From: Daejeonella sp.
GTDB taxonomy: Bacteria > Bacteroidota > Bacteroidia > Sphingobacteriales > Sphingobacteriaceae
Assembly: GCF_017495225.1 (NCBI RefSeq)
Contig: NZ_JAFEIG010000004.1
Location: 1-64,000 of the forward strand
Length of the DNA: 64,000 nt
Direction of reading: 5' to 3'
Positions 1 to 64,000 of the stretch are shown here, piece by piece. Each line of letters opens with the position of its first letter. Position 1 is the first letter of the stretch. Position numbers and translations under genes: made by a program. Under the pieces are notes generated by a model, which was given only the letters and a program-made list of their open reading frames with translations, was not told the DNA's origin and did no database searches.

Positions 1-227
1 TTGCTCATAAAATTTAAAAATAAGTCTTTATCATTTCAAAGATATATCTTTTACTTTACTGTTATTAGATTTTCTTTCGTTTAACGAAATTGATTTTCCA
101 GTACAACAGTCAAATCGTATCTTCTATTGACTTTCAGAAGAGGCCCGCTTAATAAAACTGATATTTTAATACGAACGGCAATGCAAATTTCTTCTTACTT
201 TTACTTTGTATAAATTATGATGGAAAA
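1..227. other. Left-edge intergenic stretch, no gene seen
   Basis: AT-rich sequence before the first gene. I see no reading frame of useful length, no hairpin with a T-tract and no clear TAnnTTTG -7 box. It presumably carries the leader of the B12-binding domain gene, but no promoter can be placed with confidence. Confidence 0.5.
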
Positions 228-635
228 ATGAATCGTCCAATACGAATACTTGTTGCCAAAGTTGGCCTTGATGGCCATGATAGAGGAGCAAAAATCATAG
301 CCACTTCACTAAGAGATGCGGGAATGGAAGTAATTTATACAGGCCTCAGACAAACACCTGAAATGGTGGTTAATACCGCTCTTCAGGAGGATGTTGATGC
401 TATTGGCGTTTCCATTTTATCTGGTGCACACATGACAGTTTTCCCCAAAATTATGCAGTTTATGAAGGAAAAAGGTCTAAACGATGTCTTAGTAACTGGA
501 GGTGGGATTATTCCTGAAAATGACATGAACGCACTCCATTCAATGGGGGTTGGTAAGCTTTTTCAACCTGGCACAAATACTCAAGAAATCGTATCTTATA
601 TTAGCAATTGGGTGAAAGAAAACCGAAATTTTTAA
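228..635 (+). CDS. Cobalamin (B12)-binding domain protein, methylmalonyl-CoA mutase C-terminal type
   Basis: A stand-alone 135-residue B12-binding domain. The DxHxxG signature is visible as DGHDRG (residues 15-20), whose His is the lower axial cobalt ligand in the family. SILSGAH follows near residue 62 and a glycine-rich VTGGGI loop near residue 90. This matches the small or C-terminal domain of acyl-CoA mutases such as methylmalonyl-CoA mutase. A catalytic TIM-barrel partner is needed for activity and none lies in the window, so the partner must be elsewhere. The next gene is an enoyl-CoA hydratase, 41 bp downstream on the same strand, which fits acyl-CoA metabolism. Family is secure; the substrate (methylmalonyl-CoA or another acyl-CoA) is inferred. 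Confidence 0.88.
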
Positions 636-676
636 AATTCGAATAGCTAAAACCCTTCATTTAAATCAATTATATT

Positions 677-1459
677 ATGGATTTGACCAACCTACTTGTA
701 GAAACACGCGACCGCATTTTATACATTACTATCAATCGTGAAAGTAAATTAAACGCTTTAAATAAACTAACTCTTGCCGAGCTTCATGATGTAATTACAC
801 AATCTTTTCATGATGATGCTGTTGGAGGAATCATCATCACTGGTGCTGGTCCCAAAGCATTTGTTGCAGGTGCAGATATCTCCGAATTTTCTGATTTCAA
901 TTCGGATGAGGCAAGAGAACTGGCACGCGAAGGTCAAACCAAAGTGTTTGACGTAATTCAAAACAGTGAAAAACCAATTATTGCAGCAATTAATGGCTTT
1001 GCCCTTGGTGGGGGATTAGAACTCGCCATGGCCTGCCACATTCGGGTAGCCTCTACAACAGCAAAAATGGGACTTCCAGAGGTCAGCCTAGGTTTAATAC
1101 CCGGCTATGGTGGCACTCAACGATTAAGTCAGCTAATTGGCAGAGGAAGAGCCTTAGAAATGATTCTAACAGCGGATATGGTCAAAGCGGATGAAGCCTA
1201 CAGAACCGGTTTGGTAAATCATACCGTTGAACCCGATCAACTAATCCCCAAATCAGAGGAAATACTTAAGAAAATGATGAGTCGCTCACCCTTTGCCATA
1301 GGATCAGCCATTCGAGCAGTAAATGCTGCCTTTATTGAAGGTGAAAATGGATTTGAAGCAGAAATTACTGAGTTTTCAAATTGTTTTGGTTCCGACGACT
1401 TTAAGGAAGGTGTTTCTGCATTTTTAGAAAAAAGAGCTCCCGAATTTAAAGGAAAATAG
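677..1459 (+). CDS. Enoyl-CoA hydratase/isomerase family protein
   Basis: A 260-residue crotonase-fold enzyme, the usual family length. It carries the oxyanion-hole segment AGADISEF (about residues 63-70), the GGGLELAMACH helix with the first catalytic-type Glu (about 110-120) and GLPEVSLGLIPGYGGTQRL with the second Glu and the CoA-site signature (about 130-150). Two retained Glu residues favour a true hydratase adding water to 2-enoyl-CoA in fatty-acid or amino-acid degradation. It lies just after the B12-binding domain gene on the same strand. Exact chain-length specificity cannot be read from sequence. Confidence 0.9.
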   Translation: MDLTNLLVETRDRILYITINRESKLNALNKLTLAELHDVITQSFHDDAVGGIIITGAGPKAFVAGADISEFSDFNSDEARELAREGQTKVFDVIQNSEKPIIAAINGFALGGGLELAMACHIRVASTTAKMGLPEVSLGLIPGYGGTQRLSQLIGRGRALEMILTADMVKADEAYRTGLVNHTVEPDQLIPKSEEILKKMMSRSPFAIGSAIRAVNAAFIEGENGFEAEITEFSNCFGSDDFKEGVSAFLEKRAPEFKGK

Positions 1460-1584
1460 TATTTCTGTCTTTTTTCTAGGCAAGACTCTTTATTACGAGT
1501 GTAGAAAATATTTCCCAATTGTTAATAAAATTTATAAATTCGACCTGGTTTAGTCTATCCCAAATTAAAGGCTAGGCATTTACT

Positions 1585-2988
1585 ATGAATAAAATATTAA
1601 TAATTGACGATGAGGTAAACATCGGCATACTTCTTTCTAAGTTTTTAACAAGAAATGGATTTGAGGTTAGTACAAGCACTAGCGGTACAAATGCCCTTGA
1701 ATTAATGACTAAGGAGTCTTTTAACCTAGTTTTATGCGATTATAGGCTTGAAGATACCGATGGGAGAGAAATATTAAGAACAATTAAGAATACCTATCCT
1801 AATACAGGAGTTATCATAATAACTGGATACTCAGATATCAAGCTAGCCGTTGAACTAATAAAAATGGGAGCTTATGATTATATCACCAAGCCTCTTTATC
1901 CAGATGAAATACTGAATACCATTAATAAGGCTATTGAAACACAAAGGCTTATTAATCAGGCTAATAGTGAGCCTCTAGAAACAGAAAAAGATGGCAAAGT
2001 AGAGCTGGCTGTAATGCCAGAAGAATTTGTAGTTGGTAAAGGCTCCGCATCGCAAGAACTCTTAAAACAAATAAAGCTTGTTGCTCCTACAAATTTTAGT
2101 GTGATTTTAAATGGAGATAGCGGAACAGGTAAGGAGTCTGTTGCTAAAAGCATTCACTTCAATAGTAAACGTAGAGATATGCCTTTTATTGCTATGGACT
2201 GCGGTTCATTAACAAAAGATCTTGCGGGAAGTGAATTTTTTGGTCATGAAAAAGGCTCATTTACTGGCGCGCTCTATACCAAAATTGGTCATTTTGAAAT
2301 GGCAAATGGCGGTACTCTGTTTTTGGATGAGGTTGGAAATTTATCCTATGAAATTCAGGCCGCACTTCTTAGAACTGTCCAAGAACGAAAAGTTAAACGA
2401 ATTGGTAGCACAAGCGAAATACCCCTTGATGTTCGCATTATTGTTGCAACCAATGAAAACCTGAGTGATGCCATTCAAAAAGGTAGGTTTAGAGAAGATC
2501 TTTTCCACCGCTTCAATGAATTTAACATTGTTGTGCCTCCACTACGTGAAAGAGGTAAGGATATTTTAATTTTTGCGGAACATTTTCTAGAGCAAACCTG
2601 TGAGGAGCTCAATAGAAAAGTGCCCATTTTTTCAGTTGAGGTTAGCGAATGTTTATTAGGCTATAGCTGGCCGGGTAATGTTCGCGAGCTTAAAAACGTA
2701 ATCAGACGTGCGGCTTTATTAAGCGAGGGAAATGTAGTCCAGTTAAAGGCCCTACCACTCGAAATCTCTACTTTTTCGAAAGGTACAGACCTAGAAATTA
2801 CACTTGAAGCAAAAATTGCTAAAAACTCCAACAAGTACGACCTCAAAAATGCCGCATTAGAGGCAGAATACGAAACCATCTTACAAGTATTAAAAGAGGT
2901 AAATTTCAACAAAACAAAAGCTGCCAAAATTTTAAATATTGATAGAAAAACCCTCTACAATAAAATGAAATTAATAAATCTGGAATAA
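1585..2988 (+). CDS. NtrC-family sigma-54-dependent response regulator
   Basis: A 467-residue, three-domain regulator. The receiver (1-120) has the acidic pocket IDDE and phospho-acceptor Asp52 in LCDYRLED, with the conserved Lys in TKPL. The AAA+ domain (about 145-385) has Walker A GDSGTGKES, a sigma-54 contact loop GSFTGA (Ser for the usual Ala), Walker B LFLDEVGNL and a RFREDLFHR segment. The C-terminal Fis-type helix-turn-helix reads NKTKAAKILNIDRKTLYNKM. When phosphorylated it should activate sigma-54 promoters. No partner histidine kinase is adjacent, so it is an orphan here and its targets are unknown. Confidence 0.93.
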   Translation: MNKILIIDDEVNIGILLSKFLTRNGFEVSTSTSGTNALELMTKESFNLVLCDYRLEDTDGREILRTIKNTYPNTGVIIITGYSDIKLAVELIKMGAYDYITKPLYPDEILNTINKAIETQRLINQANSEPLETEKDGKVELAVMPEEFVVGKGSASQELLKQIKLVAPTNFSVILNGDSGTGKESVAKSIHFNSKRRDMPFIAMDCGSLTKDLAGSEFFGHEKGSFTGALYTKIGHFEMANGGTLFLDEVGNLSYEIQAALLRTVQERKVKRIGSTSEIPLDVRIIVATNENLSDAIQKGRFREDLFHRFNEFNIVVPPLRERGKDILIFAEHFLEQTCEELNRKVPIFSVEVSECLLGYSWPGNVRELKNVIRRAALLSEGNVVQLKALPLEISTFSKGTDLEITLEAKIAKNSNKYDLKNAALEAEYETILQVLKEVNFNKTKAAKILNIDRKTLYNKMKLINLE

Positions 2989-3244
2989 AACCGAAAAGCC
3001 TTAAAACCTAATCATTTATTTGTTGTTCTATTAATAGTATAAATTGAATGATAATCAGGTGGCAGACAATATTGGCTTGATTATTGGGTTAATATCTTAG
3101 GATTTATAATTGCATATAGCTACGAACATCAATCCCTAATTACTTGGTTTATATGCATTTACTAAATTAATTATGCCTAAGGTTTATAATTTTAGATTTA
3201 GAGAGAAATAGTAAATTTTATAATTTTTAACCAAAAAGAAGATC
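2989..3244. other. Intergenic region, nothing recognised
   Basis: About 250 AT-rich bases between the sigma-54 regulator and the YtxH gene. No sigma-54 -24/-12 element (GG-N10-GC) stands out and no open frame is convincing. It presumably carries the promoter of the YtxH/holin-like operon. Confidence 0.4.
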
Positions 3245-3562
3245 ATGAGCGATAACACAAAAGTTTTAGCAGCCTTGCTAGCAGGAGTAGCGGCAGGAGT
3301 AGCAATCGGAATTTTATTTGCCCCAGATAAGGGATCAGACACCCGCGATAAATTAACAGATTCTCTAAAAAATCTGGGAAATAGCATAAAAGATCGAGCA
3401 GCGGATGAAATAAATAATTTAAGTAATTTCAAAGAAAAAGTTGTTGACGGCATAAAATCAACCATAAAAACAGCAGAAAAGGAGTACTCAAAAACTCGCC
3501 ACGACTTTGATTCGGCTTTAGATAAAACAGAAGGGGATTTAAATTCGATAATAAAATCTTAA
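3245..3562 (+). CDS. YtxH domain-containing small envelope/stress protein
   Basis: A 105-residue protein that starts with a glycine/alanine-rich hydrophobic segment (about residues 8-26, AALLAGVAAGVAIGILFAP) followed by DKGSDTRDKL, the classic YtxH signature. The rest is charged, predicted helical or coiled. YtxH proteins are small membrane-anchored proteins linked to general stress and their biochemical role is not known. It opens a three-gene cluster (gap 12 bp, then a 4-bp overlap) with a holin-like membrane protein and a hypothetical protein, a common trio in Bacteroidota that suggests a shared envelope or stress function. Confidence 0.85.
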   Translation: MSDNTKVLAALLAGVAAGVAIGILFAPDKGSDTRDKLTDSLKNLGNSIKDRAADEINNLSNFKEKVVDGIKSTIKTAEKEYSKTRHDFDSALDKTEGDLNSIIKS

Positions 3563-3574
3563 ATTTAAATTCTT

Positions 3575-3922
3575 ATGGAAGAAGAATTTGAACATCAAAA
3601 GCTTATTGAAAAGGTTACCGACTACGTAAACGTTCGTAAAGAGCTAACACTACTCAAGACTGTTGATAAAGGATCGCAAATATTTGCCAATTTCTTAAGC
3701 GATATCCTCGTGCTGGTATTTGCAATCCTAGCATTCTTGTTTGGTAGCTTTGCTTTAAGTTTTTACCTATCCGAGATTTTGGGAAACTCATACAGTGGAT
3801 TCCTAATTGTTGCCGGATTTTATTTGCTAGTGGCGATTATTCTAAATTCCATTAAAGACAAATACCTCGAAAAGAAGATTATGAATGTCATCATCGCAAA
3901 GTTTTTCAGAGATAGGAAATGA
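3575..3922 (+). CDS. Phage-holin-like (holin superfamily 3/6-type) membrane protein
   Basis: A 115-residue protein with a charged N-terminus (about 45 residues), two adjacent transmembrane segments (about 48-70 and 75-97) and a short basic C-terminal tail. This layout matches the Phage_holin_3_6 / putative Actinobacterial holin-X family that is widespread next to YtxH genes. No lytic function is implied; most are chromosomal genes with no phage around, as here. The stop overlaps the next start (ATGA), so translation is probably coupled. Confidence 0.72.
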   Translation: MEEEFEHQKLIEKVTDYVNVRKELTLLKTVDKGSQIFANFLSDILVLVFAILAFLFGSFALSFYLSEILGNSYSGFLIVAGFYLLVAIILNSIKDKYLEKKIMNVIIAKFFRDRK

Positions 3923-4371
3923 GAGCTAAAATTCAAAACATAGACGATTTACGAGCGGAGATTCAGCGTTTAGGTCAGGTCCGGGTAGAAATGGAGACTG
4001 ACCTTAAAATTGAAGCAGAAAAAATCACGGCCAAAATCAAGGCCCCTTTCCTTCTTTTAAATAAGTTAAGTCAGTTTTTAGGCATTAGCAAAGGAAAAGA
4101 AGATGGTAAAGATGATGGCGATTGGGTATCAAGTATCTTCCGTATCGGATTACCTGTATTGATGAATAAATTTATTTTTCCGAAATCTGGTTTTCTCATG
4201 AAAGCGCTTTTAGCATTAGTCACACAAAATGCGGCAAAAGCTTTTAACAAAGATTTCATGGGTAAAATGATAGATAAACTAAGTGATTGGCTAAAAAAGC
4301 GTGGTGATAAAAGTAAAAAAGATCCAGAAATGGCAGATTATGGAATTCCACCAGATAGTGAAACATATTAA
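3919..4371 (+). CDS. Conserved hypothetical protein, third gene of the YtxH/holin-like cluster
   Basis: A 150-residue protein with a helical, charged N-terminal third (about 1-40), a weakly hydrophobic segment around residues 75-100 and a basic, lysine-rich tail ending in an acidic/Pro stretch. I do not recognise a named domain. It overlaps the holin-like gene by four bases and is followed immediately by a strong hairpin terminator, so it closes the operon. Membrane association is plausible from its partners and from the hydrophobic GLPVLMNKFIFP region, but this is inference. Confidence 0.7.
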   Translation: MRAKIQNIDDLRAEIQRLGQVRVEMETDLKIEAEKITAKIKAPFLLLNKLSQFLGISKGKEDGKDDGDWVSSIFRIGLPVLMNKFIFPKSGFLMKALLALVTQNAAKAFNKDFMGKMIDKLSDWLKKRGDKSKKDPEMADYGIPPDSETY

Positions 4372-4407
4372 AAAAACCCCTTTTGATGAATCAAAAGGGG
4401 TTTTTTT
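4371..4407. terminator. Bidirectional Rho-independent terminator between convergent operons
   Basis: A 10-bp perfect stem (CCCCTTTTGA / TCAAAAGGGG) with a four-base loop, preceded by an A-run and followed by a run of seven Ts, so it can stop transcription from both sides. The T-run runs into the stop codon of the minus-strand GDP-fucose synthase gene. Confidence 0.92.
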
Positions 4408-5335
4408 ATGCATGGTTTTTAAGGAAATCTTGATAAACAAGCTTTATTCCTTCTTCTAATTCTATTTGATGTTTCCAGCCCTTAGCATGAAGTTTTGAAA
4501 CATCCATCAGCTTGCGAGGTGTGCCATCAGGCTTTGTGGTATCAAAAACTAAATTGCCTTCAAAGCCAATAACCTTCTGAATTAATAAAGCCAAATCCTT
4601 TATGGAGATATCGCTACCTGTACCAATATTTATAAAGCCAGTCTCATTGTAATTTTCCATTAAATAGAAACAGGCATTTGCTAAATCATCAGAAAATAAA
4701 AATTCACGCTTCGGACTCCCAGTACCTAAAATTGTGACCTCCGAAGCAGAATTTACCTTTGCCTCGTGAAATTTTCGAATTAAGGCTGGTAAAACATGTG
4801 AATTTTGAGGATGATAATTATCACCATAACCGTATAAATTGGTTGGCATTACCGAAATAAAATTGCAGTCATACTGTTCGCGATAAGCTTCACACATTTT
4901 AATTCCCGCAATCTTGGCAATAGCATAAGGCTCATTGGTAGGCTCGAGTAAACCGGTAAGTAAATACTCCTCTTTTAGGGGTTGTGGTGCCATTTTAGGA
5001 TAAATACAGCTCGATCCCAAAAACATAAGCTTCTTAACTCCATGAACGTACGACTGATGAATAACATTCATTTGAATAGCCAAATTTTCATAGATAAAAT
5101 CAGCCTTATAGGTACTATTTGCCAAAATACCACCCACTTTTGCAGCGGCCAAAAACACATAGTCGGGCTTCTCCATCGCAAAAAAATCGGCAACAGCCTG
5201 CTGATTTCTAAGATCAAGCTCCGCAGAAGTTTTAACCAGTAAATTAGTATAGCCCTCGGCTTCCAACTTACGTAGTATGGCAGAACCCACCATCCCTCGG
5301 TGCCCTGCAATATATATTTTTTGTCCTTTTTCCAA
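4406..5335 (-). CDS. fcl: GDP-L-fucose synthase
   Basis: An NAD(P)-dependent epimerase/reductase that converts GDP-4-keto-6-deoxy-mannose to GDP-L-fucose for surface glycans. Visible features are the Rossmann motif AGHRGMVG at the N-terminus, the catalytic SSCIYP serine and the YAIAKIAG Tyr-xxx-Lys pair. The ORF track starts 72 codons too early, inside the divergent trmB gene. The conserved [11 protein letters not shown] start and the family length (about 310 residues) place the real start at a TTG (5335), giving 309 residues. A TATCTTTG -7 box sits 18 bases upstream. The partner gmd (GDP-mannose dehydratase) is not in the window. Confidence 0.92.
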
Positions 5336-5353
5336 TATTATAGAGTATTGAAG

Positions 5354-5361
5354 CAAAGATA
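5354..5361 (-). promoter_or_regulatory. -7 box (TATCTTTG) of the GDP-fucose synthase gene
   Basis: Reading leftward, TATCTTTG fits the Bacteroidota -7 consensus TAnnTTTG and lies 18 bases before the proposed TTG start. This supports the short start over the long ORF. No clear TTG -33 element was found at the right spacing. Confidence 0.5.
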
Positions 5362-5390
5362 AATTATTTTTACAGGCTTTAAGACATGAA

Positions 5391-6041
5391 ATGGGTAAGG
5401 ACAAACTAAAACGCTTTGCTGAGATCGCTACTTTTGATAATGTGATCGAGCTTGATAATGGAAAAATATTAAAAAGCCAATGGGCACAAACGCATTTTAA
5501 GAATAACAATCCAGTAATTCTTGAATTGGGATGTGGAAAAGGCGAATACACCGTAAATCTGGCACGTCTTTTTCCGGAAATTAATTTTATTGGTGTTGAC
5601 TATAAAGGAAATAGGATATGGAGGGGAGCCAAAACAGCCATTGAAGAGAATATTCCCAATGTTGCCTTTTTAAGAATCCAAATAGAAAATCTATTGGATT
5701 ATTTTACTGAAAAAGAAATCACTGAAATCTGGATTACTTTTCCCGATCCTCAACCTCAAATTAGCAGAGAAAAGAAAAGACTCACATCCCCAAGATTTTT
5801 AGAGAAGTACAAAACAATCTTAAAAAAGGGGGGACCTATTCACTTAAAAACGGATAGCGACCTTTTATATGCCTATACAAAAGAAAAAATTGAAGAATTA
5901 GGATTAAAAGTACATGTAATTACCAACGATCTTTATAAATCTGATTTGGTAGATGAAGTGCTTTCAATCAAAACATATTATGAGAAGAAGTATCTTGCTC
6001 ATGATAAGAACATTAACTATTTAAAGTTTAGCTTCGAATAA
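5391..6041 (+). CDS. trmB: tRNA (guanine-N7-)-methyltransferase
   Basis: A 216-residue SAM-dependent enzyme that makes m7G46 in the variable loop of tRNAs. The SAM-binding motif [15 protein letters not shown] is near residue 45. The TrmB signature FPDPQP followed by [13 protein letters not shown] lies near residues 120-142. Length matches the family. The stop codon is directly followed by the ATG of the alkyltransferase-like gene, so the two are almost certainly co-transcribed. It is divergent from the GDP-fucose synthase gene, with only about 55 bp between the starts. Confidence 0.95.
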
Positions 6042-6383
6042 ATGGAGGAACTTGGTTTTTATGATCAGGTTTATCAGGTAGTTAGGCTGATACCCAGTGG
6101 AAGGGTGAGCTCCTATGGTGCCATTGCATCGTATTTAGGCAGCAGAGGCTCAGCAAGAATGGTAGGTTATGCCATGAATGCAGCGCACAGCGTCTTCCCA
6201 CCGGTGCCAGCACAAAGAGTAGTGAATAGAAATGGTTTACTAACTGGTAAATTCCATTTTGGCTCTGAAAATTTGATGCAGCAACTATTAGAAAATGAGG
6301 GTATTCGGGTTGAAAATGATAAAATTGTAGATTTCAAAAATATCTTTTGGGATCCTTCAATTGAACTTGACATGAACAAATAA
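6042..6383 (+). CDS. Alkyltransferase-like (ATL) protein, MGMT family without the active-site Cys
   Basis: A 113-residue protein with the fold of the O6-alkylguanine-DNA alkyltransferase C-terminal domain. Conserved parts are IPSGRVSSYGAIA (helix-turn-helix, with the Tyr and Arg-finger region GSARMVGYAM) and a VPAQRVVNRNG segment. In true MGMT the active site reads PCHRV. Here Cys and His are replaced by Ala and Gln (PAQRV), so no methyl transfer is possible. ATL proteins bind O6-alkylguanine and hand it to nucleotide excision repair. The gene starts on the base after the trmB stop. DNA-damage sensing is inferred from the family. Confidence 0.85.
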   Translation: MEELGFYDQVYQVVRLIPSGRVSSYGAIASYLGSRGSARMVGYAMNAAHSVFPPVPAQRVVNRNGLLTGKFHFGSENLMQQLLENEGIRVENDKIVDFKNIFWDPSIELDMNK

Positions 6384-6402
6384 AAAATAAAATTATAAGG
6401 AT

Positions 6403-6747
6403 ATGGGAAAAATGGTCGAAGAATTCAATGCTTATCGCACAAAAATGAATGACCGCATCATGGAAACAGCAGACACCAATATCAAGCGATTTTTAGCACT
6501 TGATACCACTTGCTATGCTGATGGCGCACTCAATGTAAAGACAAAAGAAATGCTTGGTCTTGTTGCATCTATGGTTTTACGCTGCGACGATTGTATAAAA
6601 TATCACCTCGGCAAATGCCATGAAGAAGGAGTTAGCCATGAGGAAATGAATGAAATATTTATGATTGCAAACTTGGTTGGTGGATCAATTGTTATTCCCC
6701 ACTACCGTAGAGCACTCGAATATTGGGATGAACTTCACGAAGCTTAA
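6403..6747 (+). CDS. Carboxymuconolactone decarboxylase/AhpD-like protein
   Basis: A 114-residue all-helical protein of the CMD/AhpD family. The redox-type motif is CDDCIKYH (about residues 63-70), CxxC plus a downstream His as in AhpD peroxidase partners. The flanking segments TKEMLGLVASMVLRC and EEMNEIFMIANLVGG are typical. It is probably a disulfide reductase or peroxidase-related enzyme rather than a decarboxylase, because the CxxC is kept. It follows the ATL gene by 19 bp on the same strand in a run of DNA-repair and stress genes. Confidence 0.85.
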   Translation: MGKMVEEFNAYRTKMNDRIMETADTNIKRFLALDTTCYADGALNVKTKEMLGLVASMVLRCDDCIKYHLGKCHEEGVSHEEMNEIFMIANLVGGSIVIPHYRRALEYWDELHEA

Positions 6748-6810
6748 AAAAACCGATATTTGAACGCGCTGTAAATTCAATTAGCTTTCTACCCTATAAT
6801 AAATATTAAA

Positions 6811-7380
6811 TTGGAATCGGATAAAAAATCAATCAGGTGCACATGGTGCGGTTCTGATTCTCTTTATGTAAAATACCATGATGAGGAATGGGGCAAGCCT
6901 ATTTATGATGATCAAACTTTATTTGAATTTCTTATCTTAGAGAGCGCACAGGCGGGATTAAGCTGGATTACAATCTTAAGAAAACGTGAAAATTACCGAA
7001 AGGCATTTGCTGGTTTTGATGCTCAAAAAGTTGCAAGCTTTTCCGAATTGGATGTAGAGCGATTATTGCAAGATGAAGGGATCATTAGAAATAGATTAAA
7101 AATTATTTCATCCATAAAAAATGCCAAATTGTTTTTAGACATACAAAAAGAATATGGTTCATTTTCAGAATTTATTTGGGGATATTTACCTGATAAAAAG
7201 CCAATTATAAATAATTTTTCTGATCATAAATCTATGCCCGCTCGTACAGAAATTTCTGACCGCATCAGCTCAGACATGAAAAAACGGGGCTTTAAATTTT
7301 TTGGAACTACCATCTGTTATGCATTTATGCAGGCTACAGGAATGATAAATGATCATATTGAAGGCTGTATAGCCAGATAA
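6811..7380 (+). CDS. tag: DNA-3-methyladenine glycosylase I
   Basis: A 189-residue base-excision repair glycosylase that removes 3-methyladenine. Tag signatures are seen in order: RCTWCG with the zinc-ligand Cys, YHDEEWGKP near residue 24, the LILESAQAGLSWITIL helix, RNRLKI and the C-terminal FFGTTICYAFMQATGMINDH with the remaining zinc-ligand region. The start is a TTG; no in-frame ATG precedes the conserved N-terminus. It lies 63 bp after the AhpD-like gene and just before polA, which suits a DNA-repair neighbourhood. Confidence 0.94.
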   Translation: MESDKKSIRCTWCGSDSLYVKYHDEEWGKPIYDDQTLFEFLILESAQAGLSWITILRKRENYRKAFAGFDAQKVASFSELDVERLLQDEGIIRNRLKIISSIKNAKLFLDIQKEYGSFSEFIWGYLPDKKPIINNFSDHKSMPARTEISDRISSDMKKRGFKFFGTTICYAFMQATGMINDHIEGCIAR

Positions 7381-7411
7381 AAACGGGATGATTCCCAAAA
7401 TAAAAACACCA

Positions 7412-10228
7412 ATGAAAAAACTATTTCTTCTAGATGCTTTTGCACTAATATATCGGGCACATTTTGCGCTAAGTAAAAATCCTAGGTTCACTTCTAGCGG
7501 ACTAAACACTTCAGCCATAATGGGTTTCACAAATACCTTACTTGAGGTTCTCAAAAAAGAAAATCCAAGTCACATGGCCGTAGTATTTGATACCGCAGCA
7601 CCAACTGAGCGCCACACCGATTTTGCCGATTATAAAGCACATCGCGAAGCAATGCCAGAAGATTTATCGGCCGCAATTCCATACATCATCCGATTAATTG
7701 AAGGTTTTAACATTCCTGTAGTTTTTGCTGATGGATACGAAGCCGACGATTTGATAGGAACATTAGCTAAAAAAGCCGAAAAAGAGGGTTTTACAGTCTA
7801 TTGCATGACTCCCGATAAGGATTTTGGACAGCTAGTTTCTGAAAATATTTTCATCTACAAACCCGCAAGAATGGGAAATGGAATGGAAATTTTAGGAGTG
7901 AAAGAGATACTTGAAAAATGGGAAATTGAACGTGTTGATCAGGTAATAGATATTTTAGGCCTTTGGGGCGATGCCGTAGATAATATCCCAGGAATTCCTG
8001 GAATTGGTGAAAAAACCGCTAAACTACTCATTAAGCAATATGGCTCCATTGAAAATATCATCAAAAACAGTCACGAGCTGAAAGGTAAATTAAAAGAAAA
8101 CGTTGAAAATTTTGCTGAACAAGGGCTAGTTTCCAAAAAACTTGCCACCATCCTGCTTGATGCCCCAGTAGAACTTGATGTAGATGCTTTACATATTGAT
8201 GAACCTAATCGCGAGGTCCTTGAAGCCTTATTTGCAGAGCTTGAGTTTCGTACACTTGGCCGTCGTGTTTTTGGTGAAGACTTCCAAGTTGCCGAGGTAA
8301 AATCGGCGGCAGCCATGAACGGACAAATGGATCTTTTTGGATCAAACAATGATAATCCTGGGCGCCAAGACTCAAATCAAGAAGATACAAAGCAGAACGA
8401 TACTCCTGTAAGCTTCAAAAACATAAATAATACCACACACCATTACGTCTTAGTGGATAGCTCCGAAAAAAGAGCCGCGCTAATTGAAGAACTAAATTCA
8501 CAAAAAGCCATCTGTTTTGATACAGAAACTACTGGATTAGACGCTAATGATTGTGAGCTTGTGGGACTTTCATTCAGCGTAAAACCAGGTGAGGGTTGGT
8601 ACCTCCCCCTACCTGCTGATCAAGAAGATTGTAAAAAATTAATCAATGAGTTTAAGTCGCTTTTTGAGAATCCTCAAATCGCAAAAATTGGACAGAACAT
8701 CAAATATGATATTTTAGTCCTAAACTGGTATGGTATTCATGTTCAAGGAGAACTATTTGATACCATGCTTGCCCATTACCTTATCGACCCAGATTCTAGA
8801 CATAATATGGATCTGCTAGCCGAAAATTACCTTCAATATACTCCGGTAAGTATTACAAGCCTTATCGGACAAAAAGGTAAAAACCAAGGCAGCATGAGAG
8901 ATATTGACGTGGAATTGGTGAAAGAATATGCTGCAGAAGATGCAGACATTACGCTGCAATTAAAAAATACTTTTGAGCCATTGCTTAAAACATTAAATGC
9001 TTGGAAGTTGGCAATGGAAGTTGAAAATCCACTCGTTTATGTCTTAGCAGATATTGAGCGGGAAGGTGTAAAAATTGATCAAAACGCACTTGCAGAGGTT
9101 TCAAAAACTCTTGAAATTGATTTAAGACAGTTAGAACAAAGTATTTACGAAAAGGCGGGTGTGAAATTTAATATCGCCTCTCCTAAACAGTTGGGTGAAG
9201 TGCTATTTGATAAGCTAAAGCTTGATCCATCAGCAAAGAAAACAAAAACCGGACAATACCAAACCGGTGAGGATGTTTTAAGTAAGCTTGCTAATAAAAG
9301 TGATATTGTTGCCGATATTCTTGATTTCAGACAAATCCAAAAGCTTAAATCAACCTATGTGGACGCACTTCCACAAATGATAAACAAGAAAACTGGGCGA
9401 ATCCATACCTCTTATAATCAGGCAGTTGCAGCTACTGGAAGATTGAGTTCAAACAATCCTAACCTGCAAAATATTCCTGTACGTACAGAGCGTGGAAAAG
9501 AAGTTAGAAAAGCTTTTATTCCTAGAGATGAAAACCATGTTCTACTTTCTGCCGATTATTCACAAATTGAATTAAGAATTATTGCAGAAATCAGCGAAGA
9601 CGAAAATATGATGGAAGCCTTCGTTCAAGGCCATGATATTCATACCGCCACTGCAGCCAAGGTTTACGGTGTTAGTCTGGAAGAAGTGACCTCCACACAA
9701 AGAAGAAATGCAAAGGCAGTAAACTTTGGAATTATTTATGGGCAGTCGGCATTCGGACTTTCGCAGAACCTCGGCATACCACGAAAAGAAGCTGCAGAAA
9801 TCATTGAGAACTACTTCAATACCTATCCTGGAATAAAACAATACATGAGCGATACCATGAACTTTGCAAGAGAAAATGGATATGTGCAAACAATTATGGG
9901 TCGCAGACGTTATCTACGAGATATAAATTCGGCAAACCAAACGGTACGTGGTTTTGCAGAGCGAAATGCAATAAATGCACCAATTCAAGGATCGGCGGCA
10001 GACATGATTAAAATTGCGATGATTCGTATTCATCAAGACATCATTGATCAAAAGCTGAACTCTAAAATGACCATGCAGGTTCATGACGAATTAGTGTTTG
10101 ATGTACTGAAATCGGAAACTGAACAAATGAGGAAAATCATTCAAGACAGAATGCAAAATGCAATTCAAATGAAGGTGCCCATTGTAGTAGAGATTGGAGA
10201 AGGTTCAAACTGGCTGGAAGCACATTAA
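7412..10228 (+). CDS. polA: DNA polymerase I
   Basis: A full three-domain Pol I. The N-terminal 5'-nuclease (about 1-300) starts LFLLDAFALIYRAH and has the GYEADDLIGT metal site and the IPGIPGIGEKTA H3TH. The proofreading 3'-5' exonuclease (about 350-530) keeps all motifs: FDTETTGLD, GQNIKYDILVL and YAAEDADITL, so it should be active. The polymerase has motif A LSADYSQIELR, motif B RRNAKAVNFGIIYG and motif C MQVHDELVF. The ATG at 7412 is preferred over 7388 because the family begins at KKLFLLDA, giving 938 residues. It fills gaps in repair and Okazaki-fragment processing. Confidence 0.96.
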   Translation: MKKLFLLDAFALIYRAHFALSKNPRFTSSGLNTSAIMGFTNTLLEVLKKENPSHMAVVFDTAAPTERHTDFADYKAHREAMPEDLSAAIPYIIRLIEGFNIPVVFADGYEADDLIGTLAKKAEKEGFTVYCMTPDKDFGQLVSENIFIYKPARMGNGMEILGVKEILEKWEIERVDQVIDILGLWGDAVDNIPGIPGIGEKTAKLLIKQYGSIENIIKNSHELKGKLKENVENFAEQGLVSKKLATILLDAPVELDVDALHIDEPNREVLEALFAELEFRTLGRRVFGEDFQVAEVKSAAAMNGQMDLFGSNNDNPGRQDSNQEDTKQNDTPVSFKNINNTTHHYVLVDSSEKRAALIEELNSQKAICFDTETTGLDANDCELVGLSFSVKPGEGWYLPLPADQEDCKKLINEFKSLFENPQIAKIGQNIKYDILVLNWYGIHVQGELFDTMLAHYLIDPDSRHNMDLLAENYLQYTPVSITSLIGQKGKNQGSMRDIDVELVKEYAAEDADITLQLKNTFEPLLKTLNAWKLAMEVENPLVYVLADIEREGVKIDQNALAEVSKTLEIDLRQLEQSIYEKAGVKFNIASPKQLGEVLFDKLKLDPSAKKTKTGQYQTGEDVLSKLANKSDIVADILDFRQIQKLKSTYVDALPQMINKKTGRIHTSYNQAVAATGRLSSNNPNLQNIPVRTERGKEVRKAFIPRDENHVLLSADYSQIELRIIAEISEDENMMEAFVQGHDIHTATAAKVYGVSLEEVTSTQRRNAKAVNFGIIYGQSAFGLSQNLGIPRKEAAEIIENYFNTYPGIKQYMSDTMNFARENGYVQTIMGRRRYLRDINSANQTVRGFAERNAINAPIQGSAADMIKIAMIRIHQDIIDQKLNSKMTMQVHDELVFDVLKSETEQMRKIIQDRMQNAIQMKVPIVVEIGEGSNWLEAH

Positions 10229-10980
10229 ACGAATTTGAATTTAATGAGCTAGAAAGCCAAAGGCATCGCATTCATAAATTAAGCGTGTGGCATGGAGAAA
10301 TCTAATGCTATGAACACAAATGGTATTAACAGCACGATACAGTTGTTATTGACATTTCCGCTCATAGCCGCGGGGGCCTTTCCGGATCAAGTCCGGAATG
10401 ACAAAACGGATCAAGTCCGGAATGACAAAAAGAATCAAGTCCGGAATCACAGCAGCGTCAAGTCTAGAAGGGTAAAGTTTGGTAAGACAGGGGAATGCCT
10501 TTATTGTCTTTCCGGGCCTGAACCGGAACGGAAGAGAGGTGGGGAAAAGACAGTGCTTTTATTCCTGCTAAATAATGAGATTTTTTAGATACCTGAATGA
10601 GATTTCTCCACTCATCACGTTCTTGTTTAGATTCACGGTGCCAGCGGAGTGTTCGAAATGACGGGCTAAAGTCAAGCCACCACCGCGTCATCTCGAACAT
10701 GCGAGTCAAGATGTGTTATTTAAGATTAACGTGTGGCATGGAGAAATCTCATGCTATTATAAATTAACTTCAAATGTACCTGGGTTTAGGCGTCATGCTT
10801 TTTCCCTCAACAGCTCTGTTAAACTGTCATCCCGAAACCTGCCCTTCAGCAGGTGAGGGACCTTCGCTTTCTTAGCACAAGACACCCCTTACCCAAACCC
10901 TCTCCTTCCAATCCTGTCCTTCCAGGGCCCCGACCCGGAACAAATCCCCCAAAAAATTGTTATACCCCCAAACCAATACC
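10229..10980. repeat. Gene-free, repeat-dense spacer between polA and glgA
   Basis: About 750 bases with no credible gene. It holds a 24-bp unit tandemly repeated three times (10384-10455), two copies of a GTGTGGCATGGAGAAATCT motif (10285-10311 and 10731-10757), an inverted repeat GAGATTTCTCC/GGAGAAATCTC (10599-10609 and 10740-10750) enclosing a smaller CGAAATGACG/CGTCATCTCG pair, and a CTGTCATCCCGAAACCTGC segment (10824-10866). The last recurs in opposite orientation near 38.8 kb. The short ORFs predicted here are read from repeat DNA and rejected. Confidence 0.8.
10384..10455 (+). repeat. 24-bp tandem repeat, three units
   Basis: Three head-to-tail 24-base units built on GATCAAGTCCGGAATGACAAAA. 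Units 1 and 2 are nearly identical, unit 3 has changes at its end, and a degenerate CGTCAAGTC start follows. The core also contains the small palindrome TCCGGA. The function is unknown; it looks like expansion of a dispersed extragenic repeat. Confidence 0.85.
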
Positions 10981-12402
10981 ATGAATGTAATCCACCTTAG
11001 CGCAGAATGCTACCCAGTCGCCAAAGTTGGCGGACTAGGAGATGTTGTCGGTGCCCTACCAAAATACCTCTGCAAAGCAGGAGTAAATGCCTCAGTAGTT
11101 TTACCCTATTATAATCGCAAATTTGTTCAAGAAAACTCATTCGACCTCGAGTTTAAATCAAGCATAAATGTTGGAAAGCAAGTTTTTGATTACCAAATTC
11201 TAAAAGAAAGCAAAGGGCAACTCGGTTTTGATTTATTCTTAATTTATATCCCCAGACTACTCGACCGCCCCGAAATTTATTCCTACCCCGATGAAATTGA
11301 ACAGTTTATAGCTTTTCAAATATGCTTTCTTGACTGGATCGTTAAATCGGGAAATAAGCCAGATATCATTCACTGTCATGATCACCACACCGGACTCGTA
11401 CCATTTTTAATTTTACATGCATATCCCTTCAAATCACTTGCAAACATAGCCACGGTTTGTACCATTCACAATGCAGAATATCAAGGCTGTTTGGGCTGGG
11501 ACAAAATAGACCTATTGCCCGAATTTGACCGTAGCAAATCCGACTTACTCAATTGGGATACTTGCATTAATTCACTTGCTACATCAATTAAATGTTCTAA
11601 AAAATTCACTACGGTATCCCCATCCTATCTTGAAGAACTTTCGCAAAAATCGAGCGGACTTGAAAGACTATTTAAAGAGCAAAAGCAGAAAGGTTTAGGA
11701 ATAATAAATGGGATTGATACAGAGGTTTGGGATCCAGAACAAGATCATTTGATTTATAAAAACTATTCTATCGAAACGCTTATTGAAGGTAAAGAACAAA
11801 ATAAAAAACAATTATGTGAAGGTTTTGGATTAGAGCCCCAAAAACCATTATTTATTTTTATCGGGCGATTGGTAACAGAAAAAGGCGCAGACCTCTTAGC
11901 CGAGACGATAAATACCAGCTTGGAAACCTTGAAAGACCAATTAAATATACTTGTCCTTGGCTCAGGAAACCCAATTACCGAAAAAGAACTAAGTAAAATT
12001 AAATCAAAACATAGCAAACATTATGGCCTTCATATTGGTTATAATGAAGAACTAGCGCATCAAATGTATGCTGGAGCAGATTTCTTGCTTATGCCATCAA
12101 GGGTTGAACCCTGCGGTTTAAACCAACTTTATGCCCTCCGATATGGAACAATTCCTATTGTTCATAAAACTGGAGGATTAAAAGACACAGTAATTGATAT
12201 AGAAAACAAAGAGGGCTATGGATTAAGCTTCGAAACACTATCCATCGAAAACATCGTCCATTCCATTGAAAGAGCTATTTCGCTATTTGCAAATCGCGAA
12301 AAGCTTGTAAAAACAAGGAAAAAAATGATGGCATTGAACTTTTCTTGGGATAAGTCAAGCAAGGAGTACATCAAACTATATGAAAATTTATTAAGCGGGT
12401 AA
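10981..12402 (+). CDS. glgA: Glycogen (starch) synthase, ADP-glucose type
   Basis: A GT5 glycosyltransferase that extends alpha-1,4-glucan from ADP-glucose. The N-terminal HLSAECYPVAKVGGLGDVVGALPK carries the KVGG ADP-glucose-binding signature. INGIDTEVWDP, IGRLVTEKGADLL and the C-terminal MPSRVEPCGLNQLYALRYGT donor-site signature follow. The ATG at 10981 is chosen over the TTG at 10957 because it lies just before the conserved strand, giving 473 residues, the usual size. glgC begins one base after its stop, so the two form an operon for glycogen synthesis. A branching enzyme is not in the window. Confidence 0.95.
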   Translation: MNVIHLSAECYPVAKVGGLGDVVGALPKYLCKAGVNASVVLPYYNRKFVQENSFDLEFKSSINVGKQVFDYQILKESKGQLGFDLFLIYIPRLLDRPEIYSYPDEIEQFIAFQICFLDWIVKSGNKPDIIHCHDHHTGLVPFLILHAYPFKSLANIATVCTIHNAEYQGCLGWDKIDLLPEFDRSKSDLLNWDTCINSLATSIKCSKKFTTVSPSYLEELSQKSSGLERLFKEQKQKGLGIINGIDTEVWDPEQDHLIYKNYSIETLIEGKEQNKKQLCEGFGLEPQKPLFIFIGRLVTEKGADLLAETINTSLETLKDQLNILVLGSGNPITEKELSKIKSKHSKHYGLHIGYNEELAHQMYAGADFLLMPSRVEPCGLNQLYALRYGTIPIVHKTGGLKDTVIDIENKEGYGLSFETLSIENIVHSIERAISLFANREKLVKTRKKMMALNFSWDKSSKEYIKLYENLLSG

Positions 12403-12403
12403 A

Positions 12404-13669
12404 ATGAATTCGAAAGTGATAACAGTAGTGTTAGGTGGCGGACAAGGTTCGCGTTTGTATCCATTAACAGATACCCGTTCAAAGCCTGCAGTACCCATAG
12501 CTGGAAAATATCGCTTGGTGGATATTCCTATTTCAAACTGCCTTAATTCTGGAATCGAACGGATTTTTGTCTTAACCCAGTTTAACTCGGCTTCCCTCAA
12601 TAAACACATCAAAAACACCTATCATTTTAGCTTTTTTAGCGAAGCATTTGTAGATATCCTGGCGGCCGAACAAACTCCCGGAAATAGCACTTGGTTTCAG
12701 GGTACGGCCGATGCGGTAAGGCAAAGTCTTAATCACTTAGAGCAACATGAATGTGATTATATTTTGATCCTTTCTGGCGATCAATTATACCAGATGGATT
12801 TTAATGAGATGATTAAAAACCATGAGAAAAATGGGGCCGACATCAGCATCGCCACCATTCCAGTCCATGAAAATGATGCCAGCGATTTTGGGATTTTAAA
12901 ATCAGACGAAAATAACATCATCACCTCCTTCATCGAAAAACCCAAACAAGAAGTACTCCACGATTGGAAATCAGACGTTAGCGAAACATTGAAAGCGAAG
13001 GGCAAAGAGTATTTAGCCTCCATGGGGATTTACCTATTCAATAGAAATTTACTGTTTGAGCTACTCGAAAATAATACGAGAACTGATTTTGGGAAAGAAA
13101 TAATACCACAATCCATCGCTTATCACAAAGTACTGAGCTATCAATTTGAAGGATACTGGACGGATATTGGAAATATCAACTCCTTCTTTGAAGCAAACAT
13201 TGGCTTAACAGATGATATCCCCGAATTTAACCTCTTCGAAAGAAAGCCCATTTTTACCCGAGCTCGGATGCTTCCCCCCTCAAAAATTCTAGGTACCACC
13301 CTCGAAAAAACTATTGTTGCCGATGGCTGCATCATTCACGCCAGCCGCATTGAACGTAGCGTAATTGGCATCAGAACCCGCATCGGGACCGGTACCACCA
13401 TTGTAAACACTTATGTAATGGGTGGCGATCGCTATCAAACCCTCAAAGAATTACAAGAGTCTGAAGAGTCACAAACACCCATCATGGGCATTGGCGAACG
13501 TTGCTATATCAAAAATGCCATTATTGATAAAAACTGTTTCATTGGCAACGATGTCCGCATCAATGGGGGTACGCATCTAAACGACGGCGATTTTAAAACT
13601 CATACCATTAAAAATGGTATTATCGTGGTCAAAAAAATGGCGGTGATTGCAAATGGGACGATTATTTAG
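12404..13669 (+). CDS. glgC: Glucose-1-phosphate adenylyltransferase (ADP-glucose pyrophosphorylase)
   Basis: A 421-residue enzyme making ADP-glucose from glucose-1-phosphate and ATP, the substrate for GlgA. The N-terminal nucleotidyltransferase signature VLGGGQGSRLYPLTDTRSKP is intact. ISNCLNSGI, ILSGDQLYQMD, FIEKP and YWTDIGNI mark the catalytic and sugar-phosphate sites. The C-terminal third shows left-handed beta-helix-type repeats (IHASRIERSVIG, CFIGNDVRI). It follows glgA by one base, so translation is probably coupled. It is the last core gene before the accessory island. Confidence 0.95.
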   Translation: MNSKVITVVLGGGQGSRLYPLTDTRSKPAVPIAGKYRLVDIPISNCLNSGIERIFVLTQFNSASLNKHIKNTYHFSFFSEAFVDILAAEQTPGNSTWFQGTADAVRQSLNHLEQHECDYILILSGDQLYQMDFNEMIKNHEKNGADISIATIPVHENDASDFGILKSDENNIITSFIEKPKQEVLHDWKSDVSETLKAKGKEYLASMGIYLFNRNLLFELLENNTRTDFGKEIIPQSIAYHKVLSYQFEGYWTDIGNINSFFEANIGLTDDIPEFNLFERKPIFTRARMLPPSKILGTTLEKTIVADGCIIHASRIERSVIGIRTRIGTGTTIVNTYVMGGDRYQTLKELQESEESQTPIMGIGERCYIKNAIIDKNCFIGNDVRINGGTHLNDGDFKTHTIKNGIIVVKKMAVIANGTII

Positions 13670-13689
13670 GGGGGCGCGGAGTTAAAAAA

Positions 13690-13765
13690 TATTAATTTGA
13701 ATTAAGAGGAGTTTGGAGAGTACTGATATTTATAAGATGATTTTTTAAATTATAGGATAGTGGTG
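13690..13765 (+). repeat. Degraded right-end fragment of the island MITE
   Basis: Contains GAATTAAGAGGAGTTTGGAGAGTACTGATATTTATAA-like sequence that aligns with the right half of the full MITE copies, then ATAGGATAGTGG resembling the end of the copy at 34.5 kb. The left half and a clean terminus are missing. It marks the left edge of the accessory island just after glgC. Confidence 0.5.
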
Positions 13766-13812
13766 ATTTTTATCAAGTTTTTTTACTGACCCGATATAAA
13801 ATCTCACAACTA

Positions 13813-14505
13813 TTACCAAGGATTAGCCAATATTCTCGCCGCTTCTTCTCTACTTACCTTCCTGTTTTCCATTATTTCCTGTATAATTTGTTCTTTGAAC
13901 TCCATGTCTCTATTTTTCGCCATATCTTTTTTCAAAATTATTTTTGAGTGAGTTCTAGGTTCTTGACCTTGTGTTTTTGTTGGCCGCTGATTGATACCAA
14001 GTTCTGACAGGATTTGTATTGCTTTTGAAAGTGTTAGACTTCCATGTTCATTATTTTTAATATTTTGTCTGGTTTCTCCATTATCTATTTTTTTTAACTG
14101 ATGGGCTGGTTCTTGACCTTGTGTTTTTGTTGGCCGATGCGTAAAGCCACGATCTAACTCTGCTTGCCTAGCCACTGAAATAGTTAGTTTTTCCATTGAA
14201 GAAATTTTAATATCCTGTCCAATTTTTCCATTGTCTATTTTTTTTGACTTAAGGTCTGGTTCTTGACCTTGTGTTTTTGTTGTCCGATTCGTGAAGCCAA
14301 GTTCTGACGATATTCGTCTCGCTTCTGTAATTGTTAGGCCTCCATCTTCATTATTTTTAATATTTTGTTTAATTCCTCCATAATCTATCCCAGTTTTACT
14401 TTTCGAAAAATTCTTGAAATATTTAATTAATCTTAAAATTAGTTCGTCAAGATTTTTCAACATTTTATTTATGAATTTTCCATAGATTTCTTTCATGTTT
14501 GTCAT
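13813..14505 (-). CDS. Hypothetical protein with three 50-residue tandem repeats
   Basis: A 230-residue protein I do not recognise. After a basic, helical N-terminus (about 1-40) come three consecutive repeats of about 50 residues, each starting ID(N/Y)G, containing an LT-type helix (LTITEARRI, LTISVARQA, LTLSKAIQI) and ending in the almost invariant TKTQGQEP. In DNA the repeats are exactly 150 bp apart (the TTCTTGACCTTGTGTTTTTG core recurs near 13960, 14110 and 14260). The C-terminus (KVSREEAARILANPW) resembles the repeat helix and may be a fourth, diverged copy. The exact spacing suggests recent duplication. Function unknown. Confidence 0.65.
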   Translation of the reverse strand: MTNMKEIYGKFINKMLKNLDELILRLIKYFKNFSKSKTGIDYGGIKQNIKNNEDGGLTITEARRISSELGFTNRTTKTQGQEPDLKSKKIDNGKIGQDIKISSMEKLTISVARQAELDRGFTHRPTKTQGQEPAHQLKKIDNGETRQNIKNNEHGSLTLSKAIQILSELGINQRPTKTQGQEPRTHSKIILKKDMAKNRDMEFKEQIIQEIMENRKVSREEAARILANPW

Positions 14506-15070
14506 ATTTATTAAGCTGAATATTGTTTTAAATACGTAATAACTTGTTGATGATTGAATTCAAGAAATAATGGTAGAGTACCATTTTGAAGTTCATGCAC
14601 TTTAAGAAAAGTGTCGGATATTGTTTTAAACGTGGCCTCAGACTGAATTTGAGTTCGGTCTTTCATTGTAATTTGAACGGATTTTTTCACACAAAAAACA
14701 AATTAAATGAATAATATTTTTTGTATTCCGATAAATAAGGTGTCTGGGTAAATAACGTTTATTTTGACTAGACTGTCCGTATTGTTTTACCACCGTGGTG
14801 TCTTCACTCGGTTGGTACCCTAAATGGGTTCGAAATACTGTGTAATGATAGGAAAGATTTTTTACTTTACAAAATTTTATTATGGGCTAGTTATAAAAAA
14901 ATAGCAAATTAAATATTTAATAAGGCTTGCTCAAGATGTACTTTTTATAAATAGATATCTCTCTTTACTCATAATTGTTATGTTAAACTTGCTCATAACG
15001 TTTTATGTGTAGAAGAGTTAGACCTATGTTGCGTCTGCAACAGTGGTATATTTCTTACGCGCCGTTAGCT
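14506..15070. other. Gene-free stretch, possible attC-like remnant at its right end
   Basis: About 560 AT-rich bases without a credible gene. Near 14985-15067 a segment runs from CATAACG to CGCCGTTAGC and contains the small hairpin TGTTGCGTCTGCAACA. Its ends resemble those of the longer palindromes between minus-strand genes further right, but similarity is weak. A TGGTACC/GGTTCGAAAT stretch at about 14812-14835 is not a tRNA. Confidence 0.4.
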
Positions 15071-15505
15071 TTAGTTATTTGTTAACAACAATTCAATAGG
15101 TTCACTTTTAAGTTTAATTTCTACTGTGACAAAACCTTGTTCAACTATTTTTTTGTAATGACTTGAGGTGATTTTGTTGTATAATAATACATTTAAAGTT
15201 TCTAAATCAATTATGTTTTTTGAAGTGTAGCACGCCCAAATTGAAATTTGATTACCTTTATATTTGGCCAAAATTTCAAAGTGTACATTTAATTCTCCAG
15301 TATCTGATTTCAAAGGCACTTGATTGTAATTCACTATTTTTTCGAAAAAGAACCCGTTCACTTTGCTAATAAACTTACCTATAAATGCCCCAATTATACC
15401 TGATATGACACTAATTATTGTAAATTCAAAACCAAATATTAGACCTGCAATGCTATAAAATATTACAAAGCCAAAAAACTCATATATGTACTGTCTGATA
15501 TTCAT
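15071..15505 (-). CDS. Hypothetical membrane protein
   Basis: A 144-residue protein with one or two hydrophobic segments near the N-terminus (about residues 10-48, FFGFVIFYSIAGLIFGF then VISGIIGAFIGKFI), followed by a soluble domain rich in beta-type sequence. No named domain is recognised. It lies 12 bp downstream of another small membrane protein on the same strand and is probably co-transcribed. Both belong to the low-GC, minus-strand accessory genes. Confidence 0.6.
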   Translation of the reverse strand: MNIRQYIYEFFGFVIFYSIAGLIFGFEFTIISVISGIIGAFIGKFISKVNGFFFEKIVNYNQVPLKSDTGELNVHFEILAKYKGNQISIWACYTSKNIIDLETLNVLLYNKITSSHYKKIVEQGFVTVEIKLKSEPIELLLTNN

Positions 15506-15517
15506 AGTTTTGTTTAT

Positions 15518-15892
15518 TTAGATAATAAATAGGCCAAATATGAAACCAATGATTGGCGAAAAATTAAGGCTAAACTCATATGCAACAGGTTTTGTTTTGT
15601 CCCAAGATGTAATACTCAAATAGGATAATAAAACGATTGTCGTTACAATCCACCAAAAACTTACTTTAGTTTCAAATAATGATAACAGATAGGAAATTGA
15701 ATAAACAACAAGAAGTCCCCTTACTATTCCTTGTATTAACATATCAGGTCTAAATCTATAAATCATGGGATTATTTTCGACTTTCGCAATTATCCATGTT
15801 ATTGGTAAAGTAATAAGCGGTGTAGCAAAACTCAGCAATAAATTAATAATGTAGGCTCCAATTGGTGTCAAAACGTAGAATAATATCTCCAT
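15518..15892 (-). CDS. Hypothetical integral membrane protein
   Basis: A 124-residue protein that is mostly hydrophobic, with about four likely transmembrane segments (around residues 5-25, 50-68, 75-93 and 108-123). It has no charged catalytic motif and no domain that I recognise. It precedes the 144-residue membrane protein by 12 bp in the direction of transcription, which suggests a two-gene unit. Confidence 0.6.
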   Translation of the reverse strand: MEILFYVLTPIGAYIINLLLSFATPLITLPITWIIAKVENNPMIYRFRPDMLIQGIVRGLLVVYSISYLLSLFETKVSFWWIVTTIVLLSYLSITSWDKTKPVAYEFSLNFSPIIGFIFGLFII

Positions 15893-16181
15893 ATTTAGTT
15901 TTCTTTAAAACAAGTCATTTTTATAAGAAACAAAATTTCTTTCAAGCACTTAAAATTAATAATATTGGCGAAATTGTTTTACTTTTTTAGGAATCTAATA
16001 TATTAATTTATTACTATAAATAGTAAAAAAGGATATAACTACAAATCCTACATAAGCAGTAGAAACTAATATTCAGTTTCATAAAACCCTTAGAACAGTA
16101 CTAATGTTTAGATTTTAACATATTGATATTCAAGTGTAATTTATGTACTGTTTCGTAATAATCTAGCAATTTGAACATGGT

Positions 16182-16583
16182 TTAAACTAAAATTAATAAT
16201 TCAGGAGTACTATCAATTTTTCCATAAACTATTGCGTTTTGTTCAAATTTTTTCCCAATCAGGATTGCTTCTGCCTTACTGATACCAATTACAAGTAAAC
16301 TTAGTTCAGGCTCCCAAGATGAATCGGTTCCAACTCCATGCCCTTCATATGTAAAAAATGATTTAGTAACTTCTTTAAGTTGAAGATGTCGGTCTTTGTT
16401 CTCTATTTCCGTCAATGCCTTTGAATAGGGATTAAATGCCGTAATATATGCCCATTCAGAAGCATTATTCTTACCCATTAAATCGTTAAGATCATTATTT
16501 ATCACACCAATTTCAATTACCAAATTGGGATTAAACACCTTGTATTTAGTGTTTTTATACGCTTGTATTAAGTTATTTATCAT
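16182..16583 (-). CDS. DUF3293-type protein
   Basis: A 133-residue soluble protein. The segments WAYITAFNPYSK, a basic ENKDRH stretch, the YEGHGVGTDSSWEPELSLLVIG block and the C-terminal FEQNAIVYG match the DUF3293 pattern as I know it (ITAxNP..., GxGxGxDxxWxEPSLLVxG, GQNAIVxG). The biochemical role of this family is not known. It stands alone on the minus strand; its upstream region runs directly into MITE copy A. Confidence 0.75.
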   Translation of the reverse strand: MINNLIQAYKNTKYKVFNPNLVIEIGVINNDLNDLMGKNNASEWAYITAFNPYSKALTEIENKDRHLQLKEVTKSFFTYEGHGVGTDSSWEPELSLLVIGISKAEAILIGKKFEQNAIVYGKIDSTPELLILV

Positions 16584-16654
16584 TTTTTAGCTGTTTTTAA
16601 TTGTTTTAATAAAATTTCCCACAATCTATTCAATTTTTTGCATTCTTCAATCCC

Positions 16655-16895
16655 CACTGTCCGTAAACTTCAGCGCAGCGGTGTCTACGGATTATTCAAT
16701 GATTGGAGTCTTCAGACTCATTAAAACCCCACCGCTTGAGGCTAATACTATACAACAGCCCTTCTGTTGTATTAGAAAATCAATTTTTGAAATCGAAGGA
16801 AAATTATCGGGTACTGGGAGAATTAAAAGGAGTCTGAAAACTCCTGATATTTATAAATTCTTGGAGACCGCTGCGCTAAACTCTAACGGACAGTG
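16655..16895. mobile_element. MITE-like element, copy A (full length)
   Basis: A 241-bp non-coding element with imperfect terminal inverted repeats. The left end is CACTGTCCGTAAACTTCAGC..., the right end read in reverse is CACTGTCCGTTAGAGTTTAGC.... Inside are TTCAATGATTGGAGTCTTCAGACTC and a small hairpin GGAGTCTGAAAACTCC followed by TGATATTTATAAA. The ORF predicted across it (16681-16896) is in repeat DNA and rejected. No clear target duplication flanks this copy. It lies between the DUF3293 gene and the XRE/DUF262 operon. Confidence 0.82.
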
Positions 16896-16995
16896 AAAAC
16901 GAAATCAGAGGTACAGTTTGCCCTTTCATTAATAATTAAAAAACAAGCAATAATTAAAATTTTACATTAACTTTAACGACACAAATTTATCTCCT

Positions 16996-17193
16996 ATGTC
17001 TGTTGCACTTCGCATTAAAGAAATCATTAAAGAAAAAAAGATACATCAAAAAGATTTAGCCCAACAAGTGGGTGTGTCTAAAGTAACTATGTCCTATTGG
17101 TGTAGTAACCAAACAATGCCGAGTATTGAAACATTGGGTTCAATTGCTAAGGTGTTGAATGTTAGAATTGCTGATTTAATTGTAGAAAACTAA
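16996..17193 (+). CDS. XRE-family helix-turn-helix regulator
   Basis: A 65-residue single-domain Cro/CI-type DNA-binding protein: IKEIIKEKKIHQKDLAQQVGV then SKVTMSYWCSNQTMPSIETL, a complete helix-turn-helix with its C-terminal helices. It starts 12 bp upstream of the DUF262-HNH gene on the same strand and probably controls that operon, as small XRE proteins (C-proteins) do for restriction genes. Confidence 0.88.
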   Translation: MSVALRIKEIIKEKKIHQKDLAQQVGVSKVTMSYWCSNQTMPSIETLGSIAKVLNVRIADLIVEN

Positions 17194-17205
17194 AATAATA
17201 TTTAA

Positions 17206-18558
17206 ATGGAAGAAAAGTACTTAACCCCTGATGAAGAGTTGGAAATTGACGAAGTTGGAGAAGATGATGCTGAATTAGATATTGAGGCAGGCCAAAGGAA
17301 AATAATTTGGCAAGCCAAGGATTTTTCAATTCGTGAGTTTTTAACGATGAAAAATGACGGAGAGTTAGTTCTGCAGCCGTTGTATCAGAGGAATTTCGTC
17401 GCAACAGACTCGATTGCGAGCAAACTTATAGAGTCAATTTTATTAGATGTCCCAATCCCCGTTGTTTATTTAGCCGAGGAGCAAGATGGAAGTTATTCTG
17501 TTATTGATGGTCAACAAAGATTAACGTCATTTCTCTCATTTCTTGAAGGAAAGTTTCCTGATACACGGCCATTTAAGTTATCGGGATTAAAGGTATTACC
17601 TGAGCTTAATCGTAAATCATTTACAGAATTAGATAATGAACTTCAAAAAAAGATAAGAAGTACCACAATTCACTCAATCATTATTAAAAAGGAATCTAAT
17701 CCTGATATCAAGTTCGAGATTTTTGAAAGATTAAATACAGGTTCTACAAAATTGAACGAGGATGAAATCAGAAATACTGTTTATAGGGGAAGTTATATTG
17801 AACTTTTATCAGAGTTAAGTGAAAATGCGGTGTTTCATGGACTGGTTAAAAAGGACAACTTCAAAAAAAGGATGATTTATAGAGGTATGATTCTTCGATT
17901 CTTTGCATTATCTGAAAAATCATATATCAATTACAAGTCTTCAATGAAACAGTTCTCAAACAAAGAATTGCGAGATAACAGAGACCTTTCGCTAAATAAG
18001 GTGAAAGAATATAGGGCACGATTTGAACATTGTTTAGACCTTGTTAAGGTGGTTTTTGGGGACATGGCATTTAGAAGATATAAGCCAGGAAATGATGGGG
18101 AGTCAGGAAAATGGGGAGAAACTCAAATTAATATGGCACTTTACGACATTCAAATGGTCGGTTTTGTTAATTTTAGTAAAAATGATGTGCTGGCGAAAGC
18201 AGATTTAATTAGAGAGGGATTGTTAGATTTAATGACAACCAACCAACAATTTAAAGAACAATTAATTTGGCAAACTTCAGATACAGAAGTCCTTAAAAAA
18301 CGATTCAGAACGTATATGGATATGTTAGATTCAATCATAGGTGACCCGCAATATTCTCAAAGAACATTTTCATATTCAGTTAAAGAACAACTCTTCAATA
18401 ATAATCCTTATTGTGCCATTTCAGGACAAAAGATTTTAGCAATTGAGGATGCAGAAGTTGACCATATTGTACCTTATTCTAAAGGTGGAAAAACCGAAAT
18501 TTCAAATGCTCAATTAGTACTTAGATATTTTAATAGAGCAAAGAGTGATAAATTATAA
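17206..18558 (+). CDS. DUF262 + HNH endonuclease protein (GmrSD-like, putative type IV restriction)
   Basis: A 450-residue protein. The N-terminal DUF262 domain (ParB/sulfiredoxin-like fold) shows YQRNFVATD (about residues 60-68) and the catalytic-type VIDGQQRLTSFL (about 102-113), which in GmrS is linked to NTP use. The C-terminus carries an HNH nuclease with CAISGQKI, VDHIVPYSKGG and NAQLV (about 405-440). GmrSD proteins cut DNA with modified cytosines such as glucosylated hydroxymethylcytosine. This protein joins a DUF262 domain to a plain HNH in one chain. Its XRE neighbour and type I RM downstream place it in a defense island. Target modification is inferred. Confidence 0.85.
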   Translation: MEEKYLTPDEELEIDEVGEDDAELDIEAGQRKIIWQAKDFSIREFLTMKNDGELVLQPLYQRNFVATDSIASKLIESILLDVPIPVVYLAEEQDGSYSVIDGQQRLTSFLSFLEGKFPDTRPFKLSGLKVLPELNRKSFTELDNELQKKIRSTTIHSIIIKKESNPDIKFEIFERLNTGSTKLNEDEIRNTVYRGSYIELLSELSENAVFHGLVKKDNFKKRMIYRGMILRFFALSEKSYINYKSSMKQFSNKELRDNRDLSLNKVKEYRARFEHCLDLVKVVFGDMAFRRYKPGNDGESGKWGETQINMALYDIQMVGFVNFSKNDVLAKADLIREGLLDLMTTNQQFKEQLIWQTSDTEVLKKRFRTYMDMLDSIIGDPQYSQRTFSYSVKEQLFNNNPYCAISGQKILAIEDAEVDHIVPYSKGGKTEISNAQLVLRYFNRAKSDKL

Positions 18559-18570
18559 TAACCAAAAGAT

Positions 18571-18963
18571 ATGAATTCAACAAATAATTCTGTTATTGAA
18601 TTTTACGTTAAAAATAATTTAACGGTAAGATTTAATCTTGAAAAAGTTACAAGTTTAATAAGTGACTTATTGAGTGAGGGAGATAGGGTAGTTTATTATA
18701 TTCCCGGAAACAAACTCACCTCTGAAATATTTTTTACCGTTGAGAAAGTAATAATAGCTCAAAGATTTGATGGAGAATGGGGAGGAGATTTAATTCTACC
18801 CTACAAAGAAATTCATAAGCTAAAAATAAAACGTCAAAACAAATTTTTATTTCTATTTAAGTTGGATTTAATGGTTGAATTAGAAGAAGTAACCTTTTAT
18901 GTAAAAAAATCTGAAGCGGATGATTTTAGAAAACTAATGTGGAATGTGTTTAAGGTTAAATAA
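18571..18963 (+). CDS. Hypothetical protein of the DUF262-HNH operon
   Basis: A 130-residue soluble protein, predicted mostly beta with a final helix (FRKLMWNVFKV), somewhat like a PH-type barrel (inference from pattern only). No motif with catalytic look is visible. It begins 12 bp after the DUF262-HNH gene and ends 25 bp before hsdM, so it may be co-transcribed with either. It could be an accessory or immunity-type subunit, but nothing in the sequence proves this. Confidence 0.6.
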   Translation: MNSTNNSVIEFYVKNNLTVRFNLEKVTSLISDLLSEGDRVVYYIPGNKLTSEIFFTVEKVIIAQRFDGEWGGDLILPYKEIHKLKIKRQNKFLFLFKLDLMVELEEVTFYVKKSEADDFRKLMWNVFKVK

Positions 18964-18988
18964 ATTATAGAAAACTAAACAACCCCTA

Positions 18989-20497
18989 ATGACTCAAGAT
19001 TTAGAAAAGACCCTTTGGGCAACCGCAGATAAACTCCGCAACAATATGGATGCTGCCGAATACAAACACATTGTACTCGGTTTAATTTTTCTAAAATATA
19101 TCTCTGATAGTTTTGAAGAACTTCATTCAAGATTACAGGGTGATAAATTGTCTGATGCTGAGGATAAAGATGAATACCTGGCAGAGAACGTATTCTTTGT
19201 ACCTCCAACAGCTCGATGGAAATATCTACAATTTGAGAGAGCCAAACTCCCAACCATCGGAAAAGATATTGATGATGCGATGGATGCCATTGAGAAGGAA
19301 AACCCCAATTTGAAAGGTGTTTTACCGAAAGATTATGCTCGTCCTGCATTAGATAAAAAACGATTAGGTGAATTGATTGACCTAATTGGAAATGTTGGTT
19401 TTTATGAACCTGGTCTAAATAGCAAAGACCTATTGGGTAGAGTTTATGAATACTTCCTTGGGATGTTTGCTGATGCCGAAGGAAAACGGGGAGGTCAATT
19501 TTATACTCCCGAAAGTATTGTAAAGTTATTGGTTGAAATGTTGGAGCCTTACAGTGGCCGTATCTATGATGGATGTTGTGGTAGTGGTGGAATGTTTGTG
19601 CAAAGTGAAAAATTCCTTCAAGCACACGGTGGAAGATTAGATGATATTTCTGTTTACGGGCAAGAGAGTAACCCAACTACCTATAAATTGGCAAAAATGA
19701 ACCTCGCTATCAGGGGAATTGATGCTAAAATTGAATTGGGTGACACTTTTCATAACGATAGACATAAAGACCTTCAAGTAGATTATGCCATCATGAACCC
19801 CCCATTTAATGTTTCCGATTATGGTGCTGAAACCTTACAGGATTCTCACTTGTGGAAATATGGTGTACCCCCTTCAGGGAATGCTAACTATGGATGGTTA
19901 CAATTAGTGATTAACAAACTAAGTCCAAGTGGAATGGCAGGTATTGTACTTGCAAATGGTGCCATGACTTCAAACTCTGGTGGAGAGAATGAAATAAGAA
20001 AGAATATGATTTTGGATGGTATGGTTGATTGTATGGTTGCCCTACCTACCCAATTATTCTTTAATACTCAGATTCCTGCCTGTTTATTCTTTTTGGCACG
20101 CAATAGAACCAACGGTAAATTCAGAAATCGTAAAGATGAAATACTCTTTATTGATGCTCGTAAATCAGGGGCATTAGTATCAAGAAAAAACAAAGCGTTT
20201 ACAGATGAGGATATCTCCAAAATCTCTGAGGTGTATCATAATTGGAGAAGTAAAGATGGAAACTATGAAGATATACAAGGTTTCTGCAAATCAGCCACAT
20301 TAAAAGAAGTTGAAGCGAACAACTTTGTTTTAACTCCTGGCCGTTATGTAGGAACTGAAGACGTAGAAGATGATGGGGTTTCATTTGAAGATAAGGTTGC
20401 AGTAATTTCTGAGAACCTAAAATCTCATTTTGAGAAATCCATTGAACTGCAAGAACGCATTAAACTTAACCTAAAAAAAGTGGGGATTGAGATATGA
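18989..20497 (+). CDS. hsdM: Type I restriction-modification system DNA methyltransferase (M subunit)
   Basis: A 502-residue N6-adenine methyltransferase. The N-terminal helical HsdM domain has VLGLIFLKYISDSFEE. GGQFYTPESIVKLLVE leads into SAM motif I IYDGCCGSGGMFVQ, and the catalytic NPPF motif is AIMNPPFNVSD. Length is typical. It methylates the site set by HsdS in the M2S complex and forms R2M2S with HsdR. Its stop overlaps the next ATG by four bases, so the AlbA_2/Schlafen-type gene is translationally coupled and likely functions with it. Confidence 0.95.
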   Translation: MTQDLEKTLWATADKLRNNMDAAEYKHIVLGLIFLKYISDSFEELHSRLQGDKLSDAEDKDEYLAENVFFVPPTARWKYLQFERAKLPTIGKDIDDAMDAIEKENPNLKGVLPKDYARPALDKKRLGELIDLIGNVGFYEPGLNSKDLLGRVYEYFLGMFADAEGKRGGQFYTPESIVKLLVEMLEPYSGRIYDGCCGSGGMFVQSEKFLQAHGGRLDDISVYGQESNPTTYKLAKMNLAIRGIDAKIELGDTFHNDRHKDLQVDYAIMNPPFNVSDYGAETLQDSHLWKYGVPPSGNANYGWLQLVINKLSPSGMAGIVLANGAMTSNSGGENEIRKNMILDGMVDCMVALPTQLFFNTQIPACLFFLARNRTNGKFRNRKDEILFIDARKSGALVSRKNKAFTDEDISKISEVYHNWRSKDGNYEDIQGFCKSATLKEVEANNFVLTPGRYVGTEDVEDDGVSFEDKVAVISENLKSHFEKSIELQERIKLNLKKVGIEI

Positions 20498-22161
20498 ATA
20501 ATTGGCAGGAAGATAGTAACATAGATTTCAAGAGCTTAAAAAAAGCATTGGGGCCTAAGTCAGATGTTGAATCCTTAGCTGAAACTTGCGTTTGTTTTGC
20601 AAATGCTCAAGGCGGCAAGTTGGTTATTGGTATAGAAAACAAAGAATCAGAACCACCAGCTAATCAGAAGATAAATATTGAAGAAATGAATAAAGTAGTG
20701 AGCAGACTTCGTTCATTGACAGATGGTGTTGGCTTAGTTAATCCTGAAATTATTAAACACAATAATGGAGGTGAATATTTTGCAATTAACATTTTACCTT
20801 CAACTCGTATTATTGCCACAACATCATCTGGAAAAGTATTTGTTCGTATTACTGACAACTGCTATGCTGTCAAAAGTGAAGAGTTAACCGACCTTGCAGC
20901 TGAAAAAAATGCCTTTCAATGGGAATTGGTAGTTGCTCAAAAAATAACTATACAACAAGCAGATGCAGAGCAATTTAATTTTTTCATTAATCAAATTCGT
21001 AAATCAAATAAAGTATCTGATTTTATTAAAGATAAATCAGATATTGAAATATTAGAACACTACCAACTACTTTCTCCCGATGGTTATTTAACCAACTTAG
21101 GCATTCTTTGGTTGGGTACACCAGCTCAACGAGCAAGATTAAGTTATCCTATCACTTTTCAATATTTGGTGTATAACGAACGTGAAGAAAAAATAAGAGA
21201 AAAAAAATATCATTTTCATCAATATAACCCTATGCAGTTATTATTGGAAATTGAAAAAGAAGCCGTAGAACTTACCTACTCATCTGAATTAAGCAATGGC
21301 TTATTTAGAGATACTATCCGTAACTATCCAAAAGAAGTGATTAGAGAACTTTTAATAAATGCTATTGCTCATAAACGCTACACAAGTTCAGGCGATATTT
21401 TTTTAGAGGTTTATCCTGATAGAATTGTATTTACAAACCCTGGCGGTTTACCTTTGGGCATTTCAAAGGATAATATCTTGCACGAAAGACAAAGACGAAA
21501 TCCTCACTTAATACAAACACTACATGACCTAAAATTAATGGAGGGTGAAGGCTCTGGTTATGACCTTGTGTATGAGAAATTAAGTTTGGATGCAAAACCA
21601 TTCCCTGAAATAGAGAGTACATTTAATAAAATGTCTGTTACTGTACAGTCTGGAATTATTGACGAAGAGGCATTGTCAGTCATTGATTATATCAAAAAAC
21701 ATTTTCAACTTACGCAAAAGGAAACAATCACTTTAGGTATAGTTGCTACAAGAAAGAAAATATTAGCTACACAGCTATCTGTGGCTTTGCAATTAAACCA
21801 AGAAGACAAACTCAAATATTGGTTAGGCTCTTTATTAGATAAAAATATATTAATTAGTAGAGGTGTAAAAAAAGGAACGGAATATTTACTCAATCCCGAT
21901 TTATTCTCCCAAGCAAAACTAAACCTTACTCCAAGTCTTAAAACCATTGAACCTCATAAATTAGAGGCTTTGATTTTAGAAGATTTAAAATACAATGGCA
22001 AAAGCGGTATGGTAGCAATTAAAGAACGATTAAACGAAGTTTATCCTGATGATATTCAAAAAATAGTGTACAAAATGGCTCGTAAGGGAATTATTGAGAA
22101 AGAAGGAGCAGATAAAAAAAGAGCATATTTTGTAAGCATAAAAAAAGCAAATGAAAAGTAA
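20494..22161 (+). CDS. AlbA_2 (Schlafen-type) DNA-binding/ATPase protein inside the type I RM operon
   Basis: A 555-residue protein of the AlbA_2/RecG-like transcriptional regulator group. The N-terminal AlbA_2 domain (about 1-130) reads DSNIDFKSL...ESLAETCVCFANAQGGKLVIGIENKE. The middle (about 270-370) has a GHKL-like ATPase part (VIRELLINAIAHKRYT, GEGSGYDLVYEKLS). The C-terminus has winged-helix-like segments. It overlaps hsdM by four bases and precedes hsdS, so it belongs to this type I locus. It may regulate the locus or act as a second defense component; which one is unknown. Confidence 0.88.
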   Translation: MNNWQEDSNIDFKSLKKALGPKSDVESLAETCVCFANAQGGKLVIGIENKESEPPANQKINIEEMNKVVSRLRSLTDGVGLVNPEIIKHNNGGEYFAINILPSTRIIATTSSGKVFVRITDNCYAVKSEELTDLAAEKNAFQWELVVAQKITIQQADAEQFNFFINQIRKSNKVSDFIKDKSDIEILEHYQLLSPDGYLTNLGILWLGTPAQRARLSYPITFQYLVYNEREEKIREKKYHFHQYNPMQLLLEIEKEAVELTYSSELSNGLFRDTIRNYPKEVIRELLINAIAHKRYTSSGDIFLEVYPDRIVFTNPGGLPLGISKDNILHERQRRNPHLIQTLHDLKLMEGEGSGYDLVYEKLSLDAKPFPEIESTFNKMSVTVQSGIIDEEALSVIDYIKKHFQLTQKETITLGIVATRKKILATQLSVALQLNQEDKLKYWLGSLLDKNILISRGVKKGTEYLLNPDLFSQAKLNLTPSLKTIEPHKLEALILEDLKYNGKSGMVAIKERLNEVYPDDIQKIVYKMARKGIIEKEGADKKRAYFVSIKKANEK

Positions 22162-22361
22162 ATCTAAAAAGAAAATAACATAAGTTATTGATAATGAGGT
22201 ATTTAATTTCGTTTCATCTAAAAGCAAATGAAAACAAAACAACAGTTCTTTAAAAAATAAATGAAATTTAAAATCAACGACAAAAATATTCAATTGACTA
22301 ACATACAGAATTTTATGTCATTTATTACGTCCTTGTTTTTTAAAATAAATAGTCAAAGATT

Positions 22362-23510
22362 ATGAGTGAGTGGAAAGAATATAAATTAGGGGATTTGGTA
22401 ACATTTCAAAGGGGTCATGATTTGCCTCGTGATGATATGAAGGACGGTGTATACCCTGTAGCTGGCTCAAATTCAATTATAGGTTATCATAATAAATATA
22501 CATCCGATTTCCCTGGTATAACCATTGGGAGAAGCGGAAATATTGGGAATCCACAGTTACACAAAACTAAATTTTGGGCACATAATACAACTCTGTTTGT
22601 TAAAGAATTTAAGAATGTAGACCCTATTTTCTTTTATTATCTTCTTAAAACTTTAGATTTTTCACAATTAAATTCAGGGAGCGCTGTTCCAAGTTTGAAT
22701 AGAAACTTTATTCATCCATTTAAAGTTGAAATACCGTCCTCCATCCCAACCCAAACCGCCATCGCAGAAATCCTCTCCTCTCTTGATGATAAAATTGAAC
22801 TCAACAATAAAATCAATTATGAATTAGAGACCCTTGCTCAAACCCTTTTCAAACAATGGTTTATTGATTTTGAGTTCCCAAATGAAAATGGAGAACCCTA
22901 TAAATCATCAGGTGGTGAAATGGTGGAGAGTGAATTGGGGGAGATTCCGAAGGGGTGGGAAGTGAATAGATTAAATGATATTGCTGATTGTTTTGATAAT
23001 AAAAGAATACCATTGTCTTCAATGGAAAGAAATGTCAGAAAAGGTAATTACCCATATTACGGAGCTGCATCCCTAATGGACTATATTGATGATTATCTGT
23101 TTGATGGTGTTTATATTCTAATGGGAGAAGATGGTTCAGTTACCGACAACACAGGGTATCCTGTTTTACAATATGTCTTTGGAAAATTTTGGGTAAATAA
23201 TCACGCACATGTTTTGAAAGGACGAAAAATATCAACTGAACTTGTTTTATGTTTATTAAAAAACACTAACATAAGTGATTTAGTAACAGGCGCGGTACAA
23301 CCAAAGTTAAATCAAGGTAATATGAATAAAATTTCAATCCCATTACCTAAGGATTTATTAATAATATCTGACCTTGAAAAATTAATTACAGAATATTACA
23401 ATCTCATTCGGAATAACATTTTGGAAATTAAAGAATTAGTTAACATCCGTGATATTCTTCTTCCAAAACTAATCTCAGGTGAATTAGAAATTAACGAAAT
23501 CAACAATTAA
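22362..23510 (+). CDS. hsdS: Type I restriction-modification specificity subunit (S)
   Basis: A 382-residue HsdS with two target-recognition halves. TRD1 (about 1-125, [15 protein letters not shown]) is followed by conserved region 1 ([22 protein letters not shown], a dimerising helix) and a [11 protein letters not shown] linker. TRD2 starts at [17 protein letters not shown] and ends in helix 2 with [13 protein letters not shown]. Two different TRDs predict a bipartite asymmetric site. It follows the AlbA_2 gene by 200 bp and its stop overlaps the hsdR start by one base. Recognition sequence cannot be read from sequence. Confidence 0.94.
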
Positions 23511-26500
23511 TGGCAGCAGTAATATCCGAAGACCATATAGAACAAATCGTCATTCAAGAGTTTATTGAATTGGGGTATTCCTACGTCAATGGAGCAGATA
23601 TTTCACCTGATGGTATTGCCCAAGAACGAGAGTTTGATGAGGTAGTCTTGAAACAAAGATTACAAACTGCAATTGCTAAACTTAATCCGAATGTGCCTTT
23701 TGAAGCACAGGAAGAAGCCATTAAGAAAGTTCTTAGAACAGATAGCCCCAATTTATTTCAGAATAACTATCAGGTTCATAAATACCTAACCGACGGTGTT
23801 GATGTAGAATATAGAAAAGGAGACCGTATTGCAGGTGATAAAGTTTGGTTAATTGATTATGAAAATCCATCTAATAATGAATACTTGGTGGTTAATCAGT
23901 TTACCATTATTGAAAACAATATCAATAAAAGGCCTGATATCATCTTGTTTGTAAATGGTCTTCCATTAGTTGTTATTGAACTAAAAAACGCGGTTGATGA
24001 GAATGCGACGATACATTCTGCATTCAATCAATTACAGACCTATAAATCGGCAATTCCATCCTTATTCCTTTACAATGCCCTACTCATTATCTCAGATGGT
24101 TGGGAAGCTATGTATGGTTCTTTAACCTCACCAAAGCAATTTTTTGTGCCTTGGAAATCCATAGATGGGAATATAGTCGCAGATGAAGACATCCCCCAAA
24201 TGGAGGTGATGGCAAAGGGCATGTTGAATAAAAAAGTACTGACTGACCTTATCAGACATTATATCCTTTTCCATCAAAATAAAGAACAAATCACCAAGAT
24301 TGTCCCACGTTACCACCAATACTTTGCAGTAAATAAGGCTGTAGAAACTACAAAAACGGCTACAGCTATTGATGGAGACCAACGTGCAGGAGTAATTTGG
24401 CATACGCAAGGGAGTGGTAAAAGTTTGAGTATGGTTTTTTATGCGGGAAAATTAGTTTTGGCATTAAATAACCCAACACTTGTTATTTTAACCGATAGAA
24501 ATGACTTAGACGACCAGTTATTTGATACTTTTTCACAAAGTCAGGATATACTTCGTCAAACACCTGTGCAAGCAGAAAACCGTGATGACCTTAAAAAGAA
24601 ATTAAGTGTAACATCAGGAGGCATCGTGTTTACAACCATTCAAAAATTTCTTCCTGAGGTAATTGAGAAAATTGATATCGGCGAAGGGAAAACCAAAAAT
24701 ATTAAAGGTCAATTTGAATTACTATCAGACAGAAGAAATATTGTAGTTATTGCCGATGAGGCTCATAGAAGTCAGTACGACTTTATGGACGGATTTGCTA
24801 AACACATGAGGGATGCACTTCCAAATGCGTCCTTCATAGGTTTTACAGGAACCCCGATTGAGAATACCGATAAGAATACACAAGCCGTATTTGGAGATTA
24901 TATTGATGTTTATGATATACAACAAGCTGTAGAAGATGGGGCTACTGTACGGATTTTCTATGAAAACAGATTGGCAAAAATTAGTATCAGAGAGGAAGAT
25001 AAACCGAGAGTAGATGCTGAATTTGAAGAACTCACCGAGAGTGAAGAACAAGATGACCGTCAGAAACTAAAATCTAAATGGGCAAGATTAGAAGCCATAG
25101 TTGGTAATGAACACCGACTGGAACTAATTGCCAACGATATTGTCAAACACTTTGAAACTCGTAATGAAATATTAGACGGTAAGGCTATGATTGTGTGTAT
25201 GAGTAGACGTATTTGCGTGGATTTGTATGCCCAAATAATTAAAATTAGACCCGACTGGCATAGCGATGATGATAATGAAGGAACCATTAAAGTAGTTATG
25301 ACGGGTTCATCTTCTGACCCCTTAAATTTCCAACCACATGTTAGAAACAAAGGGAAACGGAAAGCATTGGGTGAAAGGCTTAAAGACCCTAAGGACACAT
25401 TAAAACTTGCTATTGTGAGGGATATGTGGTTAACGGGATTTGATGCCCCATCTATGCACACCCTCTATCTTGATAAACCTATGCAAGGACATAATTTGAT
25501 GCAAGCCATTGCAAGGGTAAATCGGGTTTATAAGGATAAAGAAGGTGGTTTAATAGTCGATTATATTGGTATTGCTAACGATTTGAAACGAGCCTTGGCA
25601 TTGTACACCGAAAGTGGAGGGAAAGGTAAACCTGCATTCGACCAAGAAGAAGCCGCATCAGTAATGATGGGAAAATATGAAATTGTGGCTCAAATGTTTT
25701 CAGAACAACCTACTGATAAAACCGTTCAAAAGGGACTGGACTATAAATCATTTTTCACCTTAACATCAAAGGAAAAACTATATTTCCCGATTAAGGCTGC
25801 CAATTATATTTTAGGATTGGAGAATGGAAAAGACAGATTTGTAAATTCGGTAACTGCGCTGTCTAAATCATTCGCCATATCTGTCCCCCACCCCTACACC
25901 ATAGATATTAGAGATGAGGTTGGATTATTTCAAGCCATTAAAGCTCGAATTGTGAAGGTTACCCAAAGTGGTAAAGGAAAGTCAGATGAAGAGCTAGAAA
26001 CAGCCATTAAACAAATTTTGTCTGACGCTATTGTATCCGATGAGGTGATTGACATTTTTGATGCTGCAGGTATAAAAAAACCTGATATTTCCATTTTATC
26101 TGACGAGTTCCTTGCTGAAGTTAAGGGAATGACACATAAAAATCTCGCTTTAGAGTTACTAAAGAAGTTGTTAAATGACGAGATAAAAACAAGAAACAAG
26201 GTAAACTTGGTTCAATCCAAGAAATTCTCTGAGATGTTAGATAGCTCTGTAAGAAATTATCAATATAACCTGATTACATCCGCACAGGTTATTGATGAGA
26301 TGATTCGACTTGCCAAGGAAATAAAAGAAGCCGATAGACGTGGAGAGGATTTAGGTCTTGATTTCAGGGAATATGCATTCTATTCGGCTTTAGAGGTTAA
26401 TGATAATTCGGTAGCAGTTTTGGGGGATGAAATACTCAGACATATTGCCCGTGACTTAGTTGATACCGTAAGAAAAAACACTTCAATTGATTGGACGGTT

Positions 26501-26701
26501 AGAGAGAATGTACAAGCCAAGATGAGGCTTGCGGTCAAGAAGATACTTCGTAAACACGGCTATCCACCTGATATGGAATTGAAGGCTACAGAGACGGTTA
26601 TTGAGCAGGCTAAATTATTGGCAAATGATTTTTCAAGGACTCAAACAGTTTATCCATTAAAAGGAGATGATAATTTATTTTTAGCTGCGGACAGTGAGTG
26701 A
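23510..26701 (+). CDS. hsdR: Type I restriction-modification endonuclease/translocase (R subunit)
   Basis: A 1063-residue HsdR. The N-terminal nuclease has the PD-(D/E)xK pattern RPDIILFV...[10 protein letters not shown] (about residues 140-165). The SF2 translocase shows Walker [16 protein letters not shown] box [18 protein letters not shown] and the C-terminal RecA motifs [20 protein letters not shown] and QAIARVNR. The helical C-terminus binds HsdM. It cuts unmodified DNA after ATP-driven translocation. Frames and motifs are intact, so the system should be functional. Confidence 0.95.
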
Positions 26702-26743
26702 TTTTTTGGAGATAGATAAGTTAGTTGAATAAAAGTTAATTAT

Positions 26744-27358
26744 ATGGAAGACTTTATATTTGAAAAGCCGAAGCATGGTTTTTTTGATGAGTTAGTAAGC
26801 TATTTTGCCTCAATATCTTCATTAGGAACAAACTTCGAACTACAAAAGACGGGAAGAGCAGAAAAATGGTTACCGGAACATTATTTAACTATCGAAGGAA
26901 TAAAATCAGTTACAAATTGTGAAATTAGATTTTATCCACATGATACATTAAATGAAATTTCAATTAATAGTTGGCCAAATAAAATCAGGTTACAAAAAGC
27001 TCCTTTAACAAAGAATATACCTGAACACCCTATTGTTTTAAATGGTATACAAAAATTGCATGGTTCAATGATACAATCTGCATTTATACATTTTTATGAG
27101 AGGTATGTATCTGAAGTAAAATTAAAATTTGGAGAAAATACGATGAATTGGCCAGCGGTTTGGAACTTTGGTAGAGTTATAAGAAATGCTTTCGCTCATG
27201 GAGGGGAAATAAAGATAGAAAATCCAAATTCTCCAAAAGTTTCATGGAGTTCATTAGAGTATGACTCCACTTTTAATGGCCGAAATATTATGTATAAAGA
27301 CATTACACCTGTTGAAACAATTTTTCTTATGGATGAAATGGATAAACAAAGGAGATAG
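26744..27358 (+). CDS. Hypothetical protein, possible HEPN-like fold
   Basis: A 204-residue protein following hsdR by 42 bp on the same strand. I do not recognise it as a whole. The segment GRVIRNAFAHGGEI (about residues 148-161) has R-x4-H with the Asn after Arg, the shape of the HEPN ribonuclease catalytic motif. The surrounding helices would fit. The rest is not diagnostic. It could be an accessory toxin or RNase in the defense locus, or an unrelated protein with a chance motif. Confidence 0.6.
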   Translation: MEDFIFEKPKHGFFDELVSYFASISSLGTNFELQKTGRAEKWLPEHYLTIEGIKSVTNCEIRFYPHDTLNEISINSWPNKIRLQKAPLTKNIPEHPIVLNGIQKLHGSMIQSAFIHFYERYVSEVKLKFGENTMNWPAVWNFGRVIRNAFAHGGEIKIENPNSPKVSWSSLEYDSTFNGRNIMYKDITPVETIFLMDEMDKQRR

Positions 27359-27801
27359 GAATCCTATACCAAAATCATCTTAGCAAAATAACAGATGTAA
27401 TATTAAGTTTAACGGTAGTTCCCCAAATAAACTTTTGTGCAAAAACTGTCTTTTCGTACTTCAATATTCGCCAGTCGTCAAAACTTTATTATAAGCATAT
27501 TCTGCTATCTACTTAGTAAGTCAGCTTAGTTATAGGAATTTAATACTTAAAAATTTCCAACCGTAGATTTACATCAAAATAAACGAATGTACTATTCAAT
27601 ACAGATTTAGTTTAAATTAAATCGGTAATCTGTCGTTTTTAGAAGGTTTCTATTGGTAACCTTTATTTTGAGATAGATATTTTAATACAAGTTATTCAAG
27701 CTCTTAATTATTAAAAAAACGATTTTTGATTATCCTTTAAAATAATAAAACATCCCAAAAAACTAGTTAATTTCGGGAAATGAAATAATTTTTTACCTCG
27801 A
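27359..27801. other. Gene-free AT-rich stretch
   Basis: About 440 bases without a credible ORF in any frame. I see no MITE termini, no palindrome comparable to those further right and no strong hairpin with a T-tract. It presumably holds the end of the type I transcript and the promoter of the HNH protein. Confidence 0.45.
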
Positions 27802-28689
27802 ATGTTTGAAATAGAATTTATTGTAATTTTCCTAGTGGTTATTTTTTTCCTTTATCAATCGAATAAATCAAAACCCATTAAAGTAAAAATAGTTACTCAA
27901 GTACCAGTACCCAAAGAACAACCAATAAATGCACCGATAACAATCCCTACGGTCTCCAAAAAAAATGAAAAAAGAAATAATTTACTGAAAGATAAATGGG
28001 TTGAAAAAATATTAAATGAAATTATAAATTTTAGCAATGTCCCAAATTTGCTTAAAAATACACCAATCAATAATATCAGATATTATAACCTTTTAAATTG
28101 TTTTGAATGGCAATTTAAAAGATTCAAGATATTGGTAAGAGATAATTTTACTTGTCAAGATTGTCAAGAAAAGGGTGATAGATTACATGTTCACCATAAA
28201 TATTATTTAAGCAACTTTTTACCATGGGAAATTGATGATTCAGCATTAGTTTCACTTTGTAAAAACTGTCATAGCCAACGACATTTAAGAGAAACTATTA
28301 ATATTTACGAAAAGGTAGGAAATCAATTACAACTATCAAATCATGCTTACTACATATGCTGGAAATGTAATGGTACAGGATATCTACCGCAATATGCCTA
28401 TTATGAAAATGGAGTTTGTTTTGCTTGTTCAGGAAATGTAATCAATGCGACCATCTTCAGCAATCGATTAAATCAAATATCCGCTGATTTTAATTTGTAT
28501 GACATAGGAAATATAGAAAATGAGTTTTTAGATTTCTGTAACTCAATTACGGTCGATTACTTTATGAATAATATTCACAATAATCTATACAGCGAAGAAG
28601 AATCAGAGATAAATGACTTTTTTTCGCCTGATAATAAAAATCTTCAAAAACAAAGTGAAGAAGCCCATGACGACGATTTACCCTTCTGA
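27802..28689 (+). CDS. Membrane-anchored HNH nuclease-like protein with an SSB-type C-terminal tail
   Basis: A 295-residue protein. An N-terminal transmembrane anchor (about residues 5-19, FIVIFLVVIFFLY) is followed by a Pro/Lys linker. An HNH domain (about 110-160) has CQDCQEKGDRLHVHHKYY, then SLCKNCHSQRH, with zinc Cys pairs and the HH motif. A second zinc ribbon of DnaJ style (CWKCNGTGY...CFACSG, about 184-212) follows. The C-terminus is acidic and ends exactly in DDDLPF, the signature of SSB C-terminal tails that dock repair and replication proteins. Membrane location plus a replisome-docking tail is unusual. Nuclease activity and docking are inferences from motifs. Confidence 0.75.
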   Translation: MFEIEFIVIFLVVIFFLYQSNKSKPIKVKIVTQVPVPKEQPINAPITIPTVSKKNEKRNNLLKDKWVEKILNEIINFSNVPNLLKNTPINNIRYYNLLNCFEWQFKRFKILVRDNFTCQDCQEKGDRLHVHHKYYLSNFLPWEIDDSALVSLCKNCHSQRHLRETINIYEKVGNQLQLSNHAYYICWKCNGTGYLPQYAYYENGVCFACSGNVINATIFSNRLNQISADFNLYDIGNIENEFLDFCNSITVDYFMNNIHNNLYSEEESEINDFFSPDNKNLQKQSEEAHDDDLPF

Positions 28690-28769
28690 CTTATATTTTC
28701 CAATTAAAAATTTACCAAAGCCAACATTCATTGCGTCACCTTTTTGCGTCACCTTTAGGTATATTTTGA

Positions 28770-29008
28770 CCCCACTGTAGACTTCAGCGCAGCGGTGTCT
28801 ACGGATTATTCAATAATTAGAGTCTTCACACTCATTAAAACCCCGCCGCTTGAGGCTAATACTATACAAAGCTCTTCTGTTGTTTAGACAATCAATTGTT
28901 GAAATTGAAGGAAAATTATTGGGTAGTGGGAGAATTAAGAGGAGTTTTAAGACTCCTGATATTTATAAATCTGTAGAGACCGCTGCGCTAAAACTAGCGC
29001 TCAGTGGG
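28770..29008. mobile_element. MITE-like element, copy B (full length, with 7-bp target duplication)
   Basis: About 239 bp with terminal inverted repeats CCCACTGTAGACTTCAGCG... and, reversed, CCCACTGAGCGCTAGTTTTAGCG.... The sequence ATTTTGA stands on both sides (28763-28769 and 29009-29015), the best evidence for transposition of the family. The interior is like copy A. It is non-coding and lies between the HNH-tail protein and the minus-strand zinc-finger protein. Confidence 0.85.
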
Positions 29009-29060
29009 ATTTTGATGGTACATTAATAAATTCACCAAATCTTAATTCCACATTTATAGC

Positions 29061-29933
29061 TTAATAGCAGTCAATTATATACTGAATTCGCTCCTTGTAA
29101 CTATCAACTGTTTTGTGCTGAAGGTTGTCGAGATAAGAAACTCGATTTTTCACTGTAGAACTGTTGGTATACCCTCCATGTAAAATTGATCTTTTCCTTT
29201 GAATGTTAGTTAAAATTAAGGCTTCGATTTCAGCTATTACAGCTGGGAGATTTTCAATAGTAGTTAAGGATAAATGCGATGCTCTACCTTGCTTAATATT
29301 TTCCCAAACCACCACAACACTGTCCTTTTTTGTTAAGAAACGAAATATAATACTCTCTTCCCTTCCAATACTATTAACCTCCAAAATCGGTATGATGGGG
29401 AATTGGGGATCTTGAAGGCTAGCTAGATATTTAATAAAAGGTTCTTTTTCCTGACTTACATTAAAAAAGTCAGATATTTGTTCCCTTGCAATTGTGACCC
29501 CAATTTTAGAGTTTGAAGATGTTTTGAATTCGTACCTATGGATGGCGATTGTTATTGCCTCAGTTAGCTTTTTCCAACCACGTGAAAATTCCTGGTTAAC
29601 CACTCCTTTAGCATGACAAAGCCGATAGGCTTTTCCCTTATAAACCCTTAAAAAGTAATCTTCTCGAATAGTATTTAATCCACTATGTACTCCCTTTAGG
29701 GTAGTAGGTTTTAAACTATATTTCGAATTTTTAAATATCAGCTTATCTTTTTCAAACCAAATGTCTGCCCACACTACGTGAATGTCTTGATACTTATCCT
29801 CTGGAAAGGATAAAGTCGGTTGTAGCGAATCAATTTTATGACCATGGCGTTTATTTAAATGTTGTTCCATGGAAACTGGATCCATAACCACACCACAAAC
29901 TGGACATATCTTTTTATCAGGTCTTGAAACCAT
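29061..29933 (-). CDS. Hypothetical protein with N-terminal C2H2-like zinc finger
   Basis: A 290-residue protein. Residues about 10-31 read CPVCGVVMDPVSMEQHLNKRH, a CxxC-x11-HxxxxH arrangement that fits a small C2H2-like finger. The remaining 250 residues form an alpha/beta domain I do not recognise; there are no visible catalytic motifs. It is on the minus strand, first in a run of minus-strand accessory genes, with MITE copy B immediately downstream. A DNA- or RNA-binding role is possible from the finger alone. Confidence 0.65.
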   Translation of the reverse strand: MVSRPDKKICPVCGVVMDPVSMEQHLNKRHGHKIDSLQPTLSFPEDKYQDIHVVWADIWFEKDKLIFKNSKYSLKPTTLKGVHSGLNTIREDYFLRVYKGKAYRLCHAKGVVNQEFSRGWKKLTEAITIAIHRYEFKTSSNSKIGVTIAREQISDFFNVSQEKEPFIKYLASLQDPQFPIIPILEVNSIGREESIIFRFLTKKDSVVVVWENIKQGRASHLSLTTIENLPAVIAEIEALILTNIQRKRSILHGGYTNSSTVKNRVSYLDNLQHKTVDSYKERIQYIIDCY

Positions 29934-30021
29934 AGAGTGAGCTCAAATAATTCAATTCTACCTGACAAGATAAGAATTAAATGTCGCTTATTACTCCGTT
30001 CAATCTATATAATCAATGTCT

Positions 30022-30093
30022 TTAGAATTTAGCGCAACGCTTCTGCGAGTTATTCAATGATTAGTCTCTTAGGACTAATTAAAATCCCGTCAT
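30022..30093. repeat. Left-end fragment of the MITE, read into the end of the next gene
   Basis: TTTAGCGCAACGC...TTATTCAATGATTAGTCTCTTAGGACTAATTAAAATCCCG aligns with the left 70-80 bases of the full MITE copies. The right half is absent. The stop codon and roughly the last 14 codons of the minus-strand 265-residue ORF lie inside it. Confidence 0.65.
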
Positions 30094-30847
30094 CAATTTT
30101 TTCAAGTTCTTGAGCAAATCGTTTCCATTCCCCTTTGGTCTTTGTTGATAGCTTGTCGTAAAGTTTTTTTATCAATTCTAAAGGCAAATTTTCAATTTCG
30201 TCTTTAGGAATTAAAATCCATTCTAAAGGATAATATTCTGGTGGAAACTTAGTGTCCGAAGCCAGTATTTCAAGTTTTTCAATTGTTGTTGAGTTTTTAT
30301 ATTTCTCTAAAAGTTCATTACGAATTTCTCCTCGCCTTTCAGGACTTAATTTCCTAAGTTCAGCAATTGCTTCTGCTCGTTTTTCTTTTCTGCCCTCAAC
30401 TCTCTTTATAACTTTTTCATACCGGTCAGCTTTCACTTTGCTCTCACTAACCTTTGCAGTTCTGAAAGAAAAGTAGTCTTCAATTGTCCTATTGCCGTAA
30501 TATGAACCACCAAATGGAACCCAAGGATTATCACAATTGCGTAGTCCAAAGTCAGCAATTTTATATTCTCTGTCTAAGCCACGATTTTGTATTACTCCAT
30601 AAACCCAAATTGCACCAGCAACTGAACCACCAATCCATTTTAATTCTCGTTCAATACAAACAAGTGCTTTAAAAACAGAAATTAAATTATTGTGAGAAAG
30701 ATTTGCAACAAGTTCTCTCCAAGTGTTACCGTGTTGTCGATTTATATAGTCTCTCGGCATGAAATACTTCAATACGGTTTCGTGAAGTTTGTCGATCGAT
30801 TTGCCTATTAAAATAAGTTTCTGTATGTCTTGCGTTGTCAGTTGCAT
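30050..30847 (-). CDS. Hypothetical protein, C-terminus supplied by a MITE fragment
   Basis: A 265-residue soluble protein, not recognised. The N-terminal half is mixed alpha/beta (KWIGGSVAGAIWVYGV, a Gly-Arg-Asn-rich GGSYYGNRTIEDYF segment). The middle (about 130-180) is a long Lys/Arg/Glu-rich helix (KVIKRVEGRKEKRAEAIAELRK), probably a coiled coil. The last residues (GILISPKRLIIE) are encoded by MITE-derived DNA, so the original C-terminus may have been lost or replaced. No function is proposed. It is separated from the MBL gene by an attC-like palindrome. Confidence 0.6.
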   Translation of the reverse strand: MQLTTQDIQKLILIGKSIDKLHETVLKYFMPRDYINRQHGNTWRELVANLSHNNLISVFKALVCIERELKWIGGSVAGAIWVYGVIQNRGLDREYKIADFGLRNCDNPWVPFGGSYYGNRTIEDYFSFRTAKVSESKVKADRYEKVIKRVEGRKEKRAEAIAELRKLSPERRGEIRNELLEKYKNSTTIEKLEILASDTKFPPEYYPLEWILIPKDEIENLPLELIKKLYDKLSTKTKGEWKRFAQELEKIDDGILISPKRLIIE

Positions 30848-30859
30848 TTGTTTGTTTCT

Positions 30860-31035
30860 TACTGTTCGTTCAGGTTTTGCAGTGTCGTCATAGAGTTAAA
30901 GGTAACAGTTTTGCAGTTTCAAGTAGTTGGCGATTTCGAAGAACAAAACTGGCTGCGAGAACTGAACTTGATACGAAGAACAAAGCTTCACTTATCCGCT
31001 GAACCGCCAATTTCTTGTAGGTGCTGTTGGTGGCT
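30860..31035. repeat. attC-like imperfect palindrome between minus-strand genes
   Basis: Non-coding DNA whose two halves pair imperfectly. On the minus strand the left arm CAACAGCACCTACAAGAAATTGGCG faces CGCCAACTACTTGAAACTGCAAAACTGTTA, with a spacer rich in TTCTTCG and CAGTTTTG. It shares AACAGCACCTAC with the palindrome at 32.6 kb. The overall plan (TAACAG at one end, CTGTTA at the other, long paired arms between two genes of the same strand) is that of integron attC sites. Confidence 0.55.
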
Positions 31036-31045
31036 GGTTTTCTGT

Positions 31046-32068
31046 CTATAAAGGTTCTGCACTTCCCCATCCTCTTTCTGGAAATAAATTTGTTGTCGAG
31101 TTAATATGTTTTGAACCTCCTTTGTGTGTGCTATATGTTTTACAATTAGGAAGATTTTTTTTGATACATTCTATCACAGCTTTTCTTGGATGTTTTTTAT
31201 TTCCAGCTGCTGAAACCCAATACTGTTTTGGATTAAAATTGCAAATCCAATTAGTATTAACATTTCGTCTGCTGCCGTGATGAGGAAGTTGGGCAATGTG
31301 AAAGTCTTTCATATTAAACCCATTGTTTTGTGCTGATTCATATGAATCAACGCCACTGTCAGCAGTGAACAAATAGCGTCTATTACTACTGTCTGTTAAT
31401 TGTATTATTGTACTTGTTAGATTTTCAGCTGATGTATCATTTTTTTCATCCACCACTACACAAGGTTTATTTCCCTCTTCAACCTCATTAACGTCTTCTT
31501 CTGCTTCTTTAAGTTGGTGCATTCTTTCTAATGAAGTCTTGTCAGTAAAAAATTGAACTTTCTGTTTATAAAAAGCTTCGCTTGGTCCTAACACCTTAAA
31601 CAAACTGTGTTCAAGATTTGTGTCTGAAAATATTGGCTGCGGTGTTAGTCCATAATTTTTAAGTAGCGTTTTAAAATCATCAACATCTTTTAGTGATTCA
31701 TACAATCCATTAATTTGTCTGTTTGCTATATATTTTTGATGGTATTCGGTTATTAAATTTCTCTGTATTAAATTAATATAAGCAAGAGGGTCATTGAAAT
31801 AAACTCTTTTAATGTCAGTCCCGAAATGATTAATAATTTCAGGTAATCCACCAATATGGTCACGGTGCGGATGTGAATTTATTACAATCATTATTGGCTT
31901 TGCTATCAAATGTGGTTTTATATAAGCGTTGTAATGCTTTACAACTTCATTTCCGTCTCCAGGTTTGCCACCATCAAGAAAAATGATAAAGTCACCACCG
32001 TCCTGCTTTAACCATAAAATTATTGCGTCTGCGTCTCCAACGCTTAACATATCTATACTGAAGTCCAT
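31046..32068 (-). CDS. MBL-fold metallohydrolase (ComEC/Rec2-type)
   Basis: A 340-residue metallo-beta-lactamase-fold protein. It starts with SVGDADAIILWL and FLDGGKPGDG, typical of ComEC-like MBL domains, and has the metal-binding HPHRDHIGG (about residues 66-74). The distal metal/active-site parts are FTADSGVDS and LPHHGSRRN (about 233-265). It is cytosolic, with no signal. It is transcribed 10 bp after a small membrane protein, and a trypsin-like protease lies just upstream. MBL plus trypsin-like pairs occur in anti-phage systems (AVAST type 1, as I recall); substrate here is unknown. Confidence 0.85.
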   Translation of the reverse strand: MDFSIDMLSVGDADAIILWLKQDGGDFIIFLDGGKPGDGNEVVKHYNAYIKPHLIAKPIMIVINSHPHRDHIGGLPEIINHFGTDIKRVYFNDPLAYINLIQRNLITEYHQKYIANRQINGLYESLKDVDDFKTLLKNYGLTPQPIFSDTNLEHSLFKVLGPSEAFYKQKVQFFTDKTSLERMHQLKEAEEDVNEVEEGNKPCVVVDEKNDTSAENLTSTIIQLTDSSNRRYLFTADSGVDSYESAQNNGFNMKDFHIAQLPHHGSRRNVNTNWICNFNPKQYWVSAAGNKKHPRKAVIECIKKNLPNCKTYSTHKGGSKHINSTTNLFPERGWGSAEPL

Positions 32069-32078
32069 ATTTTATATT

Positions 32079-32531
32079 TTATTTACTGTCTTTTGATGCT
32101 CTTGATTTTTCTATGCCCCAAGTAGCTTGGGCTAAGTCTTCAATTTTTGAAATGAATTTATCTACATTAAGTCCTGCAATAAAAGCAAGTGCATAGAACC
32201 CAAAATTTGAGGAGGTTGCTTCTGTTTGCGATTCAAGAAATAACAGTCCTGCTTTTAAGAATAAAAAACTAACTCCACCCGTCAAAATACTTACAAGTGG
32301 TCGGATAATATACCATGGATACCACTCGCTGCTCCATTGCTTTTTTACACTATAATTTAGATACAAACCTCGCAAGCAATATAGCACACCACCAAAGCCA
32401 CCTGCTAGTCCGCAAGTAATTGGTAACTGAAAAGGTGTTGTCCAGTCTGGAAATTGTCCGCTAAGTAAGCAAACAACAAGAGTAAATAGTCCTGCTAAAA
32501 AAAGTAAAAGATAAATCGCTATTCCTATCAT
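32079..32531 (-). CDS. Small multi-pass membrane protein paired with the MBL hydrolase
   Basis: A 150-residue protein with about four transmembrane segments (around residues 3-24, 36-54, 75-95 and 107-122) and a charged cytosolic-type C-terminal tail (KIEDLAQATWGIEKSR). No family is recognised. Its stop lies 10 bp before the MBL gene start, which suggests a tight two-gene unit. In a defense setting it could be a membrane effector or anchor; this is only inference. Confidence 0.7.
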   Translation of the reverse strand: MIGIAIYLLLFLAGLFTLVVCLLSGQFPDWTTPFQLPITCGLAGGFGGVLYCLRGLYLNYSVKKQWSSEWYPWYIIRPLVSILTGGVSFLFLKAGLLFLESQTEATSSNFGFYALAFIAGLNVDKFISKIEDLAQATWGIEKSRASKDSK

Positions 32532-32564
32532 TTTGTTTGTCGTTTTATGTTGTTATGTCGATCG

Positions 32565-32717
32565 TTATGCTTGCAGCTAACGGTTTGCAGCTACCCGAAG
32601 GGCGGGACTTTTACCACAAAACTTGATTTGAAAAACTAATGTTCGTTTAACCACAAAACTGTCTTTGGAAAACGAAACCCCGCCTTTTGAGTAGGTGCTG
32701 TTATAAGCCGTTTTTCT
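32565..32717. repeat. attC-like imperfect palindrome with an internal direct repeat
   Basis: About 150 bp. One arm is GCTAACGGTTTGCAGCTACCC followed by GAAGGGCGGG; the other, read on the minus strand, is GGCTTATAACAGCACCTACTC then AAAAGGCGGGG. The spacer contains ACCACAAAACT twice with a TTTG-AAAAC follow-on. Ends resemble the TATAAC...CGTTAGC boundaries of integron attC sites. It separates the protease gene from the membrane protein/MBL pair. Confidence 0.65.
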
Positions 32718-32727
32718 GTTTTTCATT

Positions 32728-33750
32728 TCAAACTGTCGCAGGTGTCAGATGTGCTTGAAGTCTGGTTTCAATAATATTTAAAGGTGAAGCAATTGCATTT
32801 ACATATTGAAAATTACCATCCCTTTTATTGTCAATAGAAAGCTGAATCGGACAAGCTTGACTTTGAATTGCATTGACTTTGAATTTGTCTGTTTCGCTGT
32901 CATAAAAAACGTACGGTGCACCGGATGAACCAAACCTAAAATATCCTTTTATTAAATATCGAATGCCCTCGAATGTATAGTTGCCTCCAATTCTGTCGGG
33001 GAAAATTCCAAAATGATCAATAAACCCCTCAATCTGTGCTTTGTTCAACAGTTTGCCAACTTCACTACTAGGAGAACTTTGTAAACAATAGAAGTTCAGT
33101 TTATCGTCATCAAATATTGTGTAATCAACTTCAACACTTGGTAGGCGATCAATAATATCTTTGTTAGTATTTACAATTTTGTACAATGCGATATCCTCAT
33201 TATAAAATGCTTTAACTAATTCTACCTCTATGAAATAGGTATGTCTATTTGCTGCTGGTTCTGCCAAATACGTATTTGCATTGAAATGGGCAGTTAGTAT
33301 AGGGTCGTTGTAAAATTGATTGTTTTTAAACTGAACGATTAAATGAGGTTTACAAATATTATTTTGAGCCAAAGTAATCCAACGTGTATCGTAATTAATC
33401 CGTTTTAATTCTCCAATTATTTTTTGTGCATCTGTTTCATTTATTTGCGTTATGTATCTTTTATTAGTTGCTGGGTCGAGCAGATATGAAGAGTCAAACA
33501 ATGCTACTAATGTCGGATCAATTTTAGAAATGATGTCCGCTTGAAATGAAGTTTCAGTAATTGATTTGAACGCAGTTGCTTCAGTTCTCAAATTATGTGC
33601 TACGCTTAAAATAAATCCATTGCCAATGTGAAATGCACATATATTATTGTCATATTGTCTCCTTGTTGGTTCGTTAGGATTTTGTATCCACATTATTCTA
33701 AATAAAGGGGATTTTTGTTCATTTGTTAATTCTAACTTCTTTGCTATCAT
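32728..33750 (-). CDS. Trypsin-like serine protease (putative defense-associated)
   Basis: A 340-residue protein not labelled by any obvious family name but with a trypsin-like triad pattern. FHIGNGFILSVAHNL (about residues 40-54) matches the catalytic His motif (TAAHC-like). NEDIALYKI (about 183-191) matches the catalytic Asp strand. FGSSGAPYVF (about 274-283) matches the GxSGxP nucleophile loop. No signal peptide is visible, so it should act in the cytosol, unlike secreted trypsins. The order, wide spacing and context suit chymotrypsin-fold proteases of bacterial conflict systems. The MBL gene downstream strengthens that idea. Confidence 0.75.
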   Translation of the reverse strand: MIAKKLELTNEQKSPLFRIMWIQNPNEPTRRQYDNNICAFHIGNGFILSVAHNLRTEATAFKSITETSFQADIISKIDPTLVALFDSSYLLDPATNKRYITQINETDAQKIIGELKRINYDTRWITLAQNNICKPHLIVQFKNNQFYNDPILTAHFNANTYLAEPAANRHTYFIEVELVKAFYNEDIALYKIVNTNKDIIDRLPSVEVDYTIFDDDKLNFYCLQSSPSSEVGKLLNKAQIEGFIDHFGIFPDRIGGNYTFEGIRYLIKGYFRFGSSGAPYVFYDSETDKFKVNAIQSQACPIQLSIDNKRDGNFQYVNAIASPLNIIETRLQAHLTPATV

Positions 33751-33993
33751 ATGTTCTGTTTTTTAAAATGGCTTATAACTCCTTTATACCCGATAAAAAA
33801 TTTCACCCATCCACCCAAATCTAACCATATTAACGAAAATTTTTATCGTTTTAATTAGCTTCGAATATATAATATTATCTCAAAAAGACACAAAAAATAA
33901 TAAATAAGAAACATAATATACTAAAAAATTAATAAATTTCAAAATATGCAATCTGTAATCGCCTAAAAAAGACGCCATTACAAGCTAAGCCTT

Positions 33994-34229
33994 CCCACTG
34001 TAAACTTCAGCGCAGCGCTGTCTACGGATTATCCAATGATTGGAGTCTTCACACTCATTAAACCCTTTTTCAATGATTATCGTCTTCACACTCATGAAAA
34101 CCCCGCTTCTTGAGGCTAACACTCTACAAAGCTCTTCTGTTGTTTAGACAATCAATTTTTAAAATCGAGGGAAAATTATCGGGCACTGGGAAAATTAAGA
34201 GGAGTTTGAAGAGTCCTGATATTTATAAA
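33994..34229. mobile_element. MITE-like element, copy C (right end missing)
   Basis: Begins with CCCACTGTAAACTTCAGCGCAGCG and carries an internal duplication of the TTCAATGATT...CACTCAT block also seen in copies D and E. Homology stops after TGATATTTATAAA, so the right terminal repeat is lost. Confidence 0.75.
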
Positions 34230-34314
34230 CTATTAATTTCTATTGAGTTTCTATTGAGTATTTGTTGTTTTTCTAACATAATCTACTCAATAGAATATCT
34301 TGCCCAACGATTAA

Positions 34315-34630
34315 CCCACTGTCCGACTTCAGTGCAGCGGTGTCTACGGATTATTCAATGATTGGAGTCTTCAGACTCATGAACCCCTTTTTCAATGATT
34401 ATCGTCTTCACACTCATGAAAACCCCGCTGTTTGAGGCTAACACTCTACAAAGCCCTTCTGTTGTTTAGAAAATCAATTTTAAAAATCGAAGGAAAATTA
34501 TCGGGCACTGGGAAAATTAAAAGGAGTCTGAAAACTCCTGATATTTATAAATCTGTAGGAGACCGCTGTGCTAAAAATAGGGGATAGTGAAAGAATTAAG
34601 AGGAGTCTGAAGACTCCTGACATTTACAGC
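34315..34630. mobile_element. MITE-like element, copy D with a trailing fragment
   Basis: Starts CCCACTGTCCGACTTCAGTGCAGCGG and reaches a degraded right end GACCGCTGTGCTAAAAATAGGGGATAGTG at about 34589. It includes the same internal duplication as copy C. It is followed by an extra right-half piece (AAGAGGAGTCTGAAGACTCC, to about 34630), which points to repeated insertion or recombination between copies. Confidence 0.75.
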
Positions 34631-34646
34631 AATAGCTATAGGTTTT

Positions 34647-34991
34647 TTACGAATTAACCACGTTTAAGAAATCTTCAACATCTTTCTTTAGTAAAGTTAG
34701 TGCATCATAGTTCCGTTTTGCTTTTGTAATTCTTGCGGCTAATTCTGTGGCCTCCTCTTTTTTATCATGTGTAAATCTATCAGGATGCACTTTAACTATT
34801 AATTCCTTATACAATGCCTTGCTCTTAGAGATACTATTTGCTATGTTTTGTGCAGTACGAATGTAGTCGTTAGTTCCATCTGCTAGTACTTTTTTCCTTA
34901 GGTTGGATTTTTTTCGTTGACTAATAATTATTTGTATGATGAAAGGTACAACTGTGATAATTGAAAGGACCTTTAAAATTTTTGATTTCAT
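34647..34991 (-). CDS. Small membrane-anchored J-domain-like protein
   Basis: A 114-residue protein with an N-terminal transmembrane segment (about residues 5-24) and a short J-domain-like core. That core has YKELIVKVHPDRF (the HPD tripeptide that stimulates DnaK ATPase) and a following helix AARITKAKRNYDAL that fits helix III. The canonical J-domain start is reduced. It starts three bases after the stop of the 143-residue gene, so they form a unit. It probably recruits DnaK to the membrane or to its partner protein; partner and target unknown. Confidence 0.75.
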   Translation of the reverse strand: MKSKILKVLSIITVVPFIIQIIISQRKKSNLRKKVLADGTNDYIRTAQNIANSISKSKALYKELIVKVHPDRFTHDKKEEATELAARITKAKRNYDALTLLKKDVEDFLNVVNS

Positions 34992-34994
34992 ATA

Positions 34995-35426
34995 TTATTT
35001 ATTTAACATATAACTGTGAAGATTAGCAATTTCTTTTAGTGGTATGTGTACGCCCATGTATGAATTTTTACCTTTGATAATTAAGGTATCATAACCTAAT
35101 GCCATTAATTGTCTAACAAAAGCTGCACTTTCAATAACATAACGTGAGATTTCTACAAAATCATTTTCTTGTAAATTATTATCGTTTTCAATTGTTATTT
35201 TAAAACCACTTCTTAAATAAAATGTGCTTAATTCGTGTTTAAAATTTGGATTCCCAGGTGATGTTGTTACTGTACAAAGCCGGTCAATATCACGACCAAA
35301 ATAAGCTTCTTTGAAAACTAAGTTAAATTCTCTTATTATCCTTACTCTTTCAAGATTACCTTGAGAAACAACATCAACTACTCTGTTTAAAAGTTTTGCT
35401 AGTCGGGAAAAAATGTTTTCTGCCAT
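34995..35426 (-). CDS. Hypothetical protein upstream of the J-domain-like protein
   Basis: A 143-residue soluble alpha/beta protein without recognised domain or catalytic motif. Its stop is three bases before the start of the J-domain-like gene, so the two are co-transcribed and possibly act together. An attC-like palindrome lies upstream (to 35605), so the pair may be one mobile cassette. Confidence 0.58.
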   Translation of the reverse strand: MAENIFSRLAKLLNRVVDVVSQGNLERVRIIREFNLVFKEAYFGRDIDRLCTVTTSPGNPNFKHELSTFYLRSGFKITIENDNNLQENDFVEISRYVIESAAFVRQLMALGYDTLIIKGKNSYMGVHIPLKEIANLHSYMLNK

Positions 35427-35469
35427 ATTTTATTTCTATTTAGTTTTTATTTAATATACTATCTATTCA

Positions 35470-35605
35470 AACTCAACAACAACGATTAGTGCCTCTCATG
35501 CAGTAGAGATTTTGCCACAAATATTGAAGAGAAGTGATAATGTTTACTTAACCACAAATGTCTTTGAAAAACACTTAACCCTCACTTTTTCATTATCCGG
35601 TCTAT
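35470..35605. repeat. attC-like element between minus-strand genes
   Basis: The centre (GCCACAAATATTGAAGAG...AACCACAAATGTCTTTGAAAAAC) aligns with the centre of the 32.6-kb palindrome (ACCACAAAACT...AACCACAAAACTGTCTTTGGAAAAC). The outer arms pair less well, but AGTAGAGATTTT can face AAAAGTGAGGG. It lies between two minus-strand genes like the others. Confidence 0.5.
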
Positions 35606-35613
35606 AAGTAGTT

Positions 35614-35883
35614 TTATCTTCTTGCAGCTGAACCACCGCCACCAAAACCACCTATTCCAAAAATAAAACCTAACCAATAGAAGAAGCCTGTATTGTGTTC
35701 TGCATAAATGCCAATATCAGCACCAAACAGCTTGCCTATTATAGAAAATGCGATAATAAATCCGTGCCAAATTCCAGAGAAAAATCCTGCTTCATTTGAT
35801 TCATAGCCATTCGGCGCACAAGAAGAAAACGTTGTAATACAAACCAATAAAATTAATCCAAGGACACTATTTTTTACTTTCAT
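35614..35883 (-). CDS. Small lipoprotein, glycine-rich C-terminus
   Basis: An 89-residue protein with a lipoprotein signal: a basic start, hydrophobic stretch (LGLILLVCITTF) and lipobox-like SSCAP with Cys near residue 22. One or two hydrophobic segments follow (FFSGIWHGFIIAFSII and FFYWLGFIFGIGGF), ending in a GGGGS-AARR tail. No named family is certain. It starts one base after the 96-residue membrane protein, so it is co-transcribed. Envelope location is likely; role unknown. Confidence 0.65.
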   Translation of the reverse strand: MKVKNSVLGLILLVCITTFSSCAPNGYESNEAGFFSGIWHGFIIAFSIIGKLFGADIGIYAEHNTGFFYWLGFIFGIGGFGGGGSAARR

Positions 35884-35884
35884 T

Positions 35885-36175
35885 TTATTTTTGTTTTAGA
35901 GTGAATGTTTTAATTAAAAAAAATAAGCCACTAATAATATCAAGTGGCATCCAAGCTGATTTATCATTTAGATAAATTGGGATTAGCGGATTAAATAAAA
36001 TTGCAATTAGGCCAAAAGTAATAACCCAAAAGTTTAGTCCATTTTCGAATTCCGTTACAACAACTATAACTGAACCGATTGTGACTGCTATTCGCAATAA
36101 AGTATAATACCCTATCGGCAAGTCTAATAATCCAATAAACAATAGCCCTGCACAGATTAATAAAAGTATTTTCAT
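35885..36175 (-). CDS. Small membrane protein, DUF6804-like
   Basis: A 96-residue protein with three to four transmembrane segments. The stretch LDLPIGYYTLLRIAV and the NPLIPIYLNDKSAW block resemble the DUF6804 family as I know it (LPYGYYTxLR...NP..P..L....W...D). Function of the family is unknown. Its stop and the lipoprotein start are one base apart. The overlapping 82-residue ORF (35991-36239) is rejected. Confidence 0.62.
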   Translation of the reverse strand: MKILLLICAGLLFIGLLDLPIGYYTLLRIAVTIGSVIVVVTEFENGLNFWVITFGLIAILFNPLIPIYLNDKSAWMPLDIISGLFFLIKTFTLKQK

Positions 36176-36691
36176 ACAATTTAAAGTCTATTAATTTACC
36201 TACACAATTTTCCAATTCGATTTCTGATTTAATATTCAAAATCGCTATTTTCGATTTGCAATTTGATTAGATAGTTGAAAAATCAGACTTATACACTCAT
36301 AATAAGATATATAAGTCAAATTAATCCCATAAAATATAATTTCTCTAAACTATAATAATTAATTAAAATCAACAATTATAATGCCCAAAAATCAAAAAAA
36401 TTTATTTTTTAAATAAAAAATAAGTTGCATTAAGTACTAAACGATTCAAAATCAATACATTCCAATAGCGGCTAATCTTTTGCTTTACAAACACCATCAT
36501 TTAAAAAGCTCTCTAAAATTTTACCTTCAAGTAAATTAGCTTTAAATCACAAATAAATAAGAATTCTAAAAATATTGCTAATCGGGGTAAATAACTTACG
36601 GGAAACCGTATTCTATTAAGTATTTACTTTTATACTTGGTAACGTTTTGGGGCTTGGCGAAGAGGCGGATTTCGAAGCACTAAACTTTCTG

Positions 36692-36887
36692 CCCACTGTC
36701 CTTAGACTTCAGCGCAGCGGTTTCTACGGATTATTCAATGATTGGAGTCTTCAGACTCATTAAACCCTTTTTCAATAATTATCGTCTTCCCACTCATTAA
36801 AACCCCGCTGCTTGAGGCTAACACTTTACAAAGCCCTTCTATTGTTTAGAAAATCAAGTTTTAAAATCGAGGGAGAATTATCGGGCA
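36692..36887. mobile_element. MITE-like element, copy E, inserted in an attC-like half (right end missing)
   Basis: Starts CCCACTGTCCTTAGACTTCAGCGCAGCGG and carries the internal duplication seen in copies C and D. Homology ends at GAATTATCGGGCA. The sequence just to the left (TTGGCGAAGAGGCGGATTTC, then GAAGCACTAAACTTT) matches the arm of the attC-like family, which stops at the MITE border. Confidence 0.72.
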
Positions 36888-36909
36888 TAAACATCAATTA
36901 ATTTGAAAA

Positions 36910-36937
36910 CCCCGTAGGGGCAGGTCGCGACCTGTCC
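36910..36937. repeat. Palindromic repeat, left of hipBA
   Basis: CCCCGTAGGGG followed by CAGGTCGCGACCTG, nearly the perfect palindrome GGACAGGTCGCGACCTGTCC. A second copy in the same orientation lies at 38631-38658, so the two bracket hipBA. Such GTAGGGACAGGTC repeats are dispersed extragenic elements in many bacteria. Confidence 0.8.
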
Positions 36938-36989
36938 GCTATTTATTAGAGCTAACAATTTATGCTGGTAAAATAGTTAGAATGACTGT

Positions 36990-38243
36990 TTATAATATAT
37001 TAAAAGCGGTTTCCATAATAAGTTGTTCACTTCTTGAAATACCAATTTTATTGGCAACAAATTTCCATTGAGCAACAGCAATGTTTACCTCCATGCTTAT
37101 TTGTATCATTTTCTCTTGATCCAATCTAAAATATTCACCTACACTCATTGCCAAATTAAGATCTAAGGCATTATTGTCCATGTCAATATTTAATGAAAGT
37201 CCATGTTTATCTATTGATGGATTTAAATCATAAGCAGGCGATAAAATCCAACCTTCATTAGTCAAAATGAAACCATGATTTCTTAGATGGTCATCTGTAT
37301 TGGAAATTGCAATATTAAAAACTATTCTACGCCAAAGCTGATGTAAATTGGCTTCAATATTAACACCATAATTACTAATAAATTCGGCTATTTCTAAATA
37401 ACTAGGCTGTTTATCTTTGATGCTTTCTTCGTTATTCCCAGTCATGGTCATGGCAGATGCGAAATGAATTCTTTTTCCTTGGTCTCTATCAAAACGTTTT
37501 GTGAAAAAGGTGTTGTACTTGCCACTAATTCGCTCTATCCTACAGGGTGCCATTTCTATACCCGCTTGTATCGCCAATTCATAAGCTAAGTATTCCCAGG
37601 CAGCTTTATCCGTAGTATCTGATTGGGAAGGGAATTTGGCTATCCAAAGACTTTTATCTATATCTAAAATATTAGCTTTCGGTCTTGCTCCACCTAAGGA
37701 AGAACCCGGTGCTATTAAAATGGAAAGCCATTTTCTAATTTCGTCATTGTCATTATCTTCCTCAATACATTCTGCGGCGTATTGCAGTTCTCTAATCGAC
37801 GACCAAGGCGGAGTAGATGTAGTTTTATTCGAATCTAAAAAATCTCCGTTTGGATCTATTTTAAAACGCAATGCTCCCATTCGACTTTCATCATAAACAC
37901 CTAAAAGAAAATCGATATCATAAAGTATTGCTGTTTTTATTTTTTTTTCGTTTGCTTCTTGGGTAGCTTTTCGTTTCATCAATGTTTTACCCCAAGTATC
38001 AGGCATACTATCTAAAAAAACTCCGAAATTTTCTTTTTGATTTGGGTATTGTGCACCCGCATAAAAACTTATGTCGGGGTCGAATAAAAATTTTAGACCA
38101 CCTTTGAGCCAAATCTTATCATATTGGAAACTAAATGCCTTTTTACCCTTTGCTTGTTGGGCTGAAAGAATTCCAATAATCTGGGGTTCTTCCATACCTA
38201 ACCAATCAGCATAAACGTAAATATCCGTTTTGTTTAGTGCCAT
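36990..38243 (-). CDS. hipA: HipA-family serine/threonine kinase toxin
   Basis: A 417-residue HipA. The N-terminal subdomain reads YVYADWLGMEEPQIIGIL. The P-loop-type PGSSLGGARPKANI (about residues 194-207) resembles the loop in E. coli HipA whose Ser is autophosphorylated. The catalytic FNIAISNTDDHLRNHGFIL and the metal-binding LSPAYDLNPS (about 312-342) are complete, so the kinase should be active. HipA-type kinases phosphorylate aminoacyl-tRNA synthetases such as GltX and cause dormancy. The hipB gene ends five bases before its start, so this is a normal antitoxin-first hipBA operon. Confidence 0.93.
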   Translation of the reverse strand: MALNKTDIYVYADWLGMEEPQIIGILSAQQAKGKKAFSFQYDKIWLKGGLKFLFDPDISFYAGAQYPNQKENFGVFLDSMPDTWGKTLMKRKATQEANEKKIKTAILYDIDFLLGVYDESRMGALRFKIDPNGDFLDSNKTTSTPPWSSIRELQYAAECIEEDNDNDEIRKWLSILIAPGSSLGGARPKANILDIDKSLWIAKFPSQSDTTDKAAWEYLAYELAIQAGIEMAPCRIERISGKYNTFFTKRFDRDQGKRIHFASAMTMTGNNEESIKDKQPSYLEIAEFISNYGVNIEANLHQLWRRIVFNIAISNTDDHLRNHGFILTNEGWILSPAYDLNPSIDKHGLSLNIDMDNNALDLNLAMSVGEYFRLDQEKMIQISMEVNIAVAQWKFVANKIGISRSEQLIMETAFNIL

Positions 38244-38248
38244 AATTC

Positions 38249-38539
38249 TTAATTTAGAAGCTCAAGGTCTTGTAACCTTCTACCTAATTCATCATCAGCG
38301 GCTAACTTAAGGAAGTCTTCTTGTAATCCTAATACCCTCAACACATTAAAATAAGCACCCATGGCCACACCAGGATTACCCGACTCTATGAGGTATAAGG
38401 TTGACCGCGCAATATCTGCACGCTCAGCCACTTGTGTTGTTGTTAGCTTACGTCTTTTACGGGCCAATTTTATATTTTCTCCCATTTGTTCCAATAGAGA
38501 ATTATACTTGGGAAAAATTGATTGCCTCCTACTATTCAT
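38249..38539 (-). CDS. hipB: HipB-like XRE antitoxin
   Basis: A Cro/CI-type helix-turn-helix protein: NIKLARKRRKLTTTQVAERADIARSTLYLIESG, then a C-terminal part with AAYFNVLRVLGL-like helices. The track starts at a TTG (38563) that lies inside the -7 box, so the ATG at 38539 is chosen, giving 96 residues. It should bind HipA and repress its own operon. A perfect 16-bp inverted repeat abuts the start codon and is the obvious operator. Confidence 0.9.
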   Translation of the reverse strand: MNSRRQSIFPKYNSLLEQMGENIKLARKRRKLTTTQVAERADIARSTLYLIESGNPGVAMGAYFNVLRVLGLQEDFLKLAADDELGRRLQDLELLN

Positions 38540-38598
38540 AAAATTGATTGTTATTATAAACAAATATAATATTTATGATTTAAATAACAATCAATTTT
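38540..38598 (-). promoter_or_regulatory. hipBA promoter with flanking operator inverted repeat
   Basis: Reading leftward: -33 TTG (38588-38590), 19-base spacer, -7 TATATTTG (38561-38568), then the hipB ATG. A perfect 16-bp inverted repeat, AAAATTGATTGTTATT (38540-38555) and its complement (38583-38598), brackets the -7 box. One arm overlaps the -33 element, the other lies between the expected start point and the ATG. HipB dimers bound to both arms would block transcription. Confidence 0.85.
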
Positions 38599-38630
38599 TG
38601 TTTTACGATTTTGTTGAATTTTATCCCCGA

Positions 38631-38658
38631 CCCCGTAGGGACAGGTCGCGACCTGTCC
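38631..38658. repeat. Palindromic repeat, right of hipBA
   Basis: CCCCGTAGGG followed by the perfect 20-bp palindrome GGACAGGTCGCGACCTGTCC. Partial GCGACCTGTCC copies follow (to about 38690). Same orientation as the copy at 36910-36937. Confidence 0.8.
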
Positions 38659-38778
38659 ACTTTACGCGACCTGTCCACTTTGCGCGACCTCTTTACAAGC
38701 GCTAGCTGAGGCCTCTGTAACGTCTTAAAAAATTTTAAAATTTTTGATTTAATCCTGCAATGAGTTTACAGTTTTAAA

Positions 38779-38995
38779 GAAGGTCCCTCACCTGCGGAAA
38801 AGCTACACCTGCGGAAGGTCCCTCACCTGCGGAAGAGCAGGTTTCGGGATGACATTGCTTTAATTTGACATTGTATTTTTATGCGCCATGCACCTGTCAT
38901 CCCGAACGTTTGAGGGAACTTATTTAAAGATGTTTTTTGTGTTAAACGAAGGTCCCTCACCTGCAGAAGAATAGGTTTCGGGATGACATTGCTTT
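38779..38995. repeat. Dispersed GAAGGTCCCTCACCTGC repeats
   Basis: A partial copy at 38779, full copies at 38814-38861 and 38948-38995 (GAAGGTCCCTCACCTGC...AGGTTTCGGGATGACATTGC), and an inverted partial CTGTCATCCCGAACG copy between them. The same sequence occurs inverted at 10824-10866 beside polA. No gene is present from 38600 to 39107. Confidence 0.8.
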
Positions 38996-39000
38996 TTAAA

Positions 39001-39086
39001 CGTTAAAGAAAATTAGCAGGAGTTTAAAGAGTCCTAATATTTATATATACGTAGGAGATCGCTGCGCTAAACTCCAACGGACAGTG
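39001..39086. mobile_element. MITE-like element, copy F (left end missing)
   Basis: The right third only: TTAGCAGGAGTTTAAAGAGTCCTAATATTTATA, then GATCGCTGCGCTAAACTCCAACGGACAGTG, which is a clean right terminus. It follows directly on a GAAGGTCCC repeat and precedes higA. Confidence 0.75.
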
Positions 39087-39107
39087 GTAGAGTGCTTATT
39101 TCAGTCG

Positions 39108-39410
39108 TTAAAGTTCTAGTGTCAATTTTAAGTGTCCGCCCAAACCTTGCTGAATTATTTTCATAAGCGTTGAAAGTCGTATGTCCGATGAGTTGTTTTC
39201 TATGCGTGAAATGTAAGATTTGTTTGTCCCACATTTGGTTGCAAGTTCCTCTTGTGTCATTCCAAGTTTTATCCTTGCTTCTTCAAGCAAAACACCAAGT
39301 CTAAAAGCTTCAAATTCTTGTTCCCATTGCTCACGTTTAGCTTGTCCTTTTTTACCGTACTTTTTGTCAAGTATTTGATCTAATGTTGTTATATTACTTT
39401 TGGTTTTCAT
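39108..39410 (-). CDS. higA: HigA-type XRE antitoxin
   Basis: A 100-residue helix-turn-helix antitoxin. The core is [33 protein letters not shown], followed by [21 protein letters not shown]. The N-terminal part ([21 protein letters not shown]) is the extension seen in HigA proteins with toxin-first operons. It overlaps the HigB gene by 17 bases. It should neutralise HigB and bind DNA as the operon repressor. Confidence 0.88.
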
Positions 39411-39744
39411 TTTGATATTCCTCCATTATTTTAAGAGCTTTTTCTATTTCTTGTTTAGGTGTCTTTTGGGTTTTCTTTTGAAAAGCATTTCCCAGAACTA
39501 CCAAATTTCCTTTGTCGAAGAATGAGAAGATACGATAAATGTTGCTTCCTACTTCAACTCGAATTTCATAAAGGCCTTTCGTGCCTTCCAAGTGCTTAAA
39601 ATATTTTTCTGGAACTTGCCGAGTTACCCGAATTAGATTTAAGGTCCATTCAATTTTTGCTTGAACGTTATCAGACTGCTCCTCGTAGAAGTCGAGAAAA
39701 TAATTTTTATAAGCTATTAATGCCTGTCGTAAGTCACAATACAA
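39394..39744 (-). CDS. higB: HigB/RelE-type toxin (Gp49-like)
   Basis: A 116-residue RelE/ParE-superfamily toxin of the phage Gp49-like/HigB group: [22 protein letters not shown], the [27 protein letters not shown] core and the C-terminal [24 protein letters not shown]. These toxins cut mRNA on the ribosome. The start is a TTG since no ATG/GTG lies in frame before the conserved region; the TTG lies inside a TAACTTTG box, so start and promoter remain ambiguous. Toxin-first order with HigA behind is usual for higBA. Confidence 0.87.
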
Positions 39745-39824
39745 AGTTAACTATTTAGACAACATATTGAAAAATTATTTTTACCAGTTTATTGAAGTTA
39801 TTTCGGTCATATTGCCATTAACTT

Positions 39825-39890
39825 ATAAAGCTTCGCCACTTGGCGAAAAAGCGGATTTCGAAGCACAAAACTTTCAACCCAGTGCAAAAG
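39825..39890. repeat. Half attC-like element upstream of higBA
   Basis: TTCGCCACTTGGCGAAAAAGC, GGATTTCGAAGCACAAAACTTTC matches the half element at 36646-36690 and, more loosely, the 32.6-kb palindrome arm. It includes the small hairpin TTCGCCACTTGGCGAA. The opposite arm is not obvious. The ORF predicted here (39767-40051) is rejected. Confidence 0.5.
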
Positions 39891-39967
39891 TTGATACGAG
39901 GTACAATATTCTTGAAAATCATACAAATCTCAAGAATCACCGTTCAGACAATTTCAACAACAATTTA

Positions 39968-40246
39968 TCACATCATATTCCTCATAACTGCCTGCATTTC
40001 AGTCTGATGCACATTATCTGCCTGCTCCAAAACCTTATTCATAGCAGTTAAAAGTAAATCCTCCAATTCTTCCGCATCGGCAGAAGCCAAAAATTGTGGG
40101 TCAATACTAACGCTCGTAATACGTTTATTTGCTGTTGAGCTAATCTTAATCTTGCCGCCTTCTACTTCTGCCACAACAGAAATATTATCTAAACGCTTTT
40201 TAATCTCTCCGGCCATTTGTTGAGCCTGCATTAATTTATCGAACAT
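39968..40246 (-). CDS. ybaB: YbaB/EbfC-family nucleoid-associated protein
   Basis: A 92-residue DNA-binding protein: FDKLMQAQQMAGEIKKRLD start, VEGGKIKISSTANKRITSVSID core and LEDLLLTAMNKVLEQAD helix, the family pattern. It forms tweezer-like dimers that bind DNA without strong sequence preference. The usual recombination partners (dnaX, recR) are not adjacent. It is the first core gene after the accessory island. Confidence 0.9.
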   Translation of the reverse strand: MFDKLMQAQQMAGEIKKRLDNISVVAEVEGGKIKISSTANKRITSVSIDPQFLASADAEELEDLLLTAMNKVLEQADNVHQTEMQAVMRNMM

Positions 40247-40264
40247 AATAAAATTTTAATCTTG

Positions 40265-40272
40265 CAAATTTA
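40265..40272 (-). promoter_or_regulatory. -7 box (TAAATTTG) of ybaB
   Basis: A TAAATTTG match to TAnnTTTG, 18 bases before the ybaB ATG on the minus strand. No good TTG -33 element was found at the normal distance. Confidence 0.4.
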
Positions 40273-40315
40273 GGATACATAAATCATATCCGCTAAAGCT
40301 TTAAAATAAAGCTAT

Positions 40316-41527
40316 TTAATCTTCCTCGTCAGACGCTTGTCCACTGCCACTATAAGCACTTCTTCTAACTACTGGCATACCTGCCGCATTAAAAAGTTCA
40401 TCTAATTTCAGCAGACTACCATTGGTCAAATTGGTTAACAAAATTATAGTCACATCCTTATCTAACTGACGTAAATAGATATGTCGGAAACCATGCCACC
40501 AACCAGTATGATAAACAACTTTATGCTTAGCATCGGTAAAAGTCCGCCAGCCATAGCCATAATTAAAATGACCTTTTTGCATTTCATTATGTGGGGCATA
40601 CATTGAATCTAGAGTTGAATCATCAACTAATCTGCCCTTCCGCATCGCTCTATCAAAAAGATAAAGATCATGAATGGTACTATAAATTCCTTTATCACCA
40701 ACAGGGCCATCCAAAAAGTTTTGCGCCACCGAACGGCGCCAAGTACGATCGTGACCTACCACATCAACCGGTATTTTTTCATATTCGGCCTTCGAGTAAA
40801 CCGCCGTTTGCTTCATCCCAAGGGGCTTAAATATATTTTCGGCCATAAAAACAGAATACCTTTGTCCGCTAACCTTTTCAATAATAGCCCCCAAAACCAT
40901 ATAATTCGAATTATTATAGTGGAATTTTCGGTCTGGCTTCATGTATGGATTGGGTTTGTGCTCCGCTATCTGCTTCATCACCTCCATATTGGTGATTCCC
41001 ATGCGCTCATTTTTTTTCTGAGACTTCCATAAATCATCAATAAAATAAACATAATTCATCATACCCGATCGATGGGTGAGCAATAGCTTAACCGTAATTC
41101 CATCGTATGGGAAATCTGGGAAAAACTCTTTCACATCTTGGTCAAGTCTGAGCTTTCCACTTTCAACAAGCATCATTACAGCTGTAGAGGTAAAAGTCTT
41201 AGTGATGGAGGCTAATTCAAAAACAGAATTTATTTTTAAGCTATCGCGATGTAAATAATCTGCCCAGCCAATAGCCTTTTCATAAATAATTTTACCATCC
41301 TTGGCCACCAATACATTTCCATTAAAGCCAGATTTCTGATGTAATCTCATCATAATATCATCAATCTTTTTGTCGGCCTTCTTAGGATCATAAACCAAAG
41401 CAATACTATCTAATTGCTCATCTGTGAGGGTTCTCTCCTTTCGTTTTTTATCAGGTTCGGAACTGCAGCCTTGAATAAAAATAAAACAAGCTGAAACAAA
41501 AAGTAGGCGATGTAGGAAATTGTTCAT
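40316..41527 (-). CDS. Serine hydrolase, beta-lactamase/penicillin-binding-like lipoprotein
   Basis: A 403-residue class C beta-lactamase-fold hydrolase. It has a lipoprotein-type signal (FVSACFIFIQGCSS, Cys near residue 21), so it is probably anchored in the envelope. Catalytic motifs: SITK (S-x-x-K, in ELASITKTFTS), YNNSNY (Y-x-N) and HTGWWHG (the K/H-T-G triad). Such proteins act as D-Ala-D-Ala carboxypeptidases, esterases or peptidases; resistance to beta-lactams cannot be claimed. It is divergent from fumC. Confidence 0.9.
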   Translation of the reverse strand: MNNFLHRLLFVSACFIFIQGCSSEPDKKRKERTLTDEQLDSIALVYDPKKADKKIDDIMMRLHQKSGFNGNVLVAKDGKIIYEKAIGWADYLHRDSLKINSVFELASITKTFTSTAVMMLVESGKLRLDQDVKEFFPDFPYDGITVKLLLTHRSGMMNYVYFIDDLWKSQKKNERMGITNMEVMKQIAEHKPNPYMKPDRKFHYNNSNYMVLGAIIEKVSGQRYSVFMAENIFKPLGMKQTAVYSKAEYEKIPVDVVGHDRTWRRSVAQNFLDGPVGDKGIYSTIHDLYLFDRAMRKGRLVDDSTLDSMYAPHNEMQKGHFNYGYGWRTFTDAKHKVVYHTGWWHGFRHIYLRQLDKDVTIILLTNLTNGSLLKLDELFNAAGMPVVRRSAYSGSGQASDEED

Positions 41528-41648
41528 TATAAATGTTCTTGGTAGAATAATGTGGAAAATTAAAAAATATTATGCGCAGCATCACAAAAGAGTTATAAAC
41601 AATCTGAGCATTGTTATTTTTTATAGAAACATTGTAAAATCTGTAATT

Positions 41649-41683
41649 TTGACCCTAAGACTAGGTAAAAAAATCTAAATTTG
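41649..41683 (+). promoter_or_regulatory. fumC promoter candidate
   Basis: TAAATTTG (41676-41683) fits TAnnTTTG and lies 25 bases before the fumC ATG. A TTTTG -33 element lies 24 bases upstream of it, slightly further than usual. Confidence 0.5.
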
Positions 41684-41708
41684 CAGTTTAACAAATAATT
41701 CCATTACA

Positions 41709-43106
41709 ATGACTTACAGATTAGAACACGATACGATGGGCGAAGTGAAAGTGCCCGCAGATAAATACTGGGGAGCACAAACCGAACGCTCAAGAAATAA
41801 TTTCAAAATTGGTGCCGAAGCATCAATGCCAAAAGAAATAATTGAAGCTTTTGCTTACCTTAAAAAAGCTGCTGCATTTACAAATGCAGATAGCGGAATC
41901 TTATCAGTCGAAAAACGTGATCTTATCGCTCAAGTATGTGATGAAATTTTAGCAGGTAAACTTGCATCAGAATTTCCATTGGTAATCTGGCAAACAGGAT
42001 CAGGTACTCAATCAAACATGAACGTAAATGAGGTTATCGCAAATCGTTCTCATGTTTTACAAGGAAATAAATTGGGTGAAGGAACAACCTTTATTCACCC
42101 AAATGATGATGTTAACAAATCTCAATCTTCTAATGATACTTATCCCACAGCAATGCACATTGCGGCATATAAAATGGTGATGGAAGTGACTATTCCCGGG
42201 GTTGAAAAACTTCGTGATGCACTCCAGGTAAAAGTGGAAAAATTTAAAGATGTAGTAAAAATTGGTCGTACTCACTTAATGGATGCTACTCCATTAACTT
42301 TAGGTCAGGAGTTTTCGGGTTATGTTTCACAGCTTAACCACGGACTAAAAGCATTGAGAAATACCCTTGACCATTTATCGGAGTTAGCATTAGGCGGGAC
42401 TGCCGTAGGTACAGGAATTAATACCCCAAAAGGTTATGATGTTAAGGTGGCGGATTATATTGCTAAGTTTACCGGACTTCCATTCATAACTGCAGAAAAT
42501 AAATTTGAAGCACTTGCTGCACATGATGCAATTGTGGAAAGCCATGGAGCACTCAAACAAATTGCTGTTTCTTTGATGAAAATCGGAAATGATATTAGAT
42601 TATTAGCTTCTGGTCCGCGTTCTGGAATTGGAGAAATTCATATTCCTGATAATGAGCCCGGTTCTTCTATCATGCCTGGAAAAGTTAATCCTACCCAAAA
42701 TGAAGCCATTACCATGGTTGCTGCACAAGTTATGGGAAATGATGTAACAATTAGCATAGGTGGTTCAAACGGTCATTATGAACTCAATGTATTTAAGCCA
42801 GTAATGGCTGCTAACTTTTTACAATCAGCACGTTTAATTGGAGATGCATGTGTTTCATTTACAGATAATTGTGTTTCAGGTATTGAGCCAAATTATGAGG
42901 GTATTAAAAAACACCTTGAAAACTCTTTAATGCTTGTTACGGCTTTAAATCCGCATATTGGCTATGAAAATGCAGCAAAAATTGCGAAAAAAGCATTGAA
43001 AGAAAATAAATCGCTCAGAGAAGCTGCCCTTGATTTGGGTTTACTTACAAACGAACAATTCGACCAGTGGGTACGTCCTGAAGATATGATTGGTGGTTTA
43101 AAATAA
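41709..43106 (+). CDS. fumC: Fumarate hydratase class II
   Basis: A 465-residue homotetrameric, iron-free fumarase converting fumarate to L-malate in the TCA cycle. Motifs: [38 protein letters not shown] (A-site), [17 protein letters not shown] and the superfamily signature [15 protein letters not shown] with the catalytic Ser. Length is standard. A strong hairpin terminator follows it. The lipoprotein gene downstream is close enough (51 bp) for read-through. Confidence 0.97.
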
Positions 43107-43114
43107 TTCACTAT

Positions 43115-43145
43115 GCCCTCCGGATTTATTTCGGAGGGCTTTTTA
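43115..43145 (+). terminator. Rho-independent terminator after fumC
   Basis: Perfect 8-bp GC-rich stem GCCCTCCG/CGGAGGGC with a nine-base loop (GATTTATTT), followed by TTTTTAAAA. Confidence 0.9.
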
Positions 43146-43156
43146 AAATATTAGCT

Positions 43157-43660
43157 ATGGCAAAACACGCTTATTGGTTTTTATTCGTATTAAGCGTCCT
43201 TGCTTTTACATCTTGTAAATTTAATCCCAACCTTCAAGGAAAGGGAAATGATAGTATTCAGGGTGTTTGGGAAGAAGATTCTGTTGATTACCAAGATCAA
43301 AAATTGCAATATTCGAAACATAAATTTCGATTTACCTGCGATTCGGTTTATGTAACTATCGAAACCTTTGCCAAGGTCAATATGTACCCAGATTCATGCT
43401 TCAACAATGGTAAATGGACCGAATATGCAAAAGGAACTTATTTAACCAAAGAGGATACACTGATGCTAACAGCTACTTTCACAAAGCCGAATTTTAAACA
43501 AAAAATTTCAGGTTGCTATCGTATCGGACAATATCTTCCTGCTTTTGTTATCAGAAAAACAAGTAAGGATAGCTTATATTTGGAGAGTATTCAACAGCAT
43601 CTACAATTAAAATTAGCATTAAAAGAAAGAACAACTTGCGTTCAAAAACCCCTAAACTAA
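43157..43660 (+). CDS. Lipoprotein of unknown function downstream of fumC
   Basis: A 167-residue lipoprotein: signal FLFVLSVLAFTSCKF with the lipid-modified Cys at about residue 20. The mature part is beta-rich with SIQGVWEEDSVDYQDQ and GKWTEYAKGTYLTKEDTLML, similar to small lipocalin-type lipoproteins of Bacteroidota. Cys residues at about 55, 75, 119 and 162 may pair. Homologues beside fumarase genes are sometimes named fumarate hydratase, which I do not follow as no fumarase motif is present. Its stop abuts the S1/P1 nuclease start region. Confidence 0.75.
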   Translation: MAKHAYWFLFVLSVLAFTSCKFNPNLQGKGNDSIQGVWEEDSVDYQDQKLQYSKHKFRFTCDSVYVTIETFAKVNMYPDSCFNNGKWTEYAKGTYLTKEDTLMLTATFTKPNFKQKISGCYRIGQYLPAFVIRKTSKDSLYLESIQQHLQLKLALKERTTCVQKPLN

Positions 43661-43666
43661 TTGATT

Positions 43667-44464
43667 ATGAAATTCTGGTCCCTAAAAAAACTATTTTTTG
43701 CAGCCATTTTACTCAATATTCCCTTTCAAAGTATGGCATGGGGTATGCTTGGTCATCGTGTTGTTGCACATGTTGCCGAGAGCTATTTAACTAAAAAGGC
43801 TAGTCGCGAAGTAAAAAACATCCTTGGCAACGAGAGCCTGGCTATGGCTAGTAATTGGGCTGATTTTATAAAATCTGAACCAGCATACGATTATTTAGGA
43901 AATTGGCATTATATCAATTTACCAGCAGGGATGAGCACCGAACAGCTCCAAAATCACCTTCAAAATGATACTACAACCAATGCATACACTCGAATTAATT
44001 TTTTGAGTTCAGAGCTTAAAAACAAAGCCCTAGAACAAGAAAAAAAGGCGATGTACCTTAAAATCTTAATTCATTTAGTGGGAGATATTCATCAACCAAT
44101 GCATACTGGGCGTTTTGAAGACTTAGGTGGCAATAAAGTGCAGCTTAAATGGTTTGGTCAAAACACAAATCTTCACCGTGTTTGGGATAGTGATTTAATT
44201 GACTATCAAAACCTTAGCTATACAGAATACGCTCAATCAATCAATTTCCTTGATAAAAATAGATTGCATTCTCTTCAGCAAGAAGCTGCATCACAATGGG
44301 TTATCGATTCTTATAAAATTAGTGAGAAATTATACTCTGGAGTAAAAACAGATGATAAATTGAGCTATAGATACATTTATGATCATATCGATATCGCCAA
44401 TCAACAAATGTTAAAAGGTGGGGTACATTTAGCTGCACTTTTAAATGATATTTTTAAAAATTAA
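43667..44464 (+). CDS. S1/P1 nuclease, secreted
   Basis: A zinc-dependent single-strand nuclease of the S1/P1 family. A signal peptide (KLFFAAILLNIPFQSMA) ends before WGMLGHRVVAHVAE, where the mature N-terminal Trp is the first zinc ligand. Further ligand motifs are NWADFI, NWHYINLP, HLVGDIHQPMHTG and LHRVWDSDLI. All are intact, so activity on RNA/DNA and 3'-phosphates is likely in the periplasm or outside. The start is set at the ATG 43667, two codons after the TTG used by the track. Confidence 0.94.
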   Translation: MKFWSLKKLFFAAILLNIPFQSMAWGMLGHRVVAHVAESYLTKKASREVKNILGNESLAMASNWADFIKSEPAYDYLGNWHYINLPAGMSTEQLQNHLQNDTTTNAYTRINFLSSELKNKALEQEKKAMYLKILIHLVGDIHQPMHTGRFEDLGGNKVQLKWFGQNTNLHRVWDSDLIDYQNLSYTEYAQSINFLDKNRLHSLQQEAASQWVIDSYKISEKLYSGVKTDDKLSYRYIYDHIDIANQQMLKGGVHLAALLNDIFKN

Positions 44465-44484
44465 TAAAGTAACCGCTAAAATCT

Positions 44485-44928
44485 ATGAAGATCTTAATGG
44501 TTTGTTTAGGTAATATCTGTCGCTCGCCACTAGCTCACGGTGTTTTAGAACACATGGTAAAAGAAAGAAAGCTAAACTGGGAGATTGATTCGGCTGGCAC
44601 TGGTAACTGGCATATTGGTGAGCAACCCGACAGACGATCGATTGCTGTCGCTAAAAAATATGGCGTGGATATTAGCAATCAATCTTGCAGACAGTTTCAA
44701 ACTGATGATTTTGAAAATTTTGACCATATTTTAGTAATGGATCAAAATAATCTTTCGGATGTAATTTCTTTAGCACAAAGGGATGCTGACTTTGGGAAAG
44801 TTAGGCTTTTTCTCAAAAATGGCATCGTTCCAGATCCATATCATGACGACAAGCAATTTGATCCGGTGTATCACATGATCGAAAAGCGTTGTTTAGAACT
44901 TATTGAGGAGCTCGACACAAATCGTTAA
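44485..44928 (+). CDS. Low-molecular-weight protein tyrosine phosphatase
   Basis: A 147-residue phosphatase. The P-loop CLGNICRSP (Cys7, C-x5-R-S) is at the N-terminus and the general acid Asp is in VPDPYHDD (about residue 113-120). Length is typical. Likely acts on tyrosine-phosphorylated proteins (polysaccharide export) or arginine phosphate; no partner kinase is near. It begins 20 bp after the S1/P1 nuclease. Confidence 0.93.
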   Translation: MKILMVCLGNICRSPLAHGVLEHMVKERKLNWEIDSAGTGNWHIGEQPDRRSIAVAKKYGVDISNQSCRQFQTDDFENFDHILVMDQNNLSDVISLAQRDADFGKVRLFLKNGIVPDPYHDDKQFDPVYHMIEKRCLELIEELDTNR

Positions 44929-44944
44929 GCTTCTACTCTTTTTG

Positions 44945-44952
44945 TACATTTG
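44945..44952 (+). promoter_or_regulatory. -7 box (TACATTTG) directly before hisS
   Basis: TACATTTG matches TAnnTTTG and lies only four bases before the hisS ATG, so transcription would start at or next to the start codon. No -33 TTG is seen at normal spacing. Confidence 0.45.
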
Positions 44953-44956
44953 ACAC

Positions 44957-46348
44957 ATGGCAATTATTAAACCATCAATTCCTAAGGGAACCCGTGATTT
45001 TTCTGCAAGCGAAATGGTAAAACGGAACCATATTTTTAATACGATCAGTTCAGTATTTAAAAAATATGGCTACCAAGAGATTCAAACTCCAACAATGGAA
45101 AATCTGAACACCCTAACCGGAAAATATGGCGATGAAGGTGATAAGTTAATTTTCAAGGTTTTAAATTCTGGAGATTACCTATCCAACATCCCATCCGAAA
45201 AATTAGAAAGTCGAAACTCTCAAGCACTTATCTCAGAAATAAGTGAAAAAGCACTTCGATACGACCTTACCGTTCCTTTTGCACGCTATGTGGTGATGCA
45301 TAGAAATGATATTTCTTTCCCTTTTAAAAGATTTCAAATTCAACCGGTATGGCGTGCCGACCGACCACAAAAAGGAAGATACCGCGAATTTTATCAATGT
45401 GATGCAGATGTTGTTGGATCAGAAAGTTTAATTAATGAGGCTGAATTTGTTTTAATTTATCATGAAGCTTTAAGCAAACTCGGACTCAAAGATTTTACCA
45501 TTAAAATCAATAATCGCAAGATTTTATCTGGCATAGCTGAAATTATTGGTAAGCCGCAACTCATTGTAGATATGACTGTTGCCATTGATAAACTAGATAA
45601 AATTGGTTTAGATGGCGTAATTAAAGAATTGATAGAACGTGGTTTTACGGAACAAGATATTGAAAAACTAAAGCCAATTATCTTGCTCAATGGTTCAAAT
45701 GAAGAAAAACTAAAGAGTCTGAAGGAGGTACTTTCTTCTTCTCAAACTGGACTAAAGGGAATTGCTGAAATAGAAAGTATTTTTAATTATTTAGAAGTGC
45801 TAACAAGTGAGACTAAAACTTCAGTAAAACAAAATCTTGAATTAGATATTACATTAGCTAGAGGCTTAAACTATTATACCGGTGCAATTTTTGAAGTTAA
45901 AACTAATGAGGTTGCTATGGGTAGCATCGGTGGCGGTGGTCGCTATGACGATTTAACTGGTATGTTTGGCCTAAGCGACTTAACAGGTGTGGGGATATCA
46001 TTTGGTGCCGACCGCATCTATGATGTGTTAGAAGAGCTAAAACTATTCCCAGAGAGCACTTCTGAAAGTACCAAGGTGTTAATTAGTAATTTCGATGAAC
46101 AAGCTGAAATTTTTGCATTGCCTTTACTTCAAAAACTAAGAGCAGAAGGAATTAGCGCTGAGATTTATCCTTCATCTACAAAGCTCAAAAAGCAAATGAC
46201 TTATGCAGATGATAAAAAAATTCCTTTCGTAATTCTAATTGGAAGCGATGAAATGGAAAGCGGGTTATTAACATTAAAAAATATGAAGAGCGGTGAGCAG
46301 CAAATGCTTTCATCGAATCAAATAGTAGAATTATTACTAAATAAATAA
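44957..46348 (+). CDS. hisS: Histidyl-tRNA synthetase
   Basis: A 463-residue class II synthetase charging tRNA-His. It has [15 protein letters not shown] at the start, motif 2 [20 protein letters not shown], the histidine-A loop [15 protein letters not shown] and motif 3 GGGGRYDDL...[11 protein letters not shown]. The C-terminal anticodon-binding domain ends the protein. It is some 40 residues longer than the E. coli enzyme, as usual in Bacteroidota. The spacing from the upstream gene and the abutting -7 box suggest it has its own promoter. Confidence 0.96.
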
Positions 46349-46704
46349 GCTCAGTAAAATACATCACCAATTTATACGCTTAAACAATTATTGTTTAAAC
46401 AGCATAAATTTTCTATTATTTGTTAATAATAATAAATCCTGCTATCAAATTGGTCACCATATCCAAGCAAAATCCTTTTGTTGAATATTCATAATATTGT
46501 CATTAAATTTCTAGAACAATCTGTTTGAGCTTTTTAATCTGTAATTTTATTATACACCTTATTGTAAATCAGTTGTTTGTGTTTTAAAAACAATAATTGT
46601 ATCGCAATGGTTATACAATTAAAAAACATAGAAATCGATTTGATTAATTGTTTTGATTAATTAATTTTAAAGAAACATTATATAATCACTTATTAATTAA
46701 ATTT
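46349..46704. promoter_or_regulatory. Regulatory spacer upstream of the Rieske operon
   Basis: About 355 AT-rich bases. Just after hisS is a palindrome TTAAACAA-TTA-TTGTTTAA (46380-46398). Its core ACAATTATTGT recurs as the reverse complement ACAATAATTGT at 46590-46600, about 105 bases before the Rieske ATG. Two copies suggest an operator, though the first could also act as a weak terminator. No clean TAnnTTTG box was found. Confidence 0.4.
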
Positions 46705-47142
46705 ATGGAACGTAAAGATTTTCTTGCCGCACTTGGATTAGGAGCTGGCTCATTAATAGTATCTTCATGCTTAGGGGCATGTGGTAAAGGCGATTCAGCA
46801 ACACCATCAACCTCAACAGGTGGCACTAATACCAAAGTTGATTTCACAATCAATGTAGGTACGAATGCAGACATCAATTCAAAAGGTTGGACAATTCAAA
46901 ACAATATAATTATTGCTAAAAATGGTTCAAATTATATTGCACTTTCAAGTGCATGTACACACCAAAATAATCCATTAACGTACGATTCTGCAAATAATAC
47001 ATTTCCCTGCTCACTTACAGGTCCATCACATGGTTCAGTGTTTGATGCAAACGGAAATAGAACTCAGGGTCCAGCCAACTCTAATTTAAAAAAATATAAT
47101 ACCTCATTAAGCGGTACTACATTACGCGTATTTGAAGCTTAA
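46705..47142 (+). CDS. Rieske-type [2Fe-2S] lipoprotein with unusual ligand spacing
   Basis: A 145-residue exported protein. ERKDFLAALGLGAGSLIVSSC is a Tat-like signal (RK in place of RR) with a lipobox-like SSCLGAC, followed by a Ser/Thr/Gly linker. The Rieske core is CTHQNNPL (Cys-x-His) and PCSLTGPSHGSVFD, where Cys and His are separated by six residues; the normal second motif is Cys-x-x-His. The rest of the fold is kept. It may be an electron-transfer protein or a protein that has lost the cluster. It leads a three-gene unit with a DUF5777 barrel and YceI. Confidence 0.85.
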   Translation: MERKDFLAALGLGAGSLIVSSCLGACGKGDSATPSTSTGGTNTKVDFTINVGTNADINSKGWTIQNNIIIAKNGSNYIALSSACTHQNNPLTYDSANNTFPCSLTGPSHGSVFDANGNRTQGPANSNLKKYNTSLSGTTLRVFEA

Positions 47143-47154
47143 TAATCAGATATA

Positions 47155-48030
47155 ATGAAAAGAATATATTTGATATTATTACTCCTAATTCCACAGGCAC
47201 TAAAAGCACAAGATGAGCTGATGGATTTGCTTTCCGATAGCACAGAAGTGAGTTATAAGAGTGGAACATTCAAAGCTAATAGAATTATAAACGGACATTC
47301 AGTTGAAACCGTTGGTAAAAAAAATCTAGACTTTGTAATTTCACATCGCTTTGATAGGCTCAATAGAGGTTTTGATGAGTTTTTTGGCTTAGATGCGGCA
47401 ACTATAAGATTAGGTCTTGAATATGGGATCAATGATCGATTAATGGTAGGAATGGGTAGAAGCTCTTATCAGAAAGTATATGACTATTTTGGTAAATACA
47501 AATTACTTCGCCAAACATCCAATAGTGAAAAAATACCGCTTTCATTAACCTTAGTATCTGGCTATGCCATAAGAACGCAAAAAACTAATCCGAGTCTCTC
47601 ATCATTCGATCGAAGCAGTTACTTCGGGCAATTTTTATTAGCAAGGAAGTTTGACGCTGGATTTTCTCTACAAGTATCGCCAACGCTAATTCATAGAAAT
47701 CGTCCGGATACTTTTAATGATTCCGAAACAGTGTTTTCAACAGGTTTTGCTGGTATGTATAAAATATCTAAAAGAGCTTCAATAAATGGTGAGTATAATT
47801 ATGTTTTACCGAACCAGATTGATGACAGTTATACCAATAACTTCTCTTTTAGCCTAGATTTAGAAACGGGAGGACATGTTTTTCAATTATTGTTTACCAA
47901 TTCTTTTGGGATGACAGAAAGACAATTCATCACAGAAACGAATGGAGGCTGGGGTAAGGGAGATATACATTTTGGATTTAATATCTCAAGGACTTTCTCG
48001 TTCGAAAAGAAAAACAAAAACAAATGGTAA
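47155..48030 (+). CDS. DUF5777-type outer-membrane beta-barrel protein
   Basis: A 291-residue protein with a signal peptide (IYLILLLLIPQALKAQ) and about 10 alternating hydrophobic strands ending in an aromatic (FSFEKKNKNKW) tail. The pattern INGHSVETVGKKNLDFVISHRFDRLNRGFDEFFGLD is the DUF5777 signature as I know it. It lies 12 bp after the Rieske gene and overlaps the YceI gene by seven bases, so the three are one unit. Role unknown; it may pair with periplasmic YceI at the outer membrane. Confidence 0.85.
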   Translation: MKRIYLILLLLIPQALKAQDELMDLLSDSTEVSYKSGTFKANRIINGHSVETVGKKNLDFVISHRFDRLNRGFDEFFGLDAATIRLGLEYGINDRLMVGMGRSSYQKVYDYFGKYKLLRQTSNSEKIPLSLTLVSGYAIRTQKTNPSLSSFDRSSYFGQFLLARKFDAGFSLQVSPTLIHRNRPDTFNDSETVFSTGFAGMYKISKRASINGEYNYVLPNQIDDSYTNNFSFSLDLETGGHVFQLLFTNSFGMTERQFITETNGGWGKGDIHFGFNISRTFSFEKKNKNKW

Positions 48031-48578
48031 AAAAACTATTTATAATAGCGTTTTTCTGTTTTGGGGGCAGTATTTTACCTGTTGAAGCTCAATTATATAC
48101 TGCCAAGAATAGTGAGGTCGACTTCTTTTCAAAAACACCAATAGAGGATATTAAAGCTTTAAATACAAAATCTAGCTCTATTATTAATACAGCTAATGGC
48201 GAAATTGTAGTGAAAATACCTGTCGACCAATTTCAATTTAGTAATAAATTGATGCAACAACATTTTAACGAAAATTACCTTGAAAGTGAAAAATATCCAT
48301 ATGCTACTTTCAAGGGAAAAATAAATGAAGTGATAAATTTTACTAAAACTGGTGTATATGAAGTTAGCGCAAGCGGAATTTTAAATATTCATGGTGTGAA
48401 TCAGGAAAGAACAATAAAAGGGAGCTTAACTGTTGGCGATGGAATAATAAACCTAAACTCTAAGTTTGATGTTTTATTAATTGACCACAAAATCGATATA
48501 CCAAAACTTGTGTTTAAGAAAATAGCTGAAAAAATAGCTGTATCTGCACGAGTAACATATATTTTGAGTAAAAAATAA
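48024..48578 (+). CDS. YceI-family protein
   Basis: A 184-residue periplasmic lipocalin-like protein. Signal peptide KLFIIAFFCFGGSILPVEA, then the family blocks AKNSEVDFFSKTPIEDIKA, FQFSNKLMQQHFNENYL, SEKYPYATFKGKI and FKVLLIDHKIDIP-like (FDVLLIDHKI). YceI proteins bind polyisoprenoids such as quinones in a hydrophobic pocket. It overlaps the DUF5777 gene and ends at a terminator, closing the Rieske operon. A Rieske carrier plus an isoprenoid-binding protein suggests envelope redox chemistry (inference). Confidence 0.93.
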   Translation: MVKKLFIIAFFCFGGSILPVEAQLYTAKNSEVDFFSKTPIEDIKALNTKSSSIINTANGEIVVKIPVDQFQFSNKLMQQHFNENYLESEKYPYATFKGKINEVINFTKTGVYEVSASGILNIHGVNQERTIKGSLTVGDGIINLNSKFDVLLIDHKIDIPKLVFKKIAEKIAVSARVTYILSKK

Positions 48579-48597
48579 ACACATTCCTTATTTATAA

Positions 48598-48622
48598 AAA
48601 AAGCCCTTAAAAGGGCTTTTTT
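48598..48622. terminator. Bidirectional terminator between YceI and the TonB receptor
   Basis: Stem AAAAGCCCTT/AAGGGCTTTT with a short loop, flanked by A- and T-runs, so it can serve both the YceI operon and the convergent minus-strand receptor. Confidence 0.88.
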
Positions 48623-48643
48623 ATGCAATTTAGCTAAGTAATT

Positions 48644-50953
48644 CTATTTAAATACGAAAGGTAAGTACAAACCAACTGAAATGTTTCTTCCTTGATTATA
48701 ATATCCATTTGTTGGATCAGCTTCATCTAAACGACCAGGTTTAAACCTACTTAAATGGTCATAATAGGCCTTATCAAATAGGTTATTTGCTGAAACATTT
48801 AATCTTAATGGCTGGTTTTTAAGCATGAAGGTTGTCCCCATTGCCAAATTAACCAATGTATAACCAGCTGTTGATGTTTCAAAAACGTCAACTTTATTTT
48901 GCTTAAACACATTATCAAGAGCAAGAGAAAAATAAGTGTTTTTCAAGCCTTTTTTAAATTCTGGTTCAAGTCGAATTTCATTTCTTAATACAGCTGCTGG
49001 GATAAATGGAAGTGCCTTATTTGTGGCACGATTTACTCCTTTAGTATATGAAAAACTGTTTTCAAAGTGAATTAACTCAGCAGGGTGAAGTGTAAATCCG
49101 AGTTCAAGTCCCGAAAGATTTGCATTATCTTGAACAAATCTATAAACAGGAAACGTTTCGGTATCAACCACAATTGTTTCATTGCTCAATTGACGATTGT
49201 AGATATAATTATTAATATGATTATTAAATGCACCTACACTAGCACTTACCACATTATTGTTAAACTCAAATGCAAAATCACCATAATAGCTATTTTCAGG
49301 CTTTAAGTTATTGTTTCCAATCTCATACCTAAATGTGCCTTCATGTACCCCATCAGAGCTTAGTTCAGCTATATTTGGCGAACGGAAAGCAGAGCCAAGA
49401 TTAGCTTTAAAATTAAACTGCTCCGTAAACTCCTTTGTAAAACCTAAAGCTCCACTGAGGTTTGAAAAATTATTGGTGAAATTATTGAATTTAGGATTAC
49501 CGTCTTCCTCCATCTGTTCTGCTGTGATGCTGCGATAATCAAAACGTGCACCTACATTAAATGTGCTGCTGTTCCAAGATTTTTTAGCATAAGCAAAAAG
49601 ACCTAATTCATTAGAGCTATAATCAGGAATTAATAATTCTTCGGCTCTGTTTTTATTATCTTGTAAACTACCAGATAATCCAATAACAGGCTCCCAACCA
49701 TTATTCTCATTAAAATAGTATTTGAAATCGGAGCTATAAGTCTTTAAATCAAAAAATAAAGATGGGTTAATACGATCATCTTCCAACTCTCTTCTCTGAT
49801 TGTTCTGATAAGCTATGGTAGTTCTTAATCTTCCACTGTTGAACAAAAGGTGACTATTTAAAGCAACTTTATAATGTCGAATATCTTGAAAAGGCAAGAA
49901 TAAAGTACGATCTTTTAGCTGTTTATCAGTCAAAATTTCACCATTTTCATCTTCAAATTGACCATCATCATTTCTTGAAAAATCTGGCAGACCGATATTG
50001 TTTTTAAAACTTGAAAGATTTAAATGCGCATAACCCCACTTTTTGTTAAGTCCCAGCTGACCACTAAAATTTCTTTCATTAAATCCGGTATTAGCAATTC
50101 TGCCACCAGGTGCATTATAACTATAAGCACTTTTTACAGATCCTCGAGCGCGCCAAACAAATCCATTACTATTTCCTTGAAGCATTACAGAACTACCACT
50201 TAGTCCGTTATTAGATTGATAAGAACTCAATACCTCTCCCTTAATCTGACCTTCGGGCGATGGCAATGCATCAACCACATTGATCACACCTCCAAGAGCA
50301 TCAGATCCATACAATAAACTAGCTGCACCACGCAATATTTCTACACGTTCGGCACTGTATTGATCCACTTCCATTCCATGCTCATCTCCCCACTGTTGTC
50401 CTTCTTGCTTCGCTCCATCAACCAATGTTACTACACGGTTATAGCTCAATCCACGAATTACTGGCTTTGAAATACCTGCCCCAGTAGTAACCTGAGAAAC
50501 ACCAGGAACCTTAGCAATTGCATCAATTAGGTTTCCAGAAGGACGGTTTATTAATTGATCTTTATTTACTGCCGAAACCGATGTGCTATTTTTTCGATTA
50601 TCAGAACTAAACGCCGTTCCCGTTATTACCACCTCTTTAGTTTCAATAATACTAGGATACAACTCAAAAACAAGTGGCATTCTTGAAGAAAAATCAATGG
50701 TCTCAATAAGAGTTTTATAGCCAATATATCTAATTTCGACAAGGAATTTTCCCTTTTCAGGAATATTGTTAAATTGAAACTTTCCATTACTATTGCTAAC
50801 AACAGAGATTTTTAAATCCGGAATAGTAATAAGTGCGCCCGGTAAAGATTCTTTTGATTGGCCATCGATAACCTTACCTTCAAGCGATACTAATCTAGCA
50901 CTTGCGCTAGAAACTGATAAAAATAATAGTAGATATAGAATAATAGATTTCAT
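48644..50953 (-). CDS. TonB-dependent outer-membrane receptor
   Basis: A 769-residue receptor. The signal peptide is followed by a carboxypeptidase-regulatory-like beta-sandwich (about 20-105, LEGKVIDGQSKESLPGALI). The plug domain (about 110-225) has KNSTSVSAVNKDQLINRPSGNLIDAIAKVPGV, GAGISKPVIRGLSYNRVVTLVDG and SLLYGSDALGGVINV. The 22-strand barrel ends with an aromatic FVFK terminus. It imports a scarce ligand. A small His/Cys protein encoded just upstream suggests a metal (copper or zinc), but siderophore or other ligands are possible. Confidence 0.94.
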   Translation of the reverse strand: MKSIILYLLLFLSVSSASARLVSLEGKVIDGQSKESLPGALITIPDLKISVVSNSNGKFQFNNIPEKGKFLVEIRYIGYKTLIETIDFSSRMPLVFELYPSIIETKEVVITGTAFSSDNRKNSTSVSAVNKDQLINRPSGNLIDAIAKVPGVSQVTTGAGISKPVIRGLSYNRVVTLVDGAKQEGQQWGDEHGMEVDQYSAERVEILRGAASLLYGSDALGGVINVVDALPSPEGQIKGEVLSSYQSNNGLSGSSVMLQGNSNGFVWRARGSVKSAYSYNAPGGRIANTGFNERNFSGQLGLNKKWGYAHLNLSSFKNNIGLPDFSRNDDGQFEDENGEILTDKQLKDRTLFLPFQDIRHYKVALNSHLLFNSGRLRTTIAYQNNQRRELEDDRINPSLFFDLKTYSSDFKYYFNENNGWEPVIGLSGSLQDNKNRAEELLIPDYSSNELGLFAYAKKSWNSSTFNVGARFDYRSITAEQMEEDGNPKFNNFTNNFSNLSGALGFTKEFTEQFNFKANLGSAFRSPNIAELSSDGVHEGTFRYEIGNNNLKPENSYYGDFAFEFNNNVVSASVGAFNNHINNYIYNRQLSNETIVVDTETFPVYRFVQDNANLSGLELGFTLHPAELIHFENSFSYTKGVNRATNKALPFIPAAVLRNEIRLEPEFKKGLKNTYFSLALDNVFKQNKVDVFETSTAGYTLVNLAMGTTFMLKNQPLRLNVSANNLFDKAYYDHLSRFKPGRLDEADPTNGYYNQGRNISVGLYLPFVFK

Positions 50954-51038
50954 TTCTATGATTTAAGATTAATTAAAAAATAAATTAAATAAAAGCATCA
51001 CAAGAATTGTGATAGCTCAAAAAAAGAAAAAGAAAAAT

Positions 51039-51383
51039 TTATTCTGAAGGGGGACCTCTTAAACTAGTGAGGAGTAATTCTACAACATATCCTGTAACCT
51101 CATTGTTGAGAAATACAGACATAATAGGCGAAAGCCTAATTTTTTCAATGAAAGATGATTTGGTAAATGTTTTATCAAAATGAACTGCACAAACCCAGCA
51201 ATAATCGGTCTGGTTATGAACATTTACATCTTGCTTAGTACTAGAATTGATCTTCTCGGCACTAGAAACTGGTGGGATTGGAGCGTGATTATGAAAAACA
51301 TCTAAAGGCAGAAAAACAGCCGAAAAGGCCATCAGTAGAAATACTGATAGATAAAGGCTTAATGATTTTCTAATTCTTTTCAT
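51039..51383 (-). CDS. Small exported His/Cys protein upstream of the TonB receptor
   Basis: A 114-residue protein with an N-terminal signal (SLSLYLSVFLLMAFSAVFL). The mature part has FHNHAPIPP, NVHNQTDYCWVCAVHFDKTF and a C-terminal SLRGPPS. The His and Cys pairs (H-N-H, C-x-x-C, H) look like metal ligands, and the RGPP end resembles small metal-related proteins of the DUF2946/CzcI type, by memory. It lies about 85 bp before the receptor on the same strand. A role in metal sensing or delivery is inferred. A TAATTTTG -7 box stands 13 bases upstream (51397-51404). Confidence 0.72.
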   Translation of the reverse strand: MKRIRKSLSLYLSVFLLMAFSAVFLPLDVFHNHAPIPPVSSAEKINSSTKQDVNVHNQTDYCWVCAVHFDKTFTKSSFIEKIRLSPIMSVFLNNEVTGYVVELLLTSLRGPPSE

Positions 51384-51396
51384 AAATATCTAATTA

Positions 51397-51404
51397 CAAA
51401 ATTA
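51397..51404 (-). promoter_or_regulatory. -7 box (TAATTTTG) before the His/Cys protein
   Basis: TAATTTTG on the minus strand fits TAnnTTTG and sits 13 bases before the ATG at 51383. No matching -33 TTG was found. Confidence 0.4.
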
Positions 51405-51511
51405 GACAAAAGCCTTCGCATTACCTAATACATGAAATTTGAGATTGTAACAATTTAATGTTTTATTAAATATCTGAAAATAAGCTATGTAAGAATTGAA
51501 TGCATCAATAT

Positions 51512-52528
51512 CTACTTTGATTCCAAAATTTCAATTTGAGTTAATACCTCGATTTCTTTAATTGGAAAATCCGCTCCATTTCTAATCGTTTGAACAACAG
51601 CTTCAAAAAGATCCATGTATTTACCTTTAATTGAAGGCACCAAGTCAACAGTTTTAACTCCCTGATCAGTCATTAAAGTTAAACGACCCTCCTTACCAGC
51701 TTCCTCCTCGCCAAAACCAATATCACCTGGTTTCATTCCTGCAATAAGCTGATCTTCCTGCCTATCGCAAAAAGCCTTAACAAATGAGCCTTTTGTACCA
51801 TGTATAATTATTCCAGGCTGCGGATCAGCCACCAATAAACTAGTCGTAATAAATACATTAACTTGTTTAGGATAGCTTAAGTGAATATGCCCATAATCAT
51901 CAACAAGCGAGTTTTTACGATAAACGCCAGTAACCTTTCTAAAACTACTTGGCTGCCCAAAAATGCAAATCGTTTGGTCTAATAAATGAGCAGCAAGGTC
52001 ATAAACAATTCCCGCAGCAGGTAATGGGGTTTCTTTGAAAACTTTAGGTCCGATTTGTGCTCGATAACGATCATAACGCAAATGTACCTCAATAATATCC
52101 CCCAAAATTCCACTATTTATGGTATCTCTTGTAACCGCAAAATCACTTGAAAAACGTCTATTCTGATAAACCATAACCTTTCGGCCAAGCTTTCTACCCA
52201 AATCAAATATCTCTTGAGCCTCCTTAACAGTTGGAGCAAAAGGCTTTTCAACCAAAATATCCTTACCCGCCAATAAAGCCTTTTTTGAATAATCTACATG
52301 GGTATTGCTTGGCGTATTAACTATTACCAATTCAATTTCTGGATCATTTAGAATTTCTTCAAGCTTATCGTAGCTTTTTATTGCTGGATAATCGGCATTA
52401 ACTTTTTTGGTATTATGCTCTAAAACACCTTTGAAGTCAAATCCGGGATGTGCATGTACAAATGGGGCGTGAAATAACTTACCCGACATGCCATAGGCTA
52501 AAAGGGCGGTAACTATTGGTTTTTGCAT
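51512..52528 (-). CDS. Gfo/Idh/MocA-family oxidoreductase
   Basis: An NAD(P)-dependent sugar or inositol-type dehydrogenase of 338 residues. The Rossmann N-terminus reads VTALLAYGMSGKLFHAPF, close to the YdgJ/YhhX-like subgroup. VIVNTPSNTHVDYSKKALLAGKDILVEKPF has the catalytic EKP Lys, and the C-terminal domain contains VYDLAAHLLDQTI with its conserved Asp/His. The track start at 52534 is a TTG inside the TATATTTG box; the ATG at 52528 is chosen. Substrate unknown. It is a single-gene unit on the minus strand. Confidence 0.92.
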   Translation of the reverse strand: MQKPIVTALLAYGMSGKLFHAPFVHAHPGFDFKGVLEHNTKKVNADYPAIKSYDKLEEILNDPEIELVIVNTPSNTHVDYSKKALLAGKDILVEKPFAPTVKEAQEIFDLGRKLGRKVMVYQNRRFSSDFAVTRDTINSGILGDIIEVHLRYDRYRAQIGPKVFKETPLPAAGIVYDLAAHLLDQTICIFGQPSSFRKVTGVYRKNSLVDDYGHIHLSYPKQVNVFITTSLLVADPQPGIIIHGTKGSFVKAFCDRQEDQLIAGMKPGDIGFGEEEAGKEGRLTLMTDQGVKTVDLVPSIKGKYMDLFEAVVQTIRNGADFPIKEIEVLTQIEILESK

Positions 52529-52531
52529 AAA

Positions 52532-52539
52532 CAAATATA
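52532..52539 (-). promoter_or_regulatory. -7 box (TATATTTG) directly before the oxidoreductase gene
   Basis: TATATTTG matches TAnnTTTG and ends three bases before the ATG at 52528. It is one of several boxes abutting start codons in this window. Confidence 0.45.
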
Positions 52540-52707
52540 ATATTTGAAAGCAATTTCATGGCTTGATTTTAATTGTTCTATCCTGATTTTTCTTAAAAAT
52601 TTAACGCATAAGATTTAAAAAGAGCATTCATCCTTGATTTATCAATATCTAGTGGTTTAAAAACAAATCATTCCTCTAAATCGCTAATTTTTACTGACTT
52701 TTGCATC

Positions 52708-53046
52708 ATGACACCAGCAGAAATAAATAAAAAATGGAAAGAACTTCAGGAAAGAATCGCTAAAGATTTTGATTCAGAACTTCCCGACATGAAAGTGATG
52801 CTTTTTTTAATTGGTGTTCAGGAACTCGGAAAAGGGCCTTTAAAGTTTAGTAAACGCCAAAAAGAAGAATTAATGCATATCGCGAATTGCAGAATTTTTA
52901 GTGAATTGGGCTTTTATGAGCTTGAAGGCATCGATCAGGACGGTTGGCCGCATTGGAAAATAGTGAAAAAGATTCCAGCCTATACTCTTTTAGAACAAGA
53001 GATGATTATGCGATCTTTAATAATAAGCTATTTTGAAAATCTATAA
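52708..53046 (+). CDS. Conserved hypothetical protein
   Basis: A 112-residue soluble, mostly helical protein (INKKWKELQERIAKDF, SKRQKEELMHIANCRIF, LLEQEMIMRSLIISYF) with a central EGIDQDGWPHWKIVKKIP segment. I do not recognise a named family. It begins a same-strand run with a cyclophilin and xth (gaps 12 and 5 bp), so it is expressed with them. A GACTTTTG sequence, one mismatch from the -7 consensus, ends four bases before its ATG. Confidence 0.72.
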   Translation: MTPAEINKKWKELQERIAKDFDSELPDMKVMLFLIGVQELGKGPLKFSKRQKEELMHIANCRIFSELGFYELEGIDQDGWPHWKIVKKIPAYTLLEQEMIMRSLIISYFENL

Positions 53047-53058
53047 ATAATTTAAACA

Positions 53059-53760
53059 ATGAAAAAATACCTATTAATAATTCTATTTCTTTCTGTTAGC
53101 ACTGCTTTCGCAAAACCTAAACATCATTTTGTACGAATTAAAACCAATAAGGGTGAATGCATTATTATGCTTTACAATCAAACCCCAAAGCACCGTGATA
53201 ACTTTTTAAAACTTACAAAAGAAGGCTTTTATAATGGTACTTTATTTCATAGAGTTATTCAAGAGTTTATGATTCAAGGTGGCGACCCAAATTCTAAAAC
53301 CGCAAGTCCTGGTCAGGCATTGGGTTCTGGCGATTTAGGCTACCGCGTACCAGCCGAATTTAGAGATAGTTTATTTCATAAAAAGGGAGTATTGGCTTCT
53401 GCAAATGATGGTAATCCAGAAAAAGCATCTAGCGCAAGCCAGTTTTATATTGTTCAGGGTAAAAAGTGGACAGACGATAGCCTTGACGAACTCAGAAAAA
53501 AAAGAATGAATAACCGGGTAATTCCTGAATCACATCGCAAGGTTTATAAAGAAATTGGAGGCAGTCCTCACCTCGATCAAGGCTATACCGTTTATGGTGA
53601 AGTTGTAATGGGACTAGAAATGGTTGATCTTATTGCTGCTGTGCAAAAATCTGCTACTAATAGACCCTTAGAGGATATAAAAATGGAGGTCAGCATCCTT
53701 AAAAATAAAGAGGCTAAGAAAATTGAGAAAAAACTAGGCTTAAAAAATAATACTCTTTAG
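53059..53760 (+). CDS. Cyclophilin-type peptidyl-prolyl isomerase, exported
   Basis: A 233-residue PPIase with a signal peptide (YLLIILFLSVSTAFA). The cyclophilin core has FVRIKTNKGECIIMLYNQTPKHRDNF, FHRVIQEFMIQGGDP with the catalytic Arg region, and SSASQFYIVQGK. An insertion (about 135-175, DSLDELRKKRMNNRVIPESH) and a Lys-rich tail are usual in the Bacteroidota form. It folds proteins in the periplasm. It is in an operon with a hypothetical gene and xth. Confidence 0.93.
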   Translation: MKKYLLIILFLSVSTAFAKPKHHFVRIKTNKGECIIMLYNQTPKHRDNFLKLTKEGFYNGTLFHRVIQEFMIQGGDPNSKTASPGQALGSGDLGYRVPAEFRDSLFHKKGVLASANDGNPEKASSASQFYIVQGKKWTDDSLDELRKKRMNNRVIPESHRKVYKEIGGSPHLDQGYTVYGEVVMGLEMVDLIAAVQKSATNRPLEDIKMEVSILKNKEAKKIEKKLGLKNNTL

Positions 53761-53765
53761 AATCT

Positions 53766-54533
53766 ATGAAAATAATCTCTTATAATGTAAACGGCATCCG
53801 AGCGGCGCTCAGCAAAAATTGGTTAGACTGGTTAAAAGCGGCCAACCCAGATGTGATTTGTTTACAAGAAATAAAAGCAACACCCGATCAAATTACTGAC
53901 TTGGTTTTACTTGAGCAATTAGGCTATGAACACTATTGGAATCCTGCCGAGAAAAAAGGTTATAGTGGGACAGCTATTTTTACCAAAATTAAACCTAAAC
54001 ATGTAGAGTACACATCAGGAATGGATGATTATGACCGTGAAGGACGAATTATTCGAGCTGATTTTGATGGAGTATCCGTAATGAGTACCTATTTTCCTTC
54101 TGGATCAAGTGGTGATGAGCGTCAAGCATTTAAATATCGCTTTTTAGACGATTTTCAAGAATATGCCGATAAATTAAAGCTTGAATTCCCCAATCTGGTA
54201 ATCTCTGGTGATTATAATATTTGTCATAGGCCGATTGATATCCATAATCCGAAATCGAATGCTAATTCGTCTGGCTTCTTGCCTGAAGAAAGAGAATGGA
54301 TGGAAAATTTCATAAAAAGTGGTTATATCGATTCCTTTAGACATTTTAATGCCGAACCACATAATTATACTTGGTGGAGCTACCGCGCAGGTGCACGAAA
54401 TAAAAACTTAGGCTGGAGAATCGATTATAATATGGTGTCGGAGGGACTTCAAAATAAGCTAAAGCGGGCAGCAATTTTACCTGAAGCTAAACATTCTGAT
54501 CATTGCCCAATATTGTTGGAGTTAGATTTATAA
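53766..54533 (+). CDS. xth: Exodeoxyribonuclease III
   Basis: A 255-residue AP endonuclease/3'-exonuclease of base-excision repair. Motifs: ISYNVNGIRAAL, CLQEIKA (metal Glu), SGDYNICH (Asp-x-Asn), WWSYRAGARNKNLGWRIDY and SDHCPI (catalytic Asp-His). Length is normal. Its stop codon directly abuts the stop of the convergent folate cyclo-ligase gene, with no terminator between them. Confidence 0.96.
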   Translation: MKIISYNVNGIRAALSKNWLDWLKAANPDVICLQEIKATPDQITDLVLLEQLGYEHYWNPAEKKGYSGTAIFTKIKPKHVEYTSGMDDYDREGRIIRADFDGVSVMSTYFPSGSSGDERQAFKYRFLDDFQEYADKLKLEFPNLVISGDYNICHRPIDIHNPKSNANSSGFLPEEREWMENFIKSGYIDSFRHFNAEPHNYTWWSYRAGARNKNLGWRIDYNMVSEGLQNKLKRAAILPEAKHSDHCPILLELDL

Positions 54534-55106
54534 TTAAAAACGCCAAATTTTATCCGGACAAATACAGAGGTCGAGTTTGGTATCAAACTCATTTAAATCG
54601 CTGATTTGATTTACGGGTTCAAAAAATGAAATTCCTGCTTTTTGAACATCTGAGCGACATTTACTTAAAAATCGATCATAAAAGCCCTTTCCATAACCGG
54701 CACGGTTCCCCTGCTTATCAAATGCTAGTAAGGGGACAAAAACTAAATCAATCTGATCATTTGCTAGTATTCTGCCATGAATTGGCTCCGGAATATCAAA
54801 TTTATTTCGGACTAAAACCGTGTGATCATGATCATAAAGAACATTTTCCATTTCAAAGGTTTCGAAATTTGTTCTTGGGATAACTATCTGTAATTGAGGG
54901 TAATTGTGTTTAAAATAATTAAGAATAGAGAAGGTATCAATTTCTTGATGCTTCTTGATAGGCAAAAAAATATGAACCACCTTGTATTTAGACCAATCAA
55001 ATGATTTTATTTGATCCAATAAATTATCCATCAAGATCCAATACTGAGACCTTGATAAGCCCTGTCTCTTTTCTAGAAATTGTTTTCGCAAAGAAGCTTT
55101 ATCCAC
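54534..55106 (-). CDS. 5-formyltetrahydrofolate cyclo-ligase
   Basis: A 190-residue ATP-dependent enzyme that turns 5-formyl-THF into 5,10-methenyl-THF. The signature GYGKGFYDRFL (about residues 138-148) is clear, with KASLRKQFLEKRQ at the N-terminus and the folate-pocket DLVFVPLLAFDKQGNRAGYG. It is on the minus strand and its end abuts xth, so the two transcripts probably overlap at the 3' side. Confidence 0.94.
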   Translation of the reverse strand: MDKASLRKQFLEKRQGLSRSQYWILMDNLLDQIKSFDWSKYKVVHIFLPIKKHQEIDTFSILNYFKHNYPQLQIVIPRTNFETFEMENVLYDHDHTVLVRNKFDIPEPIHGRILANDQIDLVFVPLLAFDKQGNRAGYGKGFYDRFLSKCRSDVQKAGISFFEPVNQISDLNEFDTKLDLCICPDKIWRF

Positions 55107-55200
55107 GATTCTAATTTATGAAACTATATTAAAAATAATCGAGGAAATTATGATTTAAAAGAGATAATATCCTGAATTAAAAAAGCTTATAAAAAACAAA

Positions 55201-55226
55201 CGGCCTTTCCAATTCTGAAAAGGCCG
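55201..55226 (-). terminator. Rho-independent terminator after efp
   Basis: Stem CGGCCTTT/AAAGGCCG with a ten-base loop. On the minus strand it is followed by TTTGTTTTTTA. It ends the efp transcript. Confidence 0.88.
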
Positions 55227-55246
55227 TCATATTAAAAAAAACAAAA

Positions 55247-55807
55247 CTATTTTACTCTTTCAATATAGTCGCCAGTACGCGTATCTACTCTTACCTTATC
55301 TCCTTGATTAACAAATAAAGGAACACGGATTTCAATACCTGTTTCAACAGTTGCATTTTTCAATGCATTGGTAGAGGTATCACCCTTAACAGCAGGCTCG
55401 GTATATGTGATTTCTAATTCAACACTTGCAGGTGCTTGTGCCATAATTGGCTCATCACTTTCAAAAGAAACAATAACATTCATTCCTTCTTTCAAAAATC
55501 TAGCGGCAGATCCGAAAAGAGTTTTTTCAACGCTAAATTGCTCGAATGAAGTATTATCCATGATCACAAAATAATCACCCTCTTCATAAAGATATTGGTA
55601 ATCACTTGTCTCTACACGACAAATCTCTACTTGCTCATCAGTCCCCATTCTAGCCTCTACAATTTTTCCGCTACGAATATTACGCAATTTACCAATGTAA
55701 AATGCACCCCCTTTACCGGGTGTACGGTGAATAATTTCATCAACAGTCACTAATTCGCCGTTGTAACGTAAAATGTTTCCTGATTTAATTTCTGACGCTT
55801 TTGCCAT
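55247..55807 (-). CDS. efp: Translation elongation factor P
   Basis: A 186-residue EF-P that relieves ribosome stalling at polyproline. Domain I (about 1-65) has the tip loop HRTPGKGGAFYIGKLRN with the conserved Lys. Domains II/III include YEEGDYFVIMDN and the C-terminal signature NQGDKVRVDTRTGDYIERV. It has its own consensus promoter, so it can be expressed apart from the upstream lpx genes. Confidence 0.96.
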   Translation of the reverse strand: MAKASEIKSGNILRYNGELVTVDEIIHRTPGKGGAFYIGKLRNIRSGKIVEARMGTDEQVEICRVETSDYQYLYEEGDYFVIMDNTSFEQFSVEKTLFGSAARFLKEGMNVIVSFESDEPIMAQAPASVELEITYTEPAVKGDTSTNALKNATVETGIEIRVPLFVNQGDKVRVDTRTGDYIERVK

Positions 55808-55831
55808 GATTTATTGAATTATTTCGAGGTG

Positions 55832-55862
55832 CAAAGATACAGGCATTTTGTTAAATTTCCAA
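55832..55862 (-). promoter_or_regulatory. efp promoter (TTG-N20-TATCTTTG)
   Basis: On the minus strand -33 TTG (55860-55862), 20-base spacer and -7 TATCTTTG (55832-55839), 24 bases before the efp ATG. This is a textbook Bacteroidota promoter. Confidence 0.7.
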
Positions 55863-55903
55863 AGGAAAACGCTTGATGTTATGGAGTTTAGGTGCTAGAT
55901 AGG

Positions 55904-56521
55904 CTATTTATAATCGGCAAGATTTATCTTATGCCGACAAAAACTGTATTCTTGCTCTTGATTGGAGCAAATAATTACCAAACGATCTGCACATTGACTT
56001 GATGCTAGTTGCAGGTACCATTCTAGCCCTTGTTGATCTAAATTGGAGCTCGGTTCATCTAGCAATAATAATTCTGTATCTGAACAAAAGGCTAAGGCTA
56101 ATTTTACTCTTTGCTTCATGCCCGAGGAAAAATGTTTAAGAGCCTTAAATTCTGAATTTTTTAAACCAAGTAAGTTTATCAGACTTCGCTTATCAAATCC
56201 TTCTCGGTATTTCTTGAAGCGAAAGTGGAAATCAATGATTTCTGATAGAGTAAATTCTTCTATTAATTCTAAATAAGGGGCCGCCATGCTTTGATGGATA
56301 AAAACCTGATCCTGATCAAGTAATGTATCTCCCTGAAAATACTTTATGGTACCTTCAGAATTAGTAAGACTCCCAGATATAAGCTGCAATAATGTTGATT
56401 TTCCGGCACCATTGGCACCTAAAATGGCATAGGTTTGACCACTTATAAACTCATAATTCACATCCCTAAAAATCCATTCGCGATTAAATCGTCTACCGAT
56501 ATGCTCTAAGCTGATTTTCAT
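55904..56521 (-). CDS. ABC transporter ATP-binding protein
   Basis: A 205-residue ATPase: Walker A LGANGAGKSTLLQLI, signature FSSGMKQRVKLALAF, Walker B LLLLDEPSSNLD and the H-loop region near VIICSNQ (Gln/Asn in place of a clear His). No membrane partner is adjacent. It may serve a CcmA-like or other export function. It follows lpxA by 27 bp on the same strand and probably belongs to the same transcript. Confidence 0.88.
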   Translation of the reverse strand: MKISLEHIGRRFNREWIFRDVNYEFISGQTYAILGANGAGKSTLLQLISGSLTNSEGTIKYFQGDTLLDQDQVFIHQSMAAPYLELIEEFTLSEIIDFHFRFKKYREGFDKRSLINLLGLKNSEFKALKHFSSGMKQRVKLALAFCSDTELLLLDEPSSNLDQQGLEWYLQLASSQCADRLVIICSNQEQEYSFCRHKINLADYK

Positions 56522-56548
56522 ATGGAATGTAAATCCAAGGGTTTATTT

Positions 56549-57334
56549 TTAAGAATTACCAAAACCCTTCATAACACCTCTATTTGAATTACGGATAAAA
56601 TCAAGGATTTCATCACGTATTTCAGTAGGTTCACGCTCGGTCTCAATAATATCTAATGCCTTACTAACATTAAATTTCTTTAAGAAAATGGTACGGTAAA
56701 TATCTTGAATTTCATTAATCTGGTCAGAAGTAAATCCTCTACGACGTAATCCCACAGAATTAATTCCAACATAAGACAATGGTTCACGTCCAGCCTTAGT
56801 ATAAGGTGGAACATCCTTGCGGACTAATGAACCACCCGAAATTATAGAGTGAGCCCCAATAGATACAAATTGATGAACTGCCGAAGCCCCACCAATAAAA
56901 GCAAAATCTTGAACCTCAATGTGTCCGGCTAACTGAACCGAATTAGCAATAATTACATTATTACCAATAACACAATCATGCGCCACGTGCACATAAGCCA
57001 TTAACAAGCAGTTACTTCCAATAGTGGTAGTGTTTTTGTCAAGCGCCGTTCCACGGTTTAAAGTCACGCATTCGCGGATAATGGTATTATCACCGACAGT
57101 AACCGTTGATGGTTCGCCTTTATATTTTAAATCTTGTGGTGGAGCCGAAACAACCGCACCAGGAAAAATGCGGCAATTCTTGCCAATTCGGGCACCGTCC
57201 ATAATTGTAACATTGGATCCAATCCAAGTACCTTCACCAATTACAACGTCCTTGTAAATGGTAACAAATGGTTCAATAACTACAGTATCGGCTATTTTAG
57301 CCTGAGGATGTATATATGCTAAGGGTTGAATCAT
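56549..57334 (-). CDS. lpxA: UDP-N-acetylglucosamine acyltransferase
   Basis: A 261-residue left-handed beta-helix enzyme for the first step of lipid A synthesis. Hexapeptide repeats fill the first 190 residues, with the catalytic His in LMAYVHVAHDCVIGNNV and the GGASAVHQFVSIG segment. The helical C-terminus (SDQINEIQDIYRTIFLKKFN) is typical. Its start overlaps the lpxC/fabZ stop by four bases. Confidence 0.96.
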   Translation of the reverse strand: MIQPLAYIHPQAKIADTVVIEPFVTIYKDVVIGEGTWIGSNVTIMDGARIGKNCRIFPGAVVSAPPQDLKYKGEPSTVTVGDNTIIRECVTLNRGTALDKNTTTIGSNCLLMAYVHVAHDCVIGNNVIIANSVQLAGHIEVQDFAFIGGASAVHQFVSIGAHSIISGGSLVRKDVPPYTKAGREPLSYVGINSVGLRRRGFTSDQINEIQDIYRTIFLKKFNVSKALDIIETEREPTEIRDEILDFIRNSNRGVMKGFGNS

Positions 57335-58743
57335 ACGCTTTCTTCGGTTTCTTTTACTCTGATTATTTGGGCCATCATCTCTGCTTCAACCACAACTTTA
57401 TCTCCAACCATTCCCACTCCTCTCATCTGGCAAATACCTCTACGAATAGGTTCCATTAGGTCGCAACGGAAAACTATCGTATCGCCAGGTAAAACTTGAG
57501 CACGGAATCTAACCTTATCAATCTTTAAAAAGTAGGTGAGATAATTTTGTGGATCAGGAACAGTACTTAAGACCAATATTCCGCCGGTTTGTGCCATAGC
57601 TTCAATCTGGATTACTCCAGGTAAAACAGGCGCGCCAGGGAAATGACCTTTAAAGAACTCTTCGTTCATGGTGACATTTTTGACCCCAACAACATGCGAT
57701 TTTGAAAGTTCAAGGATTTTATCAATGAACAAAAATGGTTGTCTGTGAGGCAAAATATTCATGATCTGAACTACATCATATAGAGGTGTAGCGTTTGGAT
57801 CATAAACCTGAATGTTTTTTTTGGATTTTTCTTTCTTAATCTGCGCCTTAATTTTCTTTGCAAAGGCTACATTGGCGGCATGACCTGGTCTGGCAGCCAT
57901 AATATGACCCTTCAAAGGCACACCCACAAGGGCTAAATCGCCAATCATATCAAGCAGCTTATGACGGGCTGGCTCATTTTGATGACGAAGTTCAATATTA
58001 TTTAATATTCCTTCTCTAGCAACATCAATATCATCGCGGTTAAATAGTTTAGCCAGATTCTTCAACTCATCTTTACTAACCTGTTTATCAACAACTACTA
58101 TCGCATTGTTTAAGTCACCACCCTTAATCAAATCATGCTTTAATAACATCTCCAATTCATGAAGAAAACAAAAGGTACGGCATGAAGCAATTTCCTTTTT
58201 AAATTCTGAAAGTGTGGTTATAGCAGCATGCTGACTTCCCAAAACTGGCGAATTATAGTCGATCATGCAGGTAAATCGATAATCATCCAAAGGCATTGCT
58301 ACCATCTCAACCTTACGATCAGGCTCAGAATAGTGTATATTGGAAGGGATACTATAGTATTCACGATATGCTTCCTGATCCACAAATCCAGCTGTTTCAA
58401 GAGCTTCAACAAACATAATTGAACTACCATCCATGATTGGGATTTCTGGTCCGTCAAGCTCAATCATTATATTATCTACTTCTGTACCTACTAGACTAGC
58501 CAATACATGCTCCACTGTATGAACACTTGCACCGTTTTGAGTGATTGTTGTTCCTCTTGAAGTGTCTGTAACATTATCTACATCCGCATCAACAATGGGT
58601 GAACCGGGAAGATCGATACGCTTAAATTTATATCCATGATTCTCTGGAGCTGGTTTAAAGGTCATCGTAGCCGATTTTCCGGTATGTAAACCAACGCCAT
58701 TTACAGATATTTCAGATTTAATTGTTCTTTGTTTTACATTCAT
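57331..58743 (-). CDS. lpxC/fabZ: Bifunctional UDP-3-O-acyl-GlcNAc deacetylase / 3-hydroxyacyl-ACP dehydratase
   Basis: A 470-residue fusion typical of Bacteroidota. LpxC (about 1-310) has HTVEHVLASL (zinc His), GGDLNNAIVVVD and RHKLLDMIGDLAL (zinc His and Asp). FabZ (about 320-465) has LPHRQPFLFIDKI and the active-site FFKGHFPGAPVLPGVIQIEAMAQ. LpxC makes the committed lipid A step and FabZ supplies 3-hydroxyacyl chains to fatty-acid synthesis, so the two competing pathways are joined in one protein. Confidence 0.97.
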   Translation of the reverse strand: MNVKQRTIKSEISVNGVGLHTGKSATMTFKPAPENHGYKFKRIDLPGSPIVDADVDNVTDTSRGTTITQNGASVHTVEHVLASLVGTEVDNIMIELDGPEIPIMDGSSIMFVEALETAGFVDQEAYREYYSIPSNIHYSEPDRKVEMVAMPLDDYRFTCMIDYNSPVLGSQHAAITTLSEFKKEIASCRTFCFLHELEMLLKHDLIKGGDLNNAIVVVDKQVSKDELKNLAKLFNRDDIDVAREGILNNIELRHQNEPARHKLLDMIGDLALVGVPLKGHIMAARPGHAANVAFAKKIKAQIKKEKSKKNIQVYDPNATPLYDVVQIMNILPHRQPFLFIDKILELSKSHVVGVKNVTMNEEFFKGHFPGAPVLPGVIQIEAMAQTGGILVLSTVPDPQNYLTYFLKIDKVRFRAQVLPGDTIVFRCDLMEPIRRGICQMRGVGMVGDKVVVEAEMMAQIIRVKETEESV

Positions 58744-58771
58744 AGTATTGATTTGTTCAGGTTGAAACTGA

Positions 58772-59809
58772 TCATAACAAACGATTTTTTATAATGTTTT
58801 CGAGTTCTTCGATTCTTTTTTCCAAATCAGGTAATCGTCTGGTTACCACTTGTACTTTTAAAGATTCACGCAAAGGGCTCAAAGGAAAACCATTCCAACT
58901 TTGATTTTCTTCCTTTATGGTATTGTTCACCGCCGATTTTGCACCAATATTACTACCATTAGCTATACTAATATGGCCCACAATTCCAACCTGCCCACCA
59001 ATAATACAGTTTTCCCCAATCTTTGTACTACCGGATATTCCTGTTTGTGCAGCAATTACGGTATTTGCTCCAATTTCAACATTATGAGCAATTTGTATTA
59101 AGTTATCTAGTTTAACACCTTTTCGGATAATTGTAGATCCCATTGTAGCTCTATCAATGGTAGTATTTGATCCAATTTCAACATTGTCTTCAATTACAAC
59201 ATTTCCAATTTGGCTTACTTTTTTGTAAGCACCCTCTGGTCCTTTTACAAAGCCGAATCCATCGCCACCAATAATGGCACCAGAATGAATAATGACATTA
59301 TCGCCAATAGTGCAATTAAAATATACCTTCACTCCGGCATATAGGGTAACATTTTTACCTATTACTACATTATCTGCTAAATAGGTACTCGGATAGATTT
59401 TACTTCCATCACCAATGGTAACATTAGGACCGATATAGGCTAAAGCTCCAACAAAAACATCCTTGCCAATCTTTGCAGTTGGATGAATGAAACTCGGAGT
59501 CTCAATACCACTTTTCTTTGATTTTATTAGCTCATCATACTTTTCTAAAAGCACCGAAAATGCACTGTAGGCATTATTAACCTTAATTAAGGTAGCTTTT
59601 ATGGGCTGAGTAGGTGAAAAATCATTATTTACAATAATCACAGAAGCACCCGAAGTGTAAACATACTGTTCATATTTTGAGTTTGCTAAGAAGGATAAAG
59701 AACCTTCACCCGCCTCTTCAATCTTTGAAAGTTGATTCACTGTCACCTCAGGATTCCCTTCTACGGTTCCCTCAAGTAATATTCCAATCTGATGTGCAGT
59801 TAATCGCAT
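58772..59809 (-). CDS. lpxD: UDP-3-O-(3-hydroxyacyl)glucosamine N-acyltransferase
   Basis: A 345-residue LpxD. The N-terminal uridine-binding domain (1-100) has [14 protein letters not shown]. The beta-helix carries the catalytic His in [19 protein letters not shown] and [10 protein letters not shown]. The C-terminus is a helix ([15 protein letters not shown]). It adds the second acyl chain in lipid A synthesis. A complete promoter lies directly before its ATG, giving an expected start point at the ATG itself. Confidence 0.95.
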
Positions 59810-59813
59810 GCTG

Positions 59814-59843
59814 CAAATTTATGTGTTATTAGTTAACGAACAA
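59814..59843 (-). promoter_or_regulatory. lpxD promoter (TTG-N19-TAAATTTG), leaderless layout
   Basis: Minus strand: -33 TTG (59841-59843, part of TTTG), 19-base spacer, -7 TAAATTTG (59814-59821) and ATG at 59809, four bases after the box. Transcription would begin at or next to the A of the ATG. Confidence 0.72.
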
Positions 59844-59867
59844 ATTTTGAGTTTAATTGCTTGTCTA

Positions 59868-61103
59868 TTATTTGACATTTTTCAACTCCTTTACATAACA
59901 TAGTATGTATTTTTGAACTGTTTTGGCCAAAGCCTCTAAGTTCGAATAATCTGAAGCACCGGCTATATCTTGAATAGAACCATCTTTCATCAATATTTTA
60001 ACACTTCCATCTCCCACACTATATGCCTTGTTTTTTATGGTATCAGTAAATACGAAATATGAGGTATCATCGTCAGAAATTTCATACTCATCAGTTACTT
60101 TGTCGGCCAAATTATTAATTCTCTCAATCGATGGAGGCTCATTACTTATCTCAACCTGATATAAATTTCTATCAATTAGGTGCGTACAAAGCGTTGATAG
60201 AATTAGATCTTCATCATTTACCCAAACCTTAATTGAGGTAAATATGTCATTATCGTCAAGTTTTGTAAAGCGCTCAATGTTTAGGGGATTATTTTTAAAA
60301 TCCTCCATGCTAATCGAATTCTTCAAGAAATATGAAAAACAAGGACTTGCAAAAAGGTTTCTGCCCTCATGGCTTAACTCTTTTGCTCTTTCCAGTATTT
60401 TAACAAGCATTTGCTCAGCAGCAATAACCGTTTTATGCAAATAAACTTGCCAGTACATTAAGCGGCGAGCAATTAAGAATTTCTCAATCGAGTAAATACC
60501 TTTTTCTTCTACAACTAACTGATCATCAACTACATCAAGCATTTTAATAATTCGGTCGAAGCTTATTACTCCTTCTGATACTCCCGTGAAAAAACTATCC
60601 CTGTTTAAATAATCCATTCGATCAAGGTCTAATTGACCCGAAACCAATTGGTATAAAAACTTTTTATGATAGCGATTATTGAAAATTTCAAGTGCTAATC
60701 CCAGCTTTCCATCAAACTCGTGGTTTAAATTATCCATCAATAAGGTGGAAATATGTTCGTGTGAAACGCCATCTACAATGGTATGTTCCAAGGCATGTGA
60801 AAATGGTCCGTGACCTATATCATGAAGTAAAATGGCAATAGTTACTGCTTGTTCTTCTTCAAAAGATATAGCTTGCCCCTTACTTTTTATAGTCTCTAAG
60901 GCAAGTCCCATTAAATGCATTGCACCCAATGCATGATGAAAACGTGTGTGAAGTGCCCCAGGATAAACTAAATGGGTCATTCCCAGCTGTTTTATATAAC
61001 GAAGTCGCTGAAAATATGGATGCTGAATGAGGTCAAACACCAATTCAGATGGAATGGTGATAAAACCGTAAACAGGGTCGTTTATAATTTTTTTCTTATT
61101 CAA
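59868..61103 (-). CDS. HD-domain phosphohydrolase (dGTPase/YdhJ-like)
   Basis: A 411-residue HD protein. It begins NKKKIINDPVYGFITIP, followed by HPYFQRLRYIKQLG, H in TRFHHALGAMHL, the HD pair ILLHDIGHGPFSHALEH and LDLDRMDYLNRDSFFTG. This order is that of the SAMHD1/dGTPase-like HD group, so hydrolysis of (d)NTPs or similar nucleotides is likely. The start is TTG (61103), as a stop is just upstream in frame. It leads the minus-strand chain to lpxD (gap 58 bp). Confidence 0.9.
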   Translation of the reverse strand: MNKKKIINDPVYGFITIPSELVFDLIQHPYFQRLRYIKQLGMTHLVYPGALHTRFHHALGAMHLMGLALETIKSKGQAISFEEEQAVTIAILLHDIGHGPFSHALEHTIVDGVSHEHISTLLMDNLNHEFDGKLGLALEIFNNRYHKKFLYQLVSGQLDLDRMDYLNRDSFFTGVSEGVISFDRIIKMLDVVDDQLVVEEKGIYSIEKFLIARRLMYWQVYLHKTVIAAEQMLVKILERAKELSHEGRNLFASPCFSYFLKNSISMEDFKNNPLNIERFTKLDDNDIFTSIKVWVNDEDLILSTLCTHLIDRNLYQVEISNEPPSIERINNLADKVTDEYEISDDDTSYFVFTDTIKNKAYSVGDGSVKILMKDGSIQDIAGASDYSNLEALAKTVQKYILCYVKELKNVK

Positions 61104-61197
61104 GTTTCAAACCTTATTTACAAAAATTGTTATTTTTAATGACAATTGAACGTTAAATTAATCTCAATGGTCTAATATTTGCTAATTTTACTGTGAA

Positions 61198-62751
61198 ATG
61201 CAGGAAACAACAATATTATGGGCCGACGATGAGATCGACCTTTTAAAACCACATATACTATTTCTGAACGAAAAGGGTTACAAAATAAAGACTGTAACTA
61301 ATGGAAATGATGCGCTCGACTGTTTCAAAAAGGAGAATTTTGATTTAGTTTTTTTAGATGAGAATATGCCGGGCTTAACCGGACTTGAAACTCTAGCCAA
61401 AATAAAAACAATAGATCCAGATATTCCAATTGTGCTCATCACAAAAAATGAAGAGGAATATATGATGGAGGATGCCATCGGATTTAAAATTGATGATTAC
61501 CTAATTAAACCGGTTAATCCCAAGCAAATTCTTCTGACTATAAAAAAGCTAATTGATAATAAGCGCCTAGTGAGTGAAAAAACATCCATGGCTTATCGTC
61601 AAGATTTTAGAACATTGGGAATGACCATTAATGAAAATCTTAATTTTTCGGAATGGATAGATTTTTACAAAAAATTGGTTTACTGGGAATTATCTCTAGA
61701 AAAATTAGAAGACGAAGGAATGCACGAAATATTAACCGTGCAAAAATCAGAGGCTAATGTTCAATTTTCGAAGTTTATTGAAAAAAACTATTTAAAGTGG
61801 ATGAAGGATCCTTCATCTGGCCCCATTACCTCCAACCAATTATTTACCAAAAAGGTTTTTCCGGCCATGGAGCCAAAAAAACCAACATTTTTCATTTTAA
61901 TTGATAATTTAAGATACGATCAATGGAAAATGATTAATTCCATTTTGGTAGATTATTATCGTGTGGAAGAGGAAGATACCTATTACAGTATTTTACCAAC
62001 TGCCACTCAATATGCTAGAAACGCCATTTTTTCTGGATTAACACCCTTAGAAATGGAACGCCGCTTTCCAGAAATGTGGCAAAATGATGAAGACGAGGGT
62101 GGAAAAAACCTATTTGAAGAAAAGTTTCTTGCCGATCAAATTCAAAGGGTAATGCGCAAAGACTGTAAGTATTCTTATAATAAGATTTTAACCTTTGAAC
62201 AGGGTAAAAGCATTAGTGAAAACATCAACAATCTAATGGCAAATGATCTTAATGTGATCGTTTACAATTTTGTGGATATGTTATCTCATGCACGTACAGA
62301 TATGGCGATGATTAGGGAGTTAGCCAATGATGAAGCAGCATATCGCTCATTAACGCTCTCTTGGTTTGAGCATTCACCACTTCTCGAACTATTAAAAAAA
62401 CTATCTCAAAAAAACATAAAACTTATCATCACTACCGACCATGGTACCATTCGGGTTAAACATCCAAGTAAAGTGGTTGGAGATAGAAATACCAATTCAA
62501 ATTTGCGTTATAAACAGGGTAAAAATCTGAGTTATAATCCGAAAGAGGTTTTCCATATTAAAAACCCACATGAGGCGATGCTTCCCAAATTGCACATGAG
62601 CTCAAGCTTTATTTTTGCAAAAGAAGATGGCTATTTTGTTTATCCGAACAATTACAATCATTTTGTAAATTACTTTAATGAGACTTTCCAGCATGGTGGC
62701 ATCTCGATGGAGGAGATGATTGTTCCTTTTGTAACTTATAGTCCTAAATAA
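61198..62751 (+). CDS. porX: PorX-like response regulator with PglZ domain
   Basis: A 517-residue protein. The receiver (1-125) has Asp10-Asp11, phospho-acceptor Asp54 in VFLDENMPG and Lys104 in IKPV. A helical linker follows. The PglZ (alkaline-phosphatase-superfamily) domain has FILIDNLRYDQW, the nucleophile region ILPTATQYARNAIFSG, NFVDMLSHART, ITTDHGTIRVKHP and FQHGGISMEEMIVP. PorX proteins control type IX secretion genes, and the PglZ part is a phosphodiesterase in studied members. The partner kinase PorY is not in the window. It is followed by tsaE and ald, a layout I recall from other Bacteroidota. Confidence 0.94.
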   Translation: MQETTILWADDEIDLLKPHILFLNEKGYKIKTVTNGNDALDCFKKENFDLVFLDENMPGLTGLETLAKIKTIDPDIPIVLITKNEEEYMMEDAIGFKIDDYLIKPVNPKQILLTIKKLIDNKRLVSEKTSMAYRQDFRTLGMTINENLNFSEWIDFYKKLVYWELSLEKLEDEGMHEILTVQKSEANVQFSKFIEKNYLKWMKDPSSGPITSNQLFTKKVFPAMEPKKPTFFILIDNLRYDQWKMINSILVDYYRVEEEDTYYSILPTATQYARNAIFSGLTPLEMERRFPEMWQNDEDEGGKNLFEEKFLADQIQRVMRKDCKYSYNKILTFEQGKSISENINNLMANDLNVIVYNFVDMLSHARTDMAMIRELANDEAAYRSLTLSWFEHSPLLELLKKLSQKNIKLIITTDHGTIRVKHPSKVVGDRNTNSNLRYKQGKNLSYNPKEVFHIKNPHEAMLPKLHMSSSFIFAKEDGYFVYPNNYNHFVNYFNETFQHGGISMEEMIVPFVTYSPK

Positions 62752-62760
62752 TTCTTCCTG

Positions 62761-62768
62761 TATTTTTG
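62761..62768 (+). promoter_or_regulatory. -7 box (TATTTTTG) directly before tsaE
   Basis: TATTTTTG matches TAnnTTTG and lies four bases before the tsaE ATG, within the 21-bp gap after porX. No TTG at normal -33 spacing. Confidence 0.4.
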
Positions 62769-62772
62769 AGCT

Positions 62773-63198
62773 ATGGAAATTCTAGTTGAAAACGAAAATA
62801 AACTTAAGGATGCGGCAGAGTCGCTACTCAAATTCGCTGAAAATGAAAAAATATTCTTGTTTCAAGGGGAAATGGGTGCCGGAAAAACAACATTGATTAA
62901 ATCTTTATGCTTACAATTGGGAATGCTTGAAAACGTAAGCAGTCCAACCTACTCACTAGTTAATGAATATGTTTTCCACGAGGGGAGAATTTTTCATTTC
63001 GACTTCTTTCGTATTAAAAATGAATCAGAAGCTTTTGATCTCGGATTTGAAGAATACCTTACATCGGGCGATTATTGTTTTATTGAATGGCCGGAAATGA
63101 TTCCCAATTTATGGCCAGATAGCTTTTTAGAAATAAAAATAATTGAAACCGAAAGTGGAATTCGAAAAATATTTGCTCAAAAATATTCAGAATCTTGA
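62773..63198 (+). CDS. tsaE: tRNA threonylcarbamoyladenosine biosynthesis ATPase
   Basis: A 141-residue P-loop ATPase of the TsaBDE complex that makes t6A37 in ANN-decoding tRNAs. Walker A is FQGEMGAGKTTLIKSL, with SSPTYSLVNEY, FHFDFFRIKNESEA and FIEWPEMI following. Length is normal. It lies 21 bp after porX on the same strand. Confidence 0.95.
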   Translation: MEILVENENKLKDAAESLLKFAENEKIFLFQGEMGAGKTTLIKSLCLQLGMLENVSSPTYSLVNEYVFHEGRIFHFDFFRIKNESEAFDLGFEEYLTSGDYCFIEWPEMIPNLWPDSFLEIKIIETESGIRKIFAQKYSES

Positions 63199-63262
63199 TT
63201 TTGAACCTAGGCGAATTTTCAAAAAATTCGTATCTTCCTAAACCTTATTAAAAAACAGAACA

Positions 63263-64000
63263 ATGAGTGAATTGTCAGACATTGCAAGACAAGCTATGAT
63301 GCGTCCGCAAGAGGCGATGTTGGAAGTGAAAAACAAAAAAAACAGCCTCCATATTGGTATTCCAAAGGAAACATCATTTCAAGAAAATAGAATTGCACTT
63401 ACTCCATTGTCTGTAGGGTTGCTGGTTCAAAATGGACATGAAGTTGTGATTGAATCGGGTGCTGGTTTAGCGGCAAATTTTCCTGATAATCACTTTAGCG
63501 AACAAGGCGCGAAAATTACCTACGATAAAAAAGAGGTGTTTAAATCTGACATCATCATTAAAATAGCTCCTCCAACTGATGACGAGATTGCTATGATGAA
63601 AATGGGTCAGGTCTTGTTCTCAGCCATTCAAATGTCGACCACCAAGGTGGATTATCTGCAGTCATTAATGAAGAAAAATATTACGGCTCTATCATTTGAA
63701 TACCTCAGAGATGAGGGCAATGTATTAAGCGTAGTAAGAGCAATGAGCGAAATTGTTGGGGCAACTTCCGTATTAATTGCTGCCGAATACCTAAGCAATG
63801 TTTTTGAAGGGAAGGGCCTAATGTTGGGTGGCATCACGGGTGTTCCTCCAACAGAAATAGTTGTTTTAGGTGCTGGCACAGTTGGCGAATATGCCACAAG
63901 AACAGCACTTGCACTAGGTGCCGAAGTAAAAGTTTTTGATAGTTCTCTTTATAAGCTACGTAGATTACAAAACAATATTGGCAGCCGCGTTTTTACTTCA
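63263..64000 (+). CDS. ald: Alanine dehydrogenase (5' part, runs off the window)
   Basis: An ATG at 63263 opens a frame with no stop up to the window edge (246 codons), missing from the ORF track. The sequence has HIGIPKETSFQENRIALTP, GHEVVIESGAG, the catalytic-type LFSAIQMSTT and, near the edge, the NAD-binding EIVVLGAGTVGEYATRTAL. It fits alanine dehydrogenase/PNT alpha-type enzymes of about 400 residues; the alanine dehydrogenase name is preferred because of the tsaE neighbour and N-terminal extension SDIARQAMMRPQEAML. The C-terminal half is outside the window. Confidence 0.88.
   Translation, partial: MSELSDIARQAMMRPQEAMLEVKNKKNSLHIGIPKETSFQENRIALTPLSVGLLVQNGHEVVIESGAGLAANFPDNHFSEQGAKITYDKKEVFKSDIIIKIAPPTDDEIAMMKMGQVLFSAIQMSTTKVDYLQSLMKKNITALSFEYLRDEGNVLSVVRAMSEIVGATSVLIAAEYLSNVFEGKGLMLGGITGVPPTEIVVLGAGTVGEYATRTALALGAEVKVFDSSLYKLRRLQNNIGSRVFTS

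Follow-up and report, generated by a model that had tools for sequence, protein, structure and literature searches.

A predicted membrane-anchored HNH protein that ends in an SSB-type tip in Daejeonella sp. and a few other Bacteroidota

Bacterial genome maintenance has its main docking code in the C-terminal tip of SSB, which reads DDDIPF in E. coli and as a rule is carried by ssDNA-binding proteins. Why should such a tip close a protein that is built around an HNH domain? The question is raised by one gene within a stretch of 64,000 nucleotides from Daejeonella sp. (contig NZ_JAFEIG010000004.1, positions 1 to 64,000; hereafter the window, meaning the whole stretch that was analysed), in which an initial annotation had described a membrane segment, an HNH domain, a zinc ribbon and a copied SSB tip. 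The gene and its parts are as follows.

27802-28689, + strand: complete gene, stop codon included (ATG start, TGA stop), encoding 295 amino acids
27802-27861, + strand: N-terminal membrane anchor (residues 1-20) with basic residues behind it, predicted to lie N-out and C-in; hydropathy and AlphaFold helix 2-20, seen in all four full-length members
27862-27957, + strand: variable low-confidence linker (residues 21-52); pLDDT as low as 45, mean identity among members 15%
28075-28290, + strand: HNH domain (residues 92-163) with Cys118/121/153/156 and His131/132/157/161, and Ala148 in place of the central Asn; PF01844 match, ligands invariant in 17 relatives save one Cys156
28354-28434, + strand: zinc ribbon CxxCxGxGYLPQ...GVCFACSG (residues 185-211); found by Pfam scan, four Cys invariant in 17 relatives
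28435-28659, + strand: C-terminal extension (residues 212-286), confined to the proteins with anchor and tip; mean identity among members 22%, missing from other relatives
28660-28686, + strand: SSB-type C-terminal tip EAHDDDLPF (residues 287-295); DLP invariant and an aromatic end in all four members, disordered in the model, pattern rare in the genome

The encoded protein, which has no paralogue in its own genome, finishes in ...KQSEEAHDDDLPF directly before the TGA, its very last residues being EEAHDDDLPF, exactly the acidic run and DDDLPF end that had been annotated. The N-terminal segment was likewise borne out: its Kyte-Doolittle peak over 19 residues is 2.23 (residues 1-19), KSKPIKVK follows directly, and it forms helix 2-20 in an AlphaFold model made from an input of 17 sequences (mean pLDDT 71.5). 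In the other three full-length members the hydropathy peak is 2.5-2.9 and is followed by 2-5 Lys/Arg within the next 15 residues. Hydropathy gives no second strongly hydrophobic segment in the 295 residues, and because Lys/Arg residues come after this single hydrophobic helix (positive-inside rule), the bulk of the protein, nuclease domain included, is predicted to face the cytoplasm. The alternative of a signal peptide or a lipoprotein, with the nuclease in the periplasm, was rejected from the sequence, since a basic n-region is missing in three of the four members and basic residues stand right after the hydrophobic stretch. Behind the linker, which is of low confidence up to about residue 50, the model has a helix at 53-75 and further helices up to 283; the HNH region (about 94-163) is confident (block means about 79-93), the ribbon (C186-x2-C189-x-G-x-G-Y...C206-x2-C209) is of low confidence, and the end from 285 to 295 is disordered.

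Is the tail a genuine SSB-type tip or an accident of composition? Single-sequence scans of genome and viral collections gave no matches and profile scans were required; these brought in three further members with the full layout. The protein of Pedobacter quisquiliarum (L146, identical to L002/G050) ends in ...EGDDDDLPF, that of G290, a second genome of the same genus (L033/L168), in ...VEEEDLPW, and that of Maribacter litopenaei (L145), which belongs to the order Flavobacteriales, in ...YADDDLPF. None of the full-layout members lacks the tail or runs past it. Mean identity among the four is about 50% in the HNH region, 60% in the ribbon and about 22% in the extension, and the last six residues are 75% identical on average, with D-L-P invariant and F, F, W and F as final residues. 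As the extension is only about 22% identical and the exact end is nevertheless kept, the tail appears to be conserved and not accidental. The layout as a whole is retained in distant relatives, and for this reason the protein is very likely functional.

The host genome itself offers a comparison, which the initial annotation had called for. A DNA-pattern search for DDx[I/L/M/F]PF followed by a stop found four sites in 3.1 Mb and none with the reversed pattern as control. Three of these sites close genes: the gene at 27802-28689, SSB (...EAADDILPF) and a DUF3127 protein (...APGDDDLPF); the fourth has no open frame of at least 25 residues ahead of it. The tip in this genome therefore otherwise marks SSB and one protein whose likeness to SSB we infer. 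Because the exact end is kept across two orders, and the other users of the pattern in the host are SSB and this SSB-like protein, we consider it quite likely that the tail is a real SSB-type docking tip and not a product of chance. The SSBs of G290 and G050 end in GDLPF and GDIPF; the G290 SSB thus closes on Phe, and the Trp end of the G290 member was therefore not copied from its own SSB. The host encodes RecO and RecQ, two classical readers of the SSB tip, and these are candidate partners. The HNH protein has no PF00436 match, that is no SSB OB fold, and a PF00436 search of the genome leads to two other loci.

The DUF3127 protein of the host (L181, 1501-1875, on C21; end GDDDLPF) has a counterpart with the tip in G050 (L177, 1501-1899; end GDDDDLPF), so that beside SSB these bacteria probably have DUF3127 proteins as another SSB-like bearer of the tip. 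A second SSB of the host (L142, 342-698, on C17) is without acidic tip and ends in GKKAAV.

The wider family places the anchor and the tip in time. HNH and ribbon proteins related to the core occur in Flavobacterium, Emticicia, Lacihabitans, Rufibacter, a Prevotella plasmid and other Bacteroidota; in these an insert separates the first Cys pair from HH, the chain stops soon behind the ribbon, and anchor and tip are both missing, and the copied tip is to this extent a property of one branch and not of the family, one of whose four bearers ends in Trp. In a maximum-likelihood tree computed from the HNH and ribbon core columns only, the four anchor-and-tip proteins form one clade (support 98/95) among 22 other core sequences, none of which has the tip, and the label requires one change on the tree, a value as low as which was reached in 0 of 500 shuffles. 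Since the wider relatives have neither feature and the bearers are one clade, a single gain of anchor and tail is indicated, and the simplest account of these sequences would have the anchor, the compact HNH, the extension and the tip arise together once and persist in both Sphingobacteriales and Flavobacteriales. Members of the clade are rare. They were found in two of 147 genomes of the G290 genus; a phylum sample of 396 genomes added no further one, and neither did other families, sampled twice at about 400 genomes; plasmid and phage collections gave only relatives of the HNH part or of HNH plus ribbon (the Prevotella plasmid protein is one without the tail), and scans of viral contigs gave many small HNH proteins and no member with anchor, ribbon and tip.

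Two side observations concern small HNH proteins at large. Proteins of about 100-130 residues with an N-terminal membrane helix, without ribbon or tip, are encoded at L024 1498-1821, L027 631-945 and L139 2869-3270, the last on a viral contig, and membrane-anchored HNH proteins thus recur. In L005, L007, L010 and L011 a small HNH gene is followed by a conserved coiled-coil-like gene (about 200 amino acids), and this pair of genes recurs in genomes of the family.

Whether the HNH domain is likely to cut can be judged from its residues. The annotated domain and its Cys pairs are there: PF01844 matches residues 118-161 with 22.0 bits, just above its cut-off of 21.4 (21.6 and 23.0 bits in two other full-length members), and the structural Cys are invariant across the 17 relatives except for Cys156, missing in one. 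The central Asn of the motif is not; it is replaced by Ala, Ser or Tyr in all 17 relatives, whereas the GVE2 HNH has it. The catalytic residues do not vary freely, as H131, H132, H157 and H161, corresponding to HNH metal ligands and general base, are invariant across the same set. In colicin-type HNH enzymes three His hold the metal, the fourth is the base and Asn is structural; nuclease activity is therefore plausible despite the loss of Asn. A fold search of the model returned mainly HNH domains (GVE2 HNH, Cas5-HNH, McrA, Cap5), with no E value below 0.001, and also the HNH-fold protein DotN. The lost Asn, and the fact that HNH folds can be non-catalytic, with DotN among the matches, speak against activity; on balance the domain is likely to be an active nuclease, probably a nickase or endonuclease.

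Taken together, the reading we favour, with middling confidence, is that of a membrane-tethered HNH nuclease which would dock SSB-binding repair and replication enzymes through its SSB-type tip, probably in defence against incoming DNA. The nuclease would be held at the membrane facing the cytoplasm, and the tip on its flexible C-terminus may dock readers of the SSB tail, RecQ and RecO being present in the host and RecJ, PriA and RecG being other candidates. The HNH domain could then cut DNA near the membrane, most likely that of an incoming phage or plasmid, and the docked unwinding and resection enzymes, held at the cut, would turn a nick into degradation or a blocked fork. In this scheme we infer nuclease activity, tip binding, recruitment in preference to competition and the defence role, the last of which we hold to be slightly favoured. 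The strongest form, a one-gene anti-invader system in which the SSB-reading enzymes of the host (RecQ, RecO, RecJ, PriA) would be taken over so that DNA coming in at the membrane is destroyed or blocked, is put forward as a tentative proposal. The Trp end of one member, in a genome whose SSB ends in Phe, is a point against the favoured reading, and the island context described next is another, since it also fits service to a mobile element.

The gene had been placed between a type I restriction locus and a MITE copy. A type I locus does precede it (18989-26701, + strand), with HsdM at 18989, an AlbA/Schlafen-type gene at 20494, HsdS at 22362 and HsdR at 23510-26701, and a MITE-like repeat lies downstream at 28783-28992; the gene does not follow HsdR directly, as a small ORF whose function is unassigned (26744-27358) sits between the two. 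MITE-like inverted repeats occur at 16672-16877, 28783-28992, 34009-34348 and 36711-36728 with the common sequence AGCGCAGCGGTGTCTACG, which has seven matches in the window where zero are expected by chance. Further upstream stands a GmrSD-like gene (17206-18558, + strand) with a GmrSD_N domain and a C-terminal HNH. Past the MITE-like repeat lies a module at 31046-33750 (- strand), in which an LmuA/Avs1a-like gene of MBL fold (PADLOC PDC-M48B, 345 bits) stands with a gene for a small membrane protein and another that shows trypsin-like motifs (GNGFILSVAHNL, GSSGAP), and this module resembles the MBL nuclease and protease pairs of several defence systems (PMC12799240). The window also shows an AlbA/Schlafen and HATPase_c_4 gene (20494-22161) inserted between HsdM and HsdS, and a SAM-I/IV riboswitch at 14750-14843 on the - strand (Rfam RF01725, 50.4 bits).

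The other three loci differ from this one and from each other. In G290 two genes, for an HKD-SNF2 helicase and for a type IIG/PglX-like methylase, precede it, and downstream of it are a NACHT gene and radC; in Pedobacter quisquiliarum it is followed by radC; in Maribacter it adjoins integrases, replication genes and a MobA relaxase, with HsdM/HsdS about 6 kb off. A shared-neighbour test found no partner gene common to all four loci, the partial sharing being limited to radC in the two Pedobacter-group loci and a distant HsdM in the window and Maribacter. Such a pattern is that of a stand-alone, sporadic accessory gene of defence or mobile islands, which would move horizontally.

Such surroundings would also suit a protein in the service of its carrier element, a membrane nuclease or recruiter through which the DNA of the element would gain SSB-binding repair enzymes for its replication, integration or transfer. 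The integrases, replication genes and MobA relaxase beside the Maribacter gene favour it, as does radC, a gene common on mobile elements, after the gene in both Pedobacter-group loci. However, integrase and relaxase genes occur in the Maribacter locus only, restriction genes are near three of the four loci, and a partner shared by all is missing, and we regard this explanation as unlikely.

A decoy would need no cutting at all: at the membrane the tip would compete with SSB for partners such as PriA, RecO or RecQ and so block the replication of an invader, with the HNH domain as a non-catalytic DNA-binding scaffold. The replacement of the central Asn throughout would agree with this, and DotN, itself a protein of a secretion coupling complex, gives an example among the fold matches; yet four invariant histidines would hardly be expected of a mere scaffold, and a monomer tied to the membrane would compete poorly with the abundant, tetrameric SSB, which makes the decoy quite improbable. 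The acidic tail might instead fold back on the DNA-binding surface of the HNH domain or ribbon and keep the nuclease off until DNA displaces it, something of which acidic C-terminal tails of nucleic-acid-binding proteins are capable (Hfq, PMC5606850). The flexibility of the tail in the model would allow such auto-inhibition, but what is conserved is a specific LP-aromatic end and not acidity alone, and tail-less relatives have the same HNH and ribbon; we hold it to be highly improbable. Coincidence or another use of the tail, for instance as a protease signal, a part that C-terminal hydrophobic residues can play, draws on there being just four known sequences and is scarcely credible given the same exact end in four diverged proteins, its absence from the other 22 core sequences in the tree and the SSB-type nature of the host's tip users.

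How does the nuclease that docks through its tip, as we prefer to see it, compare with known systems? With the host SSB it shares an acidic run and L-P-F at an exact, disordered C-terminus, but the tip sits on a membrane-anchored HNH and ribbon protein without OB fold; the DUF3127 protein of the same genome has the same tip on a small SSB-like domain, with no HNH and no anchor. The unnamed cytoplasmic HNH and CxxCxGxG ribbon proteins of Bacteroidota (L147-L155, L157-L165 and Prevotella pE2-28) have the same HNH core and ribbon at 33-48% core identity and differ by their insert and by the missing anchor, extension and tip. By analogy, the closest functional precedent would be ZorE, the HNH nickase of Zorya type II, to which the HNH similarity reaches 19.1 bits (E 1.3e-4) and which becomes membrane-associated during phage infection (PMC11890865). 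ZorE is soluble and brought in by ZorAB, whereas the present protein has a built-in anchor together with ribbon and tip; a PADLOC scan of ten proteins of the window matched neither ZorA nor ZorB, and no neighbour is common to the four loci. Similarity to IscB-type HNH (NF040563) is confined to the HNH part (27.9 bits against a cut-off of 175), and the DnaJ central domain (PF00684, DnaJ_CXXCXGXG) scores 15.4 against 32.7 bits, a weak likeness to half of that domain, there being one CxxCxGxG...CxxC ribbon and not four repeats. Filing the protein as IscB, ZorE, DnaJ or SSB was thus rejected by scores or architecture. The annotators had known of no named system with this architecture, and this held: the model scans found no family model that names the layout, and the openly licensed literature searched holds no description of it. 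Each part is of a known kind (HNH, zinc ribbon, SSB tip), and the combination is new.

An HNH nuclease family that gained both an SSB tip and a membrane anchor in a single step, and has held on to the tip through deep divergence, suggests that accessory genes, probably for defence, can plug into host repair through the SSB docking code. In the anti-invader form of the proposal, this code would become the weapon of a protein that is not an ssDNA-binding protein. The system is also a simple one of a single gene, in which the tip, the anchor and the active site are open to mutation one at a time.
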